Positions 1-64,000 of a DNA stretch of 64,000 bases are shown in pieces; the stretch's first letter is position 1, and every line of letters starts with the position of its first letter. This DNA is from Lachnospiraceae bacterium (lineage in GTDB: Bacteria > Bacillota > Clostridia > Lachnospirales > Lachnospiraceae). The DNA lies in the NCBI GenBank assembly GCA_029225065.1, contig JAQXVT010000059.1, positions 1 to 64,000 of the forward strand, in the 5' to 3' direction. Under the pieces are notes generated by a model. The model was not told the origin of the DNA. It was given only the letters and a program-made list of their open reading frames with translations, and did not search any database. A program made the translations under genes and the position numbers.

Positions 1-95
1 ATGGACTGGGAAGATATACATATTCATTACAGTGATAAATTTTCCGGATAATAACAGACATACGACTGTTTTTCTCGAAAAGGCTTATTTTTCAA

Positions 96-1967
96 CTATA
101 ATGGAATACTTTGTGCTGCACAAAGCGCCCCATACCCCACCTTCTCATTTGGATACACCGTAAAGCCCGGCAGCGGTCTGGCTCCCTTGCGCAGATACGC
201 ACGGACTTTTTCGCCGTACAGGAATGGATCATTTCCCCTTACGATGCCCCACTGCATCAAAAGAGCTGCGCTGCCGGTCACAAACGGTGCAGCAAAGGAA
301 GTACCTGTCACGGTTCTGTAGCTGCCTCCGGGTGCCGTCGCAGTAATCTGCACACCAGGCGCCACGAGATCGGGGCGCACACCGTAAATTTCTCCCGGCC
401 ACCCCCGCCCTGAAAAGGTCGCATACGCATTTGTGCGTGAATCATACGCACCGACTGCTACGGCACGGGAAGCTGCCGCCGGGATCGTGAGCGTTGCCTC
501 CGGGTTTGGGCGAAGGAAGCGGGTGTAGCGGCCCCGTGCACGGCCGTCGCTCATCCACAGATTATAGGATCCGTCTGTGATTTTTCCCGGCGTCAGGACG
601 ATTCTCCAGATTCCGCTGTCCAGATAATCATCCACAGGAATCCACTCCATAAAAATTTCCTGCTGCCCCTGATAGGGTGCCGGCTCCCCATAATAGATCA
701 GCAGCGTTGTTCCGCCATTTCTGTACTTTGCAGCACCTGTCTCACTCCTAAACGGTCCGACACTGCGCCCCTCCGGATCAATCACCGTGATCCGGTACGT
801 ATCTGCGTAATTTTTCCACAGCTGAATTCCCAGTGATGTCTCCTGCTCTCCGATCGTAAATTCGATTACCTGCTCCGGGCCGTTTTGCTCCAGCTTCCCT
901 GATACATGGCCGTCTGTCGCAGCTTCATTCCCCATTCCAATCACAAAAACGCTCTTCCAGCGATTTGCCATCTGGTCAAGATACGTCTCAAGCAGGGTAT
1001 TGCCGCGATGCGATCCATAGACATTTCCAAAGCTCAGATTTACTGCCACCGGACGCCTTAGTTCCTCCGCTTTTCGTACCACATACTCAATCGCCTGCAT
1101 CAATTCTGTCGTTCGCGGAAAGCCGCCCGGTTCCGGTGTTCCAAGCTTTACCACAATCAGCTCTGCCTGAGGCGCAACTCCCCTGTATCTTCCGCCGGAT
1201 GACTGCCCATTTCCGGCCGCAATCCCGAGTACCTCTGTCCCGTGACCGCTCACATCCTCTTCCGGCACAAGCGCAAGCCCCTCCTGCCTGCTCCCCGCTG
1301 CAAGCGCCGCATCAATCTCTGCCCTTGTATATTCCACTCCCTGTGTGAAACCGTCCGGTGTCCTGCCAAACTGAATTCCACTGCCCTGACCTCCTCTTTC
1401 TGGTTGCTCCATATTCTCCTGTATCCGGCTTGTTATCTCTTTTTCTTCCCTCCATGTATCTTCCGGATCGTTTCGTTTGTTTTTCCCGGCTTCTGCACTT
1501 TGGTCCCACATGGTCAGAATCCGCGTTGTCCCGTCCGCATTCCGAAAATCCGGATGAAAATAATCCACACCGGAGTCGATCACTGCCACCAGCACACCCT
1601 CTCCATCCAATCCATCTGTTCCACTTTGCACTGCAGAAATGCAGGACGCCTGCCGTCCCTGGTCCACAGAAAAATAGAGCCGTTTGGGCTTTTCGATGTA
1701 TTCTACCTCGTTTAAATCCGCAAGCACTGACAAATCCCTCTCCGGGAGCGTCACAATGGCATATCCACCCGATAATTCAATAATTTTCCATCGTTCTCCG
1801 GCGGCCGCTTTTGCAGCGCCTGCGAGGTCGCCGCTGTAGCGCACAATTACCTGCCAGGTACGCGCAGTAGCCTGATAACCGACCTCCAGAAGCTCTGATT
1901 TTTCCCGCTCCGCCTGCGGTGTATCCAGTGCCAGATTCAGCAGATTTTCTATTTTCTGATCATTCAT
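96..1967 (-). CDS. S8 family (subtilisin-like) serine peptidase, CspA/B/C-type
   Basis: Subtilase-fold serine endopeptidase of about 623 residues. The catalytic triad is visible: Asp131 in VAVIDSGVDYFHPDF, His242 in SGHGTEVLGIAAGNG and Ser557 in GTSFAAPFVTG. The long stretch between His and Ser resembles the Csp-type clostridial subtilases that carry a jelly-roll insert. No signal peptide is visible, so a cytoplasmic or spore-associated role is possible; the substrate is unknown. The start is set at the ATG at 1967 because MNDQKIENLLNLAL resembles the N-terminus I recall for this family. The frame stays open to a TTG at 2087 directly after the upstream stop codon, but no well-spaced ribosome binding site precedes it. 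The SD before 1967 is also weak, so the start is uncertain. Confidence 0.85.
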   Translation of the reverse strand: MNDQKIENLLNLALDTPQAEREKSELLEVGYQATARTWQVIVRYSGDLAGAAKAAAGERWKIIELSGGYAIVTLPERDLSVLADLNEVEYIEKPKRLYFSVDQGRQASCISAVQSGTDGLDGEGVLVAVIDSGVDYFHPDFRNADGTTRILTMWDQSAEAGKNKRNDPEDTWREEKEITSRIQENMEQPERGGQGSGIQFGRTPDGFTQGVEYTRAEIDAALAAGSRQEGLALVPEEDVSGHGTEVLGIAAGNGQSSGGRYRGVAPQAELIVVKLGTPEPGGFPRTTELMQAIEYVVRKAEELRRPVAVNLSFGNVYGSHRGNTLLETYLDQMANRWKSVFVIGMGNEAATDGHVSGKLEQNGPEQVIEFTIGEQETSLGIQLWKNYADTYRITVIDPEGRSVGPFRSETGAAKYRNGGTTLLIYYGEPAPYQGQQEIFMEWIPVDDYLDSGIWRIVLTPGKITDGSYNLWMSDGRARGRYTRFLRPNPEATLTIPAAASRAVAVGAYDSRTNAYATFSGRGWPGEIYGVRPDLVAPGVQITATAPGGSYRTVTGTSFAAPFVTGSAALLMQWGIVRGNDPFLYGEKVRAYLRKGARPLPGFTVYPNEKVGYGALCAAQSIPL

Positions 1968-2087
1968 TCCATCGGTTCTTTCCACTTCTTTCTCTGTTAT
2001 CGTATGAGATCGTTCCAATAACGCCACTAAAAAAACAGACCGGGAACCGGCATTTGCCGACTTCCGATCTGTTTCTTTTTCGGACAA

Positions 2088-2327
2088 TTAATTCAGATAT
2101 TCTCCAACCGGAGAGGTATTGTACTGCTTTTTAATTTCGATTACAATAGAACCGTCTTCGTTCTTTGTCTCCGATAAAATTCTGTATTTTGTTCCGCTCT
2201 TTTCCAGCTGATTCTTATACTTTTCACATTCCTGCTCAATCATTTTCTTCGCATATTCTGTCGTCTCTCCGTCATGGTTTGAAAAACATAAAGTCTGAGT
2301 GATACAAGCTGCTTTAATTCTTTTCAT
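2088..2327 (-). CDS. Small conserved hypothetical protein, 79 aa
   Basis: A 79-residue, charged, probably cytoplasmic protein with no signal peptide or membrane segment. The N-terminal part (MKRIKAACITQTLCF) and the C-terminal IVIEIKKQYN segment suggest a small alpha/beta fold. Similar short proteins occur in Clostridia but I know no function for them. A good ribosome binding site (GAGAGG, about 8 bases upstream) precedes the ATG at 2325-2327. Its stop codon adjoins the extended reading frame of the downstream subtilase, so the two are probably co-transcribed. The gene is real by RBS and codon use; the function is unknown. Confidence 0.7.
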   Translation of the reverse strand: MKRIKAACITQTLCFSNHDGETTEYAKKMIEQECEKYKNQLEKSGTKYRILSETKNEDGSIVIEIKKQYNTSPVGEYLN

Positions 2328-2372
2328 GTTGGCTACCTCTCTTTCATTCTAAACATACCTTACAGAAACGAA

Positions 2373-2413
2373 AAGGGATCCTTCACTCAGTAAATTTGAA
2401 TGAAAGGATCCCT
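2373..2413 (-). terminator. Bidirectional intrinsic terminator
   Basis: Inverted repeat AGGGATCCTTCA/TGAAAGGATCCCT with a loop of about 16 bases. Read on the minus strand it is followed by TTTTCGTTT, and on the plus strand by ATTTTT. It ends the transcript of the cytidylate-kinase-like gene upstream. Confidence 0.75.
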
Positions 2414-2488
2414 GATTTTTCATGTAAATTGTACGTGGTTGTATGCTATAAATTATACCTTATTTTTTTCAAAAATGTAAGTAATTTT

Positions 2489-3076
2489 TTATTTCATACA
2501 TTCCATAATAATTTTTTCGCACAACTCATATCCAAGCTGTGAGCTGTCTAATGACAAAGTATAATTATCTGCTTTTCCCCATTTCTGATTCGTATAAAAG
2601 CTGTAATTTGTCATTCGTCTTTTATCGATCTCTGCCATCATGCTTTTTGCCTCAGCCTCTGAAACATGATAGAGCTCACAAATGCGTTTCGTTTTCTGCT
2701 CTACAGATCCGTGTATAAAAACATTGATCACATCCGTTCTGTCCTTCAGGATATAATCTGCATTTCGTCCAATGATCACACACGGTTCCTTTTCCGCTAT
2801 CTCCAGGATAATTTTTCGTTGCGCTTCATATACAAGATCTTCTACGGATTTTCCTGTGTTGTCTCTGCCCGCAAATGCATATGCAAACAATCCTTTTCTC
2901 GGAGAAAGCTCTGCTTTTTCCAAAATATATTCCGGAGACAGCCCGGATTTCTCCGCAATCTGGCCGATCATATTCTTATCATAATAAGAAATTCCAAGCT
3001 TTTTTGCCGTTTCTTCGCCGATAAAGCGGCCGCCGCTTCCGAACTCTCTGCTGATTGTAATAATTCTTTTTGCCAT
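2489..3076 (-). CDS. Cytidylate kinase-like family protein (paralogue 1)
   Basis: A 195-residue P-loop protein of the Cytidylate_kin2 type found in many Firmicutes. The N-terminus carries the nucleotide-binding loop SREFGSGG (about residues 8-15), followed by a kinase-like core with CVIIGRNADYIL near the middle. The family is assigned by fold to CMP kinases, but true substrates are unproven and it is not the housekeeping cmk. The start is the ATG at 3076, preceded by a consensus AAGGAGG; the frame extends 12 codons further without a better site. A second member lies at 10568-11212. The gene has its own terminator and a palindromic repeat copy upstream, so it is probably monocistronic. Confidence 0.85.
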   Translation of the reverse strand: MAKRIITISREFGSGGRFIGEETAKKLGISYYDKNMIGQIAEKSGLSPEYILEKAELSPRKGLFAYAFAGRDNTGKSVEDLVYEAQRKIILEIAEKEPCVIIGRNADYILKDRTDVINVFIHGSVEQKTKRICELYHVSEAEAKSMMAEIDKRRMTNYSFYTNQKWGKADNYTLSLDSSQLGYELCEKIIMECMK

Positions 3077-3094
3077 TGTCCAATCCTCCTTAGG

Positions 3095-3130
3095 TAAAGC
3101 GGACATTCGCAATCCGCTACGCTGCTTGCA
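3095..3130 (+). repeat. Dispersed palindromic intergenic repeat, copy 1
   Basis: Copy of the repeat family centred on GCGGACATTCGCAATCCGC (GCGGA/TCCGC stem, ATTCGCA-like loop), followed by the tail CTACGCTGCTTGCA. It lies between the MATE gene and the cytidylate-kinase-like gene, in the opposite orientation to both. The tail continues into a weak inverted repeat (TCATAAG/CTTATGA, 3134-3172). Confidence 0.7.
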
Positions 3131-3200
3131 GGATCATAAGACATCCTCCCACAAGCGTGGACTCCTTATGATATTTCATAAACGCAGTCGTTTCACGACC

Positions 3201-4568
3201 TTAGTTCATGCTGTCCACTTTTGTTTTTCTGATCCGCTTGAGCAGCATATAGCCTACTGCACATGCAACAAGCTCTGTGATCGGAAATGCCCACCAGATC
3301 AGAGAAACTCCTGCCTGACCATTCCGTACAAAAATGGAAAAGATACCTGCAAGCGGTAAAATAACCACAAGCTGTCTCAAAAGTGAGATAATCAGAGATT
3401 CCATACCGCCGTCCAGCGCCTGATAAATTCCCTGATAAGCTACGTTTATACCCGCAAAAATAAAGCTGATCGAAATCACTCGCATTGCACTGATGAAATG
3501 CTCTCTTGACTGTCCTGCGTTAAACAGCGTTGCAAATGCGTTCGGGAAAATTTCTGTAATAGCCAGTCCGGCAACCATCAGAACAGTGGTGTAGATAAGT
3601 CCGTACTTTATTCCATCCTGAATTCTCTTTTTACTGCGCATTCCATACGCAAACGCAATAATCGGTGTGATTGCATCACGCAGTCCAAAAGCCAGAAACA
3701 GTACAAACTGCTGAACCTTGTAAAACAGACCGTATGCAGTCTGTGCTGACGGACTGAATTTAAGAATCAGGTTCATAACATATACCATGATTGACATCAG
3801 CGCCTGCGCAATAATTGCCGGAAGTCCGATCGCATAAATCTCTTTGATGATTCCGGCATCCGGTTTCATATGCTTCATTCCATGATCAAATTCCTTGTTC
3901 AGCTTCATATGGAAAATAAGAAGCAGTACCGCAGATGCCACCTGACCGATTACAGTTGCATATGCTGCACCTTTTACTCCCATTTCCGGCACCGGTCCGA
4001 TGCCATAAATCATAATCGGGTCAAGAATAATATTGATCACTGCCCCTGCTACCTGACCGATTGTAGAATATAGAGAGCGTCCTGTTGCCTGCAGTAATTT
4101 TTCAAATAATGAGAAAAATATGATTCCGAAAGAAATAACACAGCAGATTCTTAAGTAATCTGTTCCCATTGTAAGTACTTCTGCGTCCACAGTCTGTGAG
4201 GAAATATAGGCCTTTACGCCAAAGATACCAAACAGAAGACATACCGCATAGATAACTATGCCAAGAAACAGGCTGTTTCCTGCCACCTTTGCTGCCTTTT
4301 TGCGGTTTTCCTGACCGAGCACTCTTGCAAGAAGAGCATTCGTTCCCACGCCGGTTCCAATTCCAACTGCTACCATAAGCATCTGCACCGGGAATACCAG
4401 AGTCAGCGCATTTAGTGCCGATTCACTTCCCGTTTTCATATTGCCAACAAACGCACTGTCTACAATATTGTAAACCGCCTGCAGCGCCATGGATAAAATC
4501 ATTGGTATGCCCATCTGAATCATCAGCTTATTTACAGGCATATCCTTCATCTTGTTACTTTCTGCCAT
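3201..4568 (-). CDS. MATE family efflux transporter (1)
   Basis: Multi-antimicrobial and toxin extrusion carrier of 455 residues, the usual MATE length, with about 12 hydrophobic segments. The N-terminal motif [21 protein letters not shown] and the duplicated half ([19 protein letters not shown]) are typical of MATE drug/Na+ or H+ antiporters in the cell membrane. The start is the ATG at 4568, with AAGGAGG about 11 bases upstream; an in-frame GTG at 4595 was rejected. Transcription begins about 170 bases upstream at a consensus promoter, and the leader contains a strong terminator-like hairpin. Expression may therefore be controlled by attenuation, perhaps by a toxic substrate. The substrate cannot be read from the sequence. 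Confidence 0.9.
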
Positions 4569-4596
4569 CTCCTTAGCGTCCTCCTTGTTCTGCACA

Positions 4597-4655
4597 AAAA
4601 AAGTGTGTACTCATCCGGTAAGCTGGACTTACGCTGATAAGCTACACACTTTTTT
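4597..4655 (-). terminator. Terminator-like hairpin inside the MATE mRNA leader (putative attenuator)
   Basis: On the minus strand a long stem (AAGTGTGTA paired with TACACACTT, extended inward by CTTATC/GATGAG and GTAAG/CTTAC) is followed by seven T residues. It sits about 30 bases before the MATE start codon and downstream of a consensus promoter, so transcription must read through it. This is the layout of conditional termination. Part of the stem resembles a degenerate copy of the dispersed palindromic repeat. Confidence 0.65.
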
Positions 4656-4707
4656 ATGCAAATATAAACTTTACTGAAATAAAAAAACAAGTATCAAGAA
4701 ACTGGAT

Positions 4708-4719
4708 TTACGCAGTCAT
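4708..4719 (-). other. Possible three-codon upstream ORF in the MATE leader
   Basis: The leader contains ATGACTGCGTAA (Met-Thr-Ala-stop), with GAGTGG a few bases upstream, between the promoter and the terminator-like hairpin. Very short leader ORFs control some antibiotic-resistance genes by ribosome-mediated attenuation. A three-codon ORF can occur by chance, so this is only a candidate. Confidence 0.2.
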
Positions 4720-4738
4720 TGCCACTCGTTCCGAAGTA

Positions 4739-4767
4739 ATTATATTTCCTGTTTTTCAAAAAGTCAA
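4739..4767 (-). promoter_or_regulatory. Sigma-A promoter of the MATE gene
   Basis: On the minus strand, -35 TTGACT (4762-4767) and -10 TATAAT (4739-4744) are separated by exactly 17 bases. The predicted start of transcription is near 4732, giving a leader of about 165 bases. Confidence 0.75.
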
Positions 4768-4814
4768 CCAAAAATCTTTCAGAATTGGGAGACGGCGCTG
4801 TCCTTTACAATCTG

Positions 4815-4842
4815 CCAGTGAAAGCTGAACGCTTCCACTGAC
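4815..4842 (-). terminator. Weak hairpin downstream of the MFS gene
   Basis: Imperfect inverted repeat CAGTG-AAGC/GCTT-CACTG about 40 bases beyond the MFS stop codon, without a convincing T-run. It may end or stabilise the transporter/dimethylargininase transcript. Confidence 0.35.
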
Positions 4843-4879
4843 AGAACGCAACTATCCACGCTATCATGCCATATCTTTT

Positions 4880-6175
4880 TTATCGTATACCTTCCTGCTT
4901 ATCTGCAATCTTTAAAAACAGAAATCCGAGTGCAAAAAAGATCGCCAGGCATGCAACCGCCACATTGATTGTCCCGCCTGCAAGCTTGACCGCTGCAATC
5001 ACCGCCGAGCCAAGGAAGGACGCTCCCTTGCAGAAAATATCGTAAAGCCCGAAGTATTCTCCGGAATTTTCTGCCGGGATAATTTTTGAATAATACGAGC
5101 GTGACAGAGACTGTATCGATCCCTGAAAGCAGCCCACACCAAAAGCCAGAATGGCAAAATGTACCAGGGTCCGCAAAGTCAGTGCATAAAGCGCCACGCA
5201 GAAATATCCGGCTATGCAAACCAGAATTAAGGTTACCGTATCATACTTTTTTGACAGCTTTGCAAACACCATGGAACCAAAAAACGCAACAACCTGTGTC
5301 GCAAGCAGGAAAATGACCTGCCCTACCGTGTTCAGGTTCAGATCCGTACCGATATTGATGCAATTATCGATAATGGTTCCCACTCCATCGATATAAAGGA
5401 AAAATGCAATCAGGAAAAACAGTACCTTTTTATCGTGGAGCGCAATATTCTTAAGTGTTTTAAAAATCCGTCCGAATGCTTTTTTCACGGCATGCGGCTC
5501 TTTTTCCACGTAATTTTTCTGCCTGTATGTACGGATCAGAGGAATCGTTACGATAAACCACCAAAATGCCGTGACGGTAAAACCGATCGCTTTTGATACA
5601 CCGCCGGAAAGCATCCCGAGCATATCCGGTCCAAGCACGTACGCAAGTAACGCGATTATAAATGGAATGCAGGAACCGATATAACCCCATGCAAAGCCAT
5701 AGGAGGATACTTCATCCATCCGTTCTTCTGTCGTCACATCGTTCAGCATCGAATCATAGAACATCAAAGATGCATTGTAGCAGATGCGTGTCAGAACATT
5801 GATCACGATAAACAATACCCAGCCTGTCACAAATCCATTCAGGATACACCCGACCACACCGAGTCCTGTCACCGTCGTAAAAAATATTTTTTTTGTATCT
5901 TTATGATCCGCGAGTGCGCCACACACCGGTCCAAGCAGCGCAACCAGTACGGTCACCAGTGCAATGGAAATCGAATAATACGCCGTTGCATGATCCGCAC
6001 TGATCTGGCCTTTCGCTGTGCCGACCGCCATACTCTTAAACCAGATCGGAATCAGAGAGCATGCCAGCATTGTAAATGCAGAATTTCCCACATCATAAAG
6101 TACCCATGCAAACTCCTGCTCCGTCAGTCCGCGAAATACCTTCGTTTTATTCAGAAGCCGAAACAATCCTCCCAT
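4880..6175 (-). CDS. MFS transporter, UMF1/Atg22-like family
   Basis: A 431-residue polytopic membrane protein with about 12 predicted transmembrane helices. The N-terminal WVLYDVGNSAFTMLACSLIPIWF and the loop ALADHKDTKK mark it as a member of the UMF1 (Atg22-like) branch of the major facilitator superfamily. In fungi Atg22 exports amino acids from the vacuole; bacterial members are uncharacterised. The gene starts 15 bases after the dimethylargininase gene, so the two are co-transcribed. A role in export of a product such as citrulline, or uptake of a related compound, is inference from context only. The ribosome binding site is weak. Confidence 0.85.
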   Translation of the reverse strand: MGGLFRLLNKTKVFRGLTEQEFAWVLYDVGNSAFTMLACSLIPIWFKSMAVGTAKGQISADHATAYYSISIALVTVLVALLGPVCGALADHKDTKKIFFTTVTGLGVVGCILNGFVTGWVLFIVINVLTRICYNASLMFYDSMLNDVTTEERMDEVSSYGFAWGYIGSCIPFIIALLAYVLGPDMLGMLSGGVSKAIGFTVTAFWWFIVTIPLIRTYRQKNYVEKEPHAVKKAFGRIFKTLKNIALHDKKVLFFLIAFFLYIDGVGTIIDNCINIGTDLNLNTVGQVIFLLATQVVAFFGSMVFAKLSKKYDTVTLILVCIAGYFCVALYALTLRTLVHFAILAFGVGCFQGSIQSLSRSYYSKIIPAENSGEYFGLYDIFCKGASFLGSAVIAAVKLAGGTINVAVACLAIFFALGFLFLKIADKQEGIR

Positions 6176-6190
6176 ATGCTTCTGCCGCTC

Positions 6191-6973
6191 TTACAGAAGA
6201 CTTGTAAAGCGCAGGCTTAAGCAGCTTAAGCCACCATCAATTTTACGGTATTCAGATGTATCTACCAGAATTACTTCATAGCCGGCGTCTTTTACAATCT
6301 GTGCTACCTTCGGAAAATGATCCGGCACAATGACCTTGCCATTCATCCAGATGCAGTTTGCTGCATACGCTTCGTCTTCCGGAATCACATATTTATTGTA
6401 CTTTGCAAAGTCCGGCTTGTCGACAAATTCACCGGATACCAGCATGTTGTTGTTCTCGATATAGTTGACACCGGTCTTTAAGTGAAGCACCTTCTCAAGC
6501 GGTACCTCTGATCCGGTCAGACCATACTTTTCAAGAATTGCGATGAACTGACGGATTCCCTCTTCATTCGTACGTGCGGAGCGACCTACGTAGAAATGAT
6601 CGCCTACCATCATAACGTCTCCGCCTTCCAGTGTGCCAGGTGCCTTAATGTACTCGATGCAGTCCTCCGGGAAGAATTTTTTGATGACCGGAATCATTGC
6701 CTCTACTTCTTTGTTTCTCGATGCGGCGCCCGGGTTTGTGATAATCGCGCACTTTCTTGTCAGAACTGCCGTATCCTCTACAAAGCAGGAGTCCGGAAAA
6801 TTCTCATCAGCGTCAAGTACCGTTACCTCTACGCCGCAGCTCTTCAGCGCCTCAATATAAGCGTCGTGCTGCTTCAGCGCAAGCTCATAATCCGGTTTGC
6901 CAAGCTCCGGTGCGGATGTGATACCTTCTGTGATTTTGCTGCATGGTCTCTTTACAATTACATTTTTAAACAT
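6191..6973 (-). CDS. Dimethylargininase (DDAH) family hydrolase
   Basis: Member of the amidinotransferase/deiminase superfamily, 260 residues, matching the roughly 254 of bacterial dimethylarginine dimethylaminohydrolases. These enzymes hydrolyse N-omega-methylated arginines to citrulline and (di)methylamine. The expected catalytic groups are present: Glu116 in LEGGDV, His164 in HLKTG and Cys251 in GGLSCLSLRF, plus the substrate-loop motif FPDSCFVEDTAV. The start is the ATG at 6973, preceded by GGAG; the longer open frame upstream is very basic and unlike the family. It follows an amino-acid ABC transporter and precedes an MFS transporter, and an ArgR-like operator heads the cluster. Substrate could instead be arginine or another guanidine. 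Confidence 0.85.
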   Translation of the reverse strand: MFKNVIVKRPCSKITEGITSAPELGKPDYELALKQHDAYIEALKSCGVEVTVLDADENFPDSCFVEDTAVLTRKCAIITNPGAASRNKEVEAMIPVIKKFFPEDCIEYIKAPGTLEGGDVMMVGDHFYVGRSARTNEEGIRQFIAILEKYGLTGSEVPLEKVLHLKTGVNYIENNNMLVSGEFVDKPDFAKYNKYVIPEDEAYAANCIWMNGKVIVPDHFPKVAQIVKDAGYEVILVDTSEYRKIDGGLSCLSLRFTSLL

Positions 6974-7064
6974 AATTTTTCTCCATTCTGCCAGCATTTT
7001 CTGCGGGCCGTTTTTATTGTGTTTTCTCTGCTTTCTGCATTTCTCCTGACGTTTTCGGAAATCC

Positions 7065-7787
7065 TTACAGCACCTTCGACAGAAATTCCTGCAATCTCTC
7101 ATTCTTCGGGTGTGCGAAAAACTCTTCCGGCGTGTTTTCTTCTTTGATGAGTCCCTCATCTACAAAGAGAACCTTTGTGCCGACTTCCCTCGCAAAACCC
7201 ATCTCGTGAGTAACAATCACCATTGTCATCCCCTCGTCCGCCAGCTCACGGATCAGGTCGAGCACCTCACCTACCATCTCCGGATCAAGTGCCGAGGTCG
7301 GCTCATCAAACAGCATTACCTCCGGATTCATCGCAAGTGCACGTACGATTGCGATTCGCTGTTTCTGACCTCCGGAAAGCTTATTCGGATACTCGCCTGC
7401 TTTATCCTCCAGGCCAATCCTGCGAAGCAGACGCAGTGCATTTTCTTTTGCCTCCGCCTTTGTCTGCATTTTCAGCCGAACCGGAGCAAATGTGATATTG
7501 TCAAGCACCGTCATGTGCGGGAACAGATTGAAATGCTGAAATACCATTCCCATCTTCTGGCGCATCTTGTTGATATCGTTCTGCGGATCAGTAATATTGG
7601 TACCATCAAACCAGATTTCACCGCCGGTCGGCTCCTCCAGAAGATTCAGGCAGCGCAGAAATGTACTCTTTCCAGATCCGCTCGGACCTATGACTACGAT
7701 CTTTTCGCCCTGGTTGATCGTGTAATCGATGCCGTTTAAGACCTTCAGTCCATCGAATTCTTTCTTTAATCCCTTAACCTCGATCAC
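7065..7787 (-). CDS. Amino-acid ABC transporter ATP-binding protein (GlnQ/ArtP-like)
   Basis: Polar amino-acid ABC ATPase of 240 residues. Walker [10 protein letters not shown], signature [16 protein letters not shown] and Walker [15 protein letters not shown] are all present, with the switch histidine in IVTHEMGFA. It energises uptake with the permease at 7774-8514 and the binding protein at 8807-9700. The start codon is GTG at 7787, preceded by GAGGAGG about 10 bases upstream inside the permease gene, giving a 14-base overlap and translational coupling. The operator, rather than the protein, suggests that arginine or a relative is the substrate. Confidence 0.92.
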
Positions 7788-8514
7788 CCTGCTTCAGCCT
7801 CCTCTCCAGAATGCTTACCCCGAAGGATAAAATCATGACACATGCAAAGTAAACTGCCGCAATAAAAAGCAGCGGCATCAGCGGTGACATCGTACGACTT
7901 CGCACCAGATCGGATGCACGAGTCAGATCAACGACCGCAATATAGCCTACGATTGATGTCTCCTTCAGCACGGCGATTCCCTCGTTGCAAAGTGCCGGCA
8001 GCGCTGATTTAAACGCCTGCGGAAGAATAATGTAAAGAATCGTATCAAATGCTCCAACGCCGAGGGATCGTCCAGCCTCCATCTGTCCTGCGTCTACGGA
8101 ATTGATACCGCCGCGCACGACCTCTGATACGTAAGCCGCCGAATTCAGTCCCATTGCGATGCAGCAGACCACGATCTTATTCGGGAAGCCTGCCATGATA
8201 ACGAACGCCATAATCAGCAGCTGTACCACAAGCGGCACGCCGCGAACTACTGCCACATAAAGTGCCAGTATCTTATCAATAATAAAATACAGCACATAGC
8301 CAATTTTTTTTACCGCTGTAACCGGCTTTCTCTTTTTGATCTGCACAAACCCATACCGCAGCATGGCAATCGCGATACCGAACACCATTCCGACGACGAT
8401 TGACACAAGCGTAATCAGAATCGTATTCTCAAAACCTGTTAAAAAAACCTTGTAGCGGTCATCACGGATAAATGTCTTCACAAATTCCGCTTTGATCTCA
8501 TCCATCCAGCCCAT
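7774..8514 (-). CDS. Amino-acid ABC transporter permease (HisM/GlnP type)
   Basis: Integral membrane component of 246 residues with about five transmembrane segments, the HisMQ-type fold. The permease signature region [27 protein letters not shown] is the EAA loop that contacts the ATPase. The start is the ATG at 8514, with AGGCAGG upstream. The insertion between the first two membrane segments ([22 protein letters not shown]) is longer than usual but seen in clostridial homologues. Only one permease is present, so the transporter is presumably a homodimer. It overlaps the ATPase gene. Confidence 0.9.
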
Positions 8515-8530
8515 AATCCTGCCTTTCTTA

Positions 8531-8555
8531 GGAAGCGGATATCCATGATCCGCCG
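8531..8555 (+). repeat. Palindromic repeat copy between binding-protein and permease genes (a)
   Basis: GCGGATATCCATGATCCGC forms a GCGGAT/ATCCGC stem with a 7-base loop, preceded by GGAA. It lies in the permease mRNA leader just upstream of the start codon. Confidence 0.5.
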
Positions 8556-8723
8556 TTTTTTGTTTCCGCAGCACCTCGCAGTGATGCCGCAATTTCTTTG
8601 CCATTGTACCACGCTACAGCAGTTACGTCCAGTATATCCATACAACCTGCACAGCCTGCACAATCAATTTTCAAAGCAATTTAACTGCCCACGTTACCGA
8701 TCTGTCTGCTTTGCCCCGACATA

Positions 8724-8755
8724 CAGCGAAGCGGATACCTACGATCCGCTTCCTC
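8724..8755 (+). repeat. Palindromic repeat copy between binding-protein and permease genes (b)
   Basis: GAAGCGGAT and ATCCGCTTC flank a 7-base loop, a 9-bp perfect stem, in the 292-base gap after the binding-protein gene. Two hairpins in this gap could set the relative amount of binding protein and permease mRNA, as in many ABC operons. I see no small gene in this gap. Confidence 0.55.
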
Positions 8756-8806
8756 TGCTTTGTCTTTATGCCATTTTGCTTTGTTCTTTATAATAGAAAT
8801 CGTTGT

Positions 8807-9700
8807 TTACTCTGTCACTGCCTCGGTAGCTGCCTCTGTATCAGCCTCCGTACCAGCTTCAGAAGACACCTCAGCTTCCTCATTCAGTGCAGAAGATTTT
8901 GCACTCTCTTCTACGATGTACTGATCGATCGTACCGTCCTCTTTCAGCGGCACAATAATCTCGTTTACTTTCGCGATCAGATCGGTCTCACCCTTTGCAG
9001 CTGCTGCCGCATACTCTTCCTGAGTGGAGCTTCCATCCGCATAAACTGCCTCAAAGCATTTCAGGCCATCATTTACAGTGCAGAGATTTTCTGCCAGCTG
9101 CTTATCACATACAACAGCCTGTACATCACCTGCATTCAGTCCCATTGCTGCGATTGTCAGATCCTTGTACTGCTGTACGGAAGCACCGCTTCCTGCCAGA
9201 ACACCCATGTTTACTTCATCGGAAATCAGGAAGTCACCGGTCGTGCCAAGATGAACACCTACCGTGTAGCCTGCCAGATCGTCAATGCTCTTTACATCAT
9301 CATTGTCATCTTTTACAACAATGTACTGGCTGGACTCACAGTACGGCTCGGAAAACTCCATTGCATCTGCACGGTCTTCGGTAACGGTGATTGCTGCCAG
9401 AGCCAGATCTGCCTCTCCGTTTTCCAGATACATGGAAAGAGAATCAAAGGATACATTGATGATTTCCAGTTCCACACCAAGTCCGTCTGCGATATCTTTT
9501 GCAATATCAAGGTCAACTCCGACTACATTTTCGCCCTCCATATATTCAAACGGCGGCCATGCAGCGTCCGTTGCCACGATCAGCTTTCCTCTTTCAAGTA
9601 CACGATCCAGAGCAGTCTGATCATCTGCCAGGCTTGTAAATCCTGCGCTCAGGCTAACTACCATTGCCAGTGTCATACAGATTGCGGCTGTTTTTTTCAT
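8807..9700 (-). CDS. Amino-acid ABC transporter substrate-binding protein
   Basis: Periplasmic-binding-protein type 2 (family 3) protein of 297 residues. A Sec signal peptide ends near SLSAGFTSLA-DD; no lipobox cysteine is present, unusual for a Gram-positive binding protein. The core shows GKLIVATDAAWPPFEYMEG and the hinge-region AAITVTEDRADAMEFSEPY, typical of polar amino-acid binders with an aromatic and acidic pocket. The last 25 residues form an Ala/Glu/Thr/Ser-rich acidic tail of unknown use. It is the first gene of the arginine-type locus, with a good RBS (GAGGAGG) and an ArgR-like operator upstream. Confidence 0.9.
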   Translation of the reverse strand: MKKTAAICMTLAMVVSLSAGFTSLADDQTALDRVLERGKLIVATDAAWPPFEYMEGENVVGVDLDIAKDIADGLGVELEIINVSFDSLSMYLENGEADLALAAITVTEDRADAMEFSEPYCESSQYIVVKDDNDDVKSIDDLAGYTVGVHLGTTGDFLISDEVNMGVLAGSGASVQQYKDLTIAAMGLNAGDVQAVVCDKQLAENLCTVNDGLKCFEAVYADGSSTQEEYAAAAAKGETDLIAKVNEIIVPLKEDGTIDQYIVEESAKSSALNEEAEVSSEAGTEADTEAATEAVTE

Positions 9701-9756
9701 AATATATTCCTCCTCGTATTTCTATGCATGTCGTTTTCCGATACCTCTCATGCATT

Positions 9757-9774
9757 TATGAATATTTATGCATA
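9757..9774. promoter_or_regulatory. ArgR/AhrC-type operator (ARG box)
   Basis: TATGAATATTTATGCATA matches the ARG-box pattern wnTGAATwwwwATTCAnw at all but one fixed position; ATGCA rather than ATTCA is allowed in the Bacillus version. It overlaps the predicted transcription start of the promoter at 9777-9805, a position suited to repression when arginine is plentiful. Confidence 0.6.
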
Positions 9775-9776
9775 GT

Positions 9777-9805
9777 ATCGTACACCTTTACGCATAAAAA
9801 TGCAA
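9777..9805 (-). promoter_or_regulatory. Promoter of the amino-acid ABC transporter operon
   Basis: On the minus strand, -35 TTGCAT (9800-9805) and -10 TACGAT (9777-9782) are spaced by 17 bases. The predicted start near 9770 falls inside the ARG box. Confidence 0.55.
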
Positions 9806-9819
9806 GCTTTTTTTCATAT

Positions 9820-10248
9820 TCATTCTTCCAGCATCGTATTGATCCTCCGAAAACCGTTCCTGTCCTTTTCTTCCATCCAGGCCCAGACATGCTCGGCAAG
9901 CTCTGCCAGCGTGCTGTCTCCGAACCCAATCTCGCCTCCGTAAATGCTCATGCCCTCCGCGATCGCCTGCTGTGCCTCAAGATACTCGTCATAATGCTCA
10001 TCGCCTTCTACAAAATCATGCTGCACATCGATTCCGTATTTTTCCTGAAACATCTGCTTCAGTTCTTCTGCATCGGCTGCCTCTTTTTCCCCGAAAAATA
10101 CAGGGCCAAGAATCTCATACAGCCATTCCTTGCGCCGCTCCCGCTCCTGCTCGTCGCAGGCAATCAGGTAAGGGCTGCCCTGTTCCTGCTTTCCCGGTTT
10201 CTTAGCTCCTTTCTCACACGTACTTCTTACCTTTTCTTCTGCTTCCAT
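9820..10248 (-). CDS. Hypothetical protein, 142 aa
   Basis: Acidic, soluble protein without signal peptide or membrane segment. It is rich in Glu/Lys, with a mainly helical middle part (EWLYEILGPVFFGEKEAADAEELKQMFQEKYG) and a conserved-looking C-terminal part (GGEIGFGDSTLAELAEHVWAWMEEKD). I do not recognise the family. The start is uncertain: ATG at 10248 is chosen, but the frame is open to a TTG at 10284 preceded by AGAGGA. A consensus promoter lies at 10354-10382, so either start is on the transcript. Confidence 0.55.
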   Translation of the reverse strand: MEAEEKVRSTCEKGAKKPGKQEQGSPYLIACDEQERERRKEWLYEILGPVFFGEKEAADAEELKQMFQEKYGIDVQHDFVEGDEHYDEYLEAQQAIAEGMSIYGGEIGFGDSTLAELAEHVWAWMEEKDRNGFRRINTMLEE

Positions 10249-10353
10249 TTTTCCACACCCGCTCTCCCCTGCTGGATGTATCAATTCCTCTTTCTTTTAC
10301 TTCCGTTTTGCAGTTTCGTAACAAGCGTTTCGCTATCCACTCTTTGCTGTTTT

Positions 10354-10382
10354 AAAATAACATATCATTTAAATAATGTCAA
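10354..10382 (-). promoter_or_regulatory. Promoter of the hypothetical gene
   Basis: On the minus strand, -35 TTGACA (10377-10382), a 17-base spacer and -10 TATTTT (10354-10359), in a very AT-rich stretch. The rest of the 10249-10567 gap holds only this promoter and the terminator at 10481-10517. Confidence 0.5.
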
Positions 10383-10480
10383 TTATTAATATTTAATCAG
10401 AAAGAAGAAAACCAAAAAGCAAATGTTCACTTTAACACACATTATTTCCCATCAAATATCCCATTTCTTCCATTAACGTC

Positions 10481-10517
10481 AAAACACCGGCTGGCCTCCT
10501 TCGGCCCGCCGGTGTTC
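10481..10517 (-). terminator. Intrinsic terminator of the second cytidylate-kinase-like gene
   Basis: GC-rich hairpin with arms AACACCGGC and GCCGGTGTT; on the minus strand it is followed by TTTGACG. It lies about 50 bases beyond the stop codon of the gene at 10568-11212. Confidence 0.7.
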
Positions 10518-10567
10518 CACTTTACTTCTATCATTCTGTTTTCTTTGTGCTGATCTGTGCTGTGCTC

Positions 10568-11212
10568 CTACTTTTTCGTTCCCGGCAGCTCACCGAAGCG
10601 CACCTTGATGTACTCCTCGATCGCCTCCATCGTTCCCTCAAATCCGAGGCGTTCGCTGTTGAGACACAGGTCATAGTTGCGGGCATCGGTCCATTCCTGT
10701 CCGGTGTAATAGCGGTAGAAATCACTGCGGTACTTGTCGGTACGCTCCACAAATTTCTCAACGTCTTTTCCGACGTAAGCACGGCGCTCCACGGCCTGCT
10801 CAATGCAGTATTTTCTCGATGCATGCACGAACACGCTGACTACGTTGTCGTAATCCTTCAGCACATAATCTGCCGCCCGGCCGATGATGACACAGGACTC
10901 TCGCTGTGCAAGTTCACGGATGATCTTCGCCTGATAGTTGAACAGATTGTGGTCGCTGACAAACTCGTCGCTGCCGGGCGCGATCAGCTTTCCCTTGTAC
11001 TCGCCGTGCGTCTTTCCGAAAAACAGCGGGGTACGCTTCAGCTTCTCGTCCGCCTGGTTGAACAGTTCCTCTGCGATTCCGCTGTCCTCAGAGGCCATTT
11101 CAATGATCTCGTGCTCGTAAAACCCGATGCCAAGATCCTCCGAGAGCATTTTTCCGACGGTCTTTCCGCCGCTTCCGAAATGTCTTGCAATCGTAATTAC
11201 TACGTTTTTCAT
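10568..11212 (-). CDS. Cytidylate kinase-like family protein (paralogue 2)
   Basis: A 214-residue relative of the protein at 2489-3076. Shared features are the P-loop IARHFGSGGKTVG at the N-terminus and the central CVIIGRAADYVLKDYDNVVSVFVH, closely matching CVIIGRNADYILKDRTDVINVFIH in paralogue 1. The start is the ATG at 11212, with AAGGGG 7 bases upstream. It lies downstream of the liv operon but has its own terminator; a TATAAT at 11228-11233 may be a -10 element. Substrate unknown; housekeeping cmk is a different family branch. Confidence 0.85.
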   Translation of the reverse strand: MKNVVITIARHFGSGGKTVGKMLSEDLGIGFYEHEIIEMASEDSGIAEELFNQADEKLKRTPLFFGKTHGEYKGKLIAPGSDEFVSDHNLFNYQAKIIRELAQRESCVIIGRAADYVLKDYDNVVSVFVHASRKYCIEQAVERRAYVGKDVEKFVERTDKYRSDFYRYYTGQEWTDARNYDLCLNSERLGFEGTMEAIEEYIKVRFGELPGTKK

Positions 11213-11339
11213 AGTCTCACCCCTTTTATTATAAGTCAGCACAGCTTCAGCGTTCAGCCAAAACCTTTTTCACCGTGCTGCCTGTTTTTTTAGGCTATCA
11301 TTTTCCGATACTTTCTACTGCTTTCACTTTTTCACAGTG

Positions 11340-11384
11340 GACATACGTATGTCTTTCCATTTCCTTTCAGACATATCCGTCTGC
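11340..11384. other. Two palindromes after livF
   Basis: GACATACGTATGTC (11340-11353) is a perfect 14-base palindrome, and CAGACATATCCGTCTG (11369-11384) a 5-bp-stem hairpin, directly after the livF stop. Neither is followed by a T-run, so they may mark a weak terminator or a protein-binding site. The preceding AGTGGACATACG resembles the dispersed repeat. Confidence 0.35.
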
Positions 11385-11386
11385 CC

Positions 11387-12097
11387 TTACTCACCCAGGT
11401 ACGCTTTCTTGATCGACTCATCATTGAGCAGCACCTGCGCATCGCCGGACTGTACAATCCGTCCGGTCTCAAGCACGTATGCACGATCTGCGATCGAAAG
11501 TGCCTTTTTCGCATTCTGCTCAACGAGAAGTACCGTCGTGCCAGCCTTATTCAGACTCTGGATGATATCAAAAATCTCATTTACAAGAATCGGAGAAAGT
11601 CCCATCGACGGCTCATCAAGCAGCACGATCTTCGGCTTTGACATCAGCGCACGACCCATCGCAAGCATCTGCTGCTCGCCTCCGGAAAGTGTACCGGCCA
11701 TCTGGTTCTGCCGCTCCTTCAGACGTGGGAAGCGCTTGTATACCGTCTCCAGCATTTCATCGATCTCCGCCTTGTCTTTTCTCGTGTAAGCACCCATTTT
11801 CAGGTTCTGGTATACGGAAAGCTGCGCGAACACGCGGCGGCCCTCCGGTACATGTGCCATTCCGAGGCTCACGATCTTGTGTGCCGGAATTTTTGTAATC
11901 TCTTTTCCCTCAAAAACCACGCTGCCCTTTTTCGGTGAGAGCAGTCCGGTGACAGTGTGGAGGATCGTCGTTTTTCCTGCGCCGTTCGCTCCGATCAGCG
12001 CGACTGTTTCTCCCTCGTTTACCTCGAAGGAAATTCCTTTGATTGCCTGAATCATTCCGTAGAATACCTGCAGGTCTTTTACTTCAAGCATTGCCAT
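11387..12097 (-). CDS. livF: Branched-chain amino-acid ABC transporter ATP-binding protein LivF
   Basis: ATPase of 236 residues. Walker A GANGAGKTT, the LivF-type loop MAHVPEGRRVFAQLSVYQNLKMGAY, signature LSGGEQQMLAMGRALM and Walker B IVLLDEPSMGLSP identify it. It pairs with LivG on the inner face of the LivHM channel to drive uptake of leucine, isoleucine, valine or related compounds. It is the last gene of the livJHMGF run, 15 bases after livG, with AAGGAGG upstream of its ATG. Confidence 0.93.
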   Translation of the reverse strand: MAMLEVKDLQVFYGMIQAIKGISFEVNEGETVALIGANGAGKTTILHTVTGLLSPKKGSVVFEGKEITKIPAHKIVSLGMAHVPEGRRVFAQLSVYQNLKMGAYTRKDKAEIDEMLETVYKRFPRLKERQNQMAGTLSGGEQQMLAMGRALMSKPKIVLLDEPSMGLSPILVNEIFDIIQSLNKAGTTVLLVEQNAKKALSIADRAYVLETGRIVQSGDAQVLLNDESIKKAYLGE

Positions 12098-12112
12098 TTG
12101 TCCATTTCCTCC

Positions 12113-12871
12113 TTACTCACCCAGATATGCCGTAATAACCTGCGGGTTGTGCAGTACATCTGACGTCTTGCCCTGTGCAAGCACTTCGCCGAAGTTCAGC
12201 ACTGTCAGTTCCTCACAGATTCCGGAAACAAGGCGCATATCATGCTCGATCAGCAGAACGGTCATGTTGAAATGATCCCGCACAAAGCGGATCATGTCCA
12301 TCAGCGCCTGTGTTTCATTTGGGTTCATACCGGCTGCCGGCTCATCCAGAAGCAGAAGCTTTGGCTCTGTCGCCATCGCACGCGCGATCTCCAGCTTACG
12401 CTGCTTACCATAAGGAAGATTGGAAGCCAGTGTATCTGCTTCCTCCTCAAGTTCAAACACACGCAGAAGCTCCATCGCCTGCTCATTCATCTGCTTTTCC
12501 ACCTTCTGATACGACGGTGTGTGGAAAATGCCGGCCAGAAAAGAGTACTCATGCTTATTGTGCAGTCCGGCTTTTACGTTGTCGAGCACCGACATATCCT
12601 TGAAAAGACGGATATTCTGGAACGTACGCGCAATTCCGGCCTTGCTGATCTCAATCGTACTCTTTCCGGTAATCTCCGTGCCATCCAGCACAACACTTCC
12701 CGTATCCGGCTTGTAAACGCCGGTGAGCAGGTTGAATACAGTCGTCTTTCCGGCTCCGTTTGGTCCGATCAGACCGTAGAGCTCTCCTTTTTCGATCTTA
12801 ATGTCAAATCCGTTTACGGCGCGAAGACCGCCGAATGAAATTCCCAGATTTTTTACTTCGAGCATTGCCAT
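12113..12871 (-). CDS. livG: Branched-chain amino-acid ABC transporter ATP-binding protein LivG
   Basis: ATPase of 252 residues. Walker A GPNGAGKTT, the LivG-specific GIARTFQNIRLFKDMSVLDNV, signature LPYGKQRKLEIARAMA (the usual variant in LivG) and Walker B LLLLDEPAAGMNP are present. The ATG at 12871 is chosen because AAGGAGG sits 9 bases upstream; the earlier in-frame ATG at 12880 directly abuts that site. It starts 1 base after the livM stop, implying coupled translation. Confidence 0.93.
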   Translation of the reverse strand: MAMLEVKNLGISFGGLRAVNGFDIKIEKGELYGLIGPNGAGKTTVFNLLTGVYKPDTGSVVLDGTEITGKSTIEISKAGIARTFQNIRLFKDMSVLDNVKAGLHNKHEYSFLAGIFHTPSYQKVEKQMNEQAMELLRVFELEEEADTLASNLPYGKQRKLEIARAMATEPKLLLLDEPAAGMNPNETQALMDMIRFVRDHFNMTVLLIEHDMRLVSGICEELTVLNFGEVLAQGKTSDVLHNPQVITAYLGE

Positions 12872-12872
12872 T

Positions 12873-13943
12873 TTATGCATCCTCCTTTTCTGTGTTCTTT
12901 TTGAAAAGGCGTTTCAGCGAGTAACGCTCGCGGAACTGCTGGGCTGCCGGACTCCAGCTGAACAGCATGACGGCAATCAGCACGATCGCATAAATCAGCA
13001 TACGGTACTTCTGCATGGAGCGCAGCATCTCCGGAAGAATATACAGAATGGTTGCTGCAATCACAGAACCACGGATATTTCCGATACCGCCGAGTACGAC
13101 GTATACGAGGAACATAATCGACATGTTGTAGCCGAATTTTGCACTTGTTGCTGCCAGAGATGAATAATTATGCGCATACAGTGCACCACCCATTCCGGCG
13201 ATTGCCGCGGAAATCGTAAATGCCATCAGTTTGTATTTGGTGATATGGATACCGATGGATTCTGCCGCAATACGGTTGTCACGAATTGCCTTGATTGCAC
13301 GGCCATCTCTGGACTGGATCAGCCGAAGTACGATAAACAGTGCAATCAGAAGCAGGATGATACCGATTGTAAATGTCGCGTCTCTCGAGGTACCGGTGAT
13401 TCCCTGCGGTCCTTTAATAATAACTACACCGTCCGGCTCCATGCCAAGTGACATCGAATCCTTGATCGACACGTGAAGTCCGTGGCTGTCTTTTCCGACA
13501 TAGAGAATGTTCAAAAAGTTTTTGATGATCTCACCGAATGCCAGCGTAACGATCGCCAGATAGTCGCCGCTTAAGCGAAGTACCGGGATCGCAATCAGGA
13601 AGCCAAATACTGCCGCCACCGCTGCTCCGACTAAAATGGCAAGCGTGAAGCGCAGCCAGGTCGCCGGAATTGCTTCTACTGTCAGGTTCGTAAACAGTGC
13701 GCTCGCAAATGCGCCGACACACATAAATCCCGCGTGGCCAAGGCTCAGGTCACCTAAAATACCAACCGTCAGGTTCAGGGAAACCGCCATAATTGAGTAA
13801 ATGCAGACCGGAACAAGCAGACCGGAAATGGAGTTTGATACCATTCCCTGACTCTGCAGCACCATCATAACCGCCCACGCTGCAACTACCATTCCATAGG
13901 TCACCGCATTGCTTTTCGCTGTCTTGTTTAATTTTTTTCCCAT
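12873..13943 (-). CDS. livM: Branched-chain amino-acid ABC transporter permease LivM
   Basis: Polytopic permease of 356 residues with 8-10 hydrophobic segments. The region LSLGHAGFMCVGAF and the cytoplasmic loop IKAIRDNRIAAESIGIHITKYKLMAFTISA are the LivM hallmarks. It forms the channel with LivH. The ATG at 13943, preceded by AGGTGG, is preferred to the GTG at 13952 that abuts the livH stop. Gene order and spacing place it in the middle of the liv operon. Confidence 0.92.
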   Translation of the reverse strand: MGKKLNKTAKSNAVTYGMVVAAWAVMMVLQSQGMVSNSISGLLVPVCIYSIMAVSLNLTVGILGDLSLGHAGFMCVGAFASALFTNLTVEAIPATWLRFTLAILVGAAVAAVFGFLIAIPVLRLSGDYLAIVTLAFGEIIKNFLNILYVGKDSHGLHVSIKDSMSLGMEPDGVVIIKGPQGITGTSRDATFTIGIILLLIALFIVLRLIQSRDGRAIKAIRDNRIAAESIGIHITKYKLMAFTISAAIAGMGGALYAHNYSSLAATSAKFGYNMSIMFLVYVVLGGIGNIRGSVIAATILYILPEMLRSMQKYRMLIYAIVLIAVMLFSWSPAAQQFRERYSLKRLFKKNTEKEDA

Positions 13944-13952
13944 TTCTGCCAC

Positions 13953-14837
13953 CTACACTTTCTCCTGAATCTTCTTTCCGAGAAGTCCCGTCGGCTTCAC
14001 GAGCAGTACCACGATCAGCACTGCAAACACAATTGCATCCGCCATCTGGGAAGAAATATATGCCTTGGCAAAAATCTCGATAATACCAAGCAGGATTCCT
14101 CCGATCATTGCACCCGGCACAGAACCGATGCCGCCGAATACGGCTGCAACGAATGCCTTGATACCAGGCATGGAACCCGTGTACGGATTCAGCGACGGAT
14201 ACGCGGTACACAGAAGAAAGCCGGCAATTGCAGCCAGGGCGGAACCGATCGCAAATGTCAGCGCAATCGTGCCGTCCACGTTGATTCCCATCAGCTGCGC
14301 AGCTCCTTTGTCCTCGGATACTGCCAGCATCGCCTGACCTGCCTTGGTCTTATTGATGAAGAGCATCAGACCTGCCATGATCACGATACAAGCCACAATC
14401 GTGATGATCGTAACGGAAGAAATCACAAGATTTCCGTCCGCCAGGGAAAGCGCCGGAAGTGTGATCTTGTTCGGGAAGGATACGGTATCCGCGCCGAAAA
14501 TCAGAAGCGCTACGTTCTGCAGCAGGTAGCTGACACCGATTGCGGTAATCAGAACTGCAAGCGGCGAGGAAGCATTTCGCAGCGGACGGTAAGCCACGCG
14601 CTCGATCACGATACCAAGCACGGTACAGCCAACCACTGCCACCAGGATTGCCGGGATTAGCGGCAAATTCATTACATTTAATGCATTCAATACGATGAAT
14701 GCACCGATCATGATAACGTCGCCATGTGCAAAGTTCAGCATTTTCGCGATTCCGTATACCATCGTATAGCCAAGCGCTATGATCGCGTAGATGCTTCCAA
14801 GGCTGACACCATTGATAAGATAAGAAAGAAAGCTCAT
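13953..14837 (-). CDS. livH: Branched-chain amino-acid ABC transporter permease LivH
   Basis: Permease of 294 residues with about eight membrane segments. The N-terminus (INGVSLGSIYAIIALGYTMVYGIAKMLNFAHGDVIMIGAF) and the loop VSEDKGAAQLMGINVDGTIALTFAIG are diagnostic of LivH. The RBS is GAGGTG. It follows livJ after a 216-base gap with two hairpins, an arrangement that commonly yields more binding protein than permease. Confidence 0.93.
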   Translation of the reverse strand: MSFLSYLINGVSLGSIYAIIALGYTMVYGIAKMLNFAHGDVIMIGAFIVLNALNVMNLPLIPAILVAVVGCTVLGIVIERVAYRPLRNASSPLAVLITAIGVSYLLQNVALLIFGADTVSFPNKITLPALSLADGNLVISSVTIITIVACIVIMAGLMLFINKTKAGQAMLAVSEDKGAAQLMGINVDGTIALTFAIGSALAAIAGFLLCTAYPSLNPYTGSMPGIKAFVAAVFGGIGSVPGAMIGGILLGIIEIFAKAYISSQMADAIVFAVLIVVLLVKPTGLLGKKIQEKV

Positions 14838-14909
14838 ATTGGCACCTCACATTTCGGGTTTTACTTCAGATTTGTTTTGAGCCGGGCAGCACATTTCTAC
14901 AGGATATGC

Positions 14910-14952
14910 GCCCCGTTTTGCAGAAGAACTGCCGCTCTGCTGTAAAACGGGG
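14910..14952 (-). terminator. Hairpin between livJ and livH (proximal to livH)
   Basis: CCCCGTTTTGCAG pairs with CTGTAAAACGGGG around a 16-base loop, with no following T-run. It probably protects the livJ message from 3' decay or attenuates read-through. Confidence 0.5.
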
Positions 14953-15010
14953 AGTACAGACTGCAGATACCAGGCCGTATTAAGCCGGCCATTCCCGGTC
15001 TGCGAAAGAA

Positions 15011-15036
15011 AGCCGCTGCAGGATTTCTGCAGCGGC
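15011..15036 (-). terminator. Partial terminator after livJ
   Basis: AGCCGCTGCAG and CTGCAGCGGCT form an 11-bp perfect stem with a 4-base loop; on the minus strand it is followed by TTCTTTC. It lies 18 bases beyond the livJ stop and probably ends a fraction of transcripts. Confidence 0.6.
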
Positions 15037-15053
15037 TGCATCATTGCAACGAA

Positions 15054-16184
15054 TTACATTGCTGCGTAAGCGCCATCTGTGATCTTAACAGCCTTCGGTG
15101 CCTTGTTCGGCTCGCCGTCTGCTGTCCAGGTCATTCCCTCGCCGGTCAGTCCATCGATGCTGATCTCTGTCATAGCACCTTCCAGTGCGTCGCAGATATC
15201 AGAAGCACTCATATCCGGAGTCACACCAGATTTCTCGATTGCTGCCTTGATTGCGTACATTCCGTCATATGCATCTGCTGCGAACTGGTTCGGTGTATCA
15301 CCATAAGCTTCTTTGTAAGCTGCTACAAAGTTCTGAGTCAGTTCGTCATCTGCGTCTGCTGCGAACGGTGTCAGGAGCATAACGCCCTCTGCCAGAGAAG
15401 TATCAAATCCGTCTACGTTCAGCAGTCCATCCAGACCATCACATCCGAAGAACATCGGTGCGAAGCCCATGCCGTTTGCCTGTGTCAGGATCAGAGAAGC
15501 CTCTGTATAATAGATCGGAAGGAATACAAGCTCTGCGCCTGCATCCTTTGCTTTCTGCAGCTGTACTGTGAAATCAGTCTTGCTGTCTGCGGTAAATGCT
15601 TCAGCCGATACGATCTCAAGGCCCTGATTTGCCGCCTCTGCTGCAAATTTCTCATAGATACCAGATGAATATACATCGGAGCTGTCATAAATCACGCCGA
15701 TCTTAGTTGCGATCTTCTTCTCGCCGATGTACTGAGCGGATGCAGTACCCTGGTTCGGATCTGAGAAGCATACACGGAATGCATTCGGGTTCTGAACACA
15801 CTCTACAGCAGATCCTGACGGAGTCAGCTGGAACATATTGTCATTTGCTGTCTCTGCTGCAACTGCAATACACGGAGCGGAGGTAACAGTACCGAGCAGT
15901 ACCTGCATTCCCCAGTCCTTCAGGCTGTTGTATGCGTTGACTGCCTTCTCTGCATCGTGCTCGTCGTCCTCAAACTGGAACTCAAACTGAACGCCGCCAA
16001 GTGCATTGATCTCATTTACTGCAAGCTCTGTTGCGTTCTTTACTGCCTGTCCGTAAACAGCTGCGCCGCCGGTCACAGGTCCGATTCCACCAACTTTAAA
16101 TGCATCGCCATCTGCAAAAGCTGTCGTAGAAAGCAGCATAGCTGATGCACATGCCAGACTTACAAATTTAACCAATTTTTTCAT
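15054..16184 (-). CDS. livJ: Branched-chain amino-acid ABC transporter substrate-binding protein
   Basis: Type 1 periplasmic-binding protein of 376 residues. The signal peptide ends at TTAFA-DG with a type I cleavage site and no lipobox, followed by FKVGGIGPVTGGAAVYGQAVKNATELAVNEIN, the LivJ/K N-terminal signature. It captures branched-chain or related amino acids outside the membrane and delivers them to LivHM. The start at 16184 has a consensus AAGGAGG; the frame is open 35 codons further but without RBS. Lack of a lipid anchor is shared with the other two ABC binding proteins in this window. Confidence 0.9.
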   Translation of the reverse strand: MKKLVKFVSLACASAMLLSTTAFADGDAFKVGGIGPVTGGAAVYGQAVKNATELAVNEINALGGVQFEFQFEDDEHDAEKAVNAYNSLKDWGMQVLLGTVTSAPCIAVAAETANDNMFQLTPSGSAVECVQNPNAFRVCFSDPNQGTASAQYIGEKKIATKIGVIYDSSDVYSSGIYEKFAAEAANQGLEIVSAEAFTADSKTDFTVQLQKAKDAGAELVFLPIYYTEASLILTQANGMGFAPMFFGCDGLDGLLNVDGFDTSLAEGVMLLTPFAADADDELTQNFVAAYKEAYGDTPNQFAADAYDGMYAIKAAIEKSGVTPDMSASDICDALEGAMTEISIDGLTGEGMTWTADGEPNKAPKAVKITDGAYAAM

Positions 16185-16217
16185 AATAATTTCCTCCTTG
16201 AGTTTTCTCGAAATAAA

Positions 16218-16245
16218 CAAAGAGCCGCAGAAACACGGCTCTTTG
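16218..16245 (-). other. Hairpin at the 5' end of the liv mRNA
   Basis: CAAAGAGCCG and CGGCTCTTTG form a 10-bp stem with an 8-base loop. On the minus strand the following sequence is TTTATTTCG, an interrupted T-run. It lies just after the predicted liv transcription start, so it may stabilise the mRNA 5' end or attenuate; it could also end proS transcripts. Confidence 0.5.
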
Positions 16246-16260
16246 TGCTTTCTTAGGGCA

Positions 16261-16289
16261 ATCATACCCACTTTATATGTGTTTGTCAA
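16261..16289 (-). promoter_or_regulatory. Sigma-A promoter of the liv operon
   Basis: On the minus strand, -35 TTGACA (16284-16289), a 17-base spacer and -10 TATGAT (16261-16266). It lies between proS and livJ and predicts a leader of about 70 bases. Confidence 0.75.
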
Positions 16290-16369
16290 GAATTTTTACG
16301 AAAAATGTTATGGCAAGAGGCTACACCTGTCCGCATACCATGGACATTGCAGGAATTCTGCACACGGAA

Positions 16370-17809
16370 TTAATACGCTTTGCCCCAGTATACCATCTTG
16401 GTTGCCGGCTTGCCGCAGTAAATGCACTTGTCGGAAAGCTGTTCCTGATGGAACGGAATGCAGCGGGAGGTCACACCGAACTCTTCCTTGATTGCGTCCT
16501 CACACTCCTGGCAGCCGCACCACATTGCCTTGATGAAGCCCGGCTTCTCGTCTGCGATCTTCTTAAACTCTTCTTTTTCGGTTGCCTCGTACGTATGCGC
16601 ATCTCTGTGTGTTCTTGCGCGCTCCAGCATATCATGCTGCTCCTGCTCCAGCACCTCTGCCACCTTCTGCGGCAGCTCCTCGATCGATGCCGTGATCTTT
16701 TCGCGGGTATCTCTGCGGACGATCACTGCCACGCCGTTTTCGATATCCTTCGGTCCGAGCTCGATACGAACCGGAATACCGCGCATCTCCTGCTCGGAGA
16801 ATTTCCATCCCGGGCTCTTCTCGGAGTCGTCGAGTTTCACGCGAAGTCCGCTCTTTGCAAGTGCCTCCTTGACCTCGTTTGCTTTTTCCAGAACACCCTC
16901 CTGCTGCTGGCGAATCGGAATAATCATAACCTGGGTCGGTGCAATGTGCGGCGGAAGTACCAATCCGCTGTTGTCGCCGTGTACCATGATGATCGCACCG
17001 ATCATACGGGTCGTCATACCCCAGGAAGTCTGATGTACATATTTCAGCTTGTTATCTTTATCCGCGAACTGGATGCCGAATGCCTTCGCAAATCCGTCAC
17101 CGAAGTTGTGGCTGGTACCGGACTGCAGTGCTTTCCCGTCATGCATGAGGGACTCAATCGTGTAGGTTGCCTCTGCACCGGCAAATTTTTCCTTATCTGT
17201 CTTACGGCCCTTGATAACCGGGATTGCCAGCACCTGCTCACAGAAGTCTGCATAGACGTTCAGCATTTGAATTGTACGTGCCTCTGCCTCCTCTGCGGTC
17301 GCATGCGCAGTATGTCCTTCCTGCCACAGGAACTCTCTGGAGCGCAGGAACGGTCTTGTCGTCTTCTCCCATCTCATAACGGAGCACCACTGATTGTAGA
17401 CTTTCGGAAGATCACGATAGGAATGAATATCATTCTGATAGAAATCGCAGAACAGCGTCTCAGAAGTCGGACGCACGCACATGCGCTCCTGCAGCTCCTC
17501 CAGTCCGCCATGTGTTACCCATGCAACCTCCGGCGCAAAGCCCTCTACGTGATCCTTTTCCTTCTGAAGCAGGCTCTCCGGAATCAGCATCGGAAGGTAT
17601 ACATTCTCCACGCCCGTCTCTTTGAAACGGCGGTCCAGCTCATGCTGAATGTTCTCCCAGATTGCATAGCCTGCCGGTTTGATGACCATGCAGCCCTTTA
17701 CGCTTGTGTAATCACACAGCTCTGCTTTTTTTACAACGTCCGTATACCACTGCGCGAAATCCTCGTCCATTGAGGTGATCGCTTCTACAAGCTTCTTTTC
17801 TTTTGCCAT
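16370..17809 (-). CDS. proS: Prolyl-tRNA synthetase, type 3 (ProS)
   Basis: Class II aminoacyl-tRNA synthetase of 479 residues that charges tRNA-Pro. It is the short eukaryote/archaea-like ProRS (no editing insertion), common in Clostridia. Visible features are motif 2 ([20 protein letters not shown]), motif 3 region, an anticodon-binding domain, and a C-terminal zinc-binding domain with cysteines in [10 protein letters not shown] and CIYCGK, ending in the conserved tyrosine of this type. The gene is preceded by a T-box leader whose specifier reads CCG, so expression rises when uncharged tRNA-Pro accumulates. It has its own consensus promoter. Confidence 0.95.
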
Positions 17810-17920
17810 TTTTTTCTCCTCTTTCTTTTTTATATGGGTTTTCTTTTCATATCGTGGAAATCTCAGGAAATTCTTCCGCTTGCAGGGCTTCGTATTCCCC
17901 TGTCAGCTTCCTTATAACAT

Positions 17921-18226
17921 AAAAGCCGACACATCCAATCCCCTCAAGGGACCGGAAGTGCCGGCGGTACCACCCTTTTTAACAGCTTTCGCTGTTCTCT
18001 TCATTCATTTCGTTAACGCCGAATTACGCCGTATTTTCATACGGAGCTCCAAAGCCGGTTCATTCCCGCTGCCTGAGGTCTCGCACCGACCGGCCTCTCT
18101 CTGACAGGTGCACTGGAACTACTGATCTTTTTCATTGCCTGAATACTTTTAAATTACCGCTTCGAGCCAGCCTCCAAAATGCAGATATTTTACTGTTATT
18201 TGCAGAATTTTGCCTGCCTCTGAGCA
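17921..18226 (-). ncRNA. T-box leader of proS
   Basis: tRNA-sensing leader on the minus strand. The T-box core AAGGGTGGTACCGC (complement of about 17967-17979) and the AGAGAG/GGTCGGTGCGAGACC stem I elements are present. The specifier loop reads GAA-CCG (18061-18056), a proline codon. The terminator has an 18-bp stem (GCCGGCAC...GTGTCGGC, 17925-17965) followed by TTTTATG; uncharged tRNA would favour the antiterminator. RNA begins near 18226. Confidence 0.9.
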
Positions 18227-18232
18227 ATAACC

Positions 18233-18261
18233 ATTTTAATAAACCGCTTTTTGTTTGTCAA
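18233..18261 (-). promoter_or_regulatory. Sigma-A promoter of the proS T-box transcript
   Basis: -35 TTGACA (18256-18261), 17-base spacer, -10 TAAAAT (18233-18238) on the minus strand. Confidence 0.75.
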
Positions 18262-18307
18262 GCCGCAGAATTGCTTTTTCCTGATTTTTGTGCTACGCTT
18301 TCCTGAA

Positions 18308-18342
18308 TAAAGCGGATATTCGTAATCCGCTTCGCTGCTTGC
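18308..18342 (+). repeat. Dispersed palindromic repeat, copy between proS and the NusG-II gene
   Basis: TAAAGCGGATATTCGTAATC followed by CGCTTCGCTGCTTGCA, a near-consensus copy. Its tail region (CTCCTACAAGC, TTGTGATATTCTATGAAA) resembles the sequence following copy 1, so the repeat unit may extend to about 100 bases. Confidence 0.75.
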
Positions 18343-18436
18343 AGAATGTAAACGGGCAGCTCCCTGCGAGGTTCCCTCCTACAAGCTTTCACAATCAATC
18401 CCTTGTGATATTCTATGAAAGGATTTCTTAAAATAT

Positions 18437-18787
18437 ATGAAAAAACGAGAACTTCTGATTACAGCCGGCATTCTCCTTGCCGCCGTGCTTCTCTGGTTCG
18501 GAATCCGGCTCGCCTCACCGTGCTCTTCCGCTTCCATCCGTATCACGGTCGACGGGGAGGAGTTCGGTGTCTTTTCTCTTTCAAAAGACTGTACGATTCC
18601 GATTGGAGATACAAACGTCTGTGAGATTCGAGGCGGCAGGGCACACATGGTAAGCGCAGACTGCCCGGATCAGCTCTGCGTGCACCAGGGCTACATCGAT
18701 GAAAAAGGCGGTATCATCACCTGCCTGCCAAACCGCGTCGTGATTCAGACGGTTGGCGGGGAGGATACGTTGGATGGGGTGTCGTGA
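18437..18787 (+). CDS. NusG domain II-containing protein
   Basis: Small membrane-anchored protein of 116 residues. An N-terminal hydrophobic helix (residues 6-26) is followed by an extracytoplasmic beta domain with two cysteines in MVSADCPDQLCVHQG, the hallmark of the NusG-II/DUF1312 family. In Firmicutes such genes often precede a Gx transporter or ApbE-like genes of respiratory or quinone systems, but that partner is absent here. Function is unknown. The start ATG has no strong SD. It is the only plus-strand gene in its neighbourhood and its end converges on the next gene with 14 bases between. Confidence 0.8.
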   Translation: MKKRELLITAGILLAAVLLWFGIRLASPCSSASIRITVDGEEFGVFSLSKDCTIPIGDTNVCEIRGGRAHMVSADCPDQLCVHQGYIDEKGGIITCLPNRVVIQTVGGEDTLDGVS

Positions 18788-18801
18788 GCGCGCGGTTCAT
18801 T

Positions 18802-20019
18802 CTATAATATTCTGTAATAATAACCAAACTGCCGTCCGCGGTCCTTCCACTTTGCGGTTTTGAAATCAGGGAAGCCGAAGGTCTGTGCCATGTAGCGCTC
18901 CTGCGCATTATACAATCCCGGCACGCCAAGCACGAAGCTTCCATCTGCCCTTCTGGCAAGCAGCAGATGATGGTACTGATAAAATCCGTGAAGCAGAAAA
19001 CTGCTGCGGCCAACCTGATATCCTGCCTGCTGCAGCGCTACGAGGTCACAGGGCAGGATCTTGAAACACGCCTCAAACTGTGTATCCTCAAACGGTTCAA
19101 AGGCCTCCCTGCGCTGCGTGATCGCATCGCACGGTGAGGGTACGCTGCGTCGGTTAAGTTCTGTATAGATTCCGTCTTCGGCAAGCTGCGCGGCCTCCAC
19201 ATAAGCTAATGCTCCGCCCGCGGCGGCAGCTTCTTTTCTGGCCTCACTTGTTGTACCGCTGCTATATACTTCCTGCCTTTTGATATTTTCTTCCCTTCCG
19301 CTTCGTATTTCCCTCTCAACTTTTTTCACGCTTATCCCACTATAGTCCTTTTCCTCCGGTTCTTTTGCTGTTGCACCTGCATACTGTTTTTCTTCCTCTG
19401 ATTTTTCCGATATCTCCTCTGCGTGCTCACTTTGCACGTTTGCGTTTTCACTTATCGGCTCACCGCTGTCTTTCCCGCCATTTTTATCTTCTTTCGTTTC
19501 TGAGTCTGTGCCGCTTTCTCCCTGCTGCATTTTCCAGCTTTCCGAGTCTGTGCCCGTTTCTCCCTGCTGCATTTTCCATGTTTCTGAATCTGCACCTGTT
19601 TCTCCCTGCTCCACTTTCCCTTCATCCGGCAGTTCCAGAACAAATCGATTTATTTCGATGGGATCATCATCCCACACAGTCACATACCGACGCCCGTCGC
19701 CGCACTGAATCCAGATTCCGGCAAGATCAGAGAATCCGTACTGTTTCTTCCAGACCTCATTGCCTGCGTGGTAGGCCCACTCTTCAAGCATCTGATTTCC
19801 AGAGCGCATAGTCCCCATCAAAAGCCCCAGCAGATAGCCCTTTTCACGCACAAAGCCATACACCTGCACCGGCGGCTCCGGGCTGTGCACCGCGGTCAGG
19901 CGAAACAGAATCCTCCACATTCCGCTTCGCAGCTCGACCTTCGCAAACCCTACATTACTGGTCTTTTTCCCATCTATGTATTCGTAAAAATAAGCAATAA
20001 AACGTCTGTACTCCGGCAT
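18802..20019 (-). CDS. Conserved Lachnospiraceae protein, DUF6128-like, with internal tandem repeat
   Basis: About 405 residues in three parts. The N-terminal domain (residues 1-130, FIAYFYEYIDGKKTSNVGFAKVELRSG) and the C-terminal domain (residues 270-405, ending FGFPDFKTAKWKDRGRQFGYYYRIL) look folded. Between them lies a Glu/Ser-rich disordered linker holding tandem copies of a 14-residue unit (GETGTDSESWKMQQ). I recall this arrangement in Lachnospiraceae proteins annotated DUF6128, without known function. No signal peptide; probably cytoplasmic. The start is ATG 20019 (SD AAAGGA); ATG at 20028 is an alternative. Confidence 0.75.
   Translation of the reverse strand: MPEYRRFIAYFYEYIDGKKTSNVGFAKVELRSGMWRILFRLTAVHSPEPPVQVYGFVREKGYLLGLLMGTMRSGNQMLEEWAYHAGNEVWKKQYGFSDLAGIWIQCGDGRRYVTVWDDDPIEINRFVLELPDEGKVEQGETGADSETWKMQQGETGTDSESWKMQQGESGTDSETKEDKNGGKDSGEPISENANVQSEHAEEISEKSEEEKQYAGATAKEPEEKDYSGISVKKVEREIRSGREENIKRQEVYSSGTTSEARKEAAAAGGALAYVEAAQLAEDGIYTELNRRSVPSPCDAITQRREAFEPFEDTQFEACFKILPCDLVALQQAGYQVGRSSFLLHGFYQYHHLLLARRADGSFVLGVPGLYNAQERYMAQTFGFPDFKTAKWKDRGRQFGYYYRIL
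19502..19613 (-). repeat. 42-bp in-frame tandem repeat in the DUF6128-like gene
   Basis: Two full and one partial copy of a 42-base unit encoding GETGTDSESWKMQQ, nearly identical in DNA. This points to recent slippage expansion and probable length variation between strains. Confidence 0.8.
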
Positions 20020-20196
20020 ACTTTCCATCCTTTCCGCTTCCTTTTTCTCCAGCAGGCAAACTGACCATTCTTCTGTTTTTCCTCCTCAGCTAAGGCCGAG
20101 GAGAGTTCCTGCCTTATCATCATTTTATGCGGGAGATCTCTTACATATGACGTTTTCTTTTTCGTATATTACTTTCCCGTTTCACTCCAAAACATA

Positions 20197-20234
20197 ATGC
20201 AGCGCGGATATCACAACCCGCTTCGCTGCATGGC
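20197..20234 (+). repeat. Dispersed palindromic repeat, degenerate copy
   Basis: GCAGCGCGGATATCACAACC then CGCTTCGCTGCATGGC. It is in the 362-base gap between two minus-strand genes. The same gap also contains an inverted repeat CTCCTC/GAGGAG (20080-20103) and the terminator of the MATE gene; I see no gene in it. Confidence 0.6.
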
Positions 20235-20250
20235 ATTCAAACATGAGCTG

Positions 20251-20283
20251 AAAAAATCGCTGACACGTGGTGTGCCGGCGATC
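20251..20283 (-). terminator. Intrinsic terminator of the second MATE gene
   Basis: On the minus strand a stem of TCGC..GGCAC with GTGTC..GCGA is followed by six T residues, about 100 bases beyond the MATE stop codon. Confidence 0.7.
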
Positions 20284-20381
20284 TCATCCTCTCACTGTTA
20301 AGTCCTGCTTTTTGCCTGTCTTTTGCACTGCTCTTCAATTATGAACATCCATTCTCATCATTACGTTTTCCTGCTGCAACT

Positions 20382-21707
20382 CTACATATATCGTTTTATC
20401 ATAATCCGCACCGTCAAAAACAGCGCCAGCAGCGCAGCCATTCCCTCTGCCGCCGGAACGGCAAGCCATACGCCGTCCACGCCCAGGAGCCGCGGCATCA
20501 GTGCAAGCGCGGCGACGAGAAAGCCAAACGTCCGCGCAAATGAGACGACTGCGGAATCTCTGCCGTCTGAGAGCGCAGTAAAAATGCCGGATGTAAAAAT
20601 ATTGAAGCCACAGAACAGATAGTTAAAGGAAAACAGGAAAAATCCGCGCACGGAAAGTGCATATGCGCTGCCATTTTTTCCAACAAAGAGCCGCACAATC
20701 CATTCCCCGCTTACACACGCAAAAAACGTAACCACAACTGCACTGATCAGAATTACGGTCACGCACATTTTATAAAGACGCCGAATCTCTTTCCGGTTAC
20801 CGGCTCCATATTGATAGGAAAAGATCGGAGCCACACCGCCGGAAAATCCAAGATAAACGGCAGAAAACAGAAACTGCCCGTACAAAATGATCGTGATCGC
20901 AGCCACGCCGTCCGCGCCTGTCATCCGCATCAGAATGCTGTTGAACATGACCGTCACGACCGCGTTTGCCAGCTGTGACACCATCTCGGAGCTTCCGTTT
21001 GAGCAGGATTTTACCAGTACATGCGGCTTCACGCGGAACCGGCAGAAATGCAGTCCCTTTTTGTTGCGGATAAAAAAGAGTGTGCCCGCCACAGCCGGAA
21101 TCATCTGCCCGATTCCGGTTGCCAGCGCAGCTCCCTCCACGCCCATTCCAAGACCGCCCATAAAAAAGAAATCAAGGACTGCATTTGTGATTCCGGCCGC
21201 CACCGTCAGCCCCATGCCAAAGTGCGGCTTTCCGGCTGTCACGAGCAGATTCTGGTACAGCGTCTGAAGCATACACGCCGGTGCAAACAGCATCACAACG
21301 CCCAGGTACTTCCGGCAGTCATCGAGCAGCAGGGTATTTGCGCCAAGCCGGATGCAAAGTGTATCCAGAAACACCTCCGTCAGTACGGTAAGCAAAACGC
21401 TGACCGTGAGTCCGAAACAGACAATCAGCGTCAGCGACTGATCTGCCTCCCGCTCCTTTTTTTCACCGAGCAGCCTTGCCACGTACGCGCTGCCTCCGGT
21501 GCAGAGCATTACGCCGACTGCCAGAAGTACATTGACAACCGGGTAAACGATATTCGTCGCAGACAGCGCATTGCTCCCCGCAAACCAGGAGATGCAGAAG
21601 CCGTCGACAATCGTATAAAGCGACATCACCGCCATCATCAGCACCGACGGAAAAACAAATCGGAACAGTGACAGCGGTGTAAATTTTTGTGATAATTCGT
21701 GATTCAT
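20382..21707 (-). CDS. MATE family efflux transporter (2)
   Basis: MATE carrier of 441 residues with about 12 membrane segments, closer to the MepA-like branch: FRFVFPSVLMMAVMSLYTIVDGFCISWFAG at the N-terminus and GFSGGVAPIFSYQYGAGNRKEIRRLYK in the second half. It exports cationic drugs or metabolites with Na+ or H+. Only distantly similar to the MATE protein at 3201-4568, so it is a separate subfamily rather than a recent duplicate. The RBS is modest (AAAGGA, long spacing). It has its own terminator. Confidence 0.9.
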   Translation of the reverse strand: MNHELSQKFTPLSLFRFVFPSVLMMAVMSLYTIVDGFCISWFAGSNALSATNIVYPVVNVLLAVGVMLCTGGSAYVARLLGEKKEREADQSLTLIVCFGLTVSVLLTVLTEVFLDTLCIRLGANTLLLDDCRKYLGVVMLFAPACMLQTLYQNLLVTAGKPHFGMGLTVAAGITNAVLDFFFMGGLGMGVEGAALATGIGQMIPAVAGTLFFIRNKKGLHFCRFRVKPHVLVKSCSNGSSEMVSQLANAVVTVMFNSILMRMTGADGVAAITIILYGQFLFSAVYLGFSGGVAPIFSYQYGAGNRKEIRRLYKMCVTVILISAVVVTFFACVSGEWIVRLFVGKNGSAYALSVRGFFLFSFNYLFCGFNIFTSGIFTALSDGRDSAVVSFARTFGFLVAALALMPRLLGVDGVWLAVPAAEGMAALLALFLTVRIMIKRYM

Positions 21708-21900
21708 GTATTTTCTGAGGTTCCTTTCTCTGTATCGTACTTATTTTAACCATCCTCGTCTGAATGGGCAATGCTTTTTATCATATCATGCGTCCGTCTC
21801 CCTGTCAAAATCATTGTAATCCCAATTATTTTCTTCCATGTGCAGTTTTTCTTTCCGCTTCTTTTGCTGCGAAATTCCTCTTTATTTTTTAACCGAGTCA

Positions 21901-21938
21901 AGCAAGTTCCGAAGCAGATTGCGAATATCCGCTTTGAT
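21901..21938 (-). repeat. Dispersed palindromic repeat, inverted copy after sigF
   Basis: On the minus strand it reads AAAGCGGATATTCGCAATC then TGCTTCGGAACTTGCT. It starts 17 bases beyond the sigF stop and is one of the few copies with the same orientation as the neighbouring genes. Confidence 0.7.
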
Positions 21939-21954
21939 ATGAATCAGATACGAA

Positions 21955-22674
21955 TCAGGTCTGCCCCGCTTCCCGCAGCTTGCGCAGAATTCTCTTCTCG
22001 GCGCGGGAGACCTGCACCTGGGTCATACCAAGCACTGCTGCTACCTGTGTCTGCGTGCAGTCTTCAAAATAGCGCAGGTGGATCATGTGCTGTTCCTCCG
22101 GCTCCAAAAGGCCGAGCAGCTGGCGCAGCAGCATCCGGTTCAGCAGCTCTTCCGTATGATCCTGCTCATCCGGCAGACGGTCACCGAGCAGGACTGGCGA
22201 ACCATCGCTGCTGTAAAGTGTCTGGCTCAAGGATTCCACCTCCGAAACTGCCTCCATCGCCATGACAAGCTCCTCCGCACTGCTCCCCGTCTCCTTCGCC
22301 AGCTCCTCCATCGTCGGTTCCCGGCCATTCCTTTTTTCCAGCTGCTCACGCGCACTGTACGCTTTCGCAGCGGATTCTTTCAGGGCACGACTGACACGTA
22401 TCATTCCGTCGTCGCGCAGAAAGCGCCGGATTTCTCCCGCAATCAGAGGTACTGCGTACGTCGAAAAACGTACATCGTAGCTGCAGTCAAACCGATCGAT
22501 CGCCTTTATCAATCCGATACTTCCGATCTGCACGAGATCATCCCGGTCGCACCCGCGTCCGAGAAAACGCTGCGCAACGGTGTACACCAGCCCCATGTTT
22601 TCTTTTACAAGCTCGTCTCTGGCCGCCTTATCCCCTTCGTGTACCTGTCTGATAAGCGTAAGGGTATGGTCCAT
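21955..22674 (-). CDS. sigF: Sporulation sigma factor sigma-F
   Basis: Group 3 RNA polymerase sigma factor of 239 residues that directs forespore-specific transcription. Region 2 is visible (NMGLVYTVAQRFLGRGCDRDDLVQIGSIGLIKAIDRFD), as are region 3 and the region 4 helix-turn-helix (TQTQVAAVLGMTQVQVSRAEKRILRKLRE). Gene order spoIIAA-spoIIAB-sigF is the canonical spoIIA operon. SpoIIAB holds sigma-F inactive until SpoIIAA releases it. The start has only a weak SD, and an AAGGAG lies further upstream at the end of spoIIAB. Its presence indicates an endospore former. Confidence 0.95.
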   Translation of the reverse strand: MDHTLTLIRQVHEGDKAARDELVKENMGLVYTVAQRFLGRGCDRDDLVQIGSIGLIKAIDRFDCSYDVRFSTYAVPLIAGEIRRFLRDDGMIRVSRALKESAAKAYSAREQLEKRNGREPTMEELAKETGSSAEELVMAMEAVSEVESLSQTLYSSDGSPVLLGDRLPDEQDHTEELLNRMLLRQLLGLLEPEEQHMIHLRYFEDCTQTQVAAVLGMTQVQVSRAEKRILRKLREAGQT

Positions 22675-22688
22675 CTGTCAGCCTGCGG

Positions 22689-23291
22689 CTACTCCTTTCT
22701 GTAAATTTCTTCTATTTTTCCCTCTTTCGTTCTGCCGCCTTCTTTCATTCGAATCATTTCTTCGGTCTTCTCTGAGCCTTTTTCCCGCGAAAGCGCCTCA
22801 CTACCGCCCCAGGTGCTGTGCCGGTCAGCCTCTGTCTTCTGTCTCTGATAACCGGATGGCCCATCTGCTGTCGGCCGTAGAATTCTCTTCGTCATCCGGA
22901 CAAGCGTCCCCTGTCCCGGCGCAGAGTGCACCTCCAGAGAATCCATAAACGCCTCCATAAAGGAAAATCCCATTCCCGCCCGGTCACACTCTGCCTTTGT
23001 CGTAAAGAGCGGCTCCATTGCAAGCTTTACGTCCGCAATTCCCTTTCCCTTATCCTCCACTTCGACAGTAAGCACCTCACCCTCGATCCGGCATCGAATC
23101 ACGATCGTCTCCGTCCGCCCCTCATAACCGTGAATAATCGCGTTTGTCACTGCCTCGGACACCGCGGTCTTGACATCTGCGACTTCCTCCAGCGTCGGAT
23201 TGAGCTGCGTCATAAATGCGGCAACCGCCACCCGGGCAAATCCCTCGTTGCAGGATCTGCTGTCAAACTCCAGTTTCATATTGTTTTGCAT
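22689..23291 (-). CDS. spoIIAB: Anti-sigma F factor SpoIIAB with C-terminal extension
   Basis: GHKL-fold serine kinase and anti-sigma factor. The N-box (EAVTNAIIHGYE), G1 (VEDKGKGIADV), G2 (DRAGMGFSFMEAF) and GQGTLV motifs are intact. It phosphorylates SpoIIAA and binds sigma-F in the pre-divisional cell. The ATG at 23291 is preceded by GAGGGGGAG; the longer frame lacks support. At 200 residues it exceeds the usual roughly 145. The extra 55 residues after the fold are Lys/Glu/Arg/Gly-rich, probably disordered, and not part of the family. Check whether this reflects a lost stop codon. Confidence 0.93.
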   Translation of the reverse strand: MQNNMKLEFDSRSCNEGFARVAVAAFMTQLNPTLEEVADVKTAVSEAVTNAIIHGYEGRTETIVIRCRIEGEVLTVEVEDKGKGIADVKLAMEPLFTTKAECDRAGMGFSFMEAFMDSLEVHSAPGQGTLVRMTKRILRPTADGPSGYQRQKTEADRHSTWGGSEALSREKGSEKTEEMIRMKEGGRTKEGKIEEIYRKE

Positions 23292-23436
23292 GATCTCCCC
23301 CTCTGAATCATTGAACATTTGCTCCTGCACCTTCCGCAAATAAATTTGCTTCGGTGTCTCCTGTATCTTTTGCTGCATCAATTCCGTACGTTTCATACTG
23401 CAGGACACAGACCCTGCTGCTGTATGAAACTGGAGT

Positions 23437-23772
23437 TCAGATCAAATCCGACTCTCTTGGCAGGCCCTGGTAGATATCGATAAATTTGTCCAGCCCGGAG
23501 AGTGTGAGAATGCGGCGCATCCGCTCCCCCGCATGGATAACCAGAATGGTGCCGCCCATAAAGCGCATGGTCTTATAGCTTGTCAGCAGCATTCCGATTC
23601 CGGAGCTGTCCATAAATTCTGTATTTCCAAAATCAAATAAAATGCTGCGGATATTGCGCACCCGGATCAGGCGGTCGATCTCCTGACGCAGCTGCTGGGA
23701 GCTGCAGTGGTCGAGTTCGGACGGAAGATGCACGGTCAGTGTCGTGCCGCTTAAGGTAAAATGATGTTCCAT
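23437..23772 (-). CDS. spoIIAA: Anti-sigma F factor antagonist SpoIIAA
   Basis: STAS-domain protein of 111 residues. The phosphorylatable serine lies in FMDSSGIGMLLTSYK, matching the site that SpoIIAB phosphorylates and SpoIIE dephosphorylates. Unphosphorylated SpoIIAA displaces sigma-F from SpoIIAB. It is the first gene of the operon, with AAGGAGGAG before its ATG. Two tandem copies of the dispersed repeat lie directly upstream, where the sigma-H/Spo0A-type promoter would be expected; I could not assign that promoter confidently. Confidence 0.94.
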   Translation of the reverse strand: MEHHFTLSGTTLTVHLPSELDHCSSQQLRQEIDRLIRVRNIRSILFDFGNTEFMDSSGIGMLLTSYKTMRFMGGTILVIHAGERMRRILTLSGLDKFIDIYQGLPRESDLI

Positions 23773-23814
23773 AATAAAACTCCTCCTTATCTATGAATAA
23801 TGTCATTGATGCTT

Positions 23815-23850
23815 GATGAACTGCCATTCGCAGTTGCTTCGCGGCCTGCA
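23815..23850 (+). repeat. Dispersed palindromic repeat, copy A upstream of spoIIAA
   Basis: AACTGCCATTCGCAGTTGCT then TCGCGGCCTGCATA. The stem arms (AACTGC/GCAGTT) differ from the consensus GCGGAT/ATCCGC but still pair, i.e. compensatory change. Confidence 0.6.
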
Positions 23851-23852
23851 TA

Positions 23853-23892
23853 TCAAAGCAGATATTCGCAATTCTCTTCGCTGCTTGCTTGA
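23853..23892 (+). repeat. Dispersed palindromic repeat, copy B upstream of spoIIAA
   Basis: CAAAGCAGATATTCGCAATT then CTCTTCGCTGCTTGCTTGAT, in direct tandem with copy A. Confidence 0.65.
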
Positions 23893-23914
23893 TTTTGATT
23901 CAGTCAAAACATGC

Positions 23915-23959
23915 AAAAAAGCACAGTGCAGTCTGTCTCTCCTCTGTACTGTGCTTTTT
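23915..23959. terminator. Bidirectional intrinsic terminator
   Basis: AAAAAGCACAGT and ACTGTGCTTTTT form a 12-bp perfect stem around a 20-base loop, with T-runs on both strands. It ends the folC/TPR-protein transcript on the minus strand and insulates the spoIIA promoter region. Confidence 0.8.
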
Positions 23960-24032
23960 CTTCTTTTCTCTGTTGTATTTTTATCCTGCTTTATTTTCTC
24001 ATCTGCGTTCAGTCAGACATTCTATTTTTCTG

Positions 24033-24076
24033 GTAAAACGGACATTCGCAGTCTCTTCACAACCTTCGTTCAAATG
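24033..24076 (+). repeat. Dispersed palindromic repeat, copy after the TPR gene
   Basis: TAAAACGGACATTCGCAGTC then TCTTCACAACCTTCGTTCAA. The tail GTTCAA is shared with the copies at 52910 and 63448. Confidence 0.6.
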
Positions 24077-24121
24077 AATATTCACAGGATATCCATTCCG
24101 CCTTTGATCTGCGTCTGCCTC

Positions 24122-25765
24122 TTATGACATTTTATTTCCGTACTGGTCATAATTCTCGCCGGTATTCGGGTCGGTCCAGGCCACGTAGGAATCCGGCTGC
24201 GGAAGGCTCTGACTGCTGTCGTCAATGATATCCACCGGACTGTCAGATGTGCCTGTCGTATCCGATGTTCCGTCTGCACTTCCCGTTGACGCATCGCCCG
24301 CATTCTGTCCGGTCGCCGCATCACCAAGGCCGCTCAGATCAGCAGCTGCCGTATCCGAGGAAATATCCGACGTGCCCGAAAAATATCCCTGCACCGTCGC
24401 CGCCTTGTCCGGATAGTATTTCAGAAGCTCCTCATACGCCGCCTTCGCGCTCGCCTGATCGCCGAGCTGCAGATACGCGATTCCCATGTACAAAAGTGCA
24501 TCGGAATACTGGCTGTTGCTGCGCTCCGGATCGGCTTCGATCGCTTTTTTCAGCTGTGCCGCCGCAGATGCATAATCCTTCGCCATGTACGCGGTCGTAC
24601 CGGAATTGTAATACTGGTTGAACAGCGTCGTGCTCACCGCGCCCGCCATGCTTTCATACAGTGTCTTTGCGTTTCCTTCGTATGCGGATGCGTCCAGTGC
24701 TCCCACCGCATTTGCCGCCGAGTTCGAATCGCCGGTGATGTACTGGTTAGCCGCAGCAAGCAGATCGTCATAGCTCTTCGCTTTTGCCACCGCATCGTCG
24801 CGTTCCTTGTTCGCGTCCTCCACCTGCTGCTTATAGCCGTCAATCTCATCCTGCAGATCCTGCGCCCGCGCCGATTCTGTCGCAAGCTTTGTATTTGCAT
24901 CTGTTACCTGACGGTTGGCATCATCATTGACCGCCTGGCGGTTCGCCGGAACGACCAGAAACCAGACAATTGCACCGCCCAGCAGAATACCGAGCACGAT
25001 GTTGATAAACGTCGCAATCGTGGAACTGTCGCGAAACGTTGTCGGCTGAATCACCATTTCCGTTCCGCTCATGTACCGTAAAGTCCCGGAGACCTGTTCT
25101 CCCCTGTCCTTTTCATACTTTTTACTGCGTTTGCTCAGGTTTGTGCTGCGTCCTGTCGCATCCTCGATCTCCTGCAGATAACGCAGGGTCGTGGTGTTTG
25201 TCGTATCGATAGCGGCTGCTTTTTTAAGCAGCTTTCTCGCGCGCTCATACTCCTGACGCTTCATGTAGAGCAGCGCCAGCAGCTGGTATGCCTTGACCAG
25301 CTTCGGATTCTGGCTGATTACCTTTTTCAGCTGGATAATCGCCATATCCTCGTTGTCCTCGCGGCAGTACTGAATGCACTGATTGTACTTGCGGATCGTC
25401 TGGTTGATCGTGTCAAGCCGGTTTTTATTGGACTGCAGGACATTGATATAATTGTCTGCAAGATTATTTTCCGGCTTCAGATTTTTGCTGATGACCCACT
25501 CACACAGCGCCGCTACCGCCTCGCCCGTCTCATAATAGCAAAGGCCAAGCAGGTTGCGCGCATCGATATTTTCCTTATTAAATTTGAGGCTGCGCTTTAA
25601 GCAGACAATCGCGCCCTCCATGTCGCGCACCAGCGCTTTCTCAAGCCCCTCATTGTAGAGCAGATTCGATATCCGGAAGATCCGTTTCTGGATTGTGACG
25701 TCTGCGCCGCATCCAGGGCAGTAATCAATCGCAGCAAGAGGGGTATTACAGTAAATACATCTCAT
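24122..25765 (-). CDS. Zinc-ribbon and TPR-repeat membrane protein
   Basis: A 547-residue single-pass membrane protein. An N-terminal zinc ribbon (MRCIYCNTPLAAIDYCPGCG, residues 1-20) is followed by cytoplasmic tetratricopeptide repeats (about 40-200), one transmembrane helix (about 250-272), a coiled coil (about 275-335), further TPR-like repeats outside (about 375-465, YNSGTTAYMAKDYASAAAQLKKAIEADP) and a Ser/Thr/Gly/Asp-rich tail. TPRs on both membrane faces suggest a scaffold linking cytoplasmic and envelope processes; no function is known to me. Its start overlaps the stop of the 52-codon gene upstream (ATGA). It is in one operon with folC. Confidence 0.85.
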   Translation of the reverse strand: MRCIYCNTPLAAIDYCPGCGADVTIQKRIFRISNLLYNEGLEKALVRDMEGAIVCLKRSLKFNKENIDARNLLGLCYYETGEAVAALCEWVISKNLKPENNLADNYINVLQSNKNRLDTINQTIRKYNQCIQYCREDNEDMAIIQLKKVISQNPKLVKAYQLLALLYMKRQEYERARKLLKKAAAIDTTNTTTLRYLQEIEDATGRSTNLSKRSKKYEKDRGEQVSGTLRYMSGTEMVIQPTTFRDSSTIATFINIVLGILLGGAIVWFLVVPANRQAVNDDANRQVTDANTKLATESARAQDLQDEIDGYKQQVEDANKERDDAVAKAKSYDDLLAAANQYITGDSNSAANAVGALDASAYEGNAKTLYESMAGAVSTTLFNQYYNSGTTAYMAKDYASAAAQLKKAIEADPERSNSQYSDALLYMGIAYLQLGDQASAKAAYEELLKYYPDKAATVQGYFSGTSDISSDTAAADLSGLGDAATGQNAGDASTGSADGTSDTTGTSDSPVDIIDDSSQSLPQPDSYVAWTDPNTGENYDQYGNKMS

Positions 25766-25920
25766 GAATTCCCCTGCTTTCTGTTCTTCTTCTCTTCCTT
25801 CATCATTTCCTTCAGAATGTCCGTCATATCCGTGAGATCACGGCTGTAGATCGCATCCTCTGCCTCGTTGACATCCATACTCGGATGGTATTTCTTCAGT
25901 TCCTCTTCGTAATTAATCAT
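25762..25920 (-). CDS. Small 52-aa protein between folC and the TPR gene
   Basis: A short but convincing gene. It starts with ATG 25920, preceded by AAGGAG at good spacing 9 bases after the folC stop, and its TGA overlaps the ATG of the TPR gene. The product (MINYEEELKKYHPSMDVNEA..., ending KKEEKKNRKQGNS-like basic residues) is highly charged with an acidic N-terminal half and a Lys-rich C-terminus, no membrane segment. The tight coupling suggests it works with, or regulates translation of, the TPR protein. Family unknown to me. Confidence 0.75.
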   Translation of the reverse strand: MINYEEELKKYHPSMDVNEAEDAIYSRDLTDMTDILKEMMKEEKKNRKQGNS

Positions 25921-25929
25921 TCTTTCTCC

Positions 25930-27240
25930 TTATTTTTCGCTTCTCTTTTTCAGGATCGCCTTGATGTCTCCAACAAGGTACAGCGATCCGGCACAAAACA
26001 GCATTCCCTCTCCCCGTTTTGCAAGCGCGGTCTCAAAGGCCTGCTCCACATCCGGCTCCACGATGATCTCGGCATCCGTATATTTGCGGAATACACCGCC
26101 GAGCACCTCCGCCGGTACAACCCTTGCGCCGTCGATCTGCGTCACAACAATCGACGTGGCATGCACGCTCTCGCAGATCTCTGCAATCATTTTCTCATAT
26201 TCCTTCTCTACCACCGCCGAAAACAGCAGCGATACCGACATGCGCTCCTGCACGCTGACGACCGTACGGATAAATTCCCTGATTCCATCCGCATTGTGCG
26301 CGCCGTCCAGTACGACGCCCGGAAGCACGGTTTCCATCCGGCCCTGCCATCTCGTCGCCGAAATGCCTGCTGCAATCTCCTCATCACTGACCGCTCTGTT
26401 TTTATCGATCACATGCATCGCCGTCACAGCAAGCGAACTGTTTACAATCTGATACTCGGCCAGATACGGCACCGTAATGCGCATTTTGTGAGGATCTTCC
26501 CCATCATACCTGCAATCCAGCAGAAAATCAATGCTTTTGTCCGTCTTATCCAGAATTTCACACTGATCCCCATAGTACGGATAAACCGGTGCGTGCTTCT
26601 CCTTTGCGGTTTGCAGAATCACCTCCGCAGACTCCGGATTGCGCGCATCAAAGATAACCGGAACGCCCTCTTTGATGATGCCCGCCTTTTCCGCCGCGAT
26701 TTTTGCCACCGTGTCGCCAAGATATTCCATATGGTCGAGGCTGATCGTCGTCAGCACCACCGCAATCGGATGCTCCACAAGGTTTGTCGCATCGAGCCGT
26801 CCGCCAAGTCCGGTCTCCATAACAAGATATTCCACCTTTTCCTCCGCGAAAATCAGAAGACCGGCTGCAAACAGCAGCTCAAAATACGCCGGATGCGCAT
26901 AACCATCCTCTATCATCGCGTCGACTTCTGCCTTTACCCGGGTAAACGCACGCGCGAATACCTCATGGGAAACGTTTTCGCCGTTGATCTGAAAACGCTC
27001 CGTGATCTCTACAAGATGCGGTGAGGTAAACAGTCCGGTGCGCTTTCCTGCCCTTGTCAAAATAGAGGAAAGAAATGCGCAGACGGAACCTTTTCCGTTT
27101 GTCCCGGCCACATGGATGACTTTCATCGCCCGCTCCGGATGACCGATCCGGCGAATCAGCTCCCGTGTATTTTCCGGTTTGTTTTTCTTGGTAAACTTCG
27201 GTACTTCTTCTATGTAATTTACTGCTTCTGTATAGTTCAT
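25930..27240 (-). CDS. folC: Folylpolyglutamate synthase / dihydrofolate synthase
   Basis: Mur-ligase-family enzyme of 436 residues that adds glutamate to dihydropteroate and to tetrahydrofolates. The ATP loop HVAGTNGKGSVCAFL (about residues 43-57), the TGLFTSPHLVEITERFQING segment, the omega-loop METGLGGRLDATN and the C-terminal VVLDGAHNADGIREF are all present. It lies first in an operon with the 52-codon gene and the TPR protein, and has its own extended -10 promoter. Length and motifs are standard. Confidence 0.95.
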   Translation of the reverse strand: MNYTEAVNYIEEVPKFTKKNKPENTRELIRRIGHPERAMKVIHVAGTNGKGSVCAFLSSILTRAGKRTGLFTSPHLVEITERFQINGENVSHEVFARAFTRVKAEVDAMIEDGYAHPAYFELLFAAGLLIFAEEKVEYLVMETGLGGRLDATNLVEHPIAVVLTTISLDHMEYLGDTVAKIAAEKAGIIKEGVPVIFDARNPESAEVILQTAKEKHAPVYPYYGDQCEILDKTDKSIDFLLDCRYDGEDPHKMRITVPYLAEYQIVNSSLAVTAMHVIDKNRAVSDEEIAAGISATRWQGRMETVLPGVVLDGAHNADGIREFIRTVVSVQERMSVSLLFSAVVEKEYEKMIAEICESVHATSIVVTQIDGARVVPAEVLGGVFRKYTDAEIIVEPDVEQAFETALAKRGEGMLFCAGSLYLVGDIKAILKKRSEK

Positions 27241-27329
27241 GATCGTCTCTCTTTTCTGTATCTATAATCAAAATTTTTCTTTTGTGACTCATCGTTTCCT
27301 TCCAGATTCGGGTAAGCATCACGTTATCC

Positions 27330-27357
27330 ATGATACCACAGCCGCCCCTGTTTTCAA
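27330..27357 (-). promoter_or_regulatory. Promoter of folC
   Basis: -35 TTGAAA (27352-27357), 16-base spacer and extended -10 TGGTATCAT (27330-27338) on the minus strand. The 364-base gap 27241-27604 holds this promoter and the divergent one at 27480-27508; I see no gene there. Confidence 0.6.
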
Positions 27358-27479
27358 GATTTATTTTTCGCAAAAATGGACGCCTCCTGACAGAAAAACG
27401 CTTGTTTTTCAGCTTTTTCCTATTTTTGACACTACTCATTAACAAAACCTTAATTTTACCCGTGTTTCTTCTCTTTTTC

Positions 27480-27508
27480 TGGACACCGAAAAATAACCGT
27501 GATATAAT
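27480..27508 (+). promoter_or_regulatory. Promoter of the LppX-like gene
   Basis: -35 TGGACA (27480-27485), 17-base spacer, -10 TATAAT (27503-27508). Confidence 0.7.
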
Positions 27509-27604
27509 ATCTGTAATTCAGGGTTTTTTTGCAATTCTTGCAGATAAATCCATCATCACGTTTGGCACTTCTGTCAAATCAACCACAGAAAGGAATTTGG
27601 GATT

Positions 27605-28600
27605 ATGAAAAAGAAATTAGTTCTTGGGCTCGCAGTTCTTGGTACAGCTTCCATGCTGTGCGGTTTCGACAATACCCAGACCGCAGAGGATGTGCTTTCA
27701 AAAACACAGGAGGCCTCAAAGGATGTTGCCGGCATGACAATGAACATGTCTATGAACCTGGACGGCGCAATTAATATTGGAGACGGTACCACAACCTCCA
27801 CCCTTGAGGCAAAGGTGAATGGAAACCTTGATATCGCTACAAATCTTGACCCGTTTGCTATGAAAATGGAAGGTGACGTAACAGTATCTGCCATTGGTAC
27901 AAACGAGCAGGTTACTCTGAAATCCTACAGTGTTACAAACGATGAGGGAGCACTTGATACCTACACCTACTCCGAGGATTCTTCTACCGGCGAGAGTGGA
28001 TGGACTCATACAACCGACTCCAGCATCGATTACAAACAGCTGATAGAGATGTCCAATTCCTTCAGCGTATCTGATTACGCTGACTGGGGCATGACCTTTG
28101 AGCTTGCTCCGGAAGCAGCAGAGGTCGATGGTAAAGAGTGCTATCTGCTTACTGCAGTGATCGATAAGAATGCACTGAACACCATGATCAATAAGGTATC
28201 TGAGCTTTCCGGTGAAGATCTTTCCTCCGATGAGGATGTCTCCAATGCACTTGCTTATCTTGACGGCATCTCTCTGAAGGTTCAGTATTATGTAGATACT
28301 ACAACTTATCTTCCGGTAAGCCTTCACATGGATCTCAATGACAGTGATCTGACAAACTTAAATGCTCTGCTTGCAGGTGCTCTTGCAGCTGAGGATGGTT
28401 CTACCGCAGAGCTTGTACTCAATGACGCATCCATCGATGCATCCTGTGTATATGGTGATGCAGTAGAGATCACGGTTCCGGATGAGGCCCTTCAGGCAGC
28501 ACAGGACGTTGAAAACCCGGTTGATTCTATCGAAGATGCAGTTGGTGAAATCGCAGGCGAAGCTGAATCTGAAGCTGCAAGTGAAGCAGCCATCGGCTAA
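27605..28600 (+). CDS. Secreted LppX/LolA-like (DUF6612-type) protein
   Basis: An exported protein of 331 residues. The N-terminal hydrophobic segment ends in SMLCGFD; the Cys could be a lipid anchor but the -1 Leu departs from the usual lipobox, so anchoring is uncertain. The body is a beta-rich LolA/LppX-like fold with repeated strand patterns (MKMEGDVTVSAIGTNEQVTLKSYSV, VQYYVDTTTYLPVSLHMDL), as in clostridial DUF6612 proteins. Function is unknown; related folds carry hydrophobic ligands. It ends in an Ala/Glu-rich tail. Codon use (many Ala/Thr, few rare codons) fits high expression. Monocistronic, with promoter and terminator. Confidence 0.8.
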   Translation: MKKKLVLGLAVLGTASMLCGFDNTQTAEDVLSKTQEASKDVAGMTMNMSMNLDGAINIGDGTTTSTLEAKVNGNLDIATNLDPFAMKMEGDVTVSAIGTNEQVTLKSYSVTNDEGALDTYTYSEDSSTGESGWTHTTDSSIDYKQLIEMSNSFSVSDYADWGMTFELAPEAAEVDGKECYLLTAVIDKNALNTMINKVSELSGEDLSSDEDVSNALAYLDGISLKVQYYVDTTTYLPVSLHMDLNDSDLTNLNALLAGALAAEDGSTAELVLNDASIDASCVYGDAVEITVPDEALQAAQDVENPVDSIEDAVGEIAGEAESEAASEAAIG

Positions 28601-28650
28601 GTTTTGATTGAGCAGCTGTCGGCCGGCAGATTGCAAATACTCACTTTAAA

Positions 28651-28690
28651 CAAAGAAAACGCGCGGGAATCGCGCGTTTTCTTTGTTTTT
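28651..28690 (+). terminator. Strong intrinsic terminator
   Basis: CAAAGAAAACGCGCG and CGCGCGTTTTCTTTG form a 15-bp perfect stem with a tetra/pentaloop, followed by TTTTT. Confidence 0.9.
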
Positions 28691-28829
28691 CAGATATACT
28701 GCTGTATAAAATGGGCATCCGCTGCAGCTTCGTTTTTATACATCATCAAATAGCCGCCTCACCGTTTATTGATCTTTACAGGAAGTTTACTCAATTTGGC
28801 TAAATGAATATCAGACAGGAGGGATTCAA

Positions 28830-30068
28830 TTGGGCGCCGTACTGCTTTCTCCACTTTATTTACTGCTGAACATTTATCTCATCAGCCGGATGCTGCTGTG
28901 GTTCCGCACGCTGCATTCGTTTCTCGGAAGTCTATGGTTCGTGATTCCGTTTATTATCTGTTATATTCTGCTCGCGCTTACCCCGCTTGCGGCTGCATTT
29001 GCTCCCGGCAAAATACGGGGAAAAATGCGAATCCTGAGCAATTACTGGCTTGGCACACTGATGTACCTGCTGATCTTTCTGCTGCTCGCAGATCTTCTGC
29101 GCATCTTTTACTGCCTCGCCACACATCAGGCACTTTTTTCCGCGATCGATGCAAATTCTCTGCGTATCACCGGAGGCATCATTTTTGCTGCCGTCCTTTT
29201 AGTCTCCGTCTACGGAATCTGCCACGCCTCACATATCAAAAAAACCTCCTATGAGGTCTCTATTGCAAAAAGTGCTCCCATTTCAAAGCTGAAAATCGCA
29301 CTCGTGGCTGACCTGCACCTTGGCGGAAGCATTGGTCTGAAACAGATGCAGCGAATGAAGGACGTGATCGACACGATCCGGCCCGATCTGGTCGTCTTTG
29401 CCGGCGACATTTTCGACAACGATTTCGATGCAATCCAGAATCCGGAGGAAATCGCCACGCTGCTCGCCTCAATCGACAGTACCTACGGAAGCTTTGCCTG
29501 CTGGGGCAATCACGACATCGATGAGCTGATCCTCGCCGGATTCACTTTTGATTCCGGAAGCGATGCAATCCGAAGCGATCCGCGCATGGATCAGTTTCTG
29601 AAGGACTCCGGCATCACGCTGCTTCAGGATGAAACGCTCCTGATTGACCATGCCTTCTATCTGATTGGACGGCTTGACGCCTCCTGCAAAAAGAAAAGCG
29701 GCATCATCCGCCGCTCTGCAAAGGAACTGATTGCTGCACTGCACCCTGAGCGCCCGGTCATCGTCATTGACCATCAGCCATCTGATCTGGAAGCGCTCGC
29801 GGCGGCCCGTGCCGACCTTGTACTTTCCGGCCACACACACGACGGACAGCTCTTTCCCGGCAATCTGACCACGCGCATTGGCTGGAAAAATTCCTGCGGT
29901 ATGATCCGCATTCAGGACATGACCAGCATCGTTACCTCCGGAGTCGGTGTCTGGGGCCCTGCCATGCGCATCGGCACTGACAGCGAGGTCGCTGAAATTA
30001 CCGTACGCTTTGACGCACCGCATGGGCTGCTTTCACAAGAAGAGACGCCGCGGTCGACACGAGGATAA
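28830..30068 (+). CDS. Membrane-anchored metallophosphoesterase
   Basis: Calcineurin-like phosphoesterase of 412 residues. Four N-terminal membrane helices (about residues 5-25, 35-58, 72-98, 112-135) precede a catalytic domain with the five metal motifs: ADLHLGG, GDIFDNDFD, GNHDID, VIDHQP and SGHTHDGQ. This YaeI/YkuE-type arrangement places the catalytic site on the cell surface in many homologues. The start codon is TTG at 28830, supported by AGGAGG 8 bases upstream, with no nearby ATG. The 3' end overlaps the convergent ThrE-type gene by 71 bases. Substrate unknown. Confidence 0.87.
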   Translation: MGAVLLSPLYLLLNIYLISRMLLWFRTLHSFLGSLWFVIPFIICYILLALTPLAAAFAPGKIRGKMRILSNYWLGTLMYLLIFLLLADLLRIFYCLATHQALFSAIDANSLRITGGIIFAAVLLVSVYGICHASHIKKTSYEVSIAKSAPISKLKIALVADLHLGGSIGLKQMQRMKDVIDTIRPDLVVFAGDIFDNDFDAIQNPEEIATLLASIDSTYGSFACWGNHDIDELILAGFTFDSGSDAIRSDPRMDQFLKDSGITLLQDETLLIDHAFYLIGRLDASCKKKSGIIRRSAKELIAALHPERPVIVIDHQPSDLEALAAARADLVLSGHTHDGQLFPGNLTTRIGWKNSCGMIRIQDMTSIVTSGVGVWGPAMRIGTDSEVAEITVRFDAPHGLLSQEETPRSTRG

Positions 30069-30453
30069 CACCAGCCGCAATCACAAATACCTCCTGTGCA
30101 AGCCATACCAGCGGATCGATCGAGGCACGCACGCCTTTTGTCATGATTGAGACCATCATGCGGTACAGATCACCGCCTGGAATCAGCGGAACCAGCAGTG
30201 GTACTTCCAGCACAATCACCGGCGTTTTACGGCGGCGCGCTTCGATCTCTGCGATTGCCGCTGCCACGATCACCGCCCATAAAAGTCCATTTAAGGATGA
30301 ACCGCTGTTTTTTCCCAGCAAAAAAATAAACCAGGACAGTGCTCCTCCGCAGCCTATCAGAATCAGCTTTTTTCCGTGCAGCTGAAACATCATCGAAAAT
30401 CCGACTGAACCAAGGCCCGCAGCAATGATTTCTGTAATTTCCTGAAATGTCAT
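29998..30453 (-). CDS. Threonine/serine exporter family protein, small subunit (ThrE_2/DUF3815)
   Basis: Membrane protein of 151 residues with four to five hydrophobic segments, matching the C-terminal half of the ThrE threonine/serine exporter. Typical segments are GFSMMFQLHGKKL and LLVPLIPGGDLYRMM. Together with the 253-residue partner upstream it forms a split ThrE carrier. The start is ATG 30453 with GGGAGG upstream. Its 3' 71 bases overlap the convergent phosphoesterase gene. Specificity is not predictable; homologues are named from Corynebacterium ThrE. Confidence 0.85.
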   Translation of the reverse strand: MTFQEITEIIAAGLGSVGFSMMFQLHGKKLILIGCGGALSWFIFLLGKNSGSSLNGLLWAVIVAAAIAEIEARRRKTPVIVLEVPLLVPLIPGGDLYRMMVSIMTKGVRASIDPLVWLAQEVFVIAAGVILVSTAASLLVKAAHAVRQSVR

Positions 30454-30470
30454 ATGTGTCCCTCCCCAAT

Positions 30471-30508
30471 CAGGCGAATATTTGCAATCCGTCTCGCTTC
30501 CTGCAAAC
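30471..30508 (+). repeat. Dispersed palindromic repeat inside the thrE-like operon
   Basis: GGCGAATATTTGCAATCCGT then CTCGCTTCCTGCAAACAG. It fills the 78-base gap between the two exporter subunits, opposite in orientation to the genes. Confidence 0.6.
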
Positions 30509-30531
30509 AGACGGCAACTCATAAACTCTGT

Positions 30532-31293
30532 TTATGAGATACTGCCCAGCATCGCCAGCGCCCCTACAAAGCCAGCTGCAAGTGCAATCGTACGCAGCAG
30601 CGATTCACTCATCCGCAGCATGCCTGACATCGTATCTCCGTTTAACATATCCCGAATTGCATTCGTAAATGGAATTCCCGGGATTACAAGCATAATATTT
30701 CCCATCAGTGCCGGTTCGATCGCATAATCAATCCCATATTTTCTGGTCACGCCGAGAAACAATCCGCCGAGTACCGCTGCCAATGCATAGCGCACAATCG
30801 CATTCGTCACCGGTCCTTCCAGCAGCTGCAGCAAAAGGCAAAGTCCCATTCCCGTCGCACCGCCGAAAAATGCTTCCGCTGCCCCACCGCCAAAAAATAC
30901 AGAAAACACAGCTGCTACCGCTCCATACAGCAGTGCCATCTTCCAACCCGAAAGCTCCGGTGAAGTTCGAATTGCATCAATGCGCCGTTCCAGCTCATGA
31001 AGCGGCATAGGCGATGTGCACACATCCCGCGCCAATTGATTCATCTCATGCACACGTTCCAGATTCATGTCATAGCCCGACACACGTCTCGTCTGAGTCA
31101 GGATTTCTCCCTCTTTTGTATATACTGTCACCACGATCGACGATGTAATCGTGAAAACATCTGCACGAAGAAACCCGTATGCATGAAACATACGGGTCAT
31201 CGTGTCCTCTACACGGCTGATCTCGCCGCCTGATTTCAAAATAAGTTCGCCCGCATCCAGAATACACCGGATGCACTGCATCTGTTCTTCCAT
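30532..31293 (-). CDS. Threonine/serine exporter family protein, large subunit (ThrE_1/DUF1212)
   Basis: Protein of 253 residues. A soluble N-terminal part (about 1-110) with the family motif GGEISRVEDTMTRMFHAYG is followed by about five membrane segments (WKMALLYGAVAAVFSVFFGGGAAEAFFGG onward, and IPGIPFTNAIRDMLNGD). It is the N-terminal half of a split ThrE-type exporter. Start ATG 31293 with AAGGGG upstream; the 26 extra codons in the open frame lack support. Gene pair arrangement large-then-small is standard. Confidence 0.87.
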   Translation of the reverse strand: MEEQMQCIRCILDAGELILKSGGEISRVEDTMTRMFHAYGFLRADVFTITSSIVVTVYTKEGEILTQTRRVSGYDMNLERVHEMNQLARDVCTSPMPLHELERRIDAIRTSPELSGWKMALLYGAVAAVFSVFFGGGAAEAFFGGATGMGLCLLLQLLEGPVTNAIVRYALAAVLGGLFLGVTRKYGIDYAIEPALMGNIMLVIPGIPFTNAIRDMLNGDTMSGMLRMSESLLRTIALAAGFVGALAMLGSIS

Positions 31294-31507
31294 AGGACGA
31301 TCGTACCCCTTGCTGTTTTTCCCGGCAGTTCTTCTTTCACCGCCGATATTCCTGCTCATTTTGCATTTCACACAGCTTCTTTTTTATCACACTTCTTTCT
31401 TCAGTGCAAGTCCGTCCGCTGTTCTCCTTTTGCATTCCTCTCCGGCCTTCCCCTTATTCTCATCTATCCGGATCCTTTTATTTCTTTCGATATCGCTTTT
31501 CGCAGCC

Positions 31508-32404
31508 TCATGAGAGTGTCATCTTATGATATTCCATTCTCACCTGCTGCGGCGTCCTGCCGTAATTCTTTTTAAATTCCCGCAGAAACACCTTATAATT
31601 ACGGATTCCATGTCGGTCCAGCAGAAGTGTAATTTTATCCTCCCCGGCCAGATCCTCATAAAAATGTGTCATGCGCACCTGTCCGAGATATCTTAGAAAC
31701 GTCTGACCGGTATATCTTTTAAACAGTCGGCAGAAATGTTCCGGCGTTACAGAGAGAAAAGCGGCTCCGTCTGAGAGTGTCAGCGGCTCCTGGTAATGAT
31801 CCCGAATGTATTCCATCGTCTGCTTAATCCGCTCCAGATCACGTGCATTTTCTCCAAAGTATCCGGAAAGCTTCTCCTCCCGCGCCTCTGTGTCCAGCAG
31901 ATAAAGCAGCCGGAAGACCTCTGAAAGCAGCAGAAGCTGATCGCCCTGCCCTTTTCTCTCCTGCAGCAAACGCATCGACTGAAAAATACCATCAATGCGG
32001 CCACTCAGGCTGCATGGCTCATCGGAATGTGCGATATACTCCCGAAAACGCAGGGTCTTCCACTCCGGTGTAATACGTTTTAAATGCACCGGCGGAATTT
32101 GAAGCAGACAGTATCGTGTACCGCGGTGCGTATGGGTATAATGGATTTCACTCGTATTTGCCAGAAAAAGATCTCCTTGCGTAAGCTCATACGCACTGTC
32201 CTGACTGTAGGCAGTCATCTCACCTTCCAGCACGTAGACCAGCTCCAGATGCTCATGCCAGTGCGCCAGAAGCATTTTTTCCTCCCCTGTGTAGCATGCA
32301 AAATAAAGCTGAGTGCGCGCATCCTCAAAAATAATCTCGTGTTCCAGATTTTCCTGTCCGCTCAAATCAAAATCACCCCTTTTTTGCTGAAATAATTCTA
32401 ACAA
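31508..32404 (-). CDS. AraC family transcriptional regulator
   Basis: Regulator of 298 residues with an N-terminal cupin domain (LLAHWHEHLELVYVLEGEMTAYSQD, about 45-70) that would bind a sugar, and a C-terminal pair of helix-turn-helix motifs (TLSDGAAFLSVTPEHFCRLFKRYTGQTFLRYL and the last 50 residues). The second HTH is slightly degenerate (ITLLLDRHGIRNYKVFLREFKKNYGRTP). It is transcribed divergently from the GH3 glucosidase gene and probably activates it on a plant-derived sugar. The start is TTG 32404, with AGGGG 5 bases upstream. Confidence 0.87.
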   Translation of the reverse strand: MLELFQQKRGDFDLSGQENLEHEIIFEDARTQLYFACYTGEEKMLLAHWHEHLELVYVLEGEMTAYSQDSAYELTQGDLFLANTSEIHYTHTHRGTRYCLLQIPPVHLKRITPEWKTLRFREYIAHSDEPCSLSGRIDGIFQSMRLLQERKGQGDQLLLLSEVFRLLYLLDTEAREEKLSGYFGENARDLERIKQTMEYIRDHYQEPLTLSDGAAFLSVTPEHFCRLFKRYTGQTFLRYLGQVRMTHFYEDLAGEDKITLLLDRHGIRNYKVFLREFKKNYGRTPQQVRMEYHKMTLS

Positions 32405-32538
32405 ACTGTCCCCTAAATATCAATATCAACCTATTAAGAAAGCAAGAAAGCATCTTTTAAACTATTTCCTTTTCCCGTAGACTGTAAGCACACAAACCAA
32501 CGTATCTACAGCAAAAACAGTATTTGAGGAGGTCTCTT

Positions 32539-34950
32539 ATGAATAAGTGGACAAGAGTAAAATTTCAGCCGAATCTTCCGCTTCATGAAAGCGGACGCGT
32601 AACGGCAAGCAAAGAGCATATTCAGCTTTCCAAAGAAGCTGCAAAGGAAGGTATGGTATTATTAAAAAATGAAAACGATGTACTTCCGCTAAAAAAAGGA
32701 AGCCGTATCGCACTTTTCGGAAAAGGTACCTTTGACTACGTAAAGGGCGGCGGCGGAAGCGGCGACGTAACCGTTTCCTACGTACATAATCTTTACGACG
32801 GGCTGAAAATGCAGGGCGACGCGGTACAGATTTACGAGCCGCTCTGTGATTTTTACCGCAGTGACGTACAGTCTCAGTATGCCGCAGGTGCTGCTCCGGG
32901 AATGACCGTTGAACCGCCTCTTTCTGATGCACTTGCAGATGGGGCGCGTTCCTTTGCCGATACTGCCCTGATTGTCATCAGCCGTTTTTCCGGCGAAGGC
33001 TGGGATCGTTCCAGCATCGAGTGCAGCAACGAATTCAATCCGTGGGAAAATGAAACTTCCATGCCGAAGATCTCCGCAGACATTTTCCCGGACGGTGATT
33101 TTTATCTGACAAAAGCAGAAAAAGCTATGATTGCCCAGGTTATCTCCCGTTTTGACCGCGTTGCCGTTGTGTTAAACATCGGCGGAATCATCGACCTCAG
33201 CTGGGTGCGCGATGATGTGCACATCTCTTCCGCTCTGCTTGGCTGGCAGGGAGGTATGGAGGGCGGCCTTGCAATGGCAGAGCTCCTTACCGGCAAAGGA
33301 AATCCGTCCGGAAAGCTCGTCGATACCTTTGCAGCCAGAGTCGAAGACTATCCGTCCACAGAAGGCTTCCATGAATCCTTTGATTACGTGCATTACACAG
33401 ACGACCTCTACGTTGGCTACCGCTATTTTGAGACTCTTCCGGGAGCTGCTGAAAAAGTCGTTTACCCATTTGGCTATGGCCTGTCCTACACTACATTCGA
33501 TGTCTCTGTTTTAAAGATGTACGAGTGCAGCGGCTCGATCTGCGCACAGGTTCAGATCCTTAATACCGGGCATACCGCAGGAAAGGAAGTCGTTCAGCTC
33601 TACGCTCAGGCACCAGGCAAAATTCTTGATGGACCGGCGCGCAAGCTCGTTGCTTATGAAAAAACGCGTCTTCTTCAGCCGGGTGAACTGCAGATTGTAA
33701 CACTGGCCTTCGCAAAAAATGATCTCGCATCCTACGATGACCTTGGCAGGATCACAAAATCTGCTTACATTCTGGAACAGGGCACGTACGCATTCTACAT
33801 CGGTACCTCCGTGCGCAGCGCCAAAAAAGCTGCATTTACACTGGAAGTTGACGAGCATACCGTGACCTTGCAGCTTTCCTCCCACCTTGCGCCGACCAGT
33901 CTTGCAAAACGGATGCGCTCGGATGGTTCCTTTGAGGAGCTTCCAACCGGCGAATGCAATGATATGAACGCCTGCGCATTTGAAAAAATGGTGCCAGGTA
34001 CCGAGGAAGGAATGCTTCCGTCTGTCCGTGGCTATGCAGCTGCACCGCTTTATGACAACGGCGGCCGCCGTCAGCTGATTGAAGTCGCAGAAGGAAAACT
34101 CAGCCTTGATGATTTCATTGCACAGTTAAGCGATGACGATCTGATTCACCTGCTTGGCGGCCAGCCAAATACCGGCGTGGCAAATACGTTCGGCTTCGGA
34201 AATCTGCCGGAATACGGCGTTCCTTCCATTATGACCGCGGACGGCCCTGCCGGACTTCGCATCGCACCGCAGTGCGGTGTCTGCACAACCGCATGGCCGT
34301 GTGCAACGCTTCTTGCCTGCACCTGGAATCCAGAGCTCGTTTCGCGCGTCGGCGCTGCAGGCGCAGAGGAGGTAAAGGAAAACAACCTCGCTGTGTGGCT
34401 GACTCCGGCAATCAATATCCATCGCAACCCGCTGTGCGGCAGAAACTTTGAATATTATTCCGAGGATCCGATGATCGCAGGCAAAACAGGTGCTGCCATG
34501 GTGCGTGGTATCCAGTCGCAGCACATCGCCGCTTCCGTAAAGCACTTTGCAGTCAACAACAAAGAGACAAACCGCAAGCACAGTGATTCCCGCGTATCTG
34601 AGCGTGCGCTGCGTGAAATTTATCTGAAAGCATTTGAGATCATTGTAAAAGAGGCACAGCCCTGGACCATCATGTCCTCCTACAACGCCATCAACGGGCA
34701 CCGCGCTTCTGAGTGCCGTGAGCTGCTTGAGGATATCCTGCGCGGCGAGTGGGGCTTTACCGGCATGGTCACGACTGACTGGTGGACCCGCGGTGAGCAC
34801 TACAAAGAAATCAAGGCCGGAAACGATGTCAAGATGGGCAACGGTTATCCGGAGCGTGTAAAAAAAGCGATGGAGCTCGGCGAGCTTGGCCGTCCGGAGC
34901 TGGAGCACTGCGCGCGCCGTGTGCTGGAGCTGATTTTAAAAATCGATTAA
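32539..34950 (+). CDS. Glycoside hydrolase family 3 beta-glucosidase, inverted domain order
   Basis: Retaining GH3 enzyme of 803 residues, probably cytoplasmic (no signal peptide). The order is reversed from the usual: the alpha/beta sandwich domain (VLLKNENDVLPLKKGSRIALFG near residue 45) comes first, then a fibronectin-III-like domain (about 325-450), and the catalytic TIM barrel last. The barrel shows TADGPAGLRI, KHFAVNNKETNRKHSDSRVSERALREIYLKAFE and the nucleophile Asp747 in GMVTTDWW. This order is known from rumen Butyrivibrio and Ruminococcus beta-glucosidases. Start ATG 32539 with GAGGAGG. Divergent AraC regulator. Confidence 0.93.
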   Translation: MNKWTRVKFQPNLPLHESGRVTASKEHIQLSKEAAKEGMVLLKNENDVLPLKKGSRIALFGKGTFDYVKGGGGSGDVTVSYVHNLYDGLKMQGDAVQIYEPLCDFYRSDVQSQYAAGAAPGMTVEPPLSDALADGARSFADTALIVISRFSGEGWDRSSIECSNEFNPWENETSMPKISADIFPDGDFYLTKAEKAMIAQVISRFDRVAVVLNIGGIIDLSWVRDDVHISSALLGWQGGMEGGLAMAELLTGKGNPSGKLVDTFAARVEDYPSTEGFHESFDYVHYTDDLYVGYRYFETLPGAAEKVVYPFGYGLSYTTFDVSVLKMYECSGSICAQVQILNTGHTAGKEVVQLYAQAPGKILDGPARKLVAYEKTRLLQPGELQIVTLAFAKNDLASYDDLGRITKSAYILEQGTYAFYIGTSVRSAKKAAFTLEVDEHTVTLQLSSHLAPTSLAKRMRSDGSFEELPTGECNDMNACAFEKMVPGTEEGMLPSVRGYAAAPLYDNGGRRQLIEVAEGKLSLDDFIAQLSDDDLIHLLGGQPNTGVANTFGFGNLPEYGVPSIMTADGPAGLRIAPQCGVCTTAWPCATLLACTWNPELVSRVGAAGAEEVKENNLAVWLTPAINIHRNPLCGRNFEYYSEDPMIAGKTGAAMVRGIQSQHIAASVKHFAVNNKETNRKHSDSRVSERALREIYLKAFEIIVKEAQPWTIMSSYNAINGHRASECRELLEDILRGEWGFTGMVTTDWWTRGEHYKEIKAGNDVKMGNGYPERVKKAMELGELGRPELEHCARRVLELILKID

Positions 34951-34960
34951 TATCGATCCA

Positions 34961-34998
34961 AAAAACGGGAATGCCAATTTGCGCATTCCCGTTTTTTT
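34961..34998 (+). terminator. Intrinsic terminator of the GH3 gene
   Basis: AAACGGGAATGC and GCATTCCCGTTT around an 8-base loop, followed by a T7 run. Confidence 0.9.
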
Positions 34999-35011
34999 AT
35001 TCTGAAACATT

Positions 35012-35052
35012 TGTAAAGCGACATTCGCCATCTGCTTTGGCCACCTGCAAAA
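35012..35052 (+). repeat. Dispersed palindromic repeat, copy between GH3 and LysR genes
   Basis: TGTAAAGCGACATTCGCCAT then CTGCTTTGGCCACCTGCAAAAG. A following inverted repeat (CAGGGAGC/GCTCCCTG, 35058-35091) may be the LysR-gene terminator or the repeat's tail. Confidence 0.55.
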
Positions 35053-35098
35053 GCATCAGGGAGCTCCCGCAGGCAGAAATGGCTCCCTGATAAGTTTT

Positions 35099-35986
35099 CT
35101 AGCACATTCCCCTGTACTGCTCGACCGTAATTCCACCCAGATAATGAATAAAGGTCTTCGTCACGATCGAAAGCCTGTCCATCGGTGGCGATGCAATCCC
35201 GATTGTCCGGTACTGCGGCGGATCCATCGGTCGGGCAGAAAGCGCCAGATTGAAATTTTTCAAAATCAGCTCGGGCATAATTGTAATCCCAAAGCCGTGC
35301 GATACCATCGACATTACAGAAAAATCGTCATTTAGCGTGTAGCGCACCTGCACTTTTTTGCTGCTTCCGCGCAGCACAGCCTGAATATCATTATCTGATC
35401 CCTTCATCGGCAGGATAAACGGTTCTTTTTTGATCTGCGCAAGTGTCAGTACCTGCTCCTGCTCCAGTTCATGGCCCTCCGGCAGCAGTACCAGCATCGG
35501 ATCATCATACAAAGGCTTAAAAGAAAGCCCATCCGCAGTCGGTGCACTCAAAAATCCACAATCAATCTTTCCACTGAAAATGTGCTCCGTGATCTCATCA
35601 TAATCTCCTGCCAGCAGTTCAAACTCCACCTTCGGATATTTTTTCTGAAAATCGCGAATCAGAAACGGAAGCCACTGTGCCGCCACACTCGTAAATGCCC
35701 CGAGGCGCAAAGTACCGGCCACCACCTCATTGATCTCAAAAATTGACTGTTCCAGCGCGCGCCGGTCATTCACCAGCGTCCGGATTGGCTGCAACAGCCG
35801 CTTGCCATTTTCTGTCAGGGTTACCCCATTTGAACCGCGTATCAGAAGCGGCACACCAGCCTCCCGCTCCAGTGCCGCAATTGAATGGCTTACTCCCGCC
35901 TGTGTGTAATGCAGGAGTTCGGCTGCTCGTGTGATATTTCCGACTTCAGCCACCTTTAAAAATATTTCGTATCGATTGAGTCCCAT
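35099..35986 (-). CDS. LysR family transcriptional regulator
   Basis: LTTR of 295 residues. N-terminal winged HTH (IFLKVAEVGNITRAAELLHYTQAGVSHSIAALEREAG, residues 6-40) and a periplasmic-binding-like effector domain (about 90-290). Start ATG 35986 with AAAGGA upstream; six extra codons in the open frame are rejected. It is divergent from the DMT transporter gene, which is its likely target. Effector unknown. Confidence 0.9.
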   Translation of the reverse strand: MGLNRYEIFLKVAEVGNITRAAELLHYTQAGVSHSIAALEREAGVPLLIRGSNGVTLTENGKRLLQPIRTLVNDRRALEQSIFEINEVVAGTLRLGAFTSVAAQWLPFLIRDFQKKYPKVEFELLAGDYDEITEHIFSGKIDCGFLSAPTADGLSFKPLYDDPMLVLLPEGHELEQEQVLTLAQIKKEPFILPMKGSDNDIQAVLRGSSKKVQVRYTLNDDFSVMSMVSHGFGITIMPELILKNFNLALSARPMDPPQYRTIGIASPPMDRLSIVTKTFIHYLGGITVEQYRGMC

Positions 35987-36090
35987 GCCAGTTCCTTTCC
36001 ACATACAGTGCTTATCTTTTTCCTTTTATCCATAACTTTTCAGAATGTCTTCCATTCATATAATTCTCTTTTCAAATGTCTCTGCACGGG

Positions 36091-36096
36091 TATAAT
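36091..36096 (+). promoter_or_regulatory. Candidate -10 element of the DMT transporter gene
   Basis: TATAAT with no good -35 at the expected distance, as is common for LysR-activated promoters. Transcription from here excludes the upstream in-frame ATG at 36076 as a start. Confidence 0.45.
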
Positions 36097-36162
36097 AGGG
36101 CATTGGGAGTTGAAATGTCAAGTTGTCTCACATTCTTTTTCAATCAAAACGAGGTAATCATT

Positions 36163-37116
36163 ATGAGTCTTTTTTCTGATAAATTTTCCAAATCAAACGG
36201 AGCTGCGCTGACGCTCTCGGACACGATCGCGCTGCCTTCCGGCCAGAACATCGGCTGGACGCAGCACCGCGCTGACGCGCTGATTGCACTGGTCGCAATG
36301 GCGTGGGGCAGTTCCTATCTGCTGATGAAGGTCGGTCTCGGCGCGATCCCGCCTTTTTCGCTGATCGCATTGCGTTTTCTGATCGCTTTTTTGGCCGTAT
36401 CTTTCCTCTTTCGGGAAAAAATAAAACAGACCACACCGCGCACGCTTCTGCACGGCAGCATTCTTGGTCTGTTTTTGTTTGGACTGTTTGCTTTTCTGAT
36501 TCACGGTATGCAGACGACTTCCACCTCAAACGCAGGTTTTCTGACGAGTACAACTGTCGTCCTCGTACCAGTCTTCCATGCGCTGATCACCAGGCGGCTT
36601 CCAAACCGCCCCATTGTGATCGGCACCCTGCTGACTATGACGGGCATCGGTTTTATGACACTGCAGCAGTCGTTGGCACTACACAGCGGCGACGTGCTCT
36701 GTCTTATCGGCGCAGTTGTCTATGCCTTCCACATTCTGCTGACCGCTGATTTTACGAAAAAAGAAGACGGCCTTCTTCTCGGTATCTGGCAGCTTGGATT
36801 TGCCGGCCTTTATGGTCTGATCTGTACCATACTTTTTGAGACACCGACGCTTCCTGCTGCACCGTCCCAGTGGATGGCTGTGCTCGGACTTGCTCTGATC
36901 TGCAGCGCGTTCGGATTCGTCGCACAGCCGATGGCACAGAAATACACGACTCCGGAACACACCGGACTTCTGTTCTCTCTGGAACCGCTGTTTTCTGCTC
37001 TGTTCGCTTTCCTCTTTCTGCAGGAAACGCTCTCCGCAAAAGGATACTTCGGAGCGGCACTGATGATGGCGGGCGTACTGGTTGCTTCCGCCTCACCGGA
37101 GAAGAAAAAAGCATAA
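36163..37116 (+). CDS. DMT superfamily (EamA) transporter
   Basis: Drug/metabolite transporter of 317 residues with ten hydrophobic segments in two EamA halves. Diagnostic sequences are ALVAMAWGSSYLLMKVGL in the first helix and TGLLFSLEPLFSALFAFLFLQETLSAKGYFGAALMMAGV at the end. Such proteins usually export amino acids or metabolites. Start ATG 36163 with GAGG 9 bases upstream. Divergent from, and probably controlled by, the LysR gene at 35099-35986. Convergent with the aldo/keto reductase gene 24 bases beyond. Confidence 0.88.
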   Translation: MSLFSDKFSKSNGAALTLSDTIALPSGQNIGWTQHRADALIALVAMAWGSSYLLMKVGLGAIPPFSLIALRFLIAFLAVSFLFREKIKQTTPRTLLHGSILGLFLFGLFAFLIHGMQTTSTSNAGFLTSTTVVLVPVFHALITRRLPNRPIVIGTLLTMTGIGFMTLQQSLALHSGDVLCLIGAVVYAFHILLTADFTKKEDGLLLGIWQLGFAGLYGLICTILFETPTLPAAPSQWMAVLGLALICSAFGFVAQPMAQKYTTPEHTGLLFSLEPLFSALFAFLFLQETLSAKGYFGAALMMAGVLVASASPEKKKA

Positions 37117-37140
37117 ACCGCTTATCTGTATTCCATGCTT

Positions 37141-38253
37141 TTATTTTTCGAATACTTCTGCCGCTTTTTTCAGCCATTCAATTACAGGCAGATGCTGCGG
37201 ACAGGCCCCTTCACACTGACCGCACGCAACGCAGTCTCCCGGCTTGCCATGCTCTTTTGCAAGCGCTTCAAACCGTTCTTTGTGCTCCGGGTTTCCCTTA
37301 TCTGTAATCTCCGCATTATAAAGTGCAAAATACTCCGGAATCGCAATACTCATCGGGCAGCCTTCCACGCAGTACCGACAGGCTGTACATGGAATCTTCG
37401 CTGCTTCATGAATGATATCAACTACCTGTCCAAGCAGCACGTTTTTCTCTTCCTCTGTCAGCGGCTCAAACTGCTCCATATATGCGCTGTTGTCCTCCAT
37501 CTGCTGCAGATTCGACATACCGCTGAGTACGACCATGACGTTCTCCAGACTTGCCACAAAACGAATTGCCCAGGATGCATCTGACCAGTCCGGGTGCAGA
37601 CCGTGCAGCACTTCTTTTGCCTCTGCCGGAAGATTTGCCAGTGTACCGCCCTTGACCGGCTCCATAACTACAACCTTTTTCCCGTGCTTTACTGCTGTCT
37701 CATAACATTTTCTCGACTGTACGTTTGCGTCCTCCCAGTCCAGATAATTCAGCTGCAGCTGTACAAACTCTGCCTCCGGGTGATCGGTCAGGATCTCGTC
37801 CAGCACATCCGCACTGTCATGGAATGAAAATCCGACATGCTTTACTTTCCCCTCTGCTTTTTTCTGCATTGCAAACTCAAAGCACCCCAGCCGTTTTACG
37901 GTCTTATAATGCTCTGCATTGAGCGCGTGCAGAAGGTAATAATCAAAATATTCCACACCGCATTTTTCTCTCTGCTCATTGAAGATACGCTCCATATCCT
38001 CTTTTTCTTTCAGCTGCATCACCGGAAGCTTGGAAGCCAGTGTGTAGCTGTCACGGTCTTTTCTTGTCACAAGGAAATCCTTTACGGCACGTTCGCTCTC
38101 ATATTCATGATACATATATGCCGTATCAAAATAAGTAAATCCACGCTCCAGAAACAGATCCGTCATCTGACAGGCCTGTGCCTTATCAATACTTTTTTTG
38201 TCCTCTTCATTCAGAAGCGGAAGACGCATCAGTCCAAAACCAAGTTTTTTCAT
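37141..38253 (-). CDS. Aldo/keto reductase with C-terminal 2x[4Fe-4S] domain
   Basis: Protein of 370 residues. The AKR barrel (about 1-280) carries the catalytic Asp/Tyr in FDTAYMYHEYESE and Lys in TLASKLPV. The C-terminal part has two ferredoxin-like cysteine groups, CTACRYCVEGCP and CVACGQCEGACP, typical of the Fe-S AKR family of anaerobes. It probably exchanges electrons between NAD(P)H or ferredoxin and a carbonyl compound in the cytoplasm. RBS AAGGATGG. Substrate unknown. Confidence 0.9.
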   Translation of the reverse strand: MKKLGFGLMRLPLLNEEDKKSIDKAQACQMTDLFLERGFTYFDTAYMYHEYESERAVKDFLVTRKDRDSYTLASKLPVMQLKEKEDMERIFNEQREKCGVEYFDYYLLHALNAEHYKTVKRLGCFEFAMQKKAEGKVKHVGFSFHDSADVLDEILTDHPEAEFVQLQLNYLDWEDANVQSRKCYETAVKHGKKVVVMEPVKGGTLANLPAEAKEVLHGLHPDWSDASWAIRFVASLENVMVVLSGMSNLQQMEDNSAYMEQFEPLTEEEKNVLLGQVVDIIHEAAKIPCTACRYCVEGCPMSIAIPEYFALYNAEITDKGNPEHKERFEALAKEHGKPGDCVACGQCEGACPQHLPVIEWLKKAAEVFEK

Positions 38254-38325
38254 CGCATACCATCCTTCTTTCTATTCTTAGATTTTTCTTTCGATCACTG
38301 CTTCCTGCCATTCACCGCAGTGCCT

Positions 38326-38365
38326 GTGTAAAGTGGATCTTCCTGCTTTGTCAATTCTCTTCGGA
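38326..38365 (+). repeat. Degenerate palindromic repeat copy before the DUF5067-like gene end
   Basis: GTAAAGTGGATCTTCCTGCT then TTGTCAATTCTCTTCGG. Only the first third matches the consensus well; it runs into the 3' end of the neighbouring coding sequence. Confidence 0.3.
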
Positions 38366-38959
38366 AACCTTCACTGCAAAAACTGCTTTCTGTTCCTTCC
38401 CATTGCCGTCATAGTCAGAAAAATGGATTTTAAAATCACCGGCAGTCTCCACTCCGATACAGGTCTGTGCTGTGCAGGTCGCGCCGACAGGCGTCTCCTG
38501 TGGATAGTCAACCACATCCCCCGGATACTCATATCCCATCTTTCCTGCAGCATCCACAATGCCATCATCTATCAAAAGATACAGTCCGTTCCAGCCATCC
38601 TGCTCATAGCCAAGATTCTCATACTCATAAGTAACAAAATACACCGCTGCCGGATTTTTATCGGAATATTCATTTCGCTCCTGCGTCTCTTCCACTGACA
38701 GAATGGTAAGCTTCCACTGTCCGTCAACAGTCCAGGTCTCTCCAATTCCATATTCATCCTTTGAGACAACGGAAGCTGCTTCCGTTTCTCCCGCGTTTAC
38801 CTCTTCCAGCTGTTTCTGAAGATCATCGATCGTCTGCTGCATCTCCACGATCTGCTCCTCCAGCTCCTGAATCCGGTCATCCTTCTCATCTGCAAATGCA
38901 GTCAGCGGAAATGCCGCACATACTGCTGCCAGTAAAACTGCTGTCATTTTCTGTTTCAT
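38351..38959 (-). CDS. Secreted coiled-coil protein with DUF5067/DUF4352-like domain
   Basis: Exported protein of 202 residues. Signal peptide residues 1-23 ending AFPLTAFA-DE; coiled coil about 25-55 (RIQELEEQIVEMQQTIDDLQKQLEE); then an Ig-like beta domain (GETWTVDGQWKLTILSVEETQERNEY) resembling DUF5067/DUF4352 domains of Gram-positive extracellular proteins. Its ATG overlaps the stop of the upstream hybrid histidine kinase (TAATG), so the two are translationally coupled, and it may be a sensory partner or an output of that kinase. AAGGAGG precedes the start. Confidence 0.8.
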   Translation of the reverse strand: MKQKMTAVLLAAVCAAFPLTAFADEKDDRIQELEEQIVEMQQTIDDLQKQLEEVNAGETEAASVVSKDEYGIGETWTVDGQWKLTILSVEETQERNEYSDKNPAAVYFVTYEYENLGYEQDGWNGLYLLIDDGIVDAAGKMGYEYPGDVVDYPQETPVGATCTAQTCIGVETAGDFKIHFSDYDGNGKEQKAVFAVKVSEEN

Positions 38960-41178
38960 TATTTTTCCTCCTTTTCAATTTTTCCACATTGCCGCAAAAT
39001 CTTTTGCACCGTTTCATCCAGCTTATCAGCCTCCAGAGGCTTCATCAGATGCGCATTCATGCCCGCTGTAAGGCTGTTTTCCACATCATCCTGAAATGCA
39101 TTCGCACTCATTGCGATAATCGGAAGCGATGCATCCTCCCGCTCCAGGGCGCGAATCTGTCTTGTTGCTTCCAGTCCATCCATTACCGGCATCATGATAT
39201 CCATAAAAATTATGGCATATTCTCCAAGGGCGGACTGCTTAAAGTGTTCCACTGCCTCACGCCCATTGCCGACTGTCTCCACGGTAAAGCCTTCCTTTTC
39301 CAGCAAAAATCTTGCGATTTCCGTATTAAGCTCATTGTCCTCCACAAGCAGAGCCTTTTTCCCGGACGGATCAATCCGCTCCTTTTTCTCTTTCCTTTCC
39401 CCGACCGGATTTGGATCAATTTCAAACGGAATCGTCACAACAAAAACAGATCCCTCATTTATCTTACTGGAAAGCTCTATTTTTCCTCCCATTCGCTCCG
39501 TCAGTTCCTTTACAATCGACAGCCCCAGTCCTGTTCCGGCATACGTTGTATTGGCAGTCCGACCCTCCTGTGCAAATGGTTCAAATGCTTTTTTCTGAAA
39601 TTCCGGACTCATTCCAATTCCCGTATCTGCACAGGTAAACTGGAACACTGCATATTTTTCATCCGATCTTAATTCCCGGCAGCTTACCGTAACAGATCCG
39701 TTTTTGCGATTGTATTTCACTGCATTTCCTGCAATATTCTGCAAAATCCGTTTTAAATGAACGACACTGCCGATCAGGTGATTGTGTTCAATATAAAGCT
39801 GCTCCCTGTCAATCCGGAAATGAATTCCATGCTCAATTGCCTGCAGCTCGGTCACTGTATTTGCCTCTACCAGTGTTTCTCTGAGCAGAAACGGTTTGCG
39901 CTCCAGCGTGATTGCTCCAGACTCCAGCTTATTCATATCAAGCACATCATTCACCAGTGAAAGCAGATAGCCCGATGCCTTCCACATTTTTTCCCTGCAT
40001 TCCTTCTGCTTTTCCAAATCCTCAGGATTATTTCCCGCAATCTCAAGCATCCCACGGATTCCATTGATCGGCGTACGGATATCGTGACTCATTCTGCGCA
40101 GAAAGCTTGTCTTAGCTGCACTTGCTACCCGTGCTTCCTCCACTGCATCCTTCAACTGCCGCTGATATTCAAGCTCCCGGCGCTTTTCATTGTCTACATC
40201 CCGCACAACAGCCACAACAGCCGACACCTGTTCTCCTCTTCGCTTCTGTTCCACAATCTCAAGCTTACACCATCTCTGACGAAAATCCAGGAAATAAAAG
40301 CTTACCATACCGTTTCTCTCCAGCCGCTTTTGCAGTGTCGTGAACTCAATCTCCTTTAGAAAGTCGGAACGAAATTCCGCTGCTACAAACTGCTGCTTGA
40401 TCATCAGAATTCCCTGACTGGCTGTAATATCCTGTGACAACACCGGTTCCATATAAGTCGGTGCCTGCAGCACCTCAAAGGTATCACAAACCAAATCCAC
40501 CTGAATCACAAGAATGCTCGTTTGTATCACCGTCTTATACATATCTGTATACAGCTTCCGACTGATATTCTGCCTCGTGTTTTTCTGCCCGATGCATATG
40601 CCAAGAATCAATGACAGTAAAACATTGACAGCATTCGTATAACAGATCTTCGGGGAAGCCAGACAAAAATCAATTCCCAGCATAATAACGTAAACACCTA
40701 ACCCCGAAATGATATTGTCCCTTGGATATGCATTGTACATCGATGTCAGAAGCAGCACTACCAGACAAAGCAACGGTCCCGGTACCTCAGGATGCAAAAC
40801 AATATCATGCCAGATCACGACTGCACACCAGGTCAGATTGAAAAGTGCCGTAAGACAGCGAGACATCCGCACCGTCCTGTGCTTTCCGTTTTCTTTTTCA
40901 AGAACCAGCTGAATCCATACTATACAAAAAACAACCGCAGGAAATGGCAGCAGCTCTCTCCATGTACTTCCACCGAGCCACATGACCACCACAAACAGCA
41001 GCAGAGTCGGATAACTGATCTTGCAATATCCTTTCAACGTCTCCAGATTATCAAATGCAAACTCCGCGGCATATTCCCCCGCTGCACTGTACTGTGCGAG
41101 CTCCTCTTCTTCCAGACCAAGTGCAAACCACCTGCGAACACTGCCGCTTATTTTTCTCAAAATTTCCGTTTTTCTCAT
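38959..41178 (-). CDS. Hybrid sensor histidine kinase / response regulator
   Basis: Membrane kinase of 739 residues. About six N-terminal membrane helices (55-205) are followed by a PAS-like region (about 225-335), a HisKA domain with phospho-accepting His365 (MSHDIRTPINGIRGM), a HATPase_c domain (NAVKYNRKNGSV; DTGIGMS; GTGLGLSIVKELTERMGG) and a C-terminal receiver with Asp660 in FMDIMMPVMDG. There is no DNA-binding output domain, so the final target must be a separate phosphotransfer protein or response regulator, not in this window. Start ATG 41178 with GGGAG. Coupled to the secreted protein downstream. Confidence 0.92.
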   Translation of the reverse strand: MRKTEILRKISGSVRRWFALGLEEEELAQYSAAGEYAAEFAFDNLETLKGYCKISYPTLLLFVVVMWLGGSTWRELLPFPAVVFCIVWIQLVLEKENGKHRTVRMSRCLTALFNLTWCAVVIWHDIVLHPEVPGPLLCLVVLLLTSMYNAYPRDNIISGLGVYVIMLGIDFCLASPKICYTNAVNVLLSLILGICIGQKNTRQNISRKLYTDMYKTVIQTSILVIQVDLVCDTFEVLQAPTYMEPVLSQDITASQGILMIKQQFVAAEFRSDFLKEIEFTTLQKRLERNGMVSFYFLDFRQRWCKLEIVEQKRRGEQVSAVVAVVRDVDNEKRRELEYQRQLKDAVEEARVASAAKTSFLRRMSHDIRTPINGIRGMLEIAGNNPEDLEKQKECREKMWKASGYLLSLVNDVLDMNKLESGAITLERKPFLLRETLVEANTVTELQAIEHGIHFRIDREQLYIEHNHLIGSVVHLKRILQNIAGNAVKYNRKNGSVTVSCRELRSDEKYAVFQFTCADTGIGMSPEFQKKAFEPFAQEGRTANTTYAGTGLGLSIVKELTERMGGKIELSSKINEGSVFVVTIPFEIDPNPVGERKEKKERIDPSGKKALLVEDNELNTEIARFLLEKEGFTVETVGNGREAVEHFKQSALGEYAIIFMDIMMPVMDGLEATRQIRALEREDASLPIIAMSANAFQDDVENSLTAGMNAHLMKPLEADKLDETVQKILRQCGKIEKEEK

Positions 41179-41196
41179 CCCTTCTCCCAAATCGTG

Positions 41197-41229
41197 GTAA
41201 AACGAACATTCGCAATCCTCTCCACAAAA
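41197..41229 (+). repeat. Dispersed palindromic repeat, copy between kinase and carbonic anhydrase genes
   Basis: GTAAAACGAACATTCGCAAT then CCTCTCCACAAAA. Confidence 0.55.
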
Positions 41230-41331
41230 TACTTTTTCTATACTTTACCATACGAAAACCGGTTTGGGAATATAGATAAATCCACGAAAATAAAAAATTT
41301 GCGTAAAACTTGCAAGTATCGGCCTGCGGTA

Positions 41332-41361
41332 TTGTATTCCTTTTCTCCCATATGGTAAAAT
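41332..41361 (+). promoter_or_regulatory. Promoter of the carbonic anhydrase gene
   Basis: -35 TTGTAT (41332-41337), 18-base spacer, -10 TAAAAT (41356-41361). Confidence 0.5.
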
Positions 41362-41413
41362 AATCCAATACATAACAACGAACACATCGTACTTGAAAAG
41401 GAGGAGCCTTACT

Positions 41414-41977
41414 ATGGAGGAAATCAAAAAAATTCTTGCCTACAACAAACAATTTGTCGAAGAAAAACGTTACGAACAGTACAGTGCCGACAAATTTCCA
41501 AACAAGAAGCTGGCAATCGTGACCTGTATGGATACGCGGCTTGTGGAACTGCTTCCGGCAGCACTCGGTCTGAAAAACGGAGACGTCAAGATGATTAAAA
41601 ATGCCGGCGGTGTTGTATCAAGCCCGTTTGGAAGCGTGATCCGCAGTCTGCTCGTCGCAATCATTGAACTTGGCGTGACAGATGTCATGGTAATCGGACA
41701 CACAGACTGTGGCGTGCAGCACATTGACAGCGAGATGATGATCCATCACATGAAGGAACGCGGAATTACACAGGAATCGATTGATCTGATGAAATACTGC
41801 GGCATTGATTTTGAGAAATGGCTTGCAGGCTTTGATACTGTAGAGGATTCCGTGCGTGAGACAGTCGATACGATCCGCAACCACCCGCTGATTCCAAAGG
41901 ACATCAATATTTTCGGCTATGTGATCGACACACAGACCGGTGAGCTCTATCCTGTCTGTGGTCCGAGTCTCGACTAA
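41414..41977 (+). CDS. Beta-carbonic anhydrase
   Basis: Zinc enzyme of 187 residues that interconverts CO2 and bicarbonate. The zinc ligands are Cys38 (VTCMDTR), His96 and Cys99 (IGHTDCG), with the Asp40/Arg42 catalytic dyad. It is a short, class-D-like (type II) beta-CA typical of Firmicutes. Start ATG 41414 with AAGGAGG 11 bases upstream. Monocistronic with its own promoter; no clear terminator follows. Supplies bicarbonate for carboxylations in a CO2-requiring anaerobe (inference). Confidence 0.92.
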   Translation: MEEIKKILAYNKQFVEEKRYEQYSADKFPNKKLAIVTCMDTRLVELLPAALGLKNGDVKMIKNAGGVVSSPFGSVIRSLLVAIIELGVTDVMVIGHTDCGVQHIDSEMMIHHMKERGITQESIDLMKYCGIDFEKWLAGFDTVEDSVRETVDTIRNHPLIPKDINIFGYVIDTQTGELYPVCGPSLD

Positions 41978-42157
41978 TTTAAAAAACGCTTCGGCTTCCG
42001 ATCATGTAAAAAATCAAAAGAACAGCGGCAATTAATGGCTCTGAAATCTGTCCTGAATAACAGCAGACAGGAATTGGCATATGGGAGATATTTTAACATT
42101 TTCCCGAAAGTTTTCCGCGGCTTTTAAGAATACATTCATTTTTTTATGGATGTGGTA

Positions 42158-42166
42158 TGGTATGAT
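42158..42166 (+). promoter_or_regulatory. Extended -10 promoter of the YARHG gene
   Basis: TGGTATGAT (extended -10) with a poor -35. The 252-base gap 41978-42229 contains nothing else I can support. Confidence 0.5.
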
Positions 42167-42229
42167 GCTTACAGAACGCATGCATGACATTTACGCAAAT
42201 ATACTTCATAGCATAAGGGGGAAAATGAT

Positions 42230-43048
42230 ATGAAAAATCAAATGCGAAAACTTATTTCACTTACACTTCTTGCCACCTGCCTGACGGCCGGATTTGCCAT
42301 GAGCGCAGCTGCCACATCAGAAGACAGTGCTTCAGGCACCACCTCGGACGGTCTGTTTACCTGCACGACCTCCCGCGATGAGAACAACAATATTCTTCTT
42401 GATTTTAAAGAATTTCAGCTGACGCTGCCGGACAACTGGGCAGGAAAATGCCAGGTTTCCACGAGCGCAGATCACGCCGCTTTCTATCACATCGCTTCCA
42501 GAGAGGCATGGACGAATGCGCTTGATATCGGACCGAACGGCGGATATCTCTTCTCGATCTGCTATGCGGAAAACTTTGATTTCATCGACAGCGATCCTTC
42601 CTACGAGATCCTTGGGAATGGCGAAAACGGATGCTACTACGCTTCCTTCGCGACGGATATGCAGGGCTACACCGATGACGCAGATATCCTTGCAGAATTT
42701 CAGGAGCTCTACGGTGATGTCGACAAGGTGCTGGATTCCGTCACGTTTAAGAAAGACGGAAACGGCGTTTCTTCTTCCGAATATATCCTGCTTCCGGACA
42801 GTTCCACCAGACTTCTCACCGAAGCGGACGTGGCAAATCTCGATGCCGACCAGATTCAGATGGCAATCAATGAAATCTACGCCGTGCACCATCGCAAATT
42901 TGTTTTAAAAGAGGTACAGGATTACTTCAATTCCAAATCGTGGTACGATGGCTACATTGAACCAGACGATTTCGATGTCAGTGTGATGAATTCATATGAG
43001 TCGCAGAATGTGGGACTGCTTGTGAAGTGGATGGAAGCGAAGAAGTAA
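42230..43048 (+). CDS. Secreted YARHG-domain protein
   Basis: Exported protein of 272 residues. Signal peptide about 1-28 ending AMSAAA. The C-terminal 75 residues form a YARHG domain (TEADVANLDADQIQMAINEIYAVHHRKFVLKEVQDYFNSKSWYDG), here with YAVHHRKF in place of YARHGRxF. YARHG domains occur in extracellular proteins of Firmicutes and probably bind peptidoglycan or surface ligands. The N-terminal domain (about 40-170) is not recognised. RBS AAGGGGG. Confidence 0.85.
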   Translation: MKNQMRKLISLTLLATCLTAGFAMSAAATSEDSASGTTSDGLFTCTTSRDENNNILLDFKEFQLTLPDNWAGKCQVSTSADHAAFYHIASREAWTNALDIGPNGGYLFSICYAENFDFIDSDPSYEILGNGENGCYYASFATDMQGYTDDADILAEFQELYGDVDKVLDSVTFKKDGNGVSSSEYILLPDSSTRLLTEADVANLDADQIQMAINEIYAVHHRKFVLKEVQDYFNSKSWYDGYIEPDDFDVSVMNSYESQNVGLLVKWMEAKK

Positions 43049-43138
43049 TCGAAAAAATATTCGCAATCTGGTCAGAACGATGATTTTATCACGTCAGACC
43101 ACAAATCATTTGCAAATGCATTCTTATATGTGAAAAAT

Positions 43139-43180
43139 AGGACAGGGAGTCCGGATTTGTTTCCGTTCGCCCTGTCCTGT
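43139..43180. terminator. Bidirectional terminator between the YARHG gene and the flavoprotein operon
   Basis: GGACAGGG and CCCTGTCC flank a 22-base loop. On the minus strand it is followed by TATTTTTC, ending the flavoprotein/ferredoxin operon; on the plus strand by TGTTTGC. Confidence 0.75.
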
Positions 43181-43211
43181 TTGCATTTTATATTTCTGTC
43201 TTCCAGCAGTC

Positions 43212-43535
43212 TCAGCTCTGCTCCGGCTTCCTCACCGGCACAAATTTTGCCCGGTTCATCAGCGGATGCGACAGTTTGATTGCGCCAGGCTTCGGACATA
43301 CCATGACGCAAGCGCCGCAGTAGTAACACTCACCAGGATACATCACAATCGGATGCTTTCCCTTCTCCGGCGACGGAATCAGGATATCGCACTGACATAC
43401 CGACGCACAGCGGTTGCAGCCGATGCACAGACTGTCATCGTATTTGAGCGGCATCGTACTGCACGGCACCGGTTCAACCGTAAAATCGATTCCGAGATTT
43501 TCTGTTCCTTTTGTCGTATCTTCCATCTTACTCAT
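43212..43535 (-). CDS. 2x[4Fe-4S] ferredoxin-type subunit (AprB-like)
   Basis: Protein of 107 residues with two cluster motifs: CIGCNRCASVC near residue 35 and CYYCGACVMVCP near residue 68. The first group and the spacing resemble AprB, the electron-transfer partner of AprA. It starts 8 bases inside the end of the flavoprotein gene (ATG 43535, AGGAGG upstream), so the two are made together and presumably form a complex passing electrons between a cellular ferredoxin and the FAD subunit. It lacks the C-terminal tail that wraps AprA in true APS reductases. It is the last gene of the long operon. Confidence 0.88.
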   Translation of the reverse strand: MSKMEDTTKGTENLGIDFTVEPVPCSTMPLKYDDSLCIGCNRCASVCQCDILIPSPEKGKHPIVMYPGECYYCGACVMVCPKPGAIKLSHPLMNRAKFVPVRKPEQS

Positions 43536-45615
43536 GCTCCGGCGCCTCCTCTCCTGCACCCTTCAGTTTCGAACTCGTACCGGCTTCTGCGTGAGCCTCT
43601 GCTTTCTTTTCCGCACGCACAGCATCCGTGTTCTCTCCCGCATGATATTTCTTCACTGCATACTGTTCGATGTAGTCCATATTTCGTTTCTCATACTCGG
43701 TCTGCAGATCACCGAAATAGTCAAGCGGCACGATGCGTGTCACAGCCTCGCCGTTTTCCTGATGGATCAGGATATGATGGCGGTCGCGCTCCGGATCCAT
43801 CTCCGTGTAATCGCTGCGCTTGAAGAACAGCGGTGCGGAGCTTGATTTTCTTGCCAGACTTGCATGAAGGACAAGCTGAGATACCGTCAGGATATCAAGC
43901 ACCTCGTGAATCCGCATCAGGTCATGCGGGTTGGAAGCCGTCAGTTTCGGAACAATCTCCGTCTCAAAGCTCTTTAAAAGATCGAGTCCTTCCAGAAGCA
44001 GCGCGTCGCACTTTACACCGCCACAGTAATTCTGCATCGCCTTGGAAATCGCCATATTCAGCTCCTTCCAGGACATACCGTCCTCTTTGTCTACGTAAAG
44101 CGGTGCATACACCCTCTGCTTTTCTGCTTCTACATCCGCGCGGTCTACCTCGCCGAGCGAAACTGTCCGTGCGTAATCCGCCGCTTTTCTGCCTGCATAA
44201 TAGCCGGTCGCACAGGCGAAGCCTGCGCAGTCCGACGCGTAAACCTGATCGCCTGCCGCATAAATTCCGTCAATATTTGTCTTCATATCCCAGTCATGCA
44301 TCACACCGCCCGGTGCCCCGAAGAACTGGCGCTCCTGCTCCAGGAAGTTCGCAGACTGCCAGCCTGTACCATAGCTCTGCAGCATATGCTTTTCCGGATC
44401 GAAGCCGCGCTCCGTATAATTCTGGTAGATCGGAATCTTCGTCTTTGCCTCTTCCCCGACCATCATGCCCCAGATGACCTTCCGCTCCGCCTCCGGCATC
44501 CGGCTTAAATCCGCATAAAATGGAAGCTGGTAGCCGCGCTTCATCAGCTCCTCAAAATTCAACGTTTCCGGTCCGCGGTACTCGTATTTCGGCTCGTCAA
44601 TGACGCCGCCCTTCAAGAAAAACTTCTGACCCGGCGCCGGATAATACCGCTCGGACACCGTTTTCAGTTCTCTTCCGTCTCGGTCCACGTACGGAATCTC
44701 CACGCCGCGCGCATCGACCATCGTCGCTGCATACCATGTGTTGTGATTGTTTCCTGCACCGTACGGCGGGAAGCTGCGTCCTGCCGCGGAAAATTCCGCC
44801 CGCACTGACTTTTCCATCATCGTAAATTCGATGCCGGCACGCCAGCCCATCGCATGGCCGCTTCCGATACTCTGCATCGGCCGGAACTCACAAAGTCCGG
44901 TCGTATCCGGGTTGAACAGCCAGACACGTGCCGGGCGCGACATCGTCAGAATCGTGGATTTTGCACGGAAAATGCAGAATTTTCCTGTGTGGACGTTCAT
45001 GCCCATCGCACCGATTCCGCGTTTTTTCAGGCTTCCGTCTGCCTCAGACTTCTGCTCCACCAGAAGCGCCGTCGCCTCTGTCCGGTCATACAGCTTTACG
45101 CCGAGCCGCTTCAATTCTTTTACAAGCGCCGGTTTGAACGTCGAACCCCAGACGCGGATGGTGTAGCGGTTTTTGTAATCGTACGCAAACATCAGCTTCG
45201 TCTCGTCATCCCGGAACTCTGCTCCGGCAAACTCATCGTCCGTATCGCGTACCTTGCCGCCGAATGATTCCAGATCAAGCAGACGGTCATAACCCTCACG
45301 GCATTCAATATAATGCGCGATGCCGTTGCTGTACCAGTCCTGCTCGTTCACGTACGCGCTCGCAATCTCCTCCGGTGTCACCTGACAGCACGGATTCGTA
45401 CAGGCGGACTCCCAGTGATCAAAACCGGTTCCGCCGGAGCCGCTGCGCTCTGCCGCTCCCTTTTCCACCAGTGTTACCGATAAGCCGCTGCGCGCCGCCG
45501 CGATTGCGGCAAAACAGCCCGCCAGACCGCCGCCAAGAACGAGGACATCGCTCTCGATGACCTCCTCCTGACCGGCCTCATTCGGGTACGGCCATGTATA
45601 TTTTGTCTCTTCCAT
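43528..45615 (-). CDS. FAD-dependent oxidoreductase, AprA/fumarate reductase flavoprotein family
   Basis: Flavoprotein of 695 residues. N-terminal FAD-binding motif DVLVLGGGLAGCFAA (residues 23-37), the second flavin motif TNIDGIYAAGDQVY and a helical C-terminal domain are those of the succinate dehydrogenase/fumarate reductase/AprA superfamily. No Sec or Tat signal, so cytoplasmic. Residues FDHWESACTNPCCQ near 65-78 are a cysteine-rich feature I do not know from fumarate reductases. No sat or sulfate genes adjoin it, which argues against a true APS reductase. The context (peptide importer, amidohydrolase, peptidase) suggests an organic substrate or acceptor. Start ATG 45615, AAGGAG. Confidence 0.87.
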   Translation of the reverse strand: MEETKYTWPYPNEAGQEEVIESDVLVLGGGLAGCFAAIAAARSGLSVTLVEKGAAERSGSGGTGFDHWESACTNPCCQVTPEEIASAYVNEQDWYSNGIAHYIECREGYDRLLDLESFGGKVRDTDDEFAGAEFRDDETKLMFAYDYKNRYTIRVWGSTFKPALVKELKRLGVKLYDRTEATALLVEQKSEADGSLKKRGIGAMGMNVHTGKFCIFRAKSTILTMSRPARVWLFNPDTTGLCEFRPMQSIGSGHAMGWRAGIEFTMMEKSVRAEFSAAGRSFPPYGAGNNHNTWYAATMVDARGVEIPYVDRDGRELKTVSERYYPAPGQKFFLKGGVIDEPKYEYRGPETLNFEELMKRGYQLPFYADLSRMPEAERKVIWGMMVGEEAKTKIPIYQNYTERGFDPEKHMLQSYGTGWQSANFLEQERQFFGAPGGVMHDWDMKTNIDGIYAAGDQVYASDCAGFACATGYYAGRKAADYARTVSLGEVDRADVEAEKQRVYAPLYVDKEDGMSWKELNMAISKAMQNYCGGVKCDALLLEGLDLLKSFETEIVPKLTASNPHDLMRIHEVLDILTVSQLVLHASLARKSSSAPLFFKRSDYTEMDPERDRHHILIHQENGEAVTRIVPLDYFGDLQTEYEKRNMDYIEQYAVKKYHAGENTDAVRAEKKAEAHAEAGTSSKLKGAGEEAPEHE

Positions 45616-45777
45616 TATTGTTCTCCTTGTTTCCACTTCATAACGAAACACAAACAGAGTCTCCCTACCAGCTGTTTCTTCCCTTATATCAGCTAAGACT
45701 GCTGTTTTCTCTTTATCGGATGCTGCCGCTTTCTTTCTATCACTTCTCCCCTTGCAAGTGACAGTTTCGACCATTCA

Positions 45778-46755
45778 TCACAACTCCAGCTCCTCTGCAT
45801 ACGGACACGCCGTATAATGTCCCGGCCGCATCTCCCGCAGTTCCATGCTGCAGCTCCTGCATTCCTCTTTCGCATACGGGCAGCGTGCCGCAAAACGGCA
45901 GCCCGGCTTCGGATTGATCGGGCTTGTGACCTCGCCTTGCAGCAGTTCTCTGCGCTTATGGCAGGATTCAATGCTCGGAATCGGGATTGCGTTGAGCAGC
46001 GCCCTTGTGTACGGATGCTGCGGATGCTCAAAAATTTCGTCTGCCGGAGCATACTCCACGCATTTTCCAAGATACATGACCATGATCTCATCGGAAATGT
46101 GTTTTACGACAGAAAGGTCATGCGTGATAAAGATATACGTCAGATTCCGGTCCTCCTGCAGATCCATCAGAAGATTCAGGATCTGTGCCTGAATCGATAC
46201 GTCAAGCGCCGATACCGGCTCGTCACAGACGACAAACTCCGGATTGAGAATCAGCGTGCGCGCGATTCCGATTCGCTGCCGCCGGCCGCCGTCCAGCTCA
46301 TGCGGGTACGCCGTTGCAAGGCGCGGTGCCAGTCCGACGATCTCCATGATCTCATCCACACGATCATCGATTTCCTGTCTCTTTTTGCACAGCTTGTTGA
46401 CAATTAACGGCTCTGCAATCAGCTGCCGGACTGTCATTCGTCCGTTCAGGCTCGAATACGGGTCCTGAAAAATCATCTGCATTTTCGGGCGCACAGCCCT
46501 AATCTGCTTTTTTCCAAGCTTCGCAATGTCCGTTCCCTGAAACAGGATTTCTCCTGACGTCGGCTCATTTAAGCACAGCAGCGTCCGTCCAAGCGTCGAT
46601 TTTCCGCATCCGGACTCGCCTACCACGCCGAGGGTCTTTCCTCTCGGAATCCGAAAGCTCACATCATCCACCGCATGCAGCATGCCGCCCGGTGTCTTGA
46701 AATATTTTTTGAGGTTTTTCACCTCAAGAAGTGTCTCGCTTTTTTTATTTTCCAT
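45778..46755 (-). CDS. Oligopeptide-type ABC transporter ATP-binding protein (OppF/DppF-like)
   Basis: ATPase of 325 residues. Walker A GESGCGKST, Walker B FVVCDEPVSALD and the C-terminal Opp/Dpp domain with cysteines (CRFAARCPYAKEECRSC) are visible. The signature is LDGGRRQRIGIAR instead of LSGGQxQR, a variant seen in some clostridial Opp ATPases. The start is probably ATG 46755 with AGGA; a GTG at 46770 is possible. It overlaps the OppD-like gene. It forms the ATPase pair of the peptide importer. Confidence 0.9.
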   Translation of the reverse strand: MENKKSETLLEVKNLKKYFKTPGGMLHAVDDVSFRIPRGKTLGVVGESGCGKSTLGRTLLCLNEPTSGEILFQGTDIAKLGKKQIRAVRPKMQMIFQDPYSSLNGRMTVRQLIAEPLIVNKLCKKRQEIDDRVDEIMEIVGLAPRLATAYPHELDGGRRQRIGIARTLILNPEFVVCDEPVSALDVSIQAQILNLLMDLQEDRNLTYIFITHDLSVVKHISDEIMVMYLGKCVEYAPADEIFEHPQHPYTRALLNAIPIPSIESCHKRRELLQGEVTSPINPKPGCRFAARCPYAKEECRSCSMELREMRPGHYTACPYAEELEL

Positions 46756-47749
46756 CAATCCTGTTTCCACCCTTTCCGGCCAGATGGCATCTCACAAGAT
46801 GACCGTCCTTTTCCCATGTCTGCGGTTTCTGTTTCCGGCACTGCTCTGTGCAGTGTTTGCACCGCGGCGCAAAGCTGCAGCCCTCCGGAAGATCGGAAGG
46901 ATCCGGCATCAGGCCCTCGATCGGATGCAGACGTCTCGCATTTTCCTTCAGATTCGGAATGGAACCAAACAGTCCGACCGTATACGGATGGTGCTCATCC
47001 CCGGTAAAAATCTGCTCCAGTGTGCCGTATTCCACGATCTCACCGGCATACATGATTCCGACCTTGTCGCACGTCTCCGCAACAACACCGAGGTCATGTG
47101 TAATCATAATCACGGACGTGCCGTATTTTCTCTGCAGATCACAGATGATTGAAAGGATCTGCGCCTGAATCGTCACATCAAGCGCCGTCGTCGGCTCATC
47201 CGCGATCAGCAGCTGCGGGTTACAGACAAGTGCCATCGCGATGACAACTCTCTGACGCATGCCTCCGGAAAACTGATACGGGTACTCCCTGCCTCTTTCT
47301 TTTGGGATACCGACAAGCTCCAGTGTCTCGCCGACTTTCTGCTCAATCTCCTTCGAGGACATCTCGCTGCTGTGGTGCAGGTAAAGTGCCTCCCCGATCT
47401 GCTCACCGACCGTGAGCACCGGATTCAGTGCCGTCATCGGATCCTGAAAAATCATGGAAATACTCTGTCCTCTGACCCTTAGCATCTCATGCTCACTCAA
47501 ATCCAGCAGATTTTTTCCTTCAAATAATACCGTTCCACCGGTTACATGACCGGTGCGCTCCGGCAGCAGGCCAAGGATTCCAAGTGCCGTTGTCGTTTTT
47601 CCGGCTCCCGTCTCACCGACGAGTCCCAGCGTTTCGCCCGCACCGATGGAAAAGCTGATATCGTTGACCGCGTAGACCGTTTCCAGATCTGTCTTGTAGC
47701 AGATCGATAAATTTTCAATTTTTAATACTTCTTCTTTCGCTTCCATCAC
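46745..47749 (-). CDS. Oligopeptide-type ABC transporter ATP-binding protein (OppD/DppD-like)
   Basis: ATPase of 334 residues. Walker A GETGAGKTT, signature FSGGMRQRVVIAMALV, Walker B LLIADEPTTALDVT and the C-terminal cysteine domain (CSFAPRCKHCTEQCRKQ), which binds an Fe-S cluster in DppD-type proteins. It pairs with the downstream ATPase. The 7-base gap to the permease gene and the 11-base overlap with the next one show one transcript. Confidence 0.92.
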   Translation of the reverse strand: MMEAKEEVLKIENLSICYKTDLETVYAVNDISFSIGAGETLGLVGETGAGKTTTALGILGLLPERTGHVTGGTVLFEGKNLLDLSEHEMLRVRGQSISMIFQDPMTALNPVLTVGEQIGEALYLHHSSEMSSKEIEQKVGETLELVGIPKERGREYPYQFSGGMRQRVVIAMALVCNPQLLIADEPTTALDVTIQAQILSIICDLQRKYGTSVIMITHDLGVVAETCDKVGIMYAGEIVEYGTLEQIFTGDEHHPYTVGLFGSIPNLKENARRLHPIEGLMPDPSDLPEGCSFAPRCKHCTEQCRKQKPQTWEKDGHLVRCHLAGKGGNRIDGK

Positions 47750-47756
47750 AGCCTCC

Positions 47757-48656
47757 CTAGTCCTTCAGTTTCGGATCCAGCGCATCGGTCAATCCATCAC
47801 CGACCAGATTGAAGGCCAGTGAGGAGAGAATAATAAAGATGCCCGGAAATACCAGCATGTACGGTGCCGTAAACAGATACGTCTGTGCATTGGAAAGCAG
47901 CGCGCCCCACTCCGGAGACGGCGGCTGGATTCCCATGCCGATGAAGCTCAGTCCGGCTGCGGAAAGGATCATATCTGAAATTGACATTGTGGTGTTTACG
48001 ATGATTGGGCCCATCGCATTCGGCAGCACGTAGCGGAACAGGATACGCGGCGTCGATGTGCCGTACGACCTCGCGGCCTCCACATAGTCCTGCTCGGCCA
48101 CCGTCAGCACAAGCGAACGAATCAAGCGCACATTTCCCGGAATACAGGAAACAGTGATCGCGATAATCAGGTTGCGCAGGTTTGTGCCGAGTGCCGCCAC
48201 AACGGCCAGGGATAACAGGATCGGAGGCACGCACGCAAACACATCGATGATACGGCAGATCACATTGTCGACCACGCCGCCGAAATAGCCCGCGCTTGCT
48301 CCGAGGATCGCTCCGAATACGAGCGCCATCAGGCTGGTCGCCACTCCGATAAACAGTGAGAATCTGGAACCATGTACAACTCTGGCAAACAGGTCGCGGC
48401 CATATTCATCGGTTCCGAAAAAGTGTGCCAGACTCGGTCCCTGAAGACGGTCGGCGCCCACCTGCTCAATGCATTTCGAATACGGTACGATCAGGTCGGC
48501 AAATAAAGCAATGCCCAAAATAAAGATCAGAATCACAAGTCCGAGCACGGCAGCCTTGTTTTTGCGGTAACGCCGCCAGATCTCTTTTGCCTGCGAATTT
48601 TTCTTTCTTCCGCGCGCCGCACCAGCGCTGCGGAGCGTCTGCGTCGTCTCAGCCAC
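47757..48656 (-). CDS. Oligopeptide-type ABC transporter permease (OppC/DppC-like)
   Basis: Permease of 299 residues with an N-terminal cytoplasmic segment, six membrane helices and the loop EAARSYGTSTPRILFRYVLPNAMGPIIV (EAA motif). It belongs to the DppC/OppC N-terminal type. The start is GTG 48656, chosen because GGAGG lies exactly 8 bases upstream; ATG 48671 has only a distant AAGG. It overlaps the OppB-like gene by 8 bases. Confidence 0.9.
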   Translation of the reverse strand: MAETTQTLRSAGAARGRKKNSQAKEIWRRYRKNKAAVLGLVILIFILGIALFADLIVPYSKCIEQVGADRLQGPSLAHFFGTDEYGRDLFARVVHGSRFSLFIGVATSLMALVFGAILGASAGYFGGVVDNVICRIIDVFACVPPILLSLAVVAALGTNLRNLIIAITVSCIPGNVRLIRSLVLTVAEQDYVEAARSYGTSTPRILFRYVLPNAMGPIIVNTTMSISDMILSAAGLSFIGMGIQPPSPEWGALLSNAQTYLFTAPYMLVFPGIFIILSSLAFNLVGDGLTDALDPKLKD

Positions 48657-49599
48657 GGCTCTTTCCTCCATTCTGATATTTTGCCTTGATACGCGGGTCA
48701 ATAAATGCATACAGCACATCGACCAGCAGAATGACGAAACTGAACAGCACTGCAAGGAACAGCGTTGCCCCCATAACCATCGGAATGTCCTTCTGACGGA
48801 TTGCGGTCGTGATCAGCGTGCCCATGCCCGGCATCGCAAACACCGTCTCAGCGATGATTGCACCGCCAAGCGATGCACCGAAGCCTCCGCCAAGCGTCGT
48901 GACAACCGGAAGAAGCGCGTTGCGCAGCGCATGCTTCCAGATGATGCGTTTTTCGGATGCGCCCTTCGCCTTCGCCGTGCGGATGTACTCCTGACGGATC
49001 GTCTCCAGCATCGCCGAGCGCGTCAATCGCAGAAGTCCGGCCGCAGAAGTCAGTGAAACGGTCAGCGTCGGTAAAATAAAATGCTTCAATGAGCTTGCTC
49101 CAAAGGACGGCAGCCAACCGAGCTTCAGCGCAAACAGCAGAAGCAGCATCAGTCCGAACCAGAAGCCCGGGATCGATGCGAAGATCATCGCGACGACCAC
49201 ACAGACGTGATCCATCACGGAATACTGGCGCACTGCCGAAAAAATTCCGAGGGAAATTCCGATAATCGAGGAAACTGCCATCGATAAAATGGCAAGCATC
49301 AGCGTATTCGGGAAACGTGACATGATATCCGCCATGACCGGACCGCGGCTCTGATAAGAGGTGCCGAGGCTGAAATGAAAAATAATGTCACCGATATAAT
49401 TAAAAAACCGGATCAGAAACGGCTTGTCATAGCCAAATTCTGCATTCAGTGCGGCGATGTCTTCCGGCTTCGCCGTGATGCCGAGGATGATCGAACCAGG
49501 ATCACCGGGCGTCAGCGACAGGATGGTAAATACAAGAAATGCCACCCCGAGCAGCACCGGAATCATATATAAGATTCGTTTGATTACGTATTTTGTCAT
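48649..49599 (-). CDS. Oligopeptide-type ABC transporter permease (OppB/DppB-like)
   Basis: Permease of 316 residues with six membrane helices. N-terminal RILYMIPVLLGVAFLVFTILSLTPGDP is typical of DppB/NikB, and the EAA loop is EYIRTAKAKGASEKRIIWKHALRNALLP. It forms the translocation pore with the OppC-like protein. It follows the binding protein after 226 bases that include an intercistronic hairpin. RBS AAGGAG. Confidence 0.92.
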   Translation of the reverse strand: MTKYVIKRILYMIPVLLGVAFLVFTILSLTPGDPGSIILGITAKPEDIAALNAEFGYDKPFLIRFFNYIGDIIFHFSLGTSYQSRGPVMADIMSRFPNTLMLAILSMAVSSIIGISLGIFSAVRQYSVMDHVCVVVAMIFASIPGFWFGLMLLLLFALKLGWLPSFGASSLKHFILPTLTVSLTSAAGLLRLTRSAMLETIRQEYIRTAKAKGASEKRIIWKHALRNALLPVVTTLGGGFGASLGGAIIAETVFAMPGMGTLITTAIRQKDIPMVMGATLFLAVLFSFVILLVDVLYAFIDPRIKAKYQNGGKSRG

Positions 49600-49626
49600 C
49601 TAAGACGTACTCCTTCCTCATAACAG

Positions 49627-49662
49627 AAGGCGGAGATGCCGGATTTTCCCGGATCCCCGCCT
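49627..49662 (-). terminator. Intercistronic hairpin after the peptide-binding protein gene
   Basis: GGCGGGGATCCGG pairs with CCGGCATCTCCGCC around a short loop, without a T-run. It probably lowers downstream expression relative to the binding protein. Confidence 0.55.
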
Positions 49663-49825
49663 GCTGCACCAGAGCATTTTTGTAAAATACTCCGGCAGCT
49701 TATCTGTTGTTTTCATGAACGGAGGCTTCTTTTTGCTCCGTATCTTTTCGTTCCCGGACACATTTCGCGATTTCACGGACACTTACGCCCGTTTTCTGCC
49801 CGCTTTTTAGTCCGCTGATACTGAT

Positions 49826-51319
49826 TTACTCAGCCCAGGAGAAGTCGTACAGGTAGTAGTTTCCTTCCAGTACAAATTCCGGACAGGTCAGATCGCTGTT
49901 GTATGCGTACAGTGTCATCGGGTTGCACATTACAGCGTAGATTGCCTCGTCCTGTGCTTTTGTAAAGATCTCGTTGAACACTTCTGCTCTCTTGTCATTG
50001 TCCGTCTCGGTTCTTGCCTGCCCAAACAGCTTATCCATCTCTTCGTCGGAATATCTTGCGTTGTTTGCAATTCCGATGTAGTCAGAGGTAAATGCCATCT
50101 CCAGTGTCTGAGTGTCACCCTCCAGTGTCATGTTCAGAGCGGTGATTCCATAGCTTCCGTTCTGCAGATCGCTGATGTAGGAGTTGAACTCTTTTACAGA
50201 GATTGTTACATCAAGTCCGACTGCTTTGAGGTCATTCTGAATTACTGTTGCCAGATTAGAGTATTTCTCCGCTACCAGAATCTCACCCAGATCATACGGT
50301 GTCTCGATGCCGGCCTCTGCAAGCAGCTCCTTTGCTTTCTCCGGATCATACGTATACTGGAACTGGTCGTCCGAATAACCGAAACGCTCCTTTGCGCAGA
50401 TGTTTGAATTTACCTCGGCCTCGCCGTCATAGCACACTGCCACAAGGTTGTCACGGTCAATCGCATAGTTGATTGCCTGACGAACCCTTGCATCATCGAA
50501 CGGCTCCTTCTCTGTGTTCATTGCAATGTAGGAGAAGGAAGAGGTCGGTACTTCGGCGATTGTGATTGCCGGGTTTGCTTCCAGCTGCGGCTTCGTCGCG
50601 GAATCGATCTCTGCGAAATTTACCTCGCCGGTCTGCAGCGCAATTGCCTTTGTAGAAGAATCCGGAATCACCTCAAAGGTTACTTCCTTGATTTCCGGTG
50701 CTCCTCTGTAGTAATCCTCGTTTGCTTCCAGCTTGATATTGCTTCCCTTTGCGCGGCTGACAAATTTATACGGGCCGCTTCCAATCGGGTTATTTACAAA
50801 ATCATCCTCAGAGGACTCATAGTATGCCTTTGACGCAATCATCGGGGAACAGATGCCCTGCAGGAACGGAGAATACGGTGCATCCAGATGACATACCACG
50901 GTGTGCTCGTCTGTTGCCTCTACGCTGGAAAGCATCGAAATCTGAGATCCCTGATATTCAGATGCCTTGTACAGCTCAATGGAAAATACGACATCATCTG
51001 CCGTAACCGGTGTGCCGTCATGGAAGGTCACATCGTCTCTTAAATGGAACGTATAGTCCAGTCCGTCATCGCTGATCTCATAGCTCTCTGCGATACGCGG
51101 CTCCGGATCTTTCGTTCCATCCGGGCTGTAGTAAAGCAGGGTGTCGTAGATCTGGTTCAGTACGCCGAGCTCTACCGTAGTAGAAAAGTCTGTCGGATGA
51201 AGCGTATCCACATCAGCGTCCATCGCAACTACAATGTCCGTCTTGTCTGCTGCGAACGAGGTCATGGATACTGCCATGCAAAGGCATGCGGCAGCGAGTA
51301 ATGCAAATCTCTTTTTCAT
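49826..51319 (-). CDS. Oligopeptide/nickel-type ABC transporter substrate-binding protein
   Basis: Family 5 solute-binding protein of 497 residues. Signal peptide about 1-22 ending MTSFA-AD with no lipobox. The family signature AESYEISDDGLDYTFHLRDDVTFHDGTPVTADDVVFS and DDARVRQAINYAIDRDNLV is present. These proteins bind di- and oligopeptides, nickel complexes or glycosides; the cluster suggests a peptide-like compound. Start ATG 51319 with AAGGAGG. Upstream, the transcript contains a GC-rich hairpin (CTCCGCACA/TGTGCGGAG, 51381-51417). Confidence 0.92.
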   Translation of the reverse strand: MKKRFALLAAACLCMAVSMTSFAADKTDIVVAMDADVDTLHPTDFSTTVELGVLNQIYDTLLYYSPDGTKDPEPRIAESYEISDDGLDYTFHLRDDVTFHDGTPVTADDVVFSIELYKASEYQGSQISMLSSVEATDEHTVVCHLDAPYSPFLQGICSPMIASKAYYESSEDDFVNNPIGSGPYKFVSRAKGSNIKLEANEDYYRGAPEIKEVTFEVIPDSSTKAIALQTGEVNFAEIDSATKPQLEANPAITIAEVPTSSFSYIAMNTEKEPFDDARVRQAINYAIDRDNLVAVCYDGEAEVNSNICAKERFGYSDDQFQYTYDPEKAKELLAEAGIETPYDLGEILVAEKYSNLATVIQNDLKAVGLDVTISVKEFNSYISDLQNGSYGITALNMTLEGDTQTLEMAFTSDYIGIANNARYSDEEMDKLFGQARTETDNDKRAEVFNEIFTKAQDEAIYAVMCNPMTLYAYNSDLTCPEFVLEGNYYLYDFSWAE

Positions 51320-51520
51320 AATGTTTTCCTCCTTTTTTGTGTCGGCACGAAGTTTCGGCCAATCCTGTCCTTTATTTCCGCTCCGCACAGTTCTCACTGC
51401 GGTGGTTGTGTGCGGAGGTGTTGCTTTTTCTTGCGATAAAGCTTCTGTTGTTTATCTTTAGACATATTTAAAAAACCATTTTACCGATCTGCCTGAAGTA
51501 TAAATTGCAGCTCAGCATTG

Positions 51521-52783
51521 TCACATTTTCAGTGGAATAAACTCGATTTCCTCCTGCGTAAGTCTGCCTGCCGCTTTCAGAAATCCGTCCAGTGTCTCTT
51601 TATCCCAGACATTTTCTCCCTGGAATACCATGCGGATTTTTCGCACCGCTCCAACTGTCTCCAGTGGATTTTCCTCCAGTACAATCAGGTCTGAATCAAA
51701 TCCCGGAAGAATCTTTCCTTTCTGATCTGAGATACCGATATACTCTGCAGGCCGGCTTGTCGCCGCCTCAAGCGCCGCATACCCTGTCATGCCGTACGCC
51801 TCCACCAGACTCTCCAGTTCATCCGCAAGCGCAAATCCCGGAACCACGCCCGCATACGGGCAGTCCGTACCGGCCATCACCCTGTCGGAATACTCAAGAA
51901 ATGTCCTGCCACGGTCAATGATTGTCTGGAAGTCCGGCTTTACGCCAAGCTTGCGGTAATTCTCGCAGGTAACTTCATTTTCCTCTTCCCATCTTCTGCG
52001 GATGCACTCCGGCAGATCCTCAAAATGCTCCACCTCGGTCAGCTGCTTGCCGTTCCAGACGTAATCCGGAAGCGTCTTGCAGACCACGTGGGTCGGGCAG
52101 AACCACATGCCATGCTGTGCTGCGTAGGCGATATCCTCTTTTTCCCGCGGAAGCGAGCTCGTATGCTCACAGCAGGAATACCCTGCATCAATCAATGACT
52201 TATAATCGAGAATCTTCGTCATATGACCGCACGGCGGAAGCCCTTCCTCCACTGCTCTGCGCAGCAGATACTTGTACAGCTCCGGCTCCATCGACGGATA
52301 CGTCTTCAGCCACAGGAATCCGTATTTTTTCGTATAGGCGATGATATTCTCCGCATCTTCCTTCGAACGGATGATGATATTCGTGTTGTCCGGGATCGTC
52401 TCATCCTCTCCGTCTGCGATCGGTCCGCTGGAATAAATATATGGGCCTCTGCGCGTACCGGCAAGAATCTCATCCCGCCACTTTGCATGTCCGGCAAAGC
52501 CCTGCATGTTGCGGACCGAAGTCACGCCGCTTGCCAGAAAAAAGTCCCCCATGTAGCTCTCATCGTAATGCACATGGGAATCGATCATGCCCGGCATAAC
52601 CACACATCCTGAGAGATCGATCACATTTGCAGCTTCCGGGATCGCTTCTTTTCGATCTGAGATTTTAACAATCTTCCCGTTCTCGATCCACAGATCTGCG
52701 TCCTCTAAAACAGGGCCGTCATTCATCGTGAGCAGCTGTCCGTTTTTCAGGACTGTGAGGGCGGTTGTCTTTTTATTTTCCAT
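51521..52783 (-). CDS. Metal-dependent amidohydrolase (imidazolonepropionase/prolidase-like)
   Basis: TIM-barrel amidohydrolase of 420 residues. Metal ligands can be placed: HxH in DSHVHYDES, a likely carboxylated Lys in LWLKTYPS, His in CGHMTK and CCEHTSS, and Asp in MAGTDCPYAG. The sequence falls in the imidazolonepropionase-like/Xaa-Pro dipeptidase group, which cleaves cyclic amides or N-acyl and dipeptide bonds. No signal peptide, so cytoplasmic. Weak SD. It lies between the importer and the M42 peptidase; it is the enzyme most likely to define the pathway's substrate. Confidence 0.88.
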   Translation of the reverse strand: MENKKTTALTVLKNGQLLTMNDGPVLEDADLWIENGKIVKISDRKEAIPEAANVIDLSGCVVMPGMIDSHVHYDESYMGDFFLASGVTSVRNMQGFAGHAKWRDEILAGTRRGPYIYSSGPIADGEDETIPDNTNIIIRSKEDAENIIAYTKKYGFLWLKTYPSMEPELYKYLLRRAVEEGLPPCGHMTKILDYKSLIDAGYSCCEHTSSLPREKEDIAYAAQHGMWFCPTHVVCKTLPDYVWNGKQLTEVEHFEDLPECIRRRWEEENEVTCENYRKLGVKPDFQTIIDRGRTFLEYSDRVMAGTDCPYAGVVPGFALADELESLVEAYGMTGYAALEAATSRPAEYIGISDQKGKILPGFDSDLIVLEENPLETVGAVRKIRMVFQGENVWDKETLDGFLKAAGRLTQEEIEFIPLKM

Positions 52784-52852
52784 ATTTTTACTTCTTTCTC
52801 ATCACTGCATTTGATTTGACATATGCCTGATACTTTTTTCCTTTTCATTCAT

Positions 52853-52890
52853 AGAAGCGGATATTTACAATTCGCTTTGCGCATTTGAAA
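52853..52890 (+). repeat. Dispersed palindromic repeat, copy 1 of 2 between amidohydrolase and M42 genes
   Basis: TAGAAGCGGATATTTACAAT then TCGCTTTGCGCATTTGAA. Confidence 0.6.
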
Positions 52891-52909
52891 CATTGGACCA
52901 CTTATCTGC

Positions 52910-52953
52910 AGTAAAGTGGACATTCGCAATCCGCTTCGCGACCTGCGTTCAAG
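52910..52953 (+). repeat. Dispersed palindromic repeat, copy 2 of 2 between amidohydrolase and M42 genes
   Basis: AGTAAAGTGGACATTCGCAA then TCCGCTTCGCGACCTGCGTT followed by CAAGC; the best consensus for the long form with the GTTCAAGC tail. Confidence 0.75.
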
Positions 52954-53020
52954 CTACATTACGAATTTTTCATTTCACCGATAATCGAAAGCGCTCTGTC
53001 TGATAATAAAATTTTTTCAT

Positions 53021-54037
53021 TCAGCAGAACGTAAGCTCGCTCTTGCAGAATGCGTTCAGCAGATCCACGCCGCCGTCGATGTCCTCCTTCGAAGCCACCG
53101 CGCTCTGGCTGTGCGGATACCGTGTGACAACTACGACACCGCCGGTCCGTACACCGACACCAGAAAGGTTCATGCTCGATGCGTCTGTACCGCCCTTGTC
53201 GATAACCTCTCTCTGATATTTGATCTGCTCCTTCTCGCAGCAGCTTTCCATCAGTGCAACGACATCCTCATCGCAGACAACCGACGGATCGCAAATCTTT
53301 ACGCCGACACCGCCGCCGACTACATTGCTGCCCTCCAGGTCACACGGATAATCATGCGCCGGGGTGATATCAACTGCAATTCCGACATCCGGCTGAATCC
53401 GCGCAGCCGCTACCTTCGAACCGCGGCAGCCAAGCTCCTCCTGCACACCGAATACGTAATAAACATCGTTCGGCCAGGTGCCGTCGTTTTCCTTTAAGGA
53501 CTCAATCAGCTGATAGCAGCCGATGCGGTTGTCCAGTGTCTTTGCGCAGACACGGTCATTTGCCAGCTCCAGGAACTCTCCATAATATCCGCAGGCATCG
53601 CCGAGCTTTACGTATTTCTCCGCATCCTCCTTTGAGGTCGCTCCGATGTCAATGTACAGCTTGCCCGGATCATTCTTCGCTTCCTCGATCGGTCCGAGGC
53701 AGCCCATTACGCCGCTCACGCCATTGCGGAAACGAACTCTTGCATTGTATGCAGAACCGGTCCAGTTCCATCCCAGGTTGCAGACACGCAGGCGTCCGTC
53801 CGGCTCGATCTTCTTAACCATAAATCCGATCTCATCCATATGTGCCGCCAGCATGATCTTCTTTGCATTCGGACCGCCGACACCTTTTTTCAGTACGATC
53901 AGATTGCCGACCGCATCGGTAGTCATCTCATCTGCGTACGGTGCCACGATCTTCTCAATGTACTGCCGTACCGGTTTCTCATATCCAGCCACTCCCCAGA
54001 GCTGTGTCAGCTCGCGGAGCAGATTTAAATCTCTCAT
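53021..54037 (-). CDS. M42 family metallopeptidase (aminopeptidase/glucanase M42)
   Basis: Dinuclear metal aminopeptidase of 338 residues. Ligands and catalytic residues are visible: His/Asp in AAHMDEIGFMV, Asp in TLDNRIGC, the Glu pair in GVQEELGCRGSK, Asp in VDITPAHD and His in RYPHSQS. M42 enzymes form dodecameric, self-compartmentalised cytoplasmic aminopeptidases that trim short peptides. First gene of the long operon. Start ATG 54037 with AAAGGAG; 13 upstream codons are rejected. Divergent from the GntR regulator. Confidence 0.92.
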   Translation of the reverse strand: MRDLNLLRELTQLWGVAGYEKPVRQYIEKIVAPYADEMTTDAVGNLIVLKKGVGGPNAKKIMLAAHMDEIGFMVKKIEPDGRLRVCNLGWNWTGSAYNARVRFRNGVSGVMGCLGPIEEAKNDPGKLYIDIGATSKEDAEKYVKLGDACGYYGEFLELANDRVCAKTLDNRIGCYQLIESLKENDGTWPNDVYYVFGVQEELGCRGSKVAAARIQPDVGIAVDITPAHDYPCDLEGSNVVGGGVGVKICDPSVVCDEDVVALMESCCEKEQIKYQREVIDKGGTDASSMNLSGVGVRTGGVVVVTRYPHSQSAVASKEDIDGGVDLLNAFCKSELTFC

Positions 54038-54068
54038 TTTGGGTCGCTCCTTTGTATGTAATATAAAA

Positions 54069-54104
54069 TAGGGCAAGTACCGTTGTACTTCTTTGTACTT
54101 TGCC
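54069..54104 (-). other. Hairpin in the M42 mRNA leader
   Basis: GGGCAAAGTAC and GTACTTGCCC flank a 15-base loop with inner GTAC repeats; on the minus strand it is followed by TATTTTATATT. It lies between the promoter at 54129-54157 and the start codon, so it may attenuate the operon or act as a regulator site. Confidence 0.5.
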
Positions 54105-54128
54105 CCTTCAACGCTTTAAACTGACAAT

Positions 54129-54157
54129 ATTTTATCATCATTCCATGCAGATTGCAA
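54129..54157 (-). promoter_or_regulatory. Promoter of the M42/amidohydrolase/ABC/flavoprotein operon
   Basis: -35 TTGCAA (54152-54157), 17-base spacer, -10 TAAAAT (54129-54134) on the minus strand. Confidence 0.6.
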
Positions 54158-54169
54158 TAAACATTTTGC

Positions 54170-54181
54170 ATTTTGCAAAAT
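54170..54181. promoter_or_regulatory. Palindrome between divergent promoters, candidate GntR operator
   Basis: ATTTTGCAAAAT is a perfect 12-base palindrome, preceded by GCATTTTGC and ATTGCAAT, between the two divergent -35 elements. Its place suits control of both transcripts by the adjacent GntR protein. Confidence 0.4.
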
Positions 54182-54189
54182 CTTTTTTC

Positions 54190-54217
54190 TTGACATTTTG
54201 GAACGCATTTATACAAT
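54190..54217 (+). promoter_or_regulatory. Promoter of the gntR-type gene
   Basis: -35 TTGACA (54190-54195), 16-base spacer, -10 TACAAT (54212-54217). Confidence 0.65.
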
Positions 54218-54268
54218 AAATATAGTTATCTTGCCCGACTCGGTTAAAAAATAGATAAAGGAGTTCTT

Positions 54269-54931
54269 ATGGACCTGAACAAGACCACTCTTTCTGAACA
54301 AATTTACGCAATTCTCCGCAGTGATATCTTGACCGGCAAAATCCCGCTCGGAGAAAAGCTGACACTGAAAAATCTGAAAAACCGCTTTGAAGTCAGCTCC
54401 ACGCCGATCCGTGAAGCACTGACACGGCTTACAGAAGACGGACTGGCAGAGTATTATTCCAATGTCGGTGTCAACGTCATCTCCCTGTCCGAAAAAGATC
54501 TGATCGAACTGTATCAGTTCATGGGAGATCTCGACCGTCTTGCGATTCTCTACAGCGCTATGTGGCCGGATCAGGCCCAGATCTGCCGCGAGGCTGAGCT
54601 TGTCCTTGCAAAAACACAGCTGATTGAAGAAAAAAAAGAGCTCGATGAAACGGACATTCCTCTTTGGATCGAGTACTCCGACCGTTTTCATCTGCTCTTC
54701 TACGATTACTGCCAGAACAGCCGCCTGACCCACGCCGCAGAAAAGCTGCGCAGCCAGCTGACCATCTTTTCCAATCTCTACGAAACTCAGAGTGCTCCCC
54801 AGCACCGAATCAACGAGATGCACCACCGCATCTACGACGCCTACCGCACCGGCAATTATCAGACCGCCGGTGATCTGATGAAAGCACATCTGGAGGATTC
54901 ACTGAAGTATGCGCTGGAGCATCTGAAATAA
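54269..54931 (+). CDS. GntR family regulator with FCD domain
   Basis: Regulator of 220 residues. Winged HTH (LSEQIYAILRSDILTGKIPLGEKLTLKNLKNRFEVSSTPIREALTRLTEDGL, 7-60) and an all-helical FCD ligand domain (about 85-215) whose metal-binding Asp/His residues appear in DRFHLLFYD and MHHRIYDAYRTG. FCD regulators usually sense small organic acids. It is divergent from the M42-led operon and is its likely repressor. RBS AAAGGAG. Ends 9 bases from the convergent recQ gene. Confidence 0.9.
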   Translation: MDLNKTTLSEQIYAILRSDILTGKIPLGEKLTLKNLKNRFEVSSTPIREALTRLTEDGLAEYYSNVGVNVISLSEKDLIELYQFMGDLDRLAILYSAMWPDQAQICREAELVLAKTQLIEEKKELDETDIPLWIEYSDRFHLLFYDYCQNSRLTHAAEKLRSQLTIFSNLYETQSAPQHRINEMHHRIYDAYRTGNYQTAGDLMKAHLEDSLKYALEHLK

Positions 54932-54940
54932 GAAAAAAAA

Positions 54941-56932
54941 TTACTTTTTCTGCAACTCTTCCAGAAACCGCTCCCCATACTTCCTGAACTTCGCCTCCCC
55001 GACACCGGACACTTCAAGCATTTCTTCCCGTGTGGCCGGCTTTTTGATGCACATGTCGGTGAGGGTTTTGTCGGTAAATACGATGTAAGGCGGAACTCTC
55101 TGCTCGCCTGCGATCTTCAGGCGCAGCGCACGAAGCCGCTCAAACAGCTGCCAGGAGGCAGAATCCAGCTCGCCGCTCTGGCTTTTTCGTTTTTTCTTTG
55201 CTTTTGCAGGGGCCTTTTCCTTTGGTTTGGAGAATTTCATGACGATACGTGACGAGATACCTATTTGTTCATCCGCATTCTGGAAATCGTCAAATGTTTC
55301 TTCTGGAAACTCATATCCGCTTTCTGGAATTTCACTTTCCTGCATCATCTGCCCGCTTTCCGGAGCTTCACTTTCCTGCGTCGTCTGTTTAATTACTGCT
55401 TCCTGCATTTCCAGAAATTCTTTTGCCTGGCTCGTCAGCCCCAGCAGCGCATATTTATCCGGCGTTGTCGTCAGATATCCCTGAGCGACCAGTTCCTGTA
55501 GGATCTCTTTTAAACGAGGCTCACTGACTTCAGCCTGCCTGCCATAAGAATCCAGCTGATCCAGTCCCCACTCCAGCAGCTTGCTGACGCGGGAGCCATG
55601 CAGGATTCCTGCAATTGTACCTGCACCGTATCCCCGCTTCAGCTCTCCAATACATCGAATAATATCGATGCATACATTTGTCACGTCTTCCTCCACGAAC
55701 TCCTGCAGACAGTTGGAACAGTTCTCGCAGCGCCTCGGTGCTTTTTCTCCAAAATAATTCAGAATATAACCGCGCAGACAGTCATGCGTCGTCGCATAAA
55801 AGGTCATCCGTTTCAGACGCTCTGCATCACGCTCCCGCACAGCCTGCGCTTCCTCATATGTCATATCCTCGCGCAGCTCTTTCTCTTCCAGAAGAAACTG
55901 TCCGATCCGTACATCCTGCGGCGAATAGAGCAAAATACAGTCCGCACGTTCTCCGTCACGGCCCGCACGCCCGGCCTCCTGATAATAGTTTTCCATGCTC
56001 TGCGGCATGTTGTAATGAATGACAAACCGCACGTTGGACTTGTCAATACCCATTCCAAATGCATTCGTCGCCACCATCACCGGCTTCTCATCAAAAATAA
56101 ACGCGTCCTGATTTGCCTGCCGCTCTTCTGGCGAGAGTCCTGCATGATACCGCGTAGCCGGTATATCGTCCATCAAAAGCGATGTGCAGACCGCCTCCAC
56201 ATTTTTCCGCGTCGCACAGTAGATGATTCCGCTCTCTCCCTCGTGCTCTTTCAGGCAGTCCCGCAGGTTCTGATCCTTGTTTCCGGTCCGCACCTCAAAA
56301 TACAGATTCTCCCGGTCAAATCCGGTCACCATCACCTTCGGATTCTGCAAATTCAGCACGCAGAGAATATCGTCCCGCACCTGCGTGGTCGCGGTCGCAG
56401 TAAATGCACCGACCACAGGCCGCACCGGCAGCTGCTCCACAAAGTCAACGATGTTCAGATAGCTCGGCCGGAAATCCTGTCCCCACTGCGAAATGCAGTG
56501 CGCCTCATCCACCGTTACCATACTAATACTGGCTCTGTGCGCAAAATCCAGAAAAAGCGGCGTCAGCAATCGCTCCGGCGCAACATAAATAATCTTGTAC
56601 CGACCTGCGCAGGCGTATTCCATCGCGCGGCGAATCTGATTCTCGCTTAAAGAGCTGTTGATGTACGCCGCATGAACCCCTGCCTCGTTCAAAGCCCGCA
56701 CCTGGTCTTTCATCAGAGAAATCAGCGGGGAGATCACGACTGTGATACCCGGAAGAAGCAGGGCCGGAAGCTGGTAGCAGATCGATTTTCCGGCTCCGGT
56801 CGGCATGATGCCAAGCACATCCCTTCCCGCAAGAAGCGCATCGATGAGCTCTTCCTGCCCCGGGCGGAATCCGTCGTACCCGAAATATTTCTTCAGTGTT
56901 TCATATTTATGATCTTCTCTGTTTCTTCCCAT
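54941..56932 (-). CDS. recQ: ATP-dependent DNA helicase RecQ
   Basis: SF2 3'-5' helicase of 663 residues. Motifs I (MPTGAGKS), II (VDEAHC), and VI (QEAGRAGRDG), the zinc-binding cysteines (CLRGYILNYFG, CENCSNC), a winged-helix RQC domain and a C-terminal HRDC domain (about 585-663) are present. It unwinds DNA in recombination and repair. Between RQC and HRDC is a Ser/Glu/Pro linker with repeats of QESExPESG. The start is uncertain: ATG 56932 fits the family N-terminus; the frame is open to ATG 57049 and TTG 57064 through 44 low-complexity residues, and no start has a good SD. Confidence 0.92.
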   Translation of the reverse strand: MGRNREDHKYETLKKYFGYDGFRPGQEELIDALLAGRDVLGIMPTGAGKSICYQLPALLLPGITVVISPLISLMKDQVRALNEAGVHAAYINSSLSENQIRRAMEYACAGRYKIIYVAPERLLTPLFLDFAHRASISMVTVDEAHCISQWGQDFRPSYLNIVDFVEQLPVRPVVGAFTATATTQVRDDILCVLNLQNPKVMVTGFDRENLYFEVRTGNKDQNLRDCLKEHEGESGIIYCATRKNVEAVCTSLLMDDIPATRYHAGLSPEERQANQDAFIFDEKPVMVATNAFGMGIDKSNVRFVIHYNMPQSMENYYQEAGRAGRDGERADCILLYSPQDVRIGQFLLEEKELREDMTYEEAQAVRERDAERLKRMTFYATTHDCLRGYILNYFGEKAPRRCENCSNCLQEFVEEDVTNVCIDIIRCIGELKRGYGAGTIAGILHGSRVSKLLEWGLDQLDSYGRQAEVSEPRLKEILQELVAQGYLTTTPDKYALLGLTSQAKEFLEMQEAVIKQTTQESEAPESGQMMQESEIPESGYEFPEETFDDFQNADEQIGISSRIVMKFSKPKEKAPAKAKKKRKSQSGELDSASWQLFERLRALRLKIAGEQRVPPYIVFTDKTLTDMCIKKPATREEMLEVSGVGEAKFRKYGERFLEELQKK

Positions 56933-57147
56933 TCCGTTTTCTTTCTGAGCCTTCCCGCTCCCTGCCTTTTTTCTGCATTCTGAGTTACTAAAAATTTTTG
57001 TAGTGTCTTTGATTGTTTCGTCTTCACTTCGCACTTCAGCGCCTGTCATATCGATGTTTTTCAATTCTTTTCTTCTTAACTCTTCCCCAAATTTGATTTC
57101 TGTGAACGGTGCCCTGTTTTTCTTCCGCTCAATAACGTTCCTTTAAC

Positions 57148-57184
57148 CAAGTCCCCTGCTTCTATTACGAATATCTGCTTTGAC
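57148..57184 (-). repeat. Degenerate palindromic repeat, inverted copy
   Basis: On the minus strand CAAAGCAGATATTCGTAATA then GAAGCAGGGGACTTGG. It directly follows the stop of the 5'-nucleotidase gene. Confidence 0.4.
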
Positions 57185-58902
57185 TATTTCCAGATCACCT
57201 CCAGCGCCGCCGCTTCTTCCCGCTTCACCTCCACCGGACTGTGCTTCCGGATATAGTCCGCGATCAGCTCCGGCATCTCTTTTTCGCCGCACCAGAGCAC
57301 CGGGCAGGTCTCAAAAATCTGATAGCCGCCGGTGCCGCTTGCGCGGTAGTTGTTCATCACCAGACGGTACTTTTTATCGCCAAGCGGTGTCCCATCCGCC
57401 TTCGTCAGCGATACGACACGGCTGCCAACCGGTTTTCTCACATCAAATGTATAACGAATGCCGCTGTAGAAATCGTAATTGTAGTGCTCTACCTTGGGCC
57501 GCAGAAATTCATCCGATACCCGTACTGCGCCATTTTCCACGTCAAAATAAGAAGCACACCGCTCCAGCGCTGTCCGCAGTACTTTTTCATCCACCTCAAG
57601 TACAAACAGCGTATTCGGGAACAGATAGGCCGTGCAGATATCACGCATCGTCACCTCGCGCGGCAGACCGACCGGAATATTTCCAAGGCTTGTACACGAA
57701 AAGTCTGCGCCTGTTTCCTCCAGCTGAATCTGATTGAAGAAATCTGCCATCTGGCTTCCGTGCAGCGCCGCGTCCAGCTTTTCCTCTGCGGGGACTGCTT
57801 CGGCAAGTGTACCGACCGGCGCGTCAAGCCATGCCTGCACGTCACGCTCCAGCAAAAGAAGTTTTTCAAATGGCTGCGAATCGTGCTCATTTCCTACCTT
57901 AACCACCTCTGAGGAAATTGATATCTGTCTCCTCGTCCGTGTCTCTTTCAAATCTGTTTCTTCTTTTATTCCGTCACGACTTTCATCGTTCTTTGCACCA
58001 TATTTTTCTTCTTCCGTCGCACCTATTCTTTTTTCACCGTTTCTTTCACCATTTCCGGCATCCACAGCTTTCCCTTCAGCCTCATCGCATCCTTCATGCC
58101 TGGCAATTTTCACGGCTTCTGTCTTTTCATACACCGCCTCCAGCGAGATATACTTCCCCGCATTCGCCGGCGGCTGCACCGCATAGGTCCCGTGCAGATC
58201 CTTTCCTGCCATCGCGATGTGCTGATGTCCGGTCAGCAAAATGTCATAGCCGAGCTTTCGTGCGATTTCGCAGGCCACATTTTCTCGTGACTGTGTGAGT
58301 CGCTCGCCTGTCTCCAGATCCTCCTCAAAACCGCCGTGATAAATGCAGATGCACACATCACACTGACCTCGCAGGATTTCATATTCGCGCTGAGCTGCCT
58401 CAAATGCATCGCTAATCTTCAGTTCGCTCAGATTTTTTTCCTGCTCCCAGATGTTCACATAATCAGTCACGATTCCGGTCAGGCCGATACGCAGGCCATT
58501 TTCCAGTACGTGAATCACATGATTTTTCACGCCCAGCTCACCGCGCAGGTCGGTCAGGTTCGCACACAGGCAGGTCGCATTCATCGCGTTTATATATTCT
58601 TTCAGCACCTCGTATCCGAAATTAAAATCATGATTTCCGAGTGTGAAATAATCGCACCCCATTGCATTAAAGCCCTCGGCCAGCGGCTGAAACGGATATG
58701 CGTCCCTGTGGCTGATATAATACTGCGAAAGCGTTGTGCCCTGCAGCGTGTCACCGCCGTCAATCACCAGCGTATTTCCATCCTTCTCGATCTGATGCGC
58801 CAGATTCAAAAGTCCCGCATCTTCGCTGCACTTTCCCGCATAGTTTGTCGGAAACAAATGTCCGTGCGTATCTGATGTAAATATAATTTTTAAATTTTTC
58901 AT
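57184..58902 (-). CDS. 5'-nucleotidase/bifunctional metallophosphatase (UshA/YfkN-like), cytoplasmic
   Basis: Enzyme of 572 residues. N-terminal metallophosphatase domain with FTSDTHGHLFP, DGGDTLQGT, GNHDFNFG and LTGHQHIA, and a C-terminal nucleotide-binding domain with MADFFNQIQLEETGADFSC and NNYRASGTGGYQIF. It would dephosphorylate nucleotides or cyclic nucleotides. It has no signal peptide, unlike UshA. Between the domains (about residues 270-345) is a Glu/Lys/Gly/Asn-rich disordered insert. It follows the ABC exporter locus, on the same strand. Confidence 0.88.
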   Translation of the reverse strand: MKNLKIIFTSDTHGHLFPTNYAGKCSEDAGLLNLAHQIEKDGNTLVIDGGDTLQGTTLSQYYISHRDAYPFQPLAEGFNAMGCDYFTLGNHDFNFGYEVLKEYINAMNATCLCANLTDLRGELGVKNHVIHVLENGLRIGLTGIVTDYVNIWEQEKNLSELKISDAFEAAQREYEILRGQCDVCICIYHGGFEEDLETGERLTQSRENVACEIARKLGYDILLTGHQHIAMAGKDLHGTYAVQPPANAGKYISLEAVYEKTEAVKIARHEGCDEAEGKAVDAGNGERNGEKRIGATEEEKYGAKNDESRDGIKEETDLKETRTRRQISISSEVVKVGNEHDSQPFEKLLLLERDVQAWLDAPVGTLAEAVPAEEKLDAALHGSQMADFFNQIQLEETGADFSCTSLGNIPVGLPREVTMRDICTAYLFPNTLFVLEVDEKVLRTALERCASYFDVENGAVRVSDEFLRPKVEHYNYDFYSGIRYTFDVRKPVGSRVVSLTKADGTPLGDKKYRLVMNNYRASGTGGYQIFETCPVLWCGEKEMPELIADYIRKHSPVEVKREEAAALEVIWK

Positions 58903-59003
58903 GCTGTCCTCTTTCTTTTTTTCATGCTTTTAAGTATGCATACACTTTATTATACAAGACTTACCTTAAGAAAAACAGCCTCTTTTGAATTTTCAGTTTA
59001 ACC

Positions 59004-59037
59004 ACAAAAATCGCCGCAGATCCATCCCACGGCGATT
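59004..59037 (-). terminator. Intrinsic terminator of the ABC exporter operon
   Basis: AATCGCCG and CGGCGATT stem with a 13-base loop; on the minus strand followed by TTTTTGTGG. Confidence 0.8.
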
Positions 59038-59133
59038 CTCGCTCTTATTTCTTTTCTCTCTTATCTCTTGCTATTCTTCGGCTTCAGCCGTTTGCTCCCC
59101 GGCAATCCACTTACCCGCTTTCCCAGCTCTTCC

Positions 59134-60864
59134 TTACAGCTTCCACCCTGCCGCTTCTTTTCTTTCTCCTACAAAATATGCATAAATGCCCGGCTGAGCG
59201 ATCAGTTCCTCATGCGTTCCGCGCTGCACAATCGTGCCGTGGTCGACCACCAGAATTTGGTCGGCATTCTGCACGGTCTTGAGACGGTGCGCGATCATGA
59301 GAATCGTCTTATCACGCGTCAGGGACTCGATTGCTCTCTGCAGGCGATCCTCATTTTCCGGATCGACATTCGCAGTCGCCTCGTCCAAGATGACGATCGG
59401 CGCGTCTTTGAGCATCGCACGCGCAATGCTGATCCGCTGCTTTTCGCCGCCGGAAAGAGAGGCTCCGCCCTCTCCGATCACAGTCTGATAACCGTCCGGC
59501 AGTGCCTCGATAAAATCATCACAGCAGGCCTTCTTCGCAGCCGCGATGACCTCCTCATGTGTCGCGTTCGGGCAGCCGAAACGAATGTTGTTTTCGATCG
59601 TATCCGCAAACAGATACACATTCTGGAACACCATACTGATCTGATCCATCAGCGACTCCAGCGTATAATCACGCACATCCACGCCGCCAATTTTCACTGC
59701 GCCGCCATCCACATCCCAGAAACGCGCGATCAGGTTGCACAGCGTCGTCTTGCCGCTTCCGGACGGCCCGATGATCGCCGTCGTGGTCTTTTCCGGAAGA
59801 TGCACATTGATGTCGTGCAGAATCTCCTTATTCTCATAAGAAAAACGAACATGGTCAAATGTAATGTCATGCGATTTCGGCGCAATCGTTTTGCCCTTTT
59901 CGTCCATCTGCGGCATTCGCTCGGTCTCCGTCGTGCGGTCGATCGCCGCACCGGCCAGCCGCAGCATCGAGATGCCCATGCCGAAAAGTTTGATCTGGCT
60001 GAACACCATAAACGACATCACGATCACCATCAGCGCGTTCGTCAATGTCATTGTCCCATCCCGCCAAAGCAGAACTGCACAGAGCATCATCGCGATTCCT
60101 GCCGCCTGCAGCACCAGCTCCTGCAGCGCCGTATACGGTGTCATCACCTGCTCCACCTGCAGATTGCTGCGTCTGCTGTATTCCAGCGCGCCGCGCATCT
60201 TTTTATCGCCTTTACCGCTCAAATTAAAAGATTTTATGACGCTCATTCCCTGCACCTGCTCGAGCACCGCCTCGACCAGCGCTGTCTGGGAGCGCTGCGT
60301 ATCATCCGCGATCACTGCCGCTTTTTTCTCCATCGCAGAGACCGCCAGAAGATACAGTGCAATTCCTGCAGCCACAATCAGACCGACGCGCCAGTCAAAT
60401 ACAAGAATCAGCACTGTAAATACCGCGGTCGTCACAAGGCCGCTCAAAATATTGACCAACACCATCGGAACCATCGATTCGATGCTGCCCATCACCGTCG
60501 TGCAGACACCGGAGAGCTGCCCGAGGCTATTCGCATTGAAAAACCCCATCGGAACGCGTTTCAGAGAATCCGCGATCGAAATGCGGTGATTTGCCGCCAT
60601 AAAATAACCTGCATGCGTCTGCAGAAGCTTCGCCTGGCTGGAGGCTGCCGCTCCGCCAAAAACTGCCACCAGCATACAACCAAGCGCAATCCATGCGGTT
60701 TTCATGGAAGTTTCCCCGCCGCAAAGCGCCCGGAGCACAAAATAAACCGCTCCGACCTGAAACATCTGAAGGACTGCATTTACAAAGCTGACTGCCACAG
60801 ACCGATTGATATTCCCCGTTTCTTTTCCGGCGAACTGCCAGACCTTTCGAAATGTCGTTATCAT
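59134..60864 (-). CDS. ABC exporter, ATPase-permease half (subunit B)
   Basis: Half-transporter of 576 residues: six membrane helices (about 20-310) fused to an ATPase with Walker A GPSGSGKTT, signature LSGGEKQRISIARAML, Walker B IVILDEATANVDPEN and H-loop MIAHRLKTV. Its start overlaps the stop of the partner gene (ATGA), so the two form a heterodimeric exporter of the type IV multidrug/peptide/siderophore family. Substrate cannot be told. It is co-regulated with the TetR gene upstream. Confidence 0.92.
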   Translation of the reverse strand: MITTFRKVWQFAGKETGNINRSVAVSFVNAVLQMFQVGAVYFVLRALCGGETSMKTAWIALGCMLVAVFGGAAASSQAKLLQTHAGYFMAANHRISIADSLKRVPMGFFNANSLGQLSGVCTTVMGSIESMVPMVLVNILSGLVTTAVFTVLILVFDWRVGLIVAAGIALYLLAVSAMEKKAAVIADDTQRSQTALVEAVLEQVQGMSVIKSFNLSGKGDKKMRGALEYSRRSNLQVEQVMTPYTALQELVLQAAGIAMMLCAVLLWRDGTMTLTNALMVIVMSFMVFSQIKLFGMGISMLRLAGAAIDRTTETERMPQMDEKGKTIAPKSHDITFDHVRFSYENKEILHDINVHLPEKTTTAIIGPSGSGKTTLCNLIARFWDVDGGAVKIGGVDVRDYTLESLMDQISMVFQNVYLFADTIENNIRFGCPNATHEEVIAAAKKACCDDFIEALPDGYQTVIGEGGASLSGGEKQRISIARAMLKDAPIVILDEATANVDPENEDRLQRAIESLTRDKTILMIAHRLKTVQNADQILVVDHGTIVQRGTHEELIAQPGIYAYFVGERKEAAGWKL

Positions 60865-62603
60865 ACCTCGTCACCATCCTTTGCTCCGATGTGTGCCTGC
60901 CACATATCTTTGTACAGCGCACTTTCCTTCAGCAGCTGCTCATGTCTTCCCTGCGCTGCAATCTTTCCGTCCTGAATCACAACAATGTTATCTGCGCCTG
61001 TGATCGTCGAAAGCCGGTGCGCAATCACAATGACCGTCTTATTCTCCACGAGTTCTGCCACCGCACGCTGAATGACCGCCTCATTTTCCGGGTCGATGTA
61101 CGCCGTCGCCTCGTCAAGAATAACAATCGGCGCGTCCTTCAGCATCGCCCGTGCGATCGCGATTCGCTGCCGCTCTCCACCGGAAAGATGTGCGCCTCCG
61201 CCGCCGACCATCGTATCATAACCGTGTTCCAGTGCTCCGATAAAGCTGTCGCAGCCCGCCGCATGTGCCGCTGCTTCCACTTCCTGATCCGTCGCGCTTT
61301 GTCTTCCCATGCGGATATTTTCCCGGATGCTCTCGTCAAAGAGATAGTTGTCCTGAGAGACAAACGCCACCTGATCGTACAGCTGCGCAAGCGGAATTTC
61401 CTTCAGGTCATGGCCGCCCATCGTGATACTGCCGTCCGTCACATCCCAGAAGCCCGCAATCAGCTTCGCAATCGTGGATTTACCGCTTCCGGACGGTCCG
61501 ACCAGCGCTGTCATCTGCTTTTCCGGAATCGAAAGGCTTACGTCGTGCAGAATTTCTTTTTCCTCATGATAGCCAAAAGAAACATGGTTCACTTCAATAT
61601 CATGCGAAGCAAAGGTTACCGGAGTTTCCAAATGCTCCTGCTCTTCTGCTTTCAGGATCTCATCGATCTGAGCAACCGTCGTGCCGACCTGCGCCAGCGT
61701 ATCGACGAAATTGAACGCCGCCACGATCGGGGCAGCGACGCCAAGAGACAGGATAATCACAGTAAGAAATGTCGCCGATGACAGACTTCCATGCTGATAA
61801 AAAATCCAGCCGACCGGCAGTACCGTCAGCAGCTGTGCCGGAAACAGTGCAAATGTCATCGACATGCCAAGCTGGCTGCGTTTCATCCAGTCGTAATAAT
61901 ACTGTGCGTTCGCCAGTACCCGGTCCGTAAACCGTGCATACGATGTTTTTCCCTGGTTAAACGCCTTGATGACCTCGATTCCGCCGATGTACTCGATGAT
62001 CGTGCTGCTCATCTCGTTCGTCGCCTTCACCGCACCCTCGTAGTCCTTTTCATAGTTTCCCATCACCATCATCATAAAAACAAATCCGACCGGGAACACT
62101 GCCAGGGACAGAAGCGCCAGACGCCAGTCAAGCACAAAAAGATAAATCACAGTCAGCACCGGAGCTGTAATATTTGCGGTCATCTCCGGAAACAGATGTG
62201 CCAGCGTCGTCTCCATGCCGTCCACCTGATCGACGATGATCTGTTTCATTTTTCCGCTTGAAGTATCCATGACCGTTCCGAGCGGCAGTCTCGGCAGCTT
62301 TGCAAGCATCTGCTCCCGGATCGTCTTCAGAACAGAAAACGTCGCTTTATGCGAGATCGATAATGCCAGGTTGTAAAGGATCGTGCACACCGCATAGCCG
62401 CAAAATGCTGCTGCCAGCCACGTCACATACCCGGAAAGCGCCTGCTCGCCGTCAAGCAGCATGACAATGATGTGCGCTGCCGCAAAGTAAGGCACCATGC
62501 CTCCTAAGGTGCCAAGAATCGCCAGAATAACTGCCGTTATCAGCCGGTCATGCTCGTTTTTTCCCAGTTCCCAGATTCGTAGAATCGGGCTTTGTTTTTC
62601 CAT
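60861..62603 (-). CDS. ABC exporter, ATPase-permease half (subunit A)
   Basis: Half-transporter of 580 residues with six membrane helices and an ATPase domain: Walker [10 protein letters not shown], signature LSGGERQRIAIARAML, Walker B IVILDEATAYIDPEN, H-loop VIAHRLSTI. In both halves the Walker-B glutamate is kept, so both ATP sites look active. The start is ATG 62603 with GGGAGG; the frame is open 28 codons further. Paired with subunit B. TetR-regulated efflux is the usual setting for such pairs. Confidence 0.92.
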   Translation of the reverse strand: MEKQSPILRIWELGKNEHDRLITAVILAILGTLGGMVPYFAAAHIIVMLLDGEQALSGYVTWLAAAFCGYAVCTILYNLALSISHKATFSVLKTIREQMLAKLPRLPLGTVMDTSSGKMKQIIVDQVDGMETTLAHLFPEMTANITAPVLTVIYLFVLDWRLALLSLAVFPVGFVFMMMVMGNYEKDYEGAVKATNEMSSTIIEYIGGIEVIKAFNQGKTSYARFTDRVLANAQYYYDWMKRSQLGMSMTFALFPAQLLTVLPVGWIFYQHGSLSSATFLTVIILSLGVAAPIVAAFNFVDTLAQVGTTVAQIDEILKAEEQEHLETPVTFASHDIEVNHVSFGYHEEKEILHDVSLSIPEKQMTALVGPSGSGKSTIAKLIAGFWDVTDGSITMGGHDLKEIPLAQLYDQVAFVSQDNYLFDESIRENIRMGRQSATDQEVEAAAHAAGCDSFIGALEHGYDTMVGGGGAHLSGGERQRIAIARAMLKDAPIVILDEATAYIDPENEAVIQRAVAELVENKTVIVIAHRLSTITGADNIVVIQDGKIAAQGRHEQLLKESALYKDMWQAHIGAKDGDEV

Positions 62604-62801
62604 ATTAATTCCTCCCATCTCTCTAAATGTACTCTCAGCTTCTTTCCTGCCCTTGCTTTTGTGGCTGATTTTCCTCCAGTTACGCAAGCAGTTTTGGCTG
62701 ATTTTTATTAGTTTAATCTAACTATATAGCAGACGAATCCTTTCATACCTCGTCATTGCCAGCTTTTTTTACCGACAAAGATTACATCCACATCCTCTGG
62801 T

Positions 62802-63422
62802 TCACTCCCGCGAAAAGATCGCCTCAAATCCCGTATGATGATATTTCCCCAGAAGCACAATATACTCCTGCGCCTCCTCCCGGCTCATGCCATGGCGGAT
62901 GACCTCAAAAATGCCTTCGAAATAGGCTGTCGTCACAAGGTGCAGCAGGTTCTCCGTCAATGCATCGCCAATTTTGCGCGGATAACCGGTGGCCTCCATG
63001 TATTTATACGTGTAATCCACCTCAATGCGCACCAGCTCATCCACAAAATTGTGAAACCGTGTACCGTGGGATGCATCCAGCAGCAGCAGAAATTCATCAA
63101 AATGATCATACATATAATCCACCAGCGTTTTCATGCCATCCTGCGCATAATCAATCATTTCCTCTGACTGCTCCTCGCCGTCCATCTGATGAAACCGCTC
63201 CTGAATCTCTATAAACCGCTGCGTCATCCCGTTTACCACCGGCTCCACAATCGCACAGAACAGTCCCTCCTTATCCCGGAAACGCACATAGATAGAATTC
63301 GTGCTCGTCCCCGCCGCCGATGCAATCGTCCGAAGTGATGCATCCGTGTATCCATTTTCGAGGAACTCTGTCCGCGCACATTCCAGAATCCGATCATAAA
63401 CGCCTTCGATCTGTTTTGCCAT
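62802..63422 (-). CDS. TetR/AcrR family transcriptional regulator
   Basis: Regulator of 206 residues. N-terminal HTH (ASLRTIASAAGTSTNSIYVRFRDKEGLF, about 26-53) and a helical ligand domain. Start ATG 63422 with AGGAGGTGAG at ideal spacing. It is upstream of the ABC exporter genes on the same strand, with about 200 bases between, and probably represses them until a substrate drug binds. Confidence 0.92.
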   Translation of the reverse strand: MAKQIEGVYDRILECARTEFLENGYTDASLRTIASAAGTSTNSIYVRFRDKEGLFCAIVEPVVNGMTQRFIEIQERFHQMDGEEQSEEMIDYAQDGMKTLVDYMYDHFDEFLLLLDASHGTRFHNFVDELVRIEVDYTYKYMEATGYPRKIGDALTENLLHLVTTAYFEGIFEVIRHGMSREEAQEYIVLLGKYHHTGFEAIFSRE

Positions 63423-63447
63423 CTTCTCACCTCCTGTCAATCAGACA

Positions 63448-63490
63448 GTTTGAACGCAGCCGCCAAACAGCTGCGAATGTCCGCTTTCCT
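63448..63490 (-). repeat. Dispersed palindromic repeat, inverted copy upstream of tetR
   Basis: On the minus strand AAAGCGGACATTCGCAGCTG then TTTGGCGGCTGCGTTCAA, in the same orientation as the tetR gene and directly before its RBS. Confidence 0.65.
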
Positions 63491-63593
63491 CAGTCTCACT
63501 GTCTTTTCCGCATATCCATAACACCGTTTCATAACGCTGTTATGATTATAGCAATTATACAAAATATGTCAAGCAAAAGAGTAGAAAAAGGGT

Positions 63594-63628
63594 CAAAAAA
63601 ATCCGGCGGCACAATCTATGTACCGCCG
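63594..63628 (-). terminator. Intrinsic terminator of the receiver-domain gene
   Basis: CGGCGG/CCGCCG stem extended by GTAC/GTGC-like pairs around a 7-base loop; on the minus strand followed by seven T residues. Confidence 0.85.
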
Positions 63629-63639
63629 AACCATCACGC

Positions 63640-64000
63640 TTATTTTTTGTTTTTCTTCTCCTGCAGAATCCTTTCTATCGTCTCTTTTAAATGCTCCGGA
63701 TCAATCGGCTTTGTCACATAACCATCCATTCCAGCCTGTACGCCCCGCTCAATATCCTCCGCAAACACATTTGCCGAAATTCCGATGATCGGGATTGTCT
63801 TCGCGTCCGGCCGCTCCATCGCACGAATCTTCTCGCTCGCCTCGTATCCGTTTAAAACAGGCATCATCACATCTGTCAGAATCAGATCAAACGCTCCGCT
63901 CTTCGATTTTTCAAATGCAAGCACTTCCTGCAGGCCGTTTTCCACAAGCTTCACTTCCGCCCCGCCCTCATTCAGCATAAACTCCAAAATTTCCGCATTC
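63640..64000 (-). CDS. Receiver (REC) domain protein, 5' part outside the window
   Basis: The last 120 codons of a gene that continues beyond the window end; residues before the visible part read NAEILEFMLNEGG, as in the start of receiver domains. The phospho-accepting Asp is in LILTDVMMPVLNGYEA, with the conserved Thr/Ser (GISANVF) and Lys (YVTKPID). Sequence and C-terminal position resemble the receiver of hybrid histidine kinases such as the one at 38959-41178, so the full protein is probably another hybrid kinase or a stand-alone receiver (uncertain). Confidence 0.8.
   Translation of the reverse strand, partial: NAEILEFMLNEGGAEVKLVENGLQEVLAFEKSKSGAFDLILTDVMMPVLNGYEASEKIRAMERPDAKTIPIIGISANVFAEDIERGVQAGMDGYVTKPIDPEHLKETIERILQEKKNKK

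Follow-up and report, generated by a model that had tools for sequence, protein, structure and literature searches.

A peptide-importer operon with an AprA-fold flavoprotein and dicluster ferredoxin in a Lachnospiraceae bacterium

The closest described counterparts of the redox pair discussed here are the PAPS reductase of Methanothermococcus thermolithotrophicus (8a8o) and AprAB (1jnr, 2fja, 3gyx), with which it shares the flavoprotein fold and a dicluster ferredoxin partner. Many flavoproteins of this fold act as reductases in anaerobes, and we take the extracytosolic flavin reductases of gut bacteria, which are urocanate reductase-like, to be another of the closest known systems. Fumarate reductase, succinate dehydrogenase and L-aspartate oxidase are further points of comparison, as are the Opp/Dpp/Nik importers for the transport genes. 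A riboflavin-degradation cluster of Lachnospiraceae was also considered and set apart by its abstract, which names other genes, including an aldolase, oxidoreductases and a riboflavin kinase (PMC12934955). The original prediction knew of no described system with this exact set, and our literature search, with subscription journals mostly outside its coverage, likewise returned none with this gene set.

Gene content and layout of the locus

The window is a stretch of 64,000 nucleotides from a Lachnospiraceae bacterium. Open reading frame and domain identification recovered ten ORFs between positions 43212 and 54931 and assigned their families, which bears out the earlier description of nine minus-strand genes facing a divergent GntR/FCD regulator. 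The features are as follows.

43212..43535, minus strand: 2x[4Fe-4S] ferredoxin subunit, CxxCxxCxxxC twice
43528..45615, minus strand: FAD_binding_2 and Succ_DH_flav_C flavoprotein of AprA/PAPS-reductase fold, with its own capping region
45778..46770, minus strand: OppF/DppF-type ATPase, from domain matches
46745..47749, minus strand: OppD/DppD-type ATPase, from domain matches
47757..48671, minus strand: OppC-type permease, start inferred from the ORF (longest ORF to 48755)
48649..49599, minus strand: OppB-type permease, from domain matches
49826..51319, minus strand: SBP_bac_5 peptide-type binding protein, start inferred (longest ORF to 51397)
51521..52783, minus strand: Amidohydro_1 amidohydrolase, Xaa-Pro dipeptidase/arginine-carboxypeptidase-like, metal ligands in 9/9 aligned copies
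53021..54037, minus strand: Peptidase_M42 metallo-aminopeptidase, start inferred (longest ORF to 54076)
54129..54157, minus strand: promoter-like site of the nine-gene operon, 9/12, a consensus match only
54167..54181, no strand: predicted GntR operator TGCATTTTGCAAAAT, flanked by the two divergent promoter-like sites
54190..54217, plus strand: promoter-like site of the regulator, TTGACA-16-TACAAT, 11/12, a consensus match only
54269..54931, plus strand: divergent GntR/FCD regulator, GntR and FCD domains over cut-off

The genes had been described as separated by short gaps or overlaps, which is partly exact: ferredoxin and flavoprotein, OppF and OppD, and OppC and OppB overlap when the likely starts are used, but four intergenic gaps (flavoprotein-OppF, OppB-binding protein, binding protein-amidohydrolase and amidohydrolase-M42) reach about 160-240 bp. 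For the flavoprotein, comparison with relatives places the likely start at 45615 rather than at the longest-ORF start, 45774.

The binding protein, two permeases and two ATPases with oligo_HPY tails form an Opp importer, all five exceeding their Pfam cut-offs. These five subunits are shared with the Opp/Dpp/Nik importers; the locus differs from the named types in that no subunit reached an NCBIfam cut-off among the best 25 families listed per protein. The M42 peptidase scores 253.6 bits against a cut-off of 23.2, and its residues H92, D195, E226, E227, D249 and H335 (padded ORF numbering) are kept in 96-100% of 27 aligned copies. Two-metal amidohydrolases bind their metals through an HxH, Lys, His, His, Asp set, and the corresponding H70, H72, K160, H187, H207 and D307 (padded numbering minus 5) are present in all nine copies of the amidohydrolase. 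Judged by these residues, both hydrolases appear catalytically intact. The best NCBIfam match of the amidohydrolase is the Xaa-Pro dipeptidase model NF051886, which it matches with 95.8 bits, below the cut-off of 500 bits. Other peptidase families occur in the neighbourhood of relatives and, together with the importer type and the conserved metal ligands, they support the proposed import and hydrolysis of a peptide-like compound.

The flavoprotein and its ferredoxin partner

By both sequence and fold, the solved structures nearest to the flavoprotein are those of PAPS reductase and AprA; the family models that match it best bear the names of fumarate or adenylyl-sulfate reductase. Fumarate reductase, succinate dehydrogenase and aspartate oxidase were rejected as functions, the catalytic His and Arg of their dicarboxylate site being missing: in the alignment with E. 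coli FrdA, the counterparts of His233, Arg288 and His356 are Tyr, Glu and Trp, and Arg391 falls in a deletion; likewise, H244, R290, H351 and R386 of L-aspartate oxidase correspond to Tyr, Glu, Trp and a deletion. The FAD-linking His45 of FrdA is Cys/Ser here, and this loss and the Arg391 deletion are the firmest of these assignments, which lie in a region aligned at low identity. The protein also differs from the extracytosolic, urocanate reductase-like enzymes, as no FMN-binding domain is found among its Pfam matches and its partner is a ferredoxin.

The flavoprotein has a capping region of its own (residues 270-430, with boundaries of our choosing), which gave no sequence match to PAPS reductase or AprA. 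It is the best conserved part of the protein, an apparent conservation that is inflated by two scan peptides, IEFTMMEK and WGMMVGEE, which border or sit in it. In the predicted structure, parts of this region have a pLDDT under 50.

An AprAB-like architecture had been claimed, and both of its elements, fold and dicluster ferredoxin, are present; the AprA residues expected of an APS reductase were not found. That the pair is a genuine adenylylsulfate or PAPS reductase lying by chance beside a peptide operon would fit the solved relatives of the flavoprotein and those of the ferredoxin, which include the PAPS reductase beta subunit among others; the AprB family model is not among the 25 shown of its 26 NCBIfam matches. 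Against this, the flavoprotein reaches 93 bits with the AprA model TIGR02061, whose cut-off is 641.75, and no AprA over cut-off was detected in the window's genome. Nor was sat (TIGR00339) detected in that genome, which is 96% complete, while 5 of 14 control genomes match. Trp234, an active-site residue of AprA, aligns in the profile alignment with Met247, a position that varies among relatives. APS/PAPS reduction was rejected on these grounds, as the original prediction had anticipated from the gene content, and we regard it as exceedingly improbable.

Linkage, transporter exchange and a shared predicted operator

Loci were collected by a scan with six window-derived peptides, which kept 80 of 96 relatives and, with the window, gave 81 flavoprotein loci. 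The ferredoxin adjoins the flavoprotein in 80 of them, and in four the two form a single in-frame ORF. The full nine-gene set, for which a search in other genomes had been proposed, is present in 8 of the 81 loci and eight genes, lacking the amidohydrolase, in 12 more, so that the linkage of flavoprotein and importer is not confined to the window. In other genomes the same gene set recurs in the same order at about 50-90% protein identity, and the linkage is therefore more than chance. Rearranged, the complete set recurs in the distant relatives L107 and L134; a separate genome sample yielded such a rearranged set. Of 299 genomes sampled from the family, the window's own included, 13 carry the pair at 65% identity or more; it also occurs in Eisenbergiella tayi, Hungatella effluvii and [Clostridium] citroniae.

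The importer is exchangeable. A sodium:solute symporter replaces it in 17 of the 81 loci (in one of these, L061, the symporter is of another kind and lies beyond the GntR gene), and named transporters are absent in 23, some of which are short contigs. An M42 peptidase of at least 50% identity was not seen at any of the ten symporter loci with at least 8 kb on both sides; peptide delivery is therefore not essential. Next to relatives at 34-49% identity there are TRAP-like transporters, a different importer of the peptide type or no transporter that is evident, so a tie to peptides does not extend to the family at large. The constant core is flavoprotein plus ferredoxin, and importer and hydrolases are not obligatory. 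Butyrate kinase lies near only five loci (L133 and four of the 80), of which two are sister loci. Only the sister loci L059 and L068 have a selenium-dependent xanthine dehydrogenase beside them, named as such in L059 and represented by the same cluster (c65) in L068.

Regulation was approached through 29 of the 81 loci, those in which a GntR gene diverges from the next named gene across a region of 60-700 bases. Of these regions, 27 contain the palindrome TTTTGCAAAA between the regulator and the first gene, across importer types, against a mean of 0.12 in shuffles; the exceptions are L038 (63 bases) and L089. Outside the 29, L104 and L107 (regulator 34% and 52%) also lack it. The same operator precedes M42, the symporter or the flavoprotein in different loci. 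Typical FCD-type motifs read TNGT-N2/3-ACNA, a pattern found in only 3 of the 29 regions; the palindrome came from k-mer counts. The copy TGCATTTTGCAAAAT, the predicted GntR operator, is the only exact one that was found in the window's genome. The regulator is not adjacent everywhere; among the 51 loci having at least 8 kb upstream, only 25 have a GntR relative no more than 10 kb away. In a same-genus relative (L034, genome G152) the nine genes are present, and GntR gene and motif were not found in the stretch examined; neither G152 nor G136 contains an exact 15-base site.

Proposed pathway and alternatives

We consider that there is about an even chance that this is a locally regulated operon for peptide catabolism, in which the flavoprotein:ferredoxin pair acts on one conserved peptide-derived compound. 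Going by protein family, the ABC importer would take up a small peptide or an amide conjugate, which the M42 peptidase and the amidohydrolase may then cut. The cytosolic FAD and 2[4Fe-4S] enzyme would act on one particular released compound, as suggested by a conserved capping region combined with an exchangeable importer. Electrons would pass between FAD and the two small-subunit clusters, as in AprA and PAPS reductase, with a different pocket. The pair probably disposes of electrons onto, or collects them from, a peptide-derived compound. It probably acts as a reductase, an electron sink in which the cellular ferredoxin pool would reduce the compound as an acceptor for amino-acid or peptide fermentation; our guess is that reduction is modestly favored over oxidation. 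The GntR protein would bind ATTTTGCAAAAT between the divergent promoters and may be released by the compound or its product.

The opposite direction, in which the pair oxidizes a released amino acid, amine or the like and passes electrons through ferredoxin to hydrogenase, Rnf or other sinks, is possible but the less probable course. L-aspartate oxidase provides a precedent, oxidizing an amino acid in the same fold; its four catalytic residues are nevertheless replaced or deleted here, and the many reductases of this fold in anaerobes argue for reduction. It is also conceivable, if unlikely, that importer plus hydrolases and the redox pair are two unrelated modules that share an operon merely because one clade inherited them together. 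The core pair often lacks this importer (52 of the 81 loci are not labelled OppA), and 25 of 28 OppA sequences fall within one 28-row set of the tree, which was built without L094, L098 and L105 (short or masked). Set against this are the rearranged complete sets in L107 and L134, the shared operator and the repeated change of importer type, with at least five forced changes for OppA on that tree, three outgroup rows of which (from L112, L113 and L115) sit on very long branches. The conserved set, its rearrangement and the operator likewise uphold the original idea of a single functional unit; taken as a whole, the original interpretation is supported in part.

A more specific proposal takes the compound to be derived from hydroxyproline or proline of collagen peptides, with the pair reducing a product of the trans-4-hydroxyproline dehydratase HypD. 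In the Emergencia locus L061, HypD over cut-off lies downstream, its close relative L056 has a copy of 91% identity, and the Xaa-Pro dipeptidase match of the amidohydrolase, although below cut-off, points the same way. Across genomes, however, HypD over cut-off occurs in 2 of 13 with the flavoprotein (possibly 3, HypD of G205 being in pieces) against 5 of 31 without it, the latter chosen for high completeness, and none was detected in the window's genome. The link was dropped on this comparison and appears highly improbable.

Returning to the reductase reading, we tentatively suggest, short of favoring it outright, a ferredoxin-dependent reductase with one peptide-derived terminal acceptor, a Stickland-like sink fed by peptides or a symporter and switched by GntR in Lachnospiraceae and other Bacillota. 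The pair is not rare in the sampled family and carries fumarate or adenylyl-sulfate reductase family names, yet it lacks, as far as they were tested, the residues that these reactions need. Thanks to the conserved operator, the natural fusions and the exchangeable importer, its substrate and the direction of electron flow are open to direct tests, which could put a name to a redox step of gut peptide fermentation that is without an assigned enzyme.

The operon and its flavoprotein-ferredoxin core

ORF and domain searches placed all ten reading frames of the original prediction at the positions claimed for them, with domains as named. The spacing of the nine minus-strand genes is compatible with an operon, although they are less tightly packed than had been described, as four gaps of 160-240 bp interrupt the run. 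Comparison with relatives sets the flavoprotein start at 45615, and the ferredoxin sequence contains CxxCxxCxxxC twice. Promoters and terminators of the window were sought by consensus scans only; 14 promoter sites were found against 10.1 expected (sd 3.1), and individual sites are therefore weak evidence. By eye, the signal peptide of the binding protein (49826-51319) lacks a clear lipobox and differs in this from relatives such as those in L037, L048 and L099, and a beta-carbonic-anhydrase-like gene (41393-41977) and a hybrid histidine kinase (38959-41190) lie beyond the operon's 3' end.

Recurrence of the nine-gene set was assessed by scanning genome contigs for the flavoprotein, which kept 80 of 96 relatives (L032-L111), and by comparing these and the window by tblastn. 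The full set, as sought in the original prediction, is present in 8 of the 81 loci (the window, L034, L039, L044, L048, L060, L085 and L107), and eight genes without the amidohydrolase in 12; some of the remaining loci are short contigs. In Fusibacter paucivorans (L107) the set is whole, with permeases and ATPases divergent from the flavoprotein, ferredoxin, M42, binding protein and amidohydrolase genes, which follow in that order. In another sample, 398 genomes drawn from the phylum, seven matched at E <= 1e-60, own genome counted; one of the seven added a locus (L134, from G683) with all nine genes plus GntR in a Fusibacter-like arrangement, a flavoprotein of 58-61% identity and a host outside the window's family. 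Within that family, 13 of 299 genomes, own genome counted, hold a flavoprotein copy of at least 65% identity; in one of these (G205:C47, L014) the gene is split into several overlapping frame pieces and is either decayed or misassembled.

In 80 of 81 loci the ferredoxin is no more than 3 kb away from the flavoprotein, and the remaining locus stops at a contig end; both proteins form a single in-frame ORF in L043, L046, L049 and L100. Since L046 and L049 are sisters on the flavoprotein tree while the other two are placed elsewhere, fusion probably arose at least three times. Given this linkage and these fusions, we conclude with high confidence that flavoprotein and ferredoxin are one enzyme. 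The locus is real and its flavoprotein is of the AprAB-like kind; AprA tests failed, and an APS reductase identity was rejected. The hallmarks of fumarate/aspartate flavoproteins are likewise missing.

Exchangeable import and a shared putative operator

Transporter type varies among the relatives (see table). The SSF group includes one locus (L061) with a different symporter, and the tested MFS gene scored best against antiporter and efflux-type models, all below cut-off, so this label is uninformative on import. On a quick-method tree of 78 flavoproteins and three outgroup rows, OppA requires seven changes, of which well-supported branches force five; the transporter groups taken together require 21. 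Other peptidases also occur near relatives (M20 and M14 in L095, M24 in L098, M29 and M20 in L104). The distribution fits a scheme in which Opp would deliver a peptide and the symporter a free compound.

Table. Transporter labels, set by neighbours within 9 kb (MFS and APC on neighbourhood basis only; "none" takes in short contigs), with M42 (at least 50% identity) nearby in loci flanked by at least 8 kb on each side, and a GntR relative within 10 kb in loci with at least 8 kb upstream (25/51 overall).
Label; loci of 81; M42; GntR
OppA (window's importer); 29; 11/12; 13/20
OppB (different peptide-type importer); 8; 1/4; 2/5
SSF symporter; 17; 0/10; 5/12
MFS; 3; 1/1; 0/2
APC; 1; 0/1; 0/1
none; 23; 0/8; 5/11

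K-mer counting covered 29 regions, each from a divergent GntR gene to the next named gene. The motif TTTTGCAAAA is present in 27 of them, before M42 in 10, the symporter in 6 and the flavoprotein in 11; 200 rounds of dinucleotide shuffling of these 29 regions gave a mean of 0.12 and a maximum of 2. All 81 loci (1.37 Mb) hold 43 copies, 36 of which, spread over 31 loci, lie within 145 bases of the match of the first named operon gene. The window's genome has a single exact copy of the 15-base TGCATTTTGCAAAAT, at the operon promoter, and one mismatched site elsewhere. Five of seven genomes searched have one exact copy each, and G152 and G136 have none; of the five copies, four belong to the flavoprotein operon, and the fifth, in G202, is on a short contig that also carries GntR and M42 and resembles a split-off 5' end of the operon. 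A same-genus relative (L034) has neither GntR nor motif in its examined stretch. Where GntR is adjacent, the same predicted switch is thus retained despite the change of importer.

Hydrolases, relatives and a proposed metabolic role

The amidohydrolase retains its two-metal ligand set in 9/9 copies; in M42, the ligands and the catalytic Glu are conserved in 96-100% of 27 copies. Prolidase/arginine-carboxypeptidase-like proteins are closest to the amidohydrolase, which, across the 25 best-matching NCBIfam families, stayed below every curated cut-off.

Distant paralogues of the pair (34-38% identity) occur in genomes of the window's family (L112-L115). By eye, LysR-like regulators and NuoE/F/G-like genes adjoin them in L112-L114, and TRAP-like transporters in L112, L113 and L115; an HpaB (4-hydroxyphenylacetate 3-hydroxylase-family) protein is close by in L115. 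Their pairing with TRAP-like transporters, NADH-dehydrogenase-like genes or both suggests that flavoprotein-ferredoxin enzymes linked to transporters form a wider family. A Rieske/VanA_C oxygenase-like gene follows the pair in two related Clostridia (L109 12350-13333, called by Pfam; L110 7526-8509, by same cluster).

One locus (L133, 4647-15258, within 11 kb) combines the flavoprotein with a butyrate kinase over cut-off, an indolepyruvate:ferredoxin oxidoreductase alpha-like gene (643.8 bits against a cut-off of 650.9), an amino-acid dehydrogenase-like gene (356.5 against 600), a phosphate butyryltransferase-like gene and a symporter gene split over two frames. This stretch is a candidate amino-acid fermentation locus, and its gene set supports such a role. 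Butyrate kinase is near four further loci among the 80 of the relatives, two of them sisters, and in the window's genome a partial RnfB match barely exceeds its cut-off. These findings fit a ferredoxin economy in either redox direction. We infer that a peptide-like compound would be imported and its hydrolysis products serve as flavoprotein substrate, and that the enzyme may work in the direction of reduction, as an electron sink.
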